This document shows, piece after piece, positions 1 through 20,102 of a stretch of 20,102 bases of DNA (positions are counted from its first letter, which is position 1; each line of letters opens with the position of its first letter). Source of the stretch: a virus; IMG/VR virus record IMGVR_UViG_3300025816_000090, positions 1 through 20,102 of that record. One strand, 5' to 3'. A model generated the notes under the pieces. The model had not been told where the DNA came from, made no database searches, and saw only the letters and a program-made list of their open reading frames with translations. The translations under genes were made by a program, and so were the position numbers.

Positions 1-1
1 C

Positions 2-535
2 AACACCCGTGGTAGTAAAAACTATTACTATAGAATGAATTATGCAGATGATTATACTGCTGATAGAGGACTCAAAGTATATAAGTTTGAGAAAGACTAC
101 GGAAAAAAGGCTAAAAATCCACTGAACAATCCGCAATGGAATCCCACGGGACAATATCTAGAGTATGAATTTTACAGGTCATTCCCATTATCAATTAATT
201 CAATGCCAGTCTCCTATGAGGCAGCAAATCTTTTGAAGTGTACCGTCTCCATGAATTATATTCGCTATACTGTTAGAAGGTCTGGCGATCCTAGCATTGC
301 TGCAGATTCTCCAACAGGATCATCTCAATCTCCTCCAGCAGCATCTCCAGTACAAAAAATTCAAACCGCACAAAACGCTAGTGCATCACTAGGTGGTAGC
401 ACTAACGGACCTGGGACTCAATTCGCTGATAGAGATAGTGCTAGTGGAGGTAGTTCTGTAAATGATGGATCATTATTACTTCCTGATGGAAGCCCTGCTT
501 ATGATTCAAGCGGAAACCTACGCTCCATGTTTTAA
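2..535 (+). CDS. Tail tube or baseplate tube-cap protein (gp19/gp48/gp54 type), C-terminal part
   Basis: The reading frame is open from base 2, so the gene begins upstream of the window; the first ATG at 35 is internal. The visible part has a beta-rich stretch containing EFYRSFPLSINSMPVSYEAA followed by a KCTVSMNYIRYTV strand. This resembles the end of the tube fold shared by T4 gp19, gp48 and gp54 (FP-x-I-x-x-x-P-V-x-Y ... F-x-V-x-x-x-Y-x-Y). About 75 residues rich in Ser, Gly, Pro and Ala follow and look disordered. That long low-complexity tail and the position just before the hub genes favour a tube cap (gp48/gp54) over the main tube subunit, but the fragment cannot settle it. By analogy, the product would sit at the junction of baseplate and tail tube. 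Confidence 0.65.
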   Translation, partial: NTRGSKNYYYRMNYADDYTADRGLKVYKFEKDYGKKAKNPLNNPQWNPTGQYLEYEFYRSFPLSINSMPVSYEAANLLKCTVSMNYIRYTVRRSGDPSIAADSPTGSSQSPPAASPVQKIQTAQNASASLGGSTNGPGTQFADRDSASGGSSVNDGSLLLPDGSPAYDSSGNLRSMF

Positions 536-586
536 TTCCTAAACACGCACTAAATAATCATACTGAAATAATACTTATAGGATATT

Positions 587-1306
587 ATGCCTTTACCAAA
601 GATTGCCACACCAACATATGAACTTGAGTTGCCATCAACCGGAGAACCAATTCAATATAGACCTTTCCTGGTAAAAGAGGAAAAGATTTTAGTCATTGCT
701 CTGGAGAGTGAAGATACCAAACAGATTACTACTGCCATCAAAGGTGTTATTAAGAACTGTATTAAGACAAAAGGTATCAAAGTAGAACAACTCCCTACAT
801 TTGATATTGAATTTCTCTTCCTAAACATCCGTGGTAAATCGGTTGGTGAAGAGATTGAACTCAATATCGTTTGTCCTGATGATGGAGAAACTGAAGTTCC
901 TGTCTCAATTAATATTGATGACATTAAAATTCAGAAAGATGATGAACATGATAATAAGATTAAGATTGGTGATGACTTGATGATGGTCATGAAGTATCCT
1001 TCTTTGGAACAGTTTATTAAAAACAACTTTGACTTTGAAGATAAGAATGCGATGGACCAATCATTTGATTTGATTGCATCTTGTATTGAATCTATTTGTA
1101 GTGAAGAAGAAGTATGGGCAGCAGGAGATTGTACCAAGAAAGAAATCAATGAGTTCCTTGAGTCTATGAACTCGTCGCAGTTCAAAGGTATTGAGAAGTT
1201 CTTTGAGACAATGCCTAAGTTATCGCATACTGTTTCTGTGACTAACCCTGCTACTAAAGTTAAGAGTGATGTTGTACTTGAGGGACTAGCAAGTTTTTTC
1301 GCGTAG
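587..1306 (+). CDS. gp26-type baseplate hub / tail assembly protein (T4_baseplate family), zero-frame product
   Basis: A 239-residue protein opening with a beta-rich IKYRPF-like segment (IQYRPFLVKEEKILVIALES). This matches my memory of the T4 base-plate family (Pfam T4_baseplate) annotated as gp26 or gp51 in cyanomyoviruses. It has a central C-P-D-D-G-E element near residues 104-109 and an acidic helical C-terminal half. AGGA at 579-582 is a short-spaced ribosome binding site for the ATG at 587. The last codons are AGT TTT TTC GCG TAG, so a UUUUUUC heptamer lies in frame just before the stop (see the frameshift entry). The gene stands between a tube-like gene and long tape-measure-like genes, the usual place of tail assembly chaperones. 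Whether it is a structural hub part or a chaperone cannot be decided from sequence alone. Confidence 0.8.
   Translation: MPLPKIATPTYELELPSTGEPIQYRPFLVKEEKILVIALESEDTKQITTAIKGVIKNCIKTKGIKVEQLPTFDIEFLFLNIRGKSVGEEIELNIVCPDDGETEVPVSINIDDIKIQKDDEHDNKIKIGDDLMMVMKYPSLEQFIKNNFDFEDKNAMDQSFDLIASCIESICSEEEVWAAGDCTKKEINEFLESMNSSQFKGIEKFFETMPKLSHTVSVTNPATKVKSDVVLEGLASFFA
1294..1300 (+). promoter_or_regulatory. Candidate -1 programmed ribosomal frameshift site (U UUU UUC)
   Basis: T1294 TTT(1295-1297) TTC(1298-1300) fits the X XXY YYZ slippery heptamer in the zero frame of the gp26-type gene, two codons before its TAG at 1304-1306. A -1 slip continues CGC GTA GGT ATG GTT CAT ATG AAT and so on to TAG at 1486-1488. 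The fusion would have 300 residues (238 plus 62). Downstream, TATGGT (1308-1313) can pair with ACCATA (1364-1369), starting 7 nt after the heptamer. TGAATCA (1326-1332) can pair with TGATTCA (1355-1361) inside it. A small local hairpin at 1311-1324 is an alternative. The pairing was found by eye and no energy was calculated. Confidence 0.6.
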
Positions 1307-1308
1307 GT

Positions 1309-1488
1309 ATGGTTCATATGAATCTTGAATCATACTTAAGATTAAATTTTTCCTTGATTCAGTACCATAAATACTCATTAACGGAGATTGAAAATATGAT
1401 ACCATGGGAACGTGATATCTACGTCGCTTTATTACAACAACATCTTGAAGAAGAGAAACTAAAGCATCAGCAATCGAATGGCATCTAG
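1309..1488 (+). CDS. Small T-like tail assembly ORF, possibly expressed as a -1 frameshift extension of the gp26-type protein
   Basis: The ORF has 59 codons from ATG 1309 (56 from ATG 1318, which has AGGT 9 bases upstream). The predicted protein is helical, with the motif MIPWERDIYVALLQQHLEEE in its second half. A Pro-Trp followed by a helix of this kind is typical of the short second frame in phage tail assembly chaperone pairs. The ORF sits in the -1 frame relative to the preceding gene, stays open back through the slippery heptamer, and overlaps the start of the next large gene by 11 bases. It may be made as a fusion, as a free protein by reinitiation, or both. The reading frame is clear; the mode of expression is inference. 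Confidence 0.7.
   Translation: MVHMNLESYLRLNFSLIQYHKYSLTEIENMIPWERDIYVALLQQHLEEEKLKHQQSNGI
1366..1373 (+). promoter_or_regulatory. T4-like late promoter box (NATAAATA)
   Basis: CATAAATA matches exactly the NATAAATA late promoter motif described for T4-like cyanophages (TATAAATA in T4). It lies inside the small frameshift ORF, about 105 bases before the first large tape-measure-like gene, so it could start a late transcript covering the genes from 1478 on. In AT-rich DNA a seven-base match can arise by chance. I saw only one other exact copy, before the gene at 11395, in a non-exhaustive read. Confidence 0.4.
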
Positions 1489-4400
1489 GACTAGCACCGA
1501 TCCAATAGAAATACTCTTAGAGATGGGTGTAGACCTGGATAATCTCTCCGAAGAGGAGGATTATCTTAGTGCCTTGATGGAGGCAGTCAATACATTACAA
1601 ATTAAAAATGCTGGTGATGATCGTATAGGTCCTCTTCAGCAAGAAATAAGAAAGGTAAGACAAAAAAGAAAAGCAGCAGACCCTAAGTTCAAAGTAAGAA
1701 AGACAAAGATATCCGCAGATGCCTTTAAGAAAGGAACTGCATCTGAAGTAAGAGATAATGTAAAAACCGGAGTAATAGATCCGTCTAAATTAAAATTTGA
1801 TTCAGTTGAGGTTGGACTAAAACCAAAAGCACTACCCACTAGTGCGATAGTTGCCTATCAGGCACCTGAAGCAGAAGAAGATACTAAAGCGAAGACAAAG
1901 AAAAAAGAAAAACCGACAAATCTTTTAGAACAAATCGCCAAGTCGGTTACTAATATTGCCGATACACTTAAGGATCAATATAATTTAAAGAAGAAATCGG
2001 GTGAGTTTGATAGAAAGAAAGCACAGAGAGATAAGAGAAAGCTTAATGAAAGTAATTTAGAGAAAGGATTCTCTGCATTATTTAAGACAGCACAAAAAAT
2101 AATTGCACCTGTCAGAGGAATTTTTGATAAGATATTTGGTTTCATTGCAAATATATTAATTGGAAAGTTTCTAGTTAAACTGATAGGTTGGATATCCAAA
2201 CCAGATAACCAGAAGAAATTAAAAAATATAATACAATTTCTAGGTAAACATTGGCCTAAGTTATTATCATTATATCTTGTATTTGGTACTGGACTAGGAA
2301 GATTTATCTTTAGTCTTACTAAAACTTTAATTGGTGGAGCAGTAAAACTTACTGTTGCTATTGCAAAACTTTTAGCAGCAAAAAAACTAGTCGGTGGTCT
2401 GGGTGCTAGAAAATTTGCACGACTACTTGGTGGTAAAAAAGGAAAATTTTTAGCTGCTGGACTCACAACTGCATTGACAGTTGGAGGTACTTACGCTGCT
2501 ACTAGTGCATTAGCAGGTGGAGGTGGAGAAACCCAAACACAAGGATTCTCTGGTGGTGGATTAGCAAAACCACCAAAAGTAGAACCACTTCCTAAAAATG
2601 CAGAGAGAAACCAGGGAATGTCTGGTGCTCAGAAGGGCATGGTATTTGGATCTTTATTTGGTCCACTTGGAATGGCTGCCGGTGCTGGTATTGGTTCTTT
2701 GTTTGATAATTTTGGTAATAAAAAAGATGATACTGTAAAACTATCTTCTCCTGCAAAAGTAGAACTTGAAGTTTCATCTGGAACTGACGGTGAGGTAGAT
2801 GGTCCTGGTGGAACTGATAAAGTACCAGCAATGCTTACTGCTGGTGAGTTTGTTATGTCCCGTGGTGCCGTACAAAAGTATGGTGTTAAAGCACTTGAAG
2901 GAATGAACGCTGCTGGTGGAGGAACTAATCTACCAAAAATGGTGAAGGATAAAGTTTATGCTGCAGGTGGTGGATATATTGGTAGAGGAACTGGAGCAGG
3001 CAGTCCTGGTGGGGGATATGGAGATAATAGAGGATACGCCACAGGTTCTATAACGAGTGATCCTTTAGGTGCCCTTGATAGAATACTTGGGCAATCGAGT
3101 GGCGGTAGAGTTAGATTACCTGGTGGAGGAGAGCAAGATAGTAAACCAAGTAGTTCGTCACCTAAACCAAGAGTGCAACCGAAGGATCCAGTTATACCTT
3201 CATCCTCCAATAAACCACCGTCATCTTCAGAGCAGGAGACTTCAAAAGATCAAAAAGCAGATGGTATTCCAGAGAGAATGTTAAAGAGTCCTACATTCAG
3301 AGACTCTGGTCTTCTTTATCTTAGGTCAATGCTGGGTGGACTAGGTGGACCCATCACAGAGAGTCAACTTTCTGAAGCATCTAGGGTAGAATTAAATAAT
3401 GCAATCGCAAGGGCTAAACAGAGAACTAGTAGTGAACTTGCATTTGCAGAGAAACAACTACAAGAAGCAAAAGATGGAGGATTTAATAAGCAAATACTTG
3501 CAGAAAGGCAGAGTGTTCGTGATCGTCTGAAGCGAGGCGAAGTACGAGTTCTCTATCAAGACTACTATGATGGAAATGATGAGAAAAATATAACTCCAGC
3601 AGCAGAAAATGCTAAGAGTATTCTTGGTAAGTTCTGGGCAACGTCTACCGAAAAGGGTGGGTATAGAGTTGTAAATGAAAAATATGACTTCGTTGAGATG
3701 CCAGATCCTATGGCAGTTTTGCGAGGAGATTCTTCTGGTGTCTCTAAAGGAGCAAAAGCAGGTGAAGACATTACTCTTCGACAGAAACTTCAAGCATTAC
3801 ATCAACTTAATCCTCTCGCAAGATCGATGAATGTTGATATGATTCTTGGTGAAAAACCAAATCCAAAAAGAGATCTTGGTAATATTATGAAGTATACGAT
3901 TGGTGGTATTGCTGATCATTTTACCGGCAATTTATTTGATTTTGATCAGCAGGGTGGTAGAAGTTTGATGAATCCTTCTGGCAAAAAAGAAGAGAAAGCA
4001 AGAGAAAAAGTTGATAAACAACTCTCAACACTTCAGGGCATGTCTAAGCAACAGGTTTTGAATGCTCAGAAGTATGCAGAATCTAAAGGAAAATATTTTT
4101 CTAGCACAGATGGGAGGACTTATGAGAGTTATCAAGCTGCTGTAGATGCTCAGAAATCAACATCTGCTACACCTGTTGCTCCTGCAAAACCTGCTTCTTC
4201 TGCAAAACCTGCTACTCCCTCCATGAGTCAAGCAGAGGCATTAAACGCACAAAAATATGCAGCATCAAAAGGTAAATATTATTCTAGTGCAGATGGAAAG
4301 ACTTATCCTAATTATCAAGCTGCTGTAGATGCTCAGACAAAATTCCATAAAGGTGGAATGGTGATGGGACGAAACAAACCAAAAATCAGTTCTCCCGAAG

Positions 4401-4549
4401 CACCAATGCAAGCTAAAGTATCAGTCATTAGAATACCAAAAACAAAATCTAATGATAGTCTTCCAGCACCACGCGGGGGATCTAGAACTCCTGATATCAA
4501 TGCTGGTAATGGAAGTGCTTCCAAGCGTAAGATTTTGGGGATAGTGTAA
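1478..4549 (+). CDS. Tape-measure-like tail protein 1
   Basis: A 1023-residue protein. Residues 1-215 are charged and helical with many Lys/Arg/Glu. Hydrophobic stretches follow near 222-238 (FIANILIGKFLVKLIGW), 262-300 and 324-348, and then a Gly-rich region. Around 435-477 there is a DKVPAMLTAGEFVM element followed by A-x-x-x-Y-G and MN, a signature I know from C-terminal parts of phage tape measure proteins. Residues 480-600 are Gly/Ser/Pro-rich. Two 33-residue repeats lie at 860-892 and 921-953, and FHKGGMV occurs near the C-terminus. No strong ribosome binding site precedes ATG 1478, and the 11-base overlap with the preceding small ORF suggests coupled translation. Position after a chaperone-like pair supports a role in setting tail length or filling the tube. 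No T4 gp29 identity is claimed. Confidence 0.6.
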   Translation: MASRTSTDPIEILLEMGVDLDNLSEEEDYLSALMEAVNTLQIKNAGDDRIGPLQQEIRKVRQKRKAADPKFKVRKTKISADAFKKGTASEVRDNVKTGVIDPSKLKFDSVEVGLKPKALPTSAIVAYQAPEAEEDTKAKTKKKEKPTNLLEQIAKSVTNIADTLKDQYNLKKKSGEFDRKKAQRDKRKLNESNLEKGFSALFKTAQKIIAPVRGIFDKIFGFIANILIGKFLVKLIGWISKPDNQKKLKNIIQFLGKHWPKLLSLYLVFGTGLGRFIFSLTKTLIGGAVKLTVAIAKLLAAKKLVGGLGARKFARLLGGKKGKFLAAGLTTALTVGGTYAATSALAGGGGETQTQGFSGGGLAKPPKVEPLPKNAERNQGMSGAQKGMVFGSLFGPLGMAAGAGIGSLFDNFGNKKDDTVKLSSPAKVELEVSSGTDGEVDGPGGTDKVPAMLTAGEFVMSRGAVQKYGVKALEGMNAAGGGTNLPKMVKDKVYAAGGGYIGRGTGAGSPGGGYGDNRGYATGSITSDPLGALDRILGQSSGGRVRLPGGGEQDSKPSSSSPKPRVQPKDPVIPSSSNKPPSSSEQETSKDQKADGIPERMLKSPTFRDSGLLYLRSMLGGLGGPITESQLSEASRVELNNAIARAKQRTSSELAFAEKQLQEAKDGGFNKQILAERQSVRDRLKRGEVRVLYQDYYDGNDEKNITPAAENAKSILGKFWATSTEKGGYRVVNEKYDFVEMPDPMAVLRGDSSGVSKGAKAGEDITLRQKLQALHQLNPLARSMNVDMILGEKPNPKRDLGNIMKYTIGGIADHFTGNLFDFDQQGGRSLMNPSGKKEEKAREKVDKQLSTLQGMSKQQVLNAQKYAESKGKYFSSTDGRTYESYQAAVDAQKSTSATPVAPAKPASSAKPATPSMSQAEALNAQKYAASKGKYYSSADGKTYPNYQAAVDAQTKFHKGGMVMGRNKPKISSPEAPMQAKVSVIRIPKTKSNDSLPAPRGGSRTPDINAGNGSASKRKILGIV
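4055..4153 (+). repeat. 33-residue protein repeat, copy 1
   Basis: This encodes a unit beginning VLNAQKYAESKGKYFSS and ending YQAAVDAQ (residues 860-892 of tape-measure-like protein 1). Copy 2 at 4238-4336 differs at only a few residues. A 28-residue Ala/Pro/Ser linker (893-920) separates them, itself containing a short A-K-P-A repeat. The core is D-G-x-T-Y-x-x-Y-Q-A-A. Confidence 0.9.
4238..4336 (+). repeat. 33-residue protein repeat, copy 2
   Basis: This encodes a unit beginning ALNAQKYAASKGKYYSS and ending YQAAVDAQ (residues 921-953), the partner of copy 1 at 4055-4153. The FHKGGMV segment shared with the next gene's C-terminal region follows within a few residues. Confidence 0.9.
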
Positions 4550-4550
4550 G

Positions 4551-7500
4551 ATGGCAATAATCGGAGCGTTGGCAAAGGGATTGGTTAAAGGTGGCGGACG
4601 TGCTGTTGCATCTAATATTATGGGTCGTAAAAAAACTGTGAAACCATCTGCGATTGCCCTCAGACAAGGTGCTCAAGGTCAACAGCAGGGTCAAAGGAAG
4701 GGTAGTGCATTAGTTAAGTCTCCTACTACAGCAATAACAAAGGCAATGGCACCTATTCAAAAGGTTTCCACTGGTCCTGTTGCTAAGGGAGATTACCTTG
4801 CCATTATTCATGAGAAGGTTCTGACCATTGAGAAGATTGTTACTGGTGTCTACAAAGCAGAGAAGGATAATCTAAAGGCAGAGAAGCAAGCAGAGAAAGA
4901 TGACGATAGAAAGAATAAAGAACAAAAACTAGAAACAAAAGATAAGAAACCAGAAAAGAAAAAACCATCTCTTAAACAGTTACCTAAACTTGGTGTGTTT
5001 GGTTGGTTAAAAAGATTTATAGGAAACATTTTGATGGGATTATTCCTATCTAAGATGGTTGACTTTGCAGGACTCTTACCTGGTATAGTGAGAGCGATTG
5101 ATGGTATAACAACTTTCTTGGCAGACTTCGGCATTCTAATGGTCAATGCTCTAACCACGTTTGCTGACTGGGGAATTAAGGCATATAATTTTACGTTTGG
5201 TGCCATAGAAAAAGGTATAGGTCCTCTCTTTGGAGAAAATACTGACAAAGTTCTTGGTTTAATAGACACTACAATATTTTTAACAACCACCATTGCAGCT
5301 GCCATGGCAGCAGAGGCATTGATGGGTGGCGGAGATGATGGACCTGGACTCTTAGATTTTATGAAAGGAAAGGGTGCCGCTAAAGGTGCTACTGCTGCTA
5401 AGGGTGCCACTGCTGCTAAGGGAACTGCTGCTGCTGGCGCTAAGGGGACTGCTGGTATTGCTGGCGGTGCTGCTGCTACTGCTGCTGCGATTGTATCTGG
5501 TGTTGGATTGCTTTCATCTGCACTAGGTGAAGGTGCTTTCCAACTCAGAAAAATTGGTAAGGGTCTTGAAGGTGGTGCAAAGAAAAGATATGAAGAAAAG
5601 TCATTTGTTGATCCAAGAAAATCACTTGATTGGTTATTATATCAGGGGGCAAGATTTGTAAATCATAATCTTAATGGTCTTGGTATTCTCCTTGATATTG
5701 TTGGAGCACCATTTAGATATGCGATTGAGTTAATTAGTTTTGGTATGATGGCTCTTCTTGGTGATACTGAGGGGATGAAGAAGCAGAGAAAAAATCTTGC
5801 CAAGTTTGATACCAGAGTTCGTGAAGGGATTCGCCAGTTACTGAACGTAGCAACTTTAGGATTTGGATTTAAAGATAAGGGATCTTTTGGAAATATTTTT
5901 GGTGACAATGAAGCCACCAAAGAAATGGTGGCCAAGATGCAAGAAGGTGGTAAGGTTAAAGGATCTGGAAAGGGTAAAGTACAGCGTGGTATTAAAACTA
6001 AAAAGAAGAAAAGAAAAAAACTTAGACTTGCTAGACCAACTAGAGAAGTAATGGCACCGTTGCCCACGGTAGATGAGAAAAAACTAGATCCAGATGATGT
6101 AGGAAAAAATAATAGAGAATGGTGGGATTTCCTTGGATGGGCTGGTACTGGAAATGCTGAGAAACCACTTGGACAAGGTGGAAAAATTCTTGCAGAAAAA
6201 ACAACTAAAGTTGGTAATGAGTTAGGGAAGAACGATTACTTTGGTCCTATCTTGAGAGTGGCATCCAAGTTAATTTTGGATCAAGATATTACATCAAAAG
6301 ATTATTCAAATATTGGTCGCGGTATTAATTTACTGGTAGATGATGGTATAGTAAAAAATAAAGTTGGTGTACTGGGATATAATCAAGGTGGACTTGCTGA
6401 GAATCTCCCGCAGTTGGATGTAACTGATTGGGTATCTAAAACATTTGAGGATACCTTGAGAGATGATTTAAAGAAAAAATATTTACCTAACTCTTCATAT
6501 GGTTCTACTTCTGGACCCGGTTCTACACCAGGTTCTAGAGATTCTGCTACTGGTGCGTTGGATGGTTACATGTCTGGTCCTGCTGGATCAAGTGGAGATG
6601 CTCTCACCATGGCAAGAAACTTGATGAGAGATCTCAATTTGACTGAAGCACAGGCTGCTGGTATTGTTGGTAATATGATTGCTGAGTCTGGTGTTGAGAA
6701 TGCTCGTCCACAGAATACTCCAGGTGGAACAAAAGGTCCGCTGGTTGTTGACGGTGTAACTGGATATGGTATTGTCCAGTGGACATCAAAAGGTAGACAG
6801 AAAGCATTGTATGAGTTTGCTAAGAGTAAGGGACATGATATGAGTAAACCCTTGACCATGGATATTGAGTATCAATTCTTCTTGAAAGAGTTCCAAGGTT
6901 CATATGGTAATGTTCTTCGGCAAATAAGACAAGCAAAGAATGTGAAGGAAGCATCTACTATATTCATGCAGCAGTATGAAATCCCTGCTGGATATAGGAC
7001 AGAAGCAAAGATTATGGAAAGATATAATATGTCTAACCCTGTATATGAGAAGTTGTCTGCTGGTCAGGGAACTGCAACTGAGGGTGAAAGATCATTCATT
7101 GCACCACAAAATGTAACTGCTCCCGACTTATCTGGAACTGAACAAGGAGAAGGAACTGAAGCATCTAACAGATTACTGAAAGATTATCCTCAGATTAAAT
7201 CAAGAGGTAGTGCTCAACAAATCTATGCATCTGGTCTTGGATATTTCCTCAAGAAGAGTGGAGCAGGAAGACCAGGTAAAGGTGATTTTGGTGATCCTGA
7301 TGGTGGCGATATGGAGCACCCCGATCATGGTGGAGTCGTTGCATCTCATAGAGGGTCAGGACATGGGAGAGGTGTTGCTCTCGACCTTGGTGGTAATAGT
7401 GCCACTTCTAGTTCCTATAGAGATGACCAGAGAAAATTATGGCCATACATTTCTAGATATCTTAAGAAGTATGGATTAAATAAAGACCCATTTATTCCTC

Positions 7501-7913
7501 AAGTTCTTCATGGAAGAGGTGAAAGTTTTTCTCCAGTAGGACCTAGTAGTGGTGCTGATGGTGGACATAATGATCACTTCCACGTTGAGTTTCACAAAGG
7601 CGGTATGGTGGGTGGTTCTGGATTAGTCAATGCATTATTGAAGACCGGTGAGATGGTCATTGATGTTGATAGTACTGGTCCAGCAAAAAATCTTCTGCTT
7701 GCCATCAACCAAGCATCAAGTAGAGAGGGAATTATTAAAGCAATCAGAGACTATGCTCCTTATGATGCAAGAGCAGAGCAGACAATCATGGTCCCTGAGG
7801 TATCTGAAGATGTGCCACAAGTGCTACCATCTGGCGGTTCTTCCTCAACAACATTATTACCAATTCTTATGGGTAGTTCAAACCCATTTGAGTTCTTGGA
7901 ATATCAAGGTTAA
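4551..7913 (+). CDS. Tape-measure-like tail protein 2 with tail-lysozyme and LAS-type metallopeptidase domains
   Basis: A 1120-residue protein whose ATG lies one base after the previous stop, so translation is probably coupled. Residues 70-145 are highly charged. A hydrophobic motif at 156-172 (FIGNILMGLFLSKMVDF) copies that of protein 1, and further hydrophobic runs lie near 181-211, 243-260 and 303-326. Residues 683-835 look like the phage tail lysozyme family (Phage_lysozyme2): AQAAGIVGNMIAESG with candidate catalytic Glu712, then GYGIVQWT at 738-745. Residues 930-1015 carry S-x-x-H-x-x-G-x-A-x-D-like spacing (His938, Asp945) and HNDHFHVE at 1006-1013, a zinc-site pattern of M15/LAS peptidases. 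The C-terminus has FHKGGMV and LLKTGEMVIDVDS, again tape-measure-like. Such a protein could cut peptidoglycan glycan and peptide bonds during DNA entry. Domain calls are from motif memory. Confidence 0.7.
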   Translation: MAIIGALAKGLVKGGGRAVASNIMGRKKTVKPSAIALRQGAQGQQQGQRKGSALVKSPTTAITKAMAPIQKVSTGPVAKGDYLAIIHEKVLTIEKIVTGVYKAEKDNLKAEKQAEKDDDRKNKEQKLETKDKKPEKKKPSLKQLPKLGVFGWLKRFIGNILMGLFLSKMVDFAGLLPGIVRAIDGITTFLADFGILMVNALTTFADWGIKAYNFTFGAIEKGIGPLFGENTDKVLGLIDTTIFLTTTIAAAMAAEALMGGGDDGPGLLDFMKGKGAAKGATAAKGATAAKGTAAAGAKGTAGIAGGAAATAAAIVSGVGLLSSALGEGAFQLRKIGKGLEGGAKKRYEEKSFVDPRKSLDWLLYQGARFVNHNLNGLGILLDIVGAPFRYAIELISFGMMALLGDTEGMKKQRKNLAKFDTRVREGIRQLLNVATLGFGFKDKGSFGNIFGDNEATKEMVAKMQEGGKVKGSGKGKVQRGIKTKKKKRKKLRLARPTREVMAPLPTVDEKKLDPDDVGKNNREWWDFLGWAGTGNAEKPLGQGGKILAEKTTKVGNELGKNDYFGPILRVASKLILDQDITSKDYSNIGRGINLLVDDGIVKNKVGVLGYNQGGLAENLPQLDVTDWVSKTFEDTLRDDLKKKYLPNSSYGSTSGPGSTPGSRDSATGALDGYMSGPAGSSGDALTMARNLMRDLNLTEAQAAGIVGNMIAESGVENARPQNTPGGTKGPLVVDGVTGYGIVQWTSKGRQKALYEFAKSKGHDMSKPLTMDIEYQFFLKEFQGSYGNVLRQIRQAKNVKEASTIFMQQYEIPAGYRTEAKIMERYNMSNPVYEKLSAGQGTATEGERSFIAPQNVTAPDLSGTEQGEGTEASNRLLKDYPQIKSRGSAQQIYASGLGYFLKKSGAGRPGKGDFGDPDGGDMEHPDHGGVVASHRGSGHGRGVALDLGGNSATSSSYRDDQRKLWPYISRYLKKYGLNKDPFIPQVLHGRGESFSPVGPSSGADGGHNDHFHVEFHKGGMVGGSGLVNALLKTGEMVIDVDSTGPAKNLLLAINQASSREGIIKAIRDYAPYDARAEQTIMVPEVSEDVPQVLPSGGSSSTTLLPILMGSSNPFEFLEYQG
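5379..5432 (+). repeat. 18-bp in-frame tandem repeat (AKGATA units)
   Basis: Two near-identical 18-base units (5379-5396 and 5397-5414) and a degenerate third (5415-5432) encode Ala-Lys-Gly-Ala-Thr-Ala runs inside tape-measure-like protein 2. They lie between hydrophobic stretches and probably form a flexible linker. Such repeats can change copy number by slipped-strand replication. Confidence 0.8.
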
Positions 7914-7936
7914 ATAGTAGTAAGAGGTAACTATAA

Positions 7937-9280
7937 ATGTCACAAGAAGTATTTGCTAAGGACTCTGAACCTACTCATGTAGAACAGATAGACATCCAGT
8001 CAAACGTAGACCAAAGCAAAATTGCTAGTCTTGTTAATGGTTTTGCTGGAATGACTTATACAGAAAGTATCATGAGTGATACTATTAGAGTCAGAGTTAG
8101 TTTTATTGATAGCGGAGATAGTCTTGAGGACAAAACTGTAACCGAGGCATTGCCTCTAGTCGGTCAAGAGCAGGTCAGATTAAAATTTTCTGATAATAAT
8201 GAAAATACTTTAGAACCAGTTTTATATGTTAATAAAATTACTAATAATGTAGATAGAACACAAGACTCAATGATAACTTTAGATCTAGTATCTAAAGAGT
8301 TTATTATGAATGAAAAGAAAAGAGTTAATCAAAGATTTGACGGCAAAGTTTCTGATCATATTAATAAGTTGCTGACAGACTCAAAGTATCTTGGTACACA
8401 AAAGACCGTTAACATTGAAAAAACTTCAAACTTGTATAATTTTTTTGGTAATAATAAAAAACCTTTTTATACACTGACATGGTTATGTAATAAATCAGTA
8501 TCCGAGGAGAATCAAACTCTTGGTAAGAGTGCTGGATATTTTTTATATGAAACGTCTGAAGGTTTCTTTTTTAAATCTATTGATGGGTTATTGAGTCAAG
8601 AACCAAAACTAAAGTTAATTTATAATGAAACACCCGACTTTAATGGTAATATTCCTGAAGGATATAATCAAAAGATTCTTGACTTTAAGAAAGATAATGA
8701 TACAAACGTACAGAGTAAATTGCAGATGGGTGCTTTCTCAACCAGAACAGTTTTGTTTGATCCCTTTACATGTTACTATGAAGTAAAAGCACCAAACGTA
8801 TCAGAGAAGGGTGTTGAGGACTCTTTGAAGAAAGGTGGTAAAGATTTATATCTCGGAAAGAAATTTAGAAATAAAGAGTTTGACCAGGAAGGAACGAACG
8901 AAGAGTTCTCAAGAACAACTTACTTCTTGCTCGATAAAGGAACTGCTCCTTCTGGAGATCCAGATCAACAACTCTCAAAGTCAGGAGAAGAGAACTTTGA
9001 GTATGGTCAAATTGCAAACCAATCTGTCATGAGGTATAATCAAATGTACTCTGCGAGAGCAAGTATAACGATTGCAGGTAATTTTTCTTTGCACGCTGGC
9101 GATGCGATTTACATAGATTCACCAGGACTTAAAAAAGAAAAGACTTCTGATGTAGATCGCAAAGATGGTGGGCTATATATTATAACGGATATCTGTCATC
9201 AAATTACATCTGAAGGAACATATACTCAATGCAATTTAGCTAGAGACTCCTTCGGAAGAAAACCAAAATCACGTAATTAA
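7937..9280 (+). CDS. Baseplate hub protein, gp27-like
   Basis: A 447-residue, beta-rich protein with no signal peptide or membrane segment. In T4, gp27 forms the trimeric hub that joins the gp5 spike to the tail tube. Supporting features are an N-terminal region on the pattern of hub proteins (SIMSDTIRVRVSFIDSGDSL, then a Q-V-R-L-K-F strand near residues 77-82) and a C-terminal beta domain with SLHAGDAIYIDSPG and a closing GTYTQCNLARDSFG strand. The latter is a common hub/VgrG-like layout. AGAGG at 7923-7927 gives a good ribosome binding site for ATG 7937. The gene directly follows the tape-measure-like genes and precedes the gp5-like gene, with only the CP12-like gene between, which agrees with a hub role. 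The gp27 name is by similarity of layout and context; distant homology could hide another hub subunit. Confidence 0.7.
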   Translation: MSQEVFAKDSEPTHVEQIDIQSNVDQSKIASLVNGFAGMTYTESIMSDTIRVRVSFIDSGDSLEDKTVTEALPLVGQEQVRLKFSDNNENTLEPVLYVNKITNNVDRTQDSMITLDLVSKEFIMNEKKRVNQRFDGKVSDHINKLLTDSKYLGTQKTVNIEKTSNLYNFFGNNKKPFYTLTWLCNKSVSEENQTLGKSAGYFLYETSEGFFFKSIDGLLSQEPKLKLIYNETPDFNGNIPEGYNQKILDFKKDNDTNVQSKLQMGAFSTRTVLFDPFTCYYEVKAPNVSEKGVEDSLKKGGKDLYLGKKFRNKEFDQEGTNEEFSRTTYFLLDKGTAPSGDPDQQLSKSGEENFEYGQIANQSVMRYNQMYSARASITIAGNFSLHAGDAIYIDSPGLKKEKTSDVDRKDGGLYIITDICHQITSEGTYTQCNLARDSFGRKPKSRN

Positions 9281-9284
9281 AAAA

Positions 9285-9512
9285 ATGGAAAGTGTAGAAA
9301 AGCATATTGAAGTAGATAAAAAGATCCTTGAAGATCCAACTACTTCGCCACAACAACGTCGCCACATTGAAGGTGAACTGCAAGAGCTAGAAGTTTATGC
9401 TACTAATCACAAAGCAGAGATTGAAGCAGGAGATCATCATGATCCCACAGCACTAGAACTCTTCTGCGAGATGGAACCTGAAGCAGACGAATGTAGGGTA
9501 TACGAGGACTGA
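9285..9512 (+). CDS. CP12-like protein
   Basis: A 75-residue protein ending ELFCEMEPEADECRVYED. This matches the C-terminal CP12 signature: aromatic-C-x8-C-R-x-Y-x-D, with Glu/Asn-Pro and Ala between the two Cys. CP12 in cyanobacteria binds GAPDH and phosphoribulokinase under oxidising conditions and switches off the Calvin cycle; its C-terminal Cys loop docks on GAPDH. Residues 28-41 (IEGELQELEVYATN) resemble the helical EEL region before it. The N-terminal Cys pair and the AWD element of canonical CP12 are absent. cp12 is a known auxiliary metabolic gene of T4-like cyanophages. Here it starts four bases after the gp27-like stop without a ribosome binding site, and its TGA overlaps the next ATG (TGATG). 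A virion role for a CP12-derived fold is the alternative. Confidence 0.75.
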   Translation: MESVEKHIEVDKKILEDPTTSPQQRRHIEGELQELEVYATNHKAEIEAGDHHDPTALELFCEMEPEADECRVYED

Positions 9513-11356
9513 TGGAAGGAGGAACACTATTTAATCCCGGATTTCTTGGGTCATCTTTCTTATGGTGGGTTGGTCAGATTGCTGACGACTCCACTTGGAG
9601 GGAGAATATTAACTCGGGTAATTATGAGGACAAATATAGTATTCCTGGTTGGGGTAAGAGATATAAAGTAAGAATTATTGGTCTTCATGACCAAGGTGAA
9701 ACTGAGATTCCTTCGGATCAGTTGCCTTGGGCAAACATCATGTATCCTGTCACGGGAGGTGGATTCCAAACAAATAGTGGAGCAACATCACAACTCCGTC
9801 AGGGGAACATGGTGTTTGGTTTTTTCCTTGATGGGCAGGACCAGCAAGTTCCCGTTATCATGGGAGTATTGGGTAACAACTCTCAGACAGAATTATCTCA
9901 GATTATTGGTGATGGTTCTGTAACCAATGCTCAGGCAGGAAGTATTGCGAAAAGTGGATACTCTGTAGGCACTAAGAGTAAAGGTAACGCAAAGGAGATT
10001 ACTCCCGACCAAGATAAAGTAATTAAGCAACCTGCAAGAAGAGGGCAGGGTGGTAGAGCACTTGGAAGCACTACAAATAGAGGTGGAGCAAAGCATCCAT
10101 CCGGTAGTGCAAATTCAACCCCTACTCTTGCTAATAATCCAGATTTAGATAAGTCTTTAGATGCTACTCTTGCTAGAGAGGATGCGGCAGTTCAGGCAGC
10201 ACTGGCTCAAGAAGCAGGACCAGGCGCGAAACCAGCACCAGGTGCGTCTCTTGAAAATGAATCCGTCCATCAAATCACTGCTGGAGATGTAAAAAGATCT
10301 GCTAAGTGTGATGAAAAGATTGTTATGTTGAAACCAGATGAGCAAAACAATCTAATCCAGTCTGCATTGAAAGGCATTCAAACTGTAATAGAAAACCTTA
10401 CCAGTAAAATTGATAAGTATCTTCAGGCAATCCAAAGTTATGTTGATGCTGTCTCTAGCACCATCAATAATTTACAGAAATTAATCAGAGATGCTGCTTG
10501 TGAAATAGCAAAGTATATTAAAATCCTTATGGATAAGGTAATGGAATATGCGATGAAAATACTTAATAAAGGAATGAATGCTGTTGTTGCGGCACTTCCA
10601 TCTTCCCTGAGATATCAATTCTCAGATATGAAGGAGATTCTTACAGAATTATGTATGTGTTTATACAATAAACTGATGGATGGAATGTGTGACCTCATAG
10701 CAGGAGTCTTAAATGATGCTCTGAATCCAGACCAACTTGAAAAAGATGCTAATGACAGAGCATCAAATGGTGTGGATGAAAATGGAAAAAATATTAATGA
10801 TAAAACAAATCCTCAAGTTCCTATTTGTTATTCCGAAGACATTGTAAGTTCTGTTTTTGCCGGTAAAAAATCTGCTATTGATGATGCTAATAATAATCTT
10901 CTTGATAATATGAATGCATACATGGAAGATATCTCTAACATGTTGGCAGGAGTATCAGGTGCCCTTGCTGATATAAAAAATTTGATTCCAGATATTAATG
11001 GTGGTATGGCAGCTGCGATGAATTTTACTAATCTTAGTCTGAATGTTTTTGGGTGCGATTTATCTCCCAGTGTTGCTACATCAGATATATACACATTCTG
11101 TTCTGGTGGTGATGGAACACCTCCAGGACAATTGCCAAGTGAAGCATCTGTTGCAAAGGGAGTTGATAATGCGGCGGAAGGACCTAGAGTTCAACCCACT
11201 CCGTATGTTGAACCCACTAGAGACACACCACCAGTAACTCATCCTAAACCAGTTTCTACTGTGAATCCAGAAACCTCAGAAATTACAAATAGACCCTTGA
11301 CTCAAGCAGAGCAAACGGAGAGACAAGCAGCCATAGATTCTCTTGATATTTCATGA
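9512..11356 (+). CDS. gp5-like baseplate hub protein with N-terminal OB fold, no visible lysozyme domain
   Basis: A 614-residue protein. Residues about 1-135 resemble the gp5 N-terminal OB domain: WWVGQI near the start, YKVRIIGLHDQGETEIPSDQ, LPWANIMYPVT, then QLRQGNMVFGFFLDGQDQQVPVIMGVLG. In T4 the OB domain of gp5 sits under gp27 as the collar of the cell-puncturing spike. After it come a disordered Gly/Ala/Pro-rich stretch (about 155-250) and a long helical region (about 280-405) with Cys-rich short segments (CMCLYNKLMDGMCDL). A Pro/Thr-rich tail ends the protein. No T4 lysozyme-like catalytic signature or beta-helix repeat is visible, so those gp5 functions seem to lie elsewhere. GAGG at 9504-9507 precedes ATG 9512 by only four bases; overlap with the CP12-like stop suggests coupling. 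Confidence 0.75.
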   Translation: MEGGTLFNPGFLGSSFLWWVGQIADDSTWRENINSGNYEDKYSIPGWGKRYKVRIIGLHDQGETEIPSDQLPWANIMYPVTGGGFQTNSGATSQLRQGNMVFGFFLDGQDQQVPVIMGVLGNNSQTELSQIIGDGSVTNAQAGSIAKSGYSVGTKSKGNAKEITPDQDKVIKQPARRGQGGRALGSTTNRGGAKHPSGSANSTPTLANNPDLDKSLDATLAREDAAVQAALAQEAGPGAKPAPGASLENESVHQITAGDVKRSAKCDEKIVMLKPDEQNNLIQSALKGIQTVIENLTSKIDKYLQAIQSYVDAVSSTINNLQKLIRDAACEIAKYIKILMDKVMEYAMKILNKGMNAVVAALPSSLRYQFSDMKEILTELCMCLYNKLMDGMCDLIAGVLNDALNPDQLEKDANDRASNGVDENGKNINDKTNPQVPICYSEDIVSSVFAGKKSAIDDANNNLLDNMNAYMEDISNMLAGVSGALADIKNLIPDINGGMAAAMNFTNLSLNVFGCDLSPSVATSDIYTFCSGGDGTPPGQLPSEASVAKGVDNAAEGPRVQPTPYVEPTRDTPPVTHPKPVSTVNPETSEITNRPLTQAEQTERQAAIDSLDIS

Positions 11357-11362
11357 TAAATA
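11355..11362 (+). promoter_or_regulatory. T4-like late promoter box (NATAAATA)
   Basis: GATAAATA matches the cyanophage late motif NATAAATA exactly. It overlaps the TGA of the gp5-like gene (11354-11356) and lies 32 bases before the ATG of the giant modular gene. In T4, transcription starts a few bases downstream of this box, which would give a leader of about 25 bases. This is the best-placed late box in the window. Confidence 0.5.
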
Positions 11363-11394
11363 CCAATATGATGACCAGTAATTTATAGTACCGA

Positions 11395-14300
11395 ATGTCG
11401 TTCAATATCTTCGGACCAACGCAAAAAAGAGATATTACAGTTGGGTATATTTCAACTGATAGAGGTTATATACAAAATGTTAGTATCCTTGATGCTAATA
11501 ATTATGCGTTTAAAAATCCTGGCACCATTTTTATCGTACAGACAAGAGATGGAGTAAAATATTTTAATATAAATGATGTTAATAATTTAAAACCAGATGA
11601 TATTATTCCAAGCAATACTGCTGCGGACGGAACTTGTCAAGGAGTAGTTGGTTTAAATCCACAAACTATTGGAGATGCTGTTGCAATAGGAACCGGAAGT
11701 CCTGGCAATACTTCAAATCCACATAATTTTCTTCCTCGTGGACCATACGCACAACTACCTGATCAAGATGCAACTGGTGGCGACGGCAGCGGTGGAAACG
11801 GTGGTGATATACCAACTGGACTTGGACCTGCTCCCACTGGTATTGGAACGGTTGGTACTGGAGGTCCAATTGTAGTTATTTCTGGGTGTGGTGGTGTTGG
11901 TGCAGCTGCAGTCCCTATTATTGGTAATGATGGTGGCATTTTAGATATTGTAGTAACTGCTGGCGGATTTGGATATAGATGTCCACCAAAAGTTAGTGTA
12001 ATTGATCCAAATAGAAGAGGAAGTGGAGTTGTTGCCACATCAGTGATTGGTGTAACGACATCTCCTACACTAATCACTTATGATAGTGAGGATGATTTTG
12101 AAATATATGATTTTGATCCTGCAAATGGGATCCCAGGACTCACTGGATATGGAAATAGAGTAGGTCCTAATGGAGAAGACTTAGGAGATTGGGATCCATC
12201 TTTATACGCTACCTTTGCACAGGATCCTATCGGCATTGAGATTGCAAGATATCAGAAGTTTCTAAGGGAATTGAAAAAACCTTGGTGGTCTACTAGAAAA
12301 GAGACTCCTTTAAATGTTGCATTTGGAAATAAGAAGGATAGAGTAAAGCATGATGTTCAACATTGGGAATGGGATGGCGATTCAAAACTTAAATCAGGAC
12401 CCAACACTCAGTATAAAGATGTAGAGTTTGAGGTTTTCACTCAAGGTGGAAATCAGGCTGATAGAGGGATGATGTTTAAGTTTGTTTCGGAAGATGGATC
12501 TCATAAATTTCAATTCAAGGCAGAGAGTTATAAAGACAGTAGAAAGACTAAAGTCACGAAAAAGATAAGAGTAAACACTACCTATTTGATTACTGCCTCA
12601 GGATCTTTTAAAGGAGGAGGAGTTGAGCAAGGTCTTGTCGGAAATCTTGGAAGAAATTCAAAAGAAATTAAGGGCAATAATAAAAAAGGATCTACTATAT
12701 TTGCCGACTTTGTTAAGTCATCTAATGATAATGATGATTTACAAATCAGAGCAACTCAAGGTAGATTTACTGCGACTGGCGAAAGAAAATTTGAAGGACA
12801 TTCTACAACTGACCTTGAATATAGATTTGATGTTAAGGGACCTGGTATTGATAAGAAAATAAAACCATCATTCATGAACAACTATGCTATTTCTCCTGTT
12901 CCTGCATCAGATGTTCCTGGTAGCGATTTTGCGGGTAGATGGTGTACCTTTGATTGGGAAGAAGATTTCCCTTATGCGGGAGAGTATGTCTTCAGAGGAA
13001 TGGCAGATAACATTGGTAAGATGTATCTTGATAATGAACTCATCATGGAAGCAAAACATTTTAGAGGAGATCCATTACCTTCTAATGTAGTTAAAAAAAC
13101 TGTTGAGGCAGGAGTTCATAAAATTAAGGTAGACCTGTATAATGCACCTCAGAAAGCAACTGTGTCTACTACGGTAACAAATAATACGCAAGATGAGAAG
13201 AAAAAAGTTCCTGTAAACTTTGAGGTTTATGGTCAGGGAAGTAAGAGAAATACTGCTATTAATATGGTGTTTACTTCTGAGGATGGTAAGCATTCGTTTA
13301 CATTTAAACCAGAAGAACTTAAAGGTAGTAAGTACGATTATAAGAAAACAGTAAGAGTTTTTCCAAATACTCAATACAAAGTACAAGCAGTTTCAACGCA
13401 TAAAATTAAAGGGAATACCCCTTCGCGGCGCAGCGAAACAAAACTCCCTATAGTAATCACGGGCAATTCTTCCACTTCTGGGTTGGAAGTTAATGATAGT
13501 GGAAAAAGAATTAGATATGATGATGATGCTACCAATGGCTTTGATGAGAACGCCCAACTTAGAATTGTGTCATCGTCTCCTGGAGTTAATGCCAAATTCT
13601 CTAGCGATGGAACAGAACTTTTGGTTAAAGGTTCGGGTGATGTCACCTTAAAGTTTAGTTGGGATGATAATCCCAGTACTTCTGGACTTGCAGTAGGAAA
13701 ACTGACAGTAGGAGGACAAGTTTTTCAGCAAATTAATGAGAAAGGTAGTCAAACCAAAACTGTTACCGTTGGAAGTAATGTTTCAGGAAGTAGAGATCAA
13801 ACCGTAAACTTAGTTCCAGAACAAGGAACTTTGAAATCAAATGCGTTCAAAAAAGGTAAACAGAAAGAAAATGCCACTAGATCTAATGTAATTTTTGCCG
13901 ATATTGTTGGGTCTGCAAATGACAATGATGATATGCAAGTGAGATGTAGTGAAGGAACTTTTGTCCCAACTAATAGAAGAAAGATTACCGGAACTGGACC
14001 TAAGGGTGAGCAAACTAGAAACACTTGGGATCTTACTTTTACAGTAAACGCAAAACCATCATTAAAACCTAAAGATTCTGGAACAAATGTAACTGAAATC
14101 TTTAATACTACGGATTATATTGGCAAGGCAGATAGAAAACTTTGGAGAACAAATCTCTACAATAATGCTTCGTTTTTAAATGAATATGGAATCTGCCCCT
14201 TCAACACAGTCACCAAAAAGAATGAAGATTATGATGGAACTCATGTAATTCGCTGGGAACACATCACTTTCCCTGCTGATGGTAATTATCAGATTGAAAT

Positions 14301-17300
14301 ACAAGTTGATGATAAAGTGAAACTATTCATTGGTAATCGCACTGGTGTTGGTGCTATGGGAATTGGTAATGGACTGAAAAATGTTGATGATGGGGGAGAT
14401 GAAGTTATTATTGAAAAGGATGGGTTTGTTGGTAGTAGTAACAGGTCAACTGGAAAGAGTACTTACACCAGATTCTTTAAGAAAGGTCAGTATAGAATCA
14501 GAGCAGAACTTTATCAAAAACCTGGTGGTGATTTTGGTTTTAATGGTAGAAAGTCTTATGGACAAAAGGATGGATCTAATATCTCTGCAAGATTTGTAAA
14601 TCGTGATGGTAAAAATTATCTTAAAGTGGATGGATCTGGAACTGCAGAGATTAGTTTTCGTTTAAGAGTGGACGATAATCCAAGAATATCTGGAGTTTTT
14701 GCATCTAAAGTTAAAATTGGTCGTCCACCAAATGATTATGTTCTTCTGTCTAGAAGAAGGTCTGGCGGCAGGTATAAGGAAAAAGAAATAATTACTGGGT
14801 CTGATATATTTGAGGCAGGAAGAGAGTATCTTATAGAAAATATTGGATCATCTAGAGGAACAGGATCTATTATAAAAAATAGTGGAAGGACAATTGAATA
14901 TGATGATAATATTGGCAACGGATTTGATGAGAATGCAGATCTTTCTATTGTCAAAATAAAAAATAAGCAGGGTTCACCTAATAAGGGGCTCAATCCAATG
15001 GCACTTGCCATTAGGATTAGGGCAGATGTCATTGAAACTACTAGGATTTCACCTAGAACCTGGAATCAAAATCCAATGGGAGCAGCATTCACTATTGATG
15101 CACCTCTTCCACCCATTCCGATTTCACCCAAACCAATTAGCGAAGGTAGATGTCCAGATAACCCAACATGGACTACTAGATTCTCTGGCGGTAACGAAAA
15201 GTGGTGGCCTGTTACTCATAAATTTAGAGATGGATCAAGGTCGTGGTCTAAATTCATGAATAGATTTGCTATCTCACCAATTCCTCCCTTAGGAACAATT
15301 AATAGTGATGGTGGTGGAATTGTTTATAGAAACACTTGGAATATTGACATTCTTCATGCAGGTTTCTACGCACTTAAAGGAACTGTTGATAATGGAGGAA
15401 GAATTTTAGTTGATGGCACAGAAAGAATGCGAGGAGGTTATTTCCCTACTGCGACATTCTCTGCTCCTGCGGATGTACCACAAGGAAGGTTGGCAGGATT
15501 TAGAGAGACATCTCCGCCAATGCATAAGTTCTACTTAGATGAAGGTAAGCATACCATTACTGTTGAAGTTGAGAATCAAAAGACTCTTAAGCAAAAGAAA
15601 GTAGAGAAAAAAATCTTTAGTACCCAGGATTGGAGAAATAATAAAGTTCCTCAGGGAAGAGTTCCCGTTGATTTTGATGTCTATGGGCAAGGATCAAAAA
15701 GTAATAAGCAAATCAATTTCGTATTTACTTCTGAGGATGGAAAGGATAGTTTTACATTTAAACCAAAAGAGACTAAAGGTAACTACAATTACTCAAGACA
15801 AGTAAAAGTTCTTCCAGGTATGAACTATAAAGTTCAGGCGGTTGCTACTGGTAAACTTAACTCAGGTAAACAAGAATATCCATTAGAATTTGATGGATTG
15901 AATTCAGCAAACCAAGGACCCGTGAATAGTATTGAGGTTTCGGGTAAAAATAGTACAAATCAAAATGACACCTTAAAATTAAGAGATGGTGATGGTAGTG
16001 ATGCTAATGCTAAGTTTACTATCATATCAACTTCTCCTGGAGTAAGTGCTAAGTTCTCTGATGATGGTAAAAAATTATTAACAAATGGAAACGGTGATGT
16101 CACCATCAGGCTTAAATGGGATGATAATCCCAGAACTGCTGGTGTTGCTGTCAAAAGTATTAAAATAGGTGGTAAAACTTGGAGACAAAGTGGTCAAAAA
16201 GGTGAACAAGATCAAACACTTTCAACCACTAAGGGTTCTACTGACTTAGTTCCAGAACAAGGGACATTAAAAAGAGGATCATTTGGTAAGAGTAAAGATA
16301 AGGGTGCTAAAGAATCCTCAAATGGATCTGACGTAATCTTTGCAGACATTATTGGTTCTTTAAATGATAATGATGACATTCAGGTTCGCGCTAGTGTTGG
16401 TGAGTTTACTCCATCAAATAAGAGAAAGGGTGTTCAAGGAACTTCTGGTCAAGGAACTCAAAAGAGGAACACTTGGGATCTCACGTTTAAAGTTGAGGGA
16501 GATAATCCTACACAAGTAAAAGCACAAGGATCTGTCACTTACTCTGGACCTAGATTGTTTGTTATTAAGTCTGGATCAGCAGTTAGACTTTGGAGTAAGT
16601 TCATGCAGCGAAATGCTGTGTCACCTTTCATCCCTCCAATTGATTTAGATAGTGAAAATCATCTTGGAGATAGGACATATATTTGGAAAGATGTTAATTT
16701 CTTTGAGTCTGGACAATACAAATTCCTATTCCAATCTGATGATGGAGCAATTCTTTACATTAATGGTAATAAAGTTGCAGAATCTAAATCTGATTTTAGA
16801 GGAGAAGCTAGTCCCACATATACTGAACTTTCTTCAGGAAAATATGAGGTAAAAGTTGTTTGTAACAATGTAAGATTGAATAGGAATGTTTTGACCGGCA
16901 ATAATCCAACTGGATTTGCTCTTAAAATTATGAAGGATGTTGTTATCTCTGAAAAATCATTCCCATGGACAACCAATCCTGTTGGAATATCTGCAATGTT
17001 GATCCCACCACCTTGCCCCAAAGTTGTTATAGGAAAGGGGATAGTTACTGATATCATCGTAAGAGACCCTGGAAATGGTAATGGACCAGAAACATCGATA
17101 GGAACCCCTACAATAGTTACGATTAAAGATATTGAAACAACTCTTCCTGGCATTAACTATGATCCAGATGACATAGCACTCATTAACGACATCCCTGTTA
17201 CTATTGATGTGGATAATTTTGGTAGAATTATAAAAATCAATGTTCCTACGGGTGGTAGTGGTACAGGTAGTGGTACAAGTGGTACAGGTAGTGGTACAAG

Positions 17301-17697
17301 TGGTACAGCAATTAGAGTTACAGATACTCCTGTAATTGACGTACCATCTTTGACTGGAGTTGGATTTAGAGGAACTCCTATTATGCAAACAACCGTCGTT
17401 CCTGAAGAAGTATTTGCACCTGAAGATATAATCCAAGTTACAGATTTGGTTGGTCTCACACAAAATGGTTATGTCAATGGCAAACCTTACTATGGCAGTG
17501 TATTCTCCAGAGATGGTAGATTATTTGCTGGAATCTATGAAACAACTGGAGAATTAGTTCCTGTTTATGCAACTCTTCAAGAGAGTATTGCTAATAGAGT
17601 TACCACTAGACCTTCTGCAATCCTTAGACAGGGTACAAGTGCCAACAGTAACAATCCTAACCTTAATATTCCGGGAACTCCTCAAAATCTCATCTAG
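11395..17697 (+). CDS. Giant modular virion protein with four PA14-like units
   Basis: A 2100-residue protein. Residues 1-72 form a small domain (RDITVGYISTDRGYIQNVSI). A Gly-rich linker (about 120-160) and a DGGILDIVVTAGGFGY beta module (160-220) follow. Repeated units then fill about 343-1830: A (VYGQG...FTSEDG...FTFKP) at 343, 603 and 1421; B (IFAD-x-x-x-S-x-N-D-N-D-D) at 434, 831 and 1646; C (F-x-N-x-x-x-I-S-P followed by G-x-Y and D-x-G-x-I-L-x-x-x-G, PA14-like) at 492, 925, 1285 and 1734; D (DDNP-x-x-x-G-x-A) near 746, 1081 and 1566. A C-terminal Gly/Ser/Thr linker precedes a final 120-residue domain. PA14 folds bind carbohydrate in many proteins, so a host-surface or peripheral baseplate role is plausible. 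No enzyme signature was seen, and no clear ribosome binding site precedes the ATG. No T4 counterpart is recognised. Confidence 0.75.
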   Translation: MSFNIFGPTQKRDITVGYISTDRGYIQNVSILDANNYAFKNPGTIFIVQTRDGVKYFNINDVNNLKPDDIIPSNTAADGTCQGVVGLNPQTIGDAVAIGTGSPGNTSNPHNFLPRGPYAQLPDQDATGGDGSGGNGGDIPTGLGPAPTGIGTVGTGGPIVVISGCGGVGAAAVPIIGNDGGILDIVVTAGGFGYRCPPKVSVIDPNRRGSGVVATSVIGVTTSPTLITYDSEDDFEIYDFDPANGIPGLTGYGNRVGPNGEDLGDWDPSLYATFAQDPIGIEIARYQKFLRELKKPWWSTRKETPLNVAFGNKKDRVKHDVQHWEWDGDSKLKSGPNTQYKDVEFEVFTQGGNQADRGMMFKFVSEDGSHKFQFKAESYKDSRKTKVTKKIRVNTTYLITASGSFKGGGVEQGLVGNLGRNSKEIKGNNKKGSTIFADFVKSSNDNDDLQIRATQGRFTATGERKFEGHSTTDLEYRFDVKGPGIDKKIKPSFMNNYAISPVPASDVPGSDFAGRWCTFDWEEDFPYAGEYVFRGMADNIGKMYLDNELIMEAKHFRGDPLPSNVVKKTVEAGVHKIKVDLYNAPQKATVSTTVTNNTQDEKKKVPVNFEVYGQGSKRNTAINMVFTSEDGKHSFTFKPEELKGSKYDYKKTVRVFPNTQYKVQAVSTHKIKGNTPSRRSETKLPIVITGNSSTSGLEVNDSGKRIRYDDDATNGFDENAQLRIVSSSPGVNAKFSSDGTELLVKGSGDVTLKFSWDDNPSTSGLAVGKLTVGGQVFQQINEKGSQTKTVTVGSNVSGSRDQTVNLVPEQGTLKSNAFKKGKQKENATRSNVIFADIVGSANDNDDMQVRCSEGTFVPTNRRKITGTGPKGEQTRNTWDLTFTVNAKPSLKPKDSGTNVTEIFNTTDYIGKADRKLWRTNLYNNASFLNEYGICPFNTVTKKNEDYDGTHVIRWEHITFPADGNYQIEIQVDDKVKLFIGNRTGVGAMGIGNGLKNVDDGGDEVIIEKDGFVGSSNRSTGKSTYTRFFKKGQYRIRAELYQKPGGDFGFNGRKSYGQKDGSNISARFVNRDGKNYLKVDGSGTAEISFRLRVDDNPRISGVFASKVKIGRPPNDYVLLSRRRSGGRYKEKEIITGSDIFEAGREYLIENIGSSRGTGSIIKNSGRTIEYDDNIGNGFDENADLSIVKIKNKQGSPNKGLNPMALAIRIRADVIETTRISPRTWNQNPMGAAFTIDAPLPPIPISPKPISEGRCPDNPTWTTRFSGGNEKWWPVTHKFRDGSRSWSKFMNRFAISPIPPLGTINSDGGGIVYRNTWNIDILHAGFYALKGTVDNGGRILVDGTERMRGGYFPTATFSAPADVPQGRLAGFRETSPPMHKFYLDEGKHTITVEVENQKTLKQKKVEKKIFSTQDWRNNKVPQGRVPVDFDVYGQGSKSNKQINFVFTSEDGKDSFTFKPKETKGNYNYSRQVKVLPGMNYKVQAVATGKLNSGKQEYPLEFDGLNSANQGPVNSIEVSGKNSTNQNDTLKLRDGDGSDANAKFTIISTSPGVSAKFSDDGKKLLTNGNGDVTIRLKWDDNPRTAGVAVKSIKIGGKTWRQSGQKGEQDQTLSTTKGSTDLVPEQGTLKRGSFGKSKDKGAKESSNGSDVIFADIIGSLNDNDDIQVRASVGEFTPSNKRKGVQGTSGQGTQKRNTWDLTFKVEGDNPTQVKAQGSVTYSGPRLFVIKSGSAVRLWSKFMQRNAVSPFIPPIDLDSENHLGDRTYIWKDVNFFESGQYKFLFQSDDGAILYINGNKVAESKSDFRGEASPTYTELSSGKYEVKVVCNNVRLNRNVLTGNNPTGFALKIMKDVVISEKSFPWTTNPVGISAMLIPPPCPKVVIGKGIVTDIIVRDPGNGNGPETSIGTPTIVTIKDIETTLPGINYDPDDIALINDIPVTIDVDNFGRIIKINVPTGGSGTGSGTSGTGSGTSGTAIRVTDTPVIDVPSLTGVGFRGTPIMQTTVVPEEVFAPEDIIQVTDLVGLTQNGYVNGKPYYGSVFSRDGRLFAGIYETTGELVPVYATLQESIANRVTTRPSAILRQGTSANSNNPNLNIPGTPQNLI
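13422..13437 (+). repeat. GC-rich palindrome inside the giant modular gene
   Basis: TTCGC (13422-13426) and GCGAA (13433-13437) form a 5-bp stem around a GGCGCA loop. It is a GC-rich patch in an AT-rich gene, encoding S-R-R-S-E at the end of unit A copy 2 (near residues 676-681). The matching place in unit A copy 3 (near 15860) lacks it. It could be a small inserted repeat or only a local loop variant. Confidence 0.5.
17260..17307 (+). repeat. 21-bp in-frame tandem repeat (GTGSGTS units)
   Basis: Two identical 21-base units (17260-17280 and 17281-17301) plus six bases of a third encode Gly-Thr-Gly-Ser-Gly-Thr-Ser. They form a flexible linker before the last domain of the giant protein. Perfect identity at the base level suggests recent expansion or ongoing slippage. 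Confidence 0.9.
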
Positions 17698-17722
17698 ATA
17701 GTAAGTAAATTATAATATAAAA

Positions 17723-18355
17723 ATGCCAACTAATCCCACCACTAGTAATGATAGATTACCTAAGAAATCTGGGGGTGGCAATAACTTAAAGCAGAACTTT
17801 ACTGCCATTAAATATGGTAATGACCACGGGTCAATTGCTTTTGGTAAAATTCATAAGAAAGCAGATGTAACGTCTGATATTATGCTTGCTGCTTCTGATG
17901 GCGAACATTTTATGTCCATGGATAAAGATGGGCAGAGGACTGGTTGGACAACTATCATGAGTCCTGGAAACTTTCAGGTTGAGTGTGGAAGCAATAGAGA
18001 AGAAAGCGATGATGCTTGTATGATTAATGCCAAGAATGGTAACATTGACATTATCGCCACAAATGGTAAAATAAGATTACAGGCAACCGATATTGAACTT
18101 ATTGCTGTAGGAGGTTCAGTTGATAAAGGTAACATTAGAGTTAGTGCAACTGAAAATTTCTCTGTAGATGCAAAGAAAGTTCTTCTTTCATCAAAGGTTA
18201 ATACCAAAATTGCTTCAGCAGGTATCACCGAAGTTGTTGGAAACAGTTGCCTCAAAATCTATGGTTCTGTTATTCGTGGAGTTAGTGATGCATGTTCCGT
18301 TAAAGACTCTAAAGTCGGTGGTCAAAGATATCAACAACAGCAAAATCAAGTATAA
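17723..18355 (+). CDS. Beta-helix spike or needle-like protein (gp5 C-terminal-like)
   Basis: A 210-residue protein with no recognisable enzyme motif. Residues about 105-190 show short alternating strands separated by Gly/Asn turns (GNIDIIATNGKIRLQATDIE, then NIRVSATENFSVDAKKVLLS). This pattern resembles the trimeric beta-helix needle of T4 gp5 and VgrG-type spikes. The N-terminal 30 residues are polar and likely flexible, and the C-terminus is Gln-rich. Since the gp5-like protein at 9512-11356 has no such helix, this gene may supply the needle as a separate chain. The start lies 25 bases after the previous stop without a good ribosome binding site. The needle role is inference from strand pattern and context; a general baseplate protein is the alternative. 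Confidence 0.55.
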   Translation: MPTNPTTSNDRLPKKSGGGNNLKQNFTAIKYGNDHGSIAFGKIHKKADVTSDIMLAASDGEHFMSMDKDGQRTGWTTIMSPGNFQVECGSNREESDDACMINAKNGNIDIIATNGKIRLQATDIELIAVGGSVDKGNIRVSATENFSVDAKKVLLSSKVNTKIASAGITEVVGNSCLKIYGSVIRGVSDACSVKDSKVGGQRYQQQQNQV

Positions 18356-18357
18356 AC

Positions 18358-19119
18358 ATGTCATTTAATTTAGACGATGCCAACATAGGCGGACAAGTAA
18401 AATGTGGTACGGGCATCTTCCCTGCCATTGGTGAAGGTGTGACTAGAATCAATGGTTCTGGTGGTTTTGAAGGACCTGTGGTTATTGGAGCTCCAGGATC
18501 ATTCCCAACTCCATATGCCACACTTAATCTTGCACCTTTAGTCAATATTGATTCTCCTCCTCCATTCACCCCTGGTGGATTACCTATGGGACTGAGCAAT
18601 CCATATTCTCTTTGCTGCTCTGCTAATGCTGCTATCATGGGCAACCTTGATGTTAATTTTAATGTGCAGGCAGGACTAATGGTTTCTGGTGCCATTGTTC
18701 GGGATTATAGTGGTAACTATTTGGCAGCAAAGAAAGACTTTGATATCCCACACCCAACCAAAGATGATTGGAGACTACGGCACGTTGCACCAGAGGCACC
18801 AACAGCAGATGTGTATATTAGGGGGAGAGTAACAAACAAAACTGAAATCATCTTCCCTACATATTGGAAAGGATTGGTTGATTGGACAACAATCACAGTC
18901 AATCTAACTCCAATTGGAGCACATCAGAATGTAATTGTAAAGAGAATTGATGAAGAGAAGGTATATCTCCAAGCACATGGAGGTATGCCAATCAATTGCT
19001 TCTATCACATCTATGGGGAGAGACAAGATTGTGAAAGAAATATAGCAGAATACGAAGGAACATCTCCCGAAGATTATCCAGGAGATAATAGTCAATATCT
19101 ACAATCAGGTAAAGTTTAA
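18358..19119 (+). CDS. Virion structural protein, first of a paralogous pair
   Basis: A 253-residue protein starting two bases after the previous stop. The N-terminal 125 residues are Gly/Pro-rich and beta-like (NLDVNFNVQAGLMVSGAIVR). Residues about 127-240 form a conserved domain: DFDIPHP, LRHVAPEAP, YIRGRVTNKTEI, YWKGLVDWTTITVNLTPIG, INCFYHIYGER, then YEGTSPEDYPGDNS. I recall this domain from cyanophage virion proteins of unnamed function, often next to tail-fibre-like segments. The neighbour at 19131 carries the same domain. There is no enzyme signature. A peripheral baseplate or fibre-associated part is the likeliest role, by context only. Confidence 0.6.
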   Translation: MSFNLDDANIGGQVKCGTGIFPAIGEGVTRINGSGGFEGPVVIGAPGSFPTPYATLNLAPLVNIDSPPPFTPGGLPMGLSNPYSLCCSANAAIMGNLDVNFNVQAGLMVSGAIVRDYSGNYLAAKKDFDIPHPTKDDWRLRHVAPEAPTADVYIRGRVTNKTEIIFPTYWKGLVDWTTITVNLTPIGAHQNVIVKRIDEEKVYLQAHGGMPINCFYHIYGERQDCERNIAEYEGTSPEDYPGDNSQYLQSGKV

Positions 19120-19130
19120 GGAAAATTATT

Positions 19131-19907
19131 ATGCCATCAACTAATAGAGAAGGGGCAGCTGCTCCATCAGAAGCAGGCGAACTCATAGACGGTCCAGATA
19201 CACAAGATTGTAGTAAACACCCAGGTGGTTGGGGAGTTCCAATGTCAGATCCTGAGTATATTTGGTATGGAAATAAAAGTGAGGATGATTACCCAAAGGA
19301 AGCATGTTTGCCCTATCATCATATAAATGCACAGATTGATAACTTTCAAATAAACCAAACACTAACTGGTAATATTGCAAATTTTTCTAGTACTGTAACT
19401 GCACCGAATTTTAATGGTCTTGCTTCAAATGCAACAACCGCAAAATCAATTGGTGGTGCATTTGATGCTCCACATTTAACTAAACCAGGAAAAAGAGTTA
19501 GACACTTGATTCCTGAGGGACCAGAGGCAGGAATTTATATTAGAGGAAAATTAAAGGACTCAAATATAATTGAACTACCAGATTATTGGGATGGGCTTGT
19601 TGATCCAGAAAGTATTACCGTAACTTTAACTCAAATTGGATATTCTCAAGACTTGATTGTAGATAAGATTGAATGGGGGAAAATTATTAAAATTAAATCT
19701 GGTCTTGGAGCAAACATTAACTGTTTTTATGAAGTCTGGGCAGAGAGATGGTTAAATCCTCAAGATCATAGTGAAAAACTTCATGTTGTTTATGATGGAG
19801 AGACACCAGATGACTATCCAGGAGACAACAGCAGAATTTTGATAGGTGGTTGGGATTATGACAGGAGAGACCCTCTGACAGGAGAGAGACTTGACAAAGA
19901 TGCCTGA
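19131..19907 (+). CDS. Virion structural protein, second of a paralogous pair
   Basis: A 258-residue protein with ribosome binding site AAGGA at 19118-19122, overlapping the previous stop. The first 60 residues differ from the neighbour and contain several Cys, Pro and Trp. Residues 70-105 (TLTGNIANFSSTVTAPNFNG, then ASNATTAKS) look like a fibre shaft segment. Residues about 112-245 repeat the neighbour's domain: VRHLIPEGPEAGIYIRGK, YWDGLVDPESITVTLTQIG, INCFYEVWAER, then YDGETPDDYPGDNS. A charged tail of about 15 residues follows and overlaps a promoter for the next gene. The function is unknown; duplication followed by divergence of the N-terminus is the simplest history. Confidence 0.65.
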   Translation: MPSTNREGAAAPSEAGELIDGPDTQDCSKHPGGWGVPMSDPEYIWYGNKSEDDYPKEACLPYHHINAQIDNFQINQTLTGNIANFSSTVTAPNFNGLASNATTAKSIGGAFDAPHLTKPGKRVRHLIPEGPEAGIYIRGKLKDSNIIELPDYWDGLVDPESITVTLTQIGYSQDLIVDKIEWGKIIKIKSGLGANINCFYEVWAERWLNPQDHSEKLHVVYDGETPDDYPGDNSRILIGGWDYDRRDPLTGERLDKDA

Positions 19908-19919
19908 ATGCTCTATAAT
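19891..19919 (+). promoter_or_regulatory. Consensus sigma70 promoter
   Basis: TTGACA (19891-19896), a 17-base spacer and TATAAT (19914-19919) give both hexamers and spacing at full consensus. The -35 lies within the last codons of the preceding gene and its TGA (19905-19907) falls in the spacer. Transcription would start near 19926, about 20 bases before ATG 19947. Host-type promoters of this kind drive early genes in T4-like cyanophages. Confidence 0.8.
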
Positions 19920-19946
19920 ACCTAGGTAATCAAACGAACCCCATCT

Positions 19947-20102
19947 ATGGACAACAACGATGAGTATAGTTTTGCAGACTCTGCATTTGAGACTGCTCAA
20001 GATGACTACCTCACACGCTGCGTTGCGGACCCCGTGAAGCGTAAGTTCTACCTGTACTCTGAGCAAGGTGACGAAAAAGTTCTTGATTGTGAAACCGTGG
20101 AC
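19947..20102 (+). CDS. Small conserved phage protein, 5' part (runs off the window)
   Basis: The frame is open from ATG 19947 to the window end, 52 codons so far. It begins MDNNDEYSFADSAFETAQDD and continues with YLTRCVADPVKRKFYLYSEQ. The acidic N-terminus and the KRKFYLYS segment resemble small unnamed cyanophage proteins I have seen, but I recognise no function. Base composition shifts to higher GC around 20011-20040, unlike the structural genes. No Shine-Dalgarno sequence is visible in the short leader. The perfect sigma70 promoter just upstream suggests early expression, unlike the block before it. Confidence 0.6.
   Translation, partial: MDNNDEYSFADSAFETAQDDYLTRCVADPVKRKFYLYSEQGDEKVLDCETVD

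Follow-up and report, generated by a model that had tools for sequence, protein, structure and literature searches.

A probable −1 frameshift joining gp26 and the following gp51-like reading frame in a marine T4-like phage

Does the small open reading frame behind the gp26-type gene of a T4-like phage encode a protein of its own, or is it the end of gp26 itself, reached by −1 frameshifting? We analyzed this in a stretch of 20,102 bases (hereafter, the window), which is positions 1-20,102 of IMG/VR record IMGVR_UViG_3300025816_000090. The record is no longer than the window, and its source appears to be a marine T4-like, cyanomyovirus-like phage. The locus most likely encodes a chaperone pair of the lambda G/GT type by means of −1 frameshifting. 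From sequence comparison, we put the probability that gp26 and "gp51" are one frameshifted gene, with a short and a long chaperone form, at roughly 93%.

The junction and its heptamer

The features of the locus are as follows.

2-535, plus strand: tail-tube-like gene, incomplete at the edge of the window (tail tube profile phrog_45, E 2e-10)
587-1306, plus strand: gp26-type gene, putative short form of 239 aa (TAC-N, lambda G-like; PF12322, E 5.3e-74; phrog_150, E 2.5e-78)
1294-1300, plus strand: slippery heptamer U UUU UUC, putative −1 frameshift site (conserved in close and distant loci)
1301-1310, plus strand: 10-nt spacer from the heptamer to the conserved hairpin, holding the 0-frame stop TAG 1304-1306 (alignment A1, columns 19-28)
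1311-1324, plus strand: conserved RNA hairpin, probable stimulator (stem 1311-1315/1320-1324, loop 1316-1319; covariation)
1300-1488, plus strand: −1 frame extension of 62 residues plus stop, putative C-terminal domain of a lambda GT-like long form (TAC-NC; phrog_634, E 3.5e-26)
1478-4549, plus strand: first long tail gene, weakly tape-measure-like (phrog_35029 of unknown function, E 3e-78; phrog_25241 tape measure, E 8.1e-4)
4551-7913, plus strand: another long, tape-measure-like tail gene, which also encodes a tail lysozyme domain (PF18013, E 4.9e-26; phrog_9570 tape measure, E 2.3e-10)

The order of tube-like gene, gp26, small ORF and two long tape-measure-like genes is that of G/GT-type loci (tube, short chaperone, extension, tape measure). 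This agrees with the first-pass annotation of this DNA, with the qualification that the first long gene is tape-measure-like only weakly. The first 11 nt of that gene lie within the −1 ORF. When the 20,102-base record was searched for a second gp26 paralogue, gp26 itself was the sole match.

As the first-pass annotation had claimed, a heptamer stands in frame near the gp26 stop. The junction reads GCA AGT TTT TTC GCG TAG, in which T TTT TTC is in register with gp26 and a single sense codon, GCG, separates it from the TAG. In-register X XXY YYZ sites occurred 39 times per 6483 codon pairs in the window, when 11 ORFs were taken as genes, and two of the 39 were T TTT TTC, the junction site included. 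When the window is considered alone, a single T TTT TTC that leads into an open −1 frame at the end of a gene is thus suggestive but not compelling.

Relatives were compared in two sets, whose loci are related to one another, so that the counts are not independent events. The close set held 81 loci, the window included, with 77 distinct junctions; alignment A1 contained 80 of them, the codon-variation test took 77 and the same-branch hairpin test 75. The distant set held 100 loci, of which 92 were IMG/VR contigs and eight were records of named phages, with 55 distinct junctions, 54 of which had the heptamer; three pairs in it are the same phages (L082/L091, L083/L106 and L086/L101). Four loci were left out of the counts: L112, L115 and L155, where gp26 runs off the contig, and L099, a partial match. 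Two that end after the heptamer (L004 and L056) were counted for the heptamer.

The heptamer was identical in all 81 close loci, and T TTT TTY was present in 99 of the 100 distant ones. The codon on its 5′ side varied among the close loci (TCT in 42, AGT in 35, GGT in 3 and GCT in 1), with a constant final T. F237 was TTT and F238 was TTC in 77/77 genes used; TTC makes up 30% of the Phe codons in those genes, yet F238 was invariably TTC. Synonymous variation was nil at only 3 of 231 scored columns, namely F237, F238 and F206. Because the heptamer is conserved across close and distant loci, we regard it as real and beyond chance.

The −1 extension and the hairpin

From the heptamer (codon 1300-1302, CGC) onward, the −1 frame has no stop before the TAG at 1486-1488, and it contains the 59-aa ORF 1309-1488 with the motif PWERDIY, as had been proposed. 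The predicted slip product would have 300 aa (238 + 62 residues) with S-F-F-R-V-G at the junction. The extension is conserved as a protein, as judged from phrog_634, an alignment of 22 and the spacing of a motif. It also matched the phrog_150 C-terminus (E 1.4e-5) and residues 209-245 of the T4-type gp51 profile (E 1.5e-6). In the PHROGs search, the small ORF of Stenotrophomonas phage Mendera gave no match to phrog_634.

Random relative phase or a missing heptamer in relatives had been named beforehand as observations that would speak against frameshifting. The phase was not random: the second ORF lay in the −1 phase in 81/81 close and 100/100 distant loci. In the distant set, 38 of the 54 distinct heptamer-bearing junctions had no ATG, GTG or TTG upstream or in the first 10 post-slip codons. 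The first ATG came at least ten codons after the slip, or was missing altogether, in 46 of the 54. Counted from the slip, a loose YYxxNF-type motif began at a distance of exactly 11 codons in 49/54 (two of the five exceptions are truncated), and the 0-frame stop was placed variably at 7, 10, 13 or 31 nt from the heptamer start. The frameshift is also absent from the annotation of the relatives viewed, as anticipated; none of 14 annotated relatives has a joined CDS, three omit the second ORF, and several call the equivalent of ORF 1309-1488 gp51.

Next to the heptamer, we analyzed RNA folding. In both sets, the strongest local folding among 26 offsets tested began 5 nt past the heptamer, with a peak mean z of −1.75 for 75 close and −1.22 for 55 distant junctions. 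The conserved element is a hairpin of 5 bp, whose stem was paired in 88.6% of cells of alignment A1. Two-sided changes were found in 35 cells compared with 14.2 in shuffles (0/500), and same-branch double changes numbered 12 against 3.2 expected, where the background ratio was 1.55. Less favorably, RNAalifold recovered no more than four pairs, and its covariation contribution was small (−0.26 kcal/mol). These results indicate that the hairpin is a probable stimulator of slippage, and heptamer and hairpin together match the canonical description of a −1 site (X XXY YYZ with a downstream stimulatory structure), except for a long spacer. The spacer at such sites is usually 5-9 nt, so that the 10 nt found here count against the frameshift reading.

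The first-pass annotation had pointed to a nested pairing downstream, which we take to be a 10-bp stem (1307-1316/1326-1335) starting 6 nt past the heptamer. It is indeed predicted in the window at −9.8 kcal/mol, and 1301-1335 has a folding z of −3.07, but it is not conserved, with 44.6% of cells paired compared with 28.6-54.2% in slid versions; the conserved structure is the hairpin at 1311-1324 instead. Likewise, an 8-bp extension of this hairpin (columns 25-27/43-45) was set aside as partial in relatives, with 76.5% of cells paired over the whole helix; of the three pairs that it adds, the window can form one.

These data bear on how the second frame is translated. Frameshifting could yield the long form while, in the cyanophage clade, ATG 1318 additionally starts a free C-terminal domain. 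The ATG at this position was kept in 80/80 loci of the window's clade, in contrast to its late or missing counterparts in distant junctions. This conservation may, however, have no other cause than the need for Met at that residue and for the hairpin loop in which the ATG begins, and no ribosome binding site for it was found by eye. We consider such double use unlikely. Still less probable is that gp51 is a separate gene initiating at ATG 1309 or 1318, perhaps coupled to gp26 termination. This would agree with the kept ATG 1318, with an ATG at the 1309 position in 51/81 close loci, and with gp51 being annotated apart in HTVC008M, MC09, P-SSM2 and P-HM1. However, the 1309-equivalent codon is CTA, CTG, CTC, TTG or TTA in the other 30/81, a Met/Leu exchange like that of an interior residue, and no Shine-Dalgarno-like stretch precedes ATG 1318 by eye. 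The placement of that ATG in a conserved loop and the many distant junctions with no start codon ahead of the conserved domain also argue against separate genes, which would leave the fixed heptamer codons and the constant distance from heptamer to domain unexplained.

The gp26 fold and the T4 counterparts

The frameshift reading would make gp26 the short form of a tail assembly chaperone (TAC). gp26 belongs to PF12322, T4_baseplate (gp26/gp51), with 249 bits against a curated cut-off of 24.5. Its structure model had a mean pLDDT of 86.1. For residues 1-96, three known TAC structures ranked as the top three of 452 aligned chains: HK97 gp13 (2OB9, Z 7.9), RBSTP2171 (3FGX, Z 7.8) and YqbN (3KLU, Z 7.3), followed by a chain at Z 5.0. 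This points to a TAC fold, although Z 7.3-7.9 is below 8, the tool's level for a safe match. Compared with those structures, gp26 has ~140 more residues of mixed strands and helices, and identity is 6-10%. Foldseek gave no match to gp26 at E < 0.001, the best having E 0.31, and the gp26 and gp51 profiles had no meaningful match among solved-structure sequences. No TAC was found among the best 50 listed of 854 pre-ranked aligned chains for a T4-gp51-type model. The nearest Pfam TAC family was Phage_TAC_3, matched by a Pelagibacter phage gp26 below cut-off (E 0.018) and outside the gp26 part aligned by fold.

T4 gp51 consists of a PF12322 domain and the small-ORF domain in frame, and is a paralogue of gp26 (PF12322 scores of 177.5 bits for T4 gp51 and 215.6 bits for T4 gp26). 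The chaperone genes in the study of Vladimirov et al. 2022 are reportedly gp26 and gp51, which fits these profile results. We read gp26 as a chaperone because of the fold match and because T4 gp51 is an in-frame equivalent of the predicted long form.

T4 differs from the window phage in having two genes and no frameshift. T4 and 11 contigs served as a control (n = 12, including L191-L193, located by tblastn). The heptamer was absent from all 12 T4-type gp26 genes, which come from phages where gene 51 separately encodes the long form; Phe-Phe was kept in nine (eight TTC TTT and one G TTT TTT) and lost in three. This amounts to a natural control, in which the heptamer is retained where the long form needs it and absent where a second gene supplies that form. 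That heptamer and phase reflect chance or shared descent without function, the second ORF being a decaying remnant, is hardly credible: poly-T is frequent in AT-rich genes and a second in-register T TTT TTC occurs in the window, but the conservation contradicts it, given the synonymous fixation in 77/77, the conserved protein domain, the heptamer in distant phages and its loss in 12/12 with a separate long gene.

In other lineages, and counting against the frameshift reading, TAATG stands in place of the heptamer in Vibrio phage K469, and likewise in two Ackermannviridae (1.255.O and VAP7); GTT TTT and CTT TTT sites were also found in Ackermannviridae. A scan with the Ochrobactrum protein detected no relative.

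Proposed mechanism and known systems

Lambda G/GT and P2 E/E′ are frameshift chaperone pairs, for which Xu et al. 2004 is said to be the reference. The present locus is like both in its succession of tube, short chaperone, −1 extension and tape measure, and in having a slippery heptamer close to the 3′ terminus of the short-form gene. It is unlike them in the sequence of the heptamer, and among the proteins scanned here no Pfam TAC family scored above its cut-off.

Comparison supports the frameshift reading through the heptamer, the phase, the missing start codons, the hairpin, the chaperone-like fold and the homology to T4 gp51; slippage in cells, its rate and the chaperone action are what we infer from it. 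Most ribosomes would terminate at 1304-1306 and release the 239-aa TAC-N. A minority, which the small hairpin would cause to pause on U UUU UUC, would move back by one base and continue to 1488; the product would be the 300-aa TAC-NC, whose tail domain surrounds PWERDIY. If the pair acts as lambda G/GT does, both forms may assemble together on the tape measure protein, encoded by the genes at 1478 and 4551, recruit tube subunits and then depart. The product of gene 1478-4549 is a presumptive client.

We somewhat favor the view that the T4 superfamily makes this chaperone pair in three interchangeable ways. The probably ancestral one would be −1 frameshifting with a hairpin, in cyanophages, a Pelagibacter phage and several other lineages. 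T4 and its relatives would use a second way, gene duplication combined with fusion in frame, and their heptamer would have decayed, for the most part to TTC TTT. The third, in Ackermannviridae, would be a start-stop overlap of the form TAATG or a weaker site of slippage. If so, the T4 hub genes 26 and 51 would be products of a lost frameshift.

The first-pass annotation had recast gp26 as a tail assembly chaperone. The fold and the T4 gp51 equivalence uphold this, but the idea is not new, since tail assembly chaperones of T4-like phages are the subject of Vladimirov, Gautam and Davidson 2022 (Virology 566:9-15), as represented by its title and by PMC10885494 and PMC12846349. Some T4-like phages are reported to have a short gene and a fused long gene instead (PMC10885494), and poly-T −1 signals are known in T4-like TAC-N genes (PMC12846349, citing Vladimirov et al. 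2022). The duplication part of our proposal is probably already contained in that study. The chaperone and frameshift idea for T4-like phages is published; what the window adds is a clear case that annotation lacks, in which a conserved hairpin follows the slip site. In a limited literature search, in which that study was represented as above, we noticed no description of a frameshift in cyanophage gp26/gp51 or of the hairpin.

The frameshift reading explains why the "baseplate hub assembly catalyst" gene of relatives often has no start codon or is omitted, and a joined CDS is warranted for gp26/"gp51" in genome records. It also makes the chaperone idea testable by one mutation in abundant marine viruses, and the hairpin testable with a reporter.

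According to PMC12846349, phage Adele and the Vandenendeviridae/Andersonviridae have a TAC frameshift at the poly-T site GTTTTT. Their system is similar in having a conserved −1 extension of a myovirus chaperone whose second part is annotated as a separate gene, and differs in motif and family. The GTT TTT and CTT TTT sites of the Ackermannviridae resemble the Adele-type site as described there.

Heptamer and -1 frame at the gp26 junction

The gp26-type gene of the window reads AGT TTT TTC GCG TAG at its 3′ end, so a T TTT TTC slippery heptamer lies in register with the gp26 frame, and from it the -1 frame contains no stop until 1488. This confirmed the first-pass annotation, which had claimed an in-frame U UUU UUC near the gp26 stop with an open -1 frame. 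The small ORF in this frame also matched phrog_150 at its C-terminus (E 1.4e-5), giving a first hint that the family has short and long forms.

Features of the window
587-1306: gp26-type gene; PF12322, 249 bits (cut-off 24.5); phrog_150
1294-1300: slippery heptamer
1309-1488: small ORF, -1 frame; phrog_634 'baseplate hub assembly catalyst', E 3.5e-26
1311-1315/1320-1324: conserved hairpin, 5 bp; core mostly CATATG or CACATG
4551-7913: tape-measure-like protein gene; a phage tail lysozyme domain (PF18013, E 4.9e-26) covers residues 685-835
9285-9512: CP12-domain gene; PF02672, E 1.1e-10; phrog_627
11395-17697: 2100-aa ORF; similar segments repeated, e.g. PVDFDVYGQGSKSNKQINFVFTSEDGK and PVNFEVYGQGSKRNTAINMVFTSEDGK

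The junction was then aligned with 80 close IMG/VR loci (gp26 identity 72-99%; the best 80 of 599 candidates). TTTTTTC was exact and in register in 81/81 loci, window included, and the preceding codon varied among Ser, Gly and Ala codons with T as third base throughout. Codon analysis of 77 gap-free gp26 genes showed Phe237 as TTT and Phe238 as TTC in every gene, TTC making up 30% of Phe codons; among 231 scored columns, only these two and Phe206 showed no synonymous variation. The candidate start at 1309 was ATG in 51/81 loci; the remaining 30 have a leucine codon there, which fits an interior residue. The second candidate start, 1318, was ATG in 80/80 close loci.

Distant loci were gathered using gp26 queries from Pelagibacter, Aeromonas, Vibrio and Pseudomonas phages, with eight named phage records added. 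T TTT TTT or T TTT TTC occurred in register in 99/100 readable loci, and the second domain was in the -1 phase in 100/100, as far as the sequence extends. Thus, the heptamer and phase proposed earlier were retained, and random relative phase was not found. The 100 loci collapse to 55 distinct junctions, 54 of them with the heptamer. A loose motif (type YYxxNF) starts exactly 11 codons past the slip in 49/54; of the five others, two are truncated, and locus L142 is one residue off the pattern at the same place. Counted from the first base of the heptamer, the 0-frame stop lies at 7, 10, 13 or 31 nt, and in 38/54 junctions the first ten post-slip codons and the upstream part lack ATG, GTG and TTG. 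The constant spacing, varying stop and missing starts show that the fixed domain boundary is the heptamer, not a stop or start codon, which is the strongest evidence for a single continuous long protein. In L127, L142, L154, L157 and similar loci, where the stop is 31 nt away, gp26 extends about eight codons beyond the slip site, and this stretch is read in two frames.

Predicted RNA structure downstream of the heptamer

The nested downstream pairing claimed earlier, taken to be the 10-bp stem that begins at 1307 in the window's own best fold, held only partly: this stem was not kept in relatives and was rejected as a conserved element. The 5-bp hairpin was paired in 88.6% of cells across relatives. 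Cells with both sides changed numbered 35, compared with 14.2 ± 3.6 in shuffles (0/500), although related sequences can exceed shuffles even without structure. On the gp26 tree, the four variable pairs underwent 12 double changes on a single branch, where 3.2 were expected (background ratio 1.55), and 10 of the 12 retain the pair. Furthermore, pairs 30/41 and 32/39 (alignment columns) couple a synonymous third position with an amino-acid-changing position of another codon, a covariation that coding alone would not readily yield. When mean folding z-scores of 36-nt stretches were calculated at 26 offsets, the lowest in both sets was found 5 nt past the heptamer (-1.75 for 75 close and -1.22 for 55 distant junctions). 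An 8-bp extension of the hairpin was rejected as a general feature of relatives.

Two-gene arrangement in T4-type phages

T4 carries genes 26 (208 aa) and 51 (249 aa) on opposite strands, and PF12322 matches both proteins (215.6 and 177.5 bits). T4 gp51 runs in frame into the small-ORF domain (phrog_634, E 1.2e-23). Similarly, the gp26 and small-ORF profiles matched residues 12-202 (E 2.3e-10) and 209-245 (E 1.5e-6) of the T4-type gp51 profile. Therefore, the short and long forms of T4 are two genes, whereas those of the window would arise by a candidate -1 frameshift. T4 and 11 T4-type contigs, all with both genes, serve as a natural control for the heptamer, which was present in gp26 of 0/12. 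Phe-Phe near the gp26 end was lost in three and kept in nine, eight of which encode it as TTC TTT preceded by A or G and the ninth as G TTT TTT. In one T4-type contig (L194, 1501-2246), the gp51 gene is interrupted: its frame closes after 120 codons and the match resumes in another one, reflecting either a genuine break or a sequencing error.

The exceptions among phages with a separate small ORF were Vibrio phages K469 (L085), 1.255.O and VAP7 (L199, L201), where CTT TTT or GTT TTT replaces the heptamer and a TAATG overlap comes after it, the second ORF still being in the -1 phase. 1.255.O and VAP7 are Ackermannviridae, and the K469 record names no family; the GTTTTT variant is similar to a motif described in Vandenendeviridae. 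T4 gp26 (L081, 4803-5429) also gave a weak match to phrog_1140, the profile of the gp28 family (E 9.4e-4), suggesting that gp28 may be a further distant chaperone paralogue.

Chaperone identity, proposed mechanism and annotation

An AlphaFold model of gp26 was built on a 68-sequence alignment (mean pLDDT 86.1). Three structures aligned best, all inside residues 1-96: the HK97 tail assembly chaperone 2OB9, with Z 7.9 over 84 residues, followed by 3FGX with Z 7.8 and 3KLU with Z 7.3. The next row had Z 5.0; a passage of PMC9603447 names these top three tail assembly chaperones. The model thus favors the earlier recasting of the gp26 family as such. All matches are below Z 8, however, Foldseek gave a best E of 0.31, and the T4-gp51-type model showed no chaperone match comparable to that of gp26; the evidence from the fold is therefore good, yet short of conclusive by itself. 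A table in the 2010 review PMC3004832 lists T4 gp26 and gp51 as hub assembly chaperones; its passages describe gp51 as required, yet not in the particle, and cite conflicting conclusions on hub composition, some work placing gp26 there.

Regarding slippage, its rate and the chaperone client, we infer the following. The majority of ribosomes would terminate at 1304-1306, giving a product of 239 aa. Others, paused by the hairpin, would slip as two Phe-tRNAs shift from UUU UUC to UUU UUU, and would then read CGC GUA GGU... into a 300-aa protein. In lambda, the short chaperone form covers the tape measure, and tube subunits are recruited through the tail of the long form; by analogy, the short and long forms here may do the same.

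Vladimirov, Gautam and Davidson reportedly identified T4-like phage tail assembly chaperones in 2022. Passages of two papers citing them state that some T4-like phages, rather than frameshifting, have a short gene plus a fused long one (PMC10885494) and that the genes of the short form, TAC-N, are known to contain poly-T slippery sequences in T4-like phages (PMC12846349). Since both variants were already reported, a frameshifted T4-like chaperone is known in kind, and the window is an additional case. The hairpin, absent starts, 11-codon spacing and heptamer loss in T4-type phages were not met in the passages of the citing literature, and the 2022 study may contain them. Annotation lags behind the frameshift reading: a joined CDS was found in 0/14 annotated relatives viewed over the stretch shown, in agreement with the earlier remark that such a frameshift is not standard in T4-like annotation, and the second ORF is left out in Ah1, ORM_20 and S-PRM1. 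Elsewhere in the window, the CP12-domain gene, a host-like photosynthesis regulator, is flanked by two tail genes.

Follow-up and report, generated by a model that had tools for sequence, protein, structure and literature searches.

A cp12 gene between two tail-hub genes of a T4-like cyanophage, and promoter signals of its relatives at hub and non-hub sites

The tail-hub operon of a virus from the IMG/VR collection (record IMGVR_UViG_3300025816_000090) contains a short reading frame for a protein resembling CP12, an inhibitor of the Calvin cycle. This arrangement raises the question of whether the frame encodes a genuine CP12, why it stands among structural genes, and when in infection it would be expressed. 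The window analyzed comprises positions 1 to 20,102 of that record, 20,102 nt in total; the features under study are compiled in Table 1. The CP12-like character with a C-terminal Cys loop, noted in a first-pass annotation, was borne out by a significant match to the Pfam CP12 family PF02672 (E = 1.1e-10). The score of 42.6 bits was nearly twice the curated cut-off of 22.7 bits, and residues 2–74 of the protein aligned with positions 3–70 of the 70-position profile, covering the whole domain. Among the PHROGs it matched phrog_627 (E = 1.4e-39), a family with no assigned function. Cys61 and Cys70, the sole Cys residues of the protein, are spaced C-x8-C (C-x3-P-x4-C) and followed by RVYED, so that the loop CEMEPEADECRVYED holds the CxxxPxxxxC and YxD elements of the CP12 family in full. 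A profile built from CP12 relatives also matched solved CP12 chains, among them the GAPDH-bound CP12 peptide 3zdf_C (E = 8e-6); we take this as a sequence-level substitute for asking by structure prediction whether the two Cys can form the loop. The Cys pair was retained in all 104 CP12 rows examined, and the tail motif (Y or F allowed, final D) in 102 of them.

Table 1. Positions of cp12 and adjoining features in the window.
Feature	Position	Strand	Basis
gp27-like tail/hub protein, directly upstream of cp12	7937..9280	+	phrog_350 tail protein, E = 2e-95; T4-GC15 of isolates in the same place
Upstream region without ATAAATA late motif or near-consensus sigma-70 site	9185..9284	+	
cp12, 75 aa, C-terminal-loop-only form; start ATG, stop TGA	9285..9512	+	PF02672 above cut-off; phrog_627; relative in 367 phage records
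C-terminal loop CEMEPEADECRVYED (Cys61-Cys70), predicted GAPDH-binding part	9465..9509	+	3zdf_C profile match; dN/dS 0.08
gp5-like baseplate hub/spike protein, directly downstream of cp12	9512..11356	+	phrog_33098 baseplate hub and tail lysozyme; T4 gp5 chains, E = 5e-5

As proposed previously, cp12 is packed tightly between its two neighbors. The TAA stop codon of the gp27-like gene (9278–9280) is followed by only four nucleotides (AAAA) before the cp12 start, and the TGA of cp12 (9510–9512) overlaps the ATG of the gp5-like gene; a GAGG motif lies just 5' of that ATG, within cp12. The downstream product was assigned by sequence matches to baseplate hub/tail lysozyme PHROGs and to the OB domain of T4 gp5. 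The upstream product gave no match to a solved gp27, and the label gp27-like therefore denotes position and isolate annotation. The first-pass annotation had also stressed that cp12 has no ribosome binding site. No Shine–Dalgarno-like motif was indeed found in the 20 nt upstream, but 8 of the 12 main genes of the window have none either when tested in this simple way, so its absence is not distinctive.

Elsewhere in the window, the gp5-like gene is directly followed by a gene for a 2100-amino-acid protein with three PA14 stretches (PF07691; 11395–17697), and two adjacent, apparently paralogous genes (18358–19119 and 19131–19907) each match phrog_17490 and phrog_28536. No RNA family reached threshold within the window, and NCBIfam gave no meaningful match. 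The region 587–1488 contains a candidate programmed −1 ribosomal frameshift joining a gp26-like to a gp51-like product. An in-phase T TTT TTC heptamer (1294–1300) lies 10 nt before the stop codon of the gp26-like gene (587–1306), and a shift to −1 gives access to a gp51-like frame of 61–68 codons. Each of the seven heptamer bases was the same in 80 of 80 related loci, which have 74 distinct 3' ends, while neighboring wobble positions varied, and a stem-loop is predicted a few bases downstream (z = −1.9). Syn33, Vibrio phage K567 and pf16 have a T TTT TTY heptamer at the end of this gene as well, and Sinorhizobium phage phiN3 has one a codon further upstream. Since an ATG is found within 30 nt after the gp26-like stop in most loci, re-initiation might also give rise to the gp51-like product; S-CAM4 has no nearby ATG. 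A literature search conducted largely outside the subscription journals retrieved no paper describing a gp26–gp51 frameshift.

In a phage collection, relatives of the window CP12 with up to 76% identity were found in 367 records, at one place in each; for many of them the annotation reads CP12 or carbon metabolic regulator. In 66 of 80 IMG/VR loci cp12 directly follows the gp27-like gene, and in 55 of these it also directly precedes the gp5-like gene, an arrangement termed wedged here. Four loci in which the script missed cp12 were placed by hand (L026, L030, L059, L080), three of them among the wedged 55. In the other 14 loci, one of which (L038) offers too short an upstream stretch for that side to be judged, and in several isolates, cp12 lies away from the hub. 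Its neighbors there, named from translations and from P-TIM68, were a glutaredoxin and an exonuclease-like gene (L003), a helicase-like gene (L005, L007, L010, L012, L014), or downstream gp25/gp6-like genes (L022, L033). Among isolates, cp12 is wedged in eight of those inspected (S-SCSM1, S-SCSM2R, S-CAM4, S-PRM1, ACG-2014i, Sf-CH1b, S-WAM2, Sf-FS3). In Syn33, S-CAM8, S-SSM2, ACG-2014b, ACG-2014d, S-H38, S-RIM8, P-RSM4 and P-RSM6, cargo (cpeT, tRNA-Val or a 2OG oxygenase, for example) comes after cp12. Other sites are occupied in P-HM2 (talC/psbA region), S-TIM5 (near talC), P-TIM68 (before baseplate wedge genes), P-SSM2 and S-SRM01; some neighbors annotated only as hypothetical in older isolate records were read by position. 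The site is empty in S-PM2, S-CAM1 and Syn1, where the gp27-like stop codon is followed after 19–29 nt by gp5 or by a large gene in its place.

Overall, dN/dS was 0.12, with 0.08 for residues 49–75, and the values were alike for wedged (0.115) and non-hub copies (0.093); judged by these ratios, CP12 is under purifying selection in every context. In a tree of 75 columns, which has few characters and many open forks, the split between the phage CP12s and nine host sequences was fully supported, and the non-hub label changed several times, nine by parsimony and at least three forced by well-supported branches. In comparison with one related locus (L013), the middle of the window cp12 (9310–9434) drops to 60–64% identity within DNA that is otherwise about 98% identical, which looks as if an allele had been exchanged locally by recombination. 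Taken as a whole, the explanation of cp12 as an auxiliary metabolic gene that a T4-like cyanophage carries as cargo at its gp27/gp5 junction, including late transcription, translational coupling and GAPDH inhibition, is in our view well founded and probably correct. Counted in its support were a 2016 study, as cited in PMC10665884, and the high expression of phage cp12 during infection by P-HM2 (PMC5082946).

The timing of expression was addressed through the 100-nt regions upstream of cp12, clustered at 80% identity. Either ATAAATA at 20–40 nt upstream of the ATG or a near-consensus sigma-70 site counted as a promoter signal; for cyanomyoviruses, NATAAATA has been reported as the late promoter (PMC2984593). 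Signals were present in 3 of 33 clusters of wedged copies, in 13 of 14 clusters of hub copies displaced by cargo, and in 5 of 10 non-hub clusters. For wedged versus displaced plus relocated copies (3/33 versus 18/24), Fisher's test gave p = 5e-7, a descriptive value because thresholds were set after part of the data had been seen. The perfect late motif TATAAATA was not found in the window. Read most simply, these upstream sequences suggest that wedged copies are transcribed together with the hub genes and that copies displaced by cargo come with a promoter of their own. Because wedged copies almost never have their own promoter and displaced or relocated ones usually do, the window cp12 is, on this evidence, probably a passenger of a late transcript. 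The proposed tie to late structural expression thus stands as read from sequence: for a wedged copy with no recognizable promoter of its own, late co-expression with the hub genes is the likeliest regime.

The best-surviving rival accepts a functional CP12 and supposes that wedged copies are also transcribed in the early or middle phase, from a promoter within the gp27-like gene or further upstream, which would make timing independent of location. Near-perfect sigma-70 sites precede the hub copies that cargo separates from gp5 in P-RSM4, S-CAM8 and S-SSM2, and the window itself has a weak sigma-70-like match at 9012–9040, although such matches were about as frequent in shuffled sequence. The rival can further draw on P-HM2, in which cp12 is a middle gene (PMC5082946). 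Against it, sigma-70-like sites within 100 nt upstream of wedged copies occurred at chance frequency (1 of 59 against 1.2 expected), nor was the late motif enriched there (1 of 59 against 2.7 expected). We regard this alternative as unlikely. On the other side, a literature search retrieved no expression data for a hub-wedged cp12, the copy measured in P-HM2 being at another site, and a promoter at a greater distance, or of a kind other than those scanned for, might serve wedged copies. The preferred reading can be stated as a rule, which we put forward tentatively and which may well fail: the gp27/gp5 junction would decide CP12 timing, with wedged copies being passengers of the late structural phase and displaced or relocated copies carrying a late or sigma-70 promoter of their own.

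It had also been suggested that the CP12 fold was reused in the virion, as a hub or assembly component whose role accounts for its position between gp27 and gp5. The wedged position in 55 of the 80 IMG/VR loci and in eight inspected isolates would fit such a role. A structural protein of a T4-like hub would be expected always at the hub, whereas cp12 moves between hub and non-hub sites, with proteins 85–89% identical found away from the hub, and the hubs of S-PM2, S-CAM1 and Syn1 are intact with no cp12 at the junction. In addition, conservation is far higher in CP12 than in the hub proteins that would be its contact partners (median identity about 81% where that of gp27 is about 32%, a comparison that favors CP12 because the loci were picked by CP12 similarity to the window), and the host-like GAPDH loop of CP12 is under strong purifying selection. 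The evidence from empty sites and relocation is independent of the way in which loci were chosen. Given the mobility of the gene, the empty hub sites and the contrast in conservation, we reject reuse in the virion as very improbable.

There remained the description of the product as an unusual half-CP12. Canonical CP12 of plants, green algae and many cyanobacteria shares the GAPDH-binding C-terminal loop but additionally has an N-terminal Cys pair and an AWD_VEE core. The window protein has neither: as the first-pass annotation had correctly seen, no Cys occurs before residue 61, and in an alignment with chain E of 6gfo IEGELQEL stands in place of the core. A Cys in the N-terminal half was likewise absent from all 104 CP12 rows. 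Host-type CP12s were collected by a scan of genome contigs of Synechococcus (including WH7803), Prochlorococcus and Cyanobium, and every one aligned has the C-terminal loop and neither N-terminal Cys pair nor AWD_VEE core. They are about 39–51% identical to the window protein, and most do not have the 5-residue insert before DHHDP that is present in most phage copies. Because the sampled hosts lack both features as well, the phage form is, apart from this insert, the host form, which removes the grounds for calling it an unusual half; judged by these hosts, a phage-specific loss of the N-terminal Cys pair is rejected. By its sequence, the window gene is thus a phage-borne CP12 of the marine picocyanobacterial, C-terminal-only form. 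Decay of a host CP12 into a non-functional remnant without its N-terminal half, which the missing Cys pair and AWD_VEE core might suggest, is scarcely credible in view of the same form in the hosts, the full length of the gene, a dN/dS of 0.12 and a C-terminal Cys pair kept in every row.

One Prochlorococcus sequence (AG-402-N21, L101, match 2001–2231) groups with the hosts and yet has the phage-typical insert before DHHDP. Contigs assigned to genomes of Euryarchaeota, Nonlabens, Rhodopirellula and Anaerolineales (L090–L094, L096) carry phage-type CP12s 56–88% identical to that of the window; they probably stem from cyanophages and were grouped with unrelated organisms in binning or assembly.

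Such forms have been described before. C classes of CP12, to one of which the C-terminal-only form would belong, were defined by Stanley (2013), as cited in PMC3906501; reviews place cyanophage CP12s among the forms without canonical features (PMC3906501, PMC9406205), and some catalogued CP12s form the PRK/GAPDH complex even though they have no N-terminal Cys pair (PMC9406205). Since absence of that pair need not prevent complex formation, the protein may bind GAPDH alone, as suggested earlier, but need not; whether the window CP12 recruits PRK is uncertain, given that it, like the host protein, has no AWD_VEE core. To the family, location, selection, mobility and promoter contrast described above, a mechanism would add steps that we infer from motif absence (late timing), spacing (coupling) and the biochemistry of CxxxPxxxxC tails, which bind GAPDH (PMC9406205). 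Late in infection, the hub transcript would carry the wedged cp12, whose translation would be coupled to that of the gp27-like gene. The oxidized Cys61-Cys70 loop would enter the active site of host GAPDH (Gap2); by analogy with characterized CP12s, inhibition of GAPDH by the oxidized window protein is likely. The Calvin cycle would then be restrained, so that NADPH and carbon would be saved for nucleotide synthesis and the pentose phosphate route. The literature search retrieved no biochemical test of a phage CP12.

Gene, family and insertion hot spot between two tail-hub genes are all known and not new: CP12 near gp5 in T4-like cyanophages was published by Sullivan et al. 2010 (PMC3037559), and the gp5-proximal position is visible in isolate annotations. 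The closest relatives are the T4-GC 337 CP12s of Syn33, S-CAM4, S-SCSM1, S-PRM1, ACG-2014i and others, which share the family, the C-terminal loop and the gp27-like/gp5 junction and mostly have the same length of 75 amino acids; with up to 76% identity there is no difference of substance, and the window carries another allele. The P-HM2 protein belongs to the same family, has the same loop and is 63% identical to that of the window. It differs in that its gene adjoins talC, has TTGACA and ATAAATA upstream, encodes no 5-residue insert and was measured as a middle gene.

CP12 of phages has its place in the standard account of host carbon redirection by cyanophages, and the gene-level timing found in the literature comes from P-HM2, where cp12 lies beside talC with promoter-like signals of its own (PMC5082946). 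Because most of the loci examined have cp12 in the hub operon, where wedged copies show no such promoter, this timing may not transfer to them. What the promoter contrast adds to an otherwise ordinary finding is modest and testable. If the junction rule is true, the middle-expression model derived from P-HM2 would fail for cyanomyoviruses with a wedged cp12, and the moment at which the Calvin cycle is inhibited would be an evolvable trait that depends on the insertion site.
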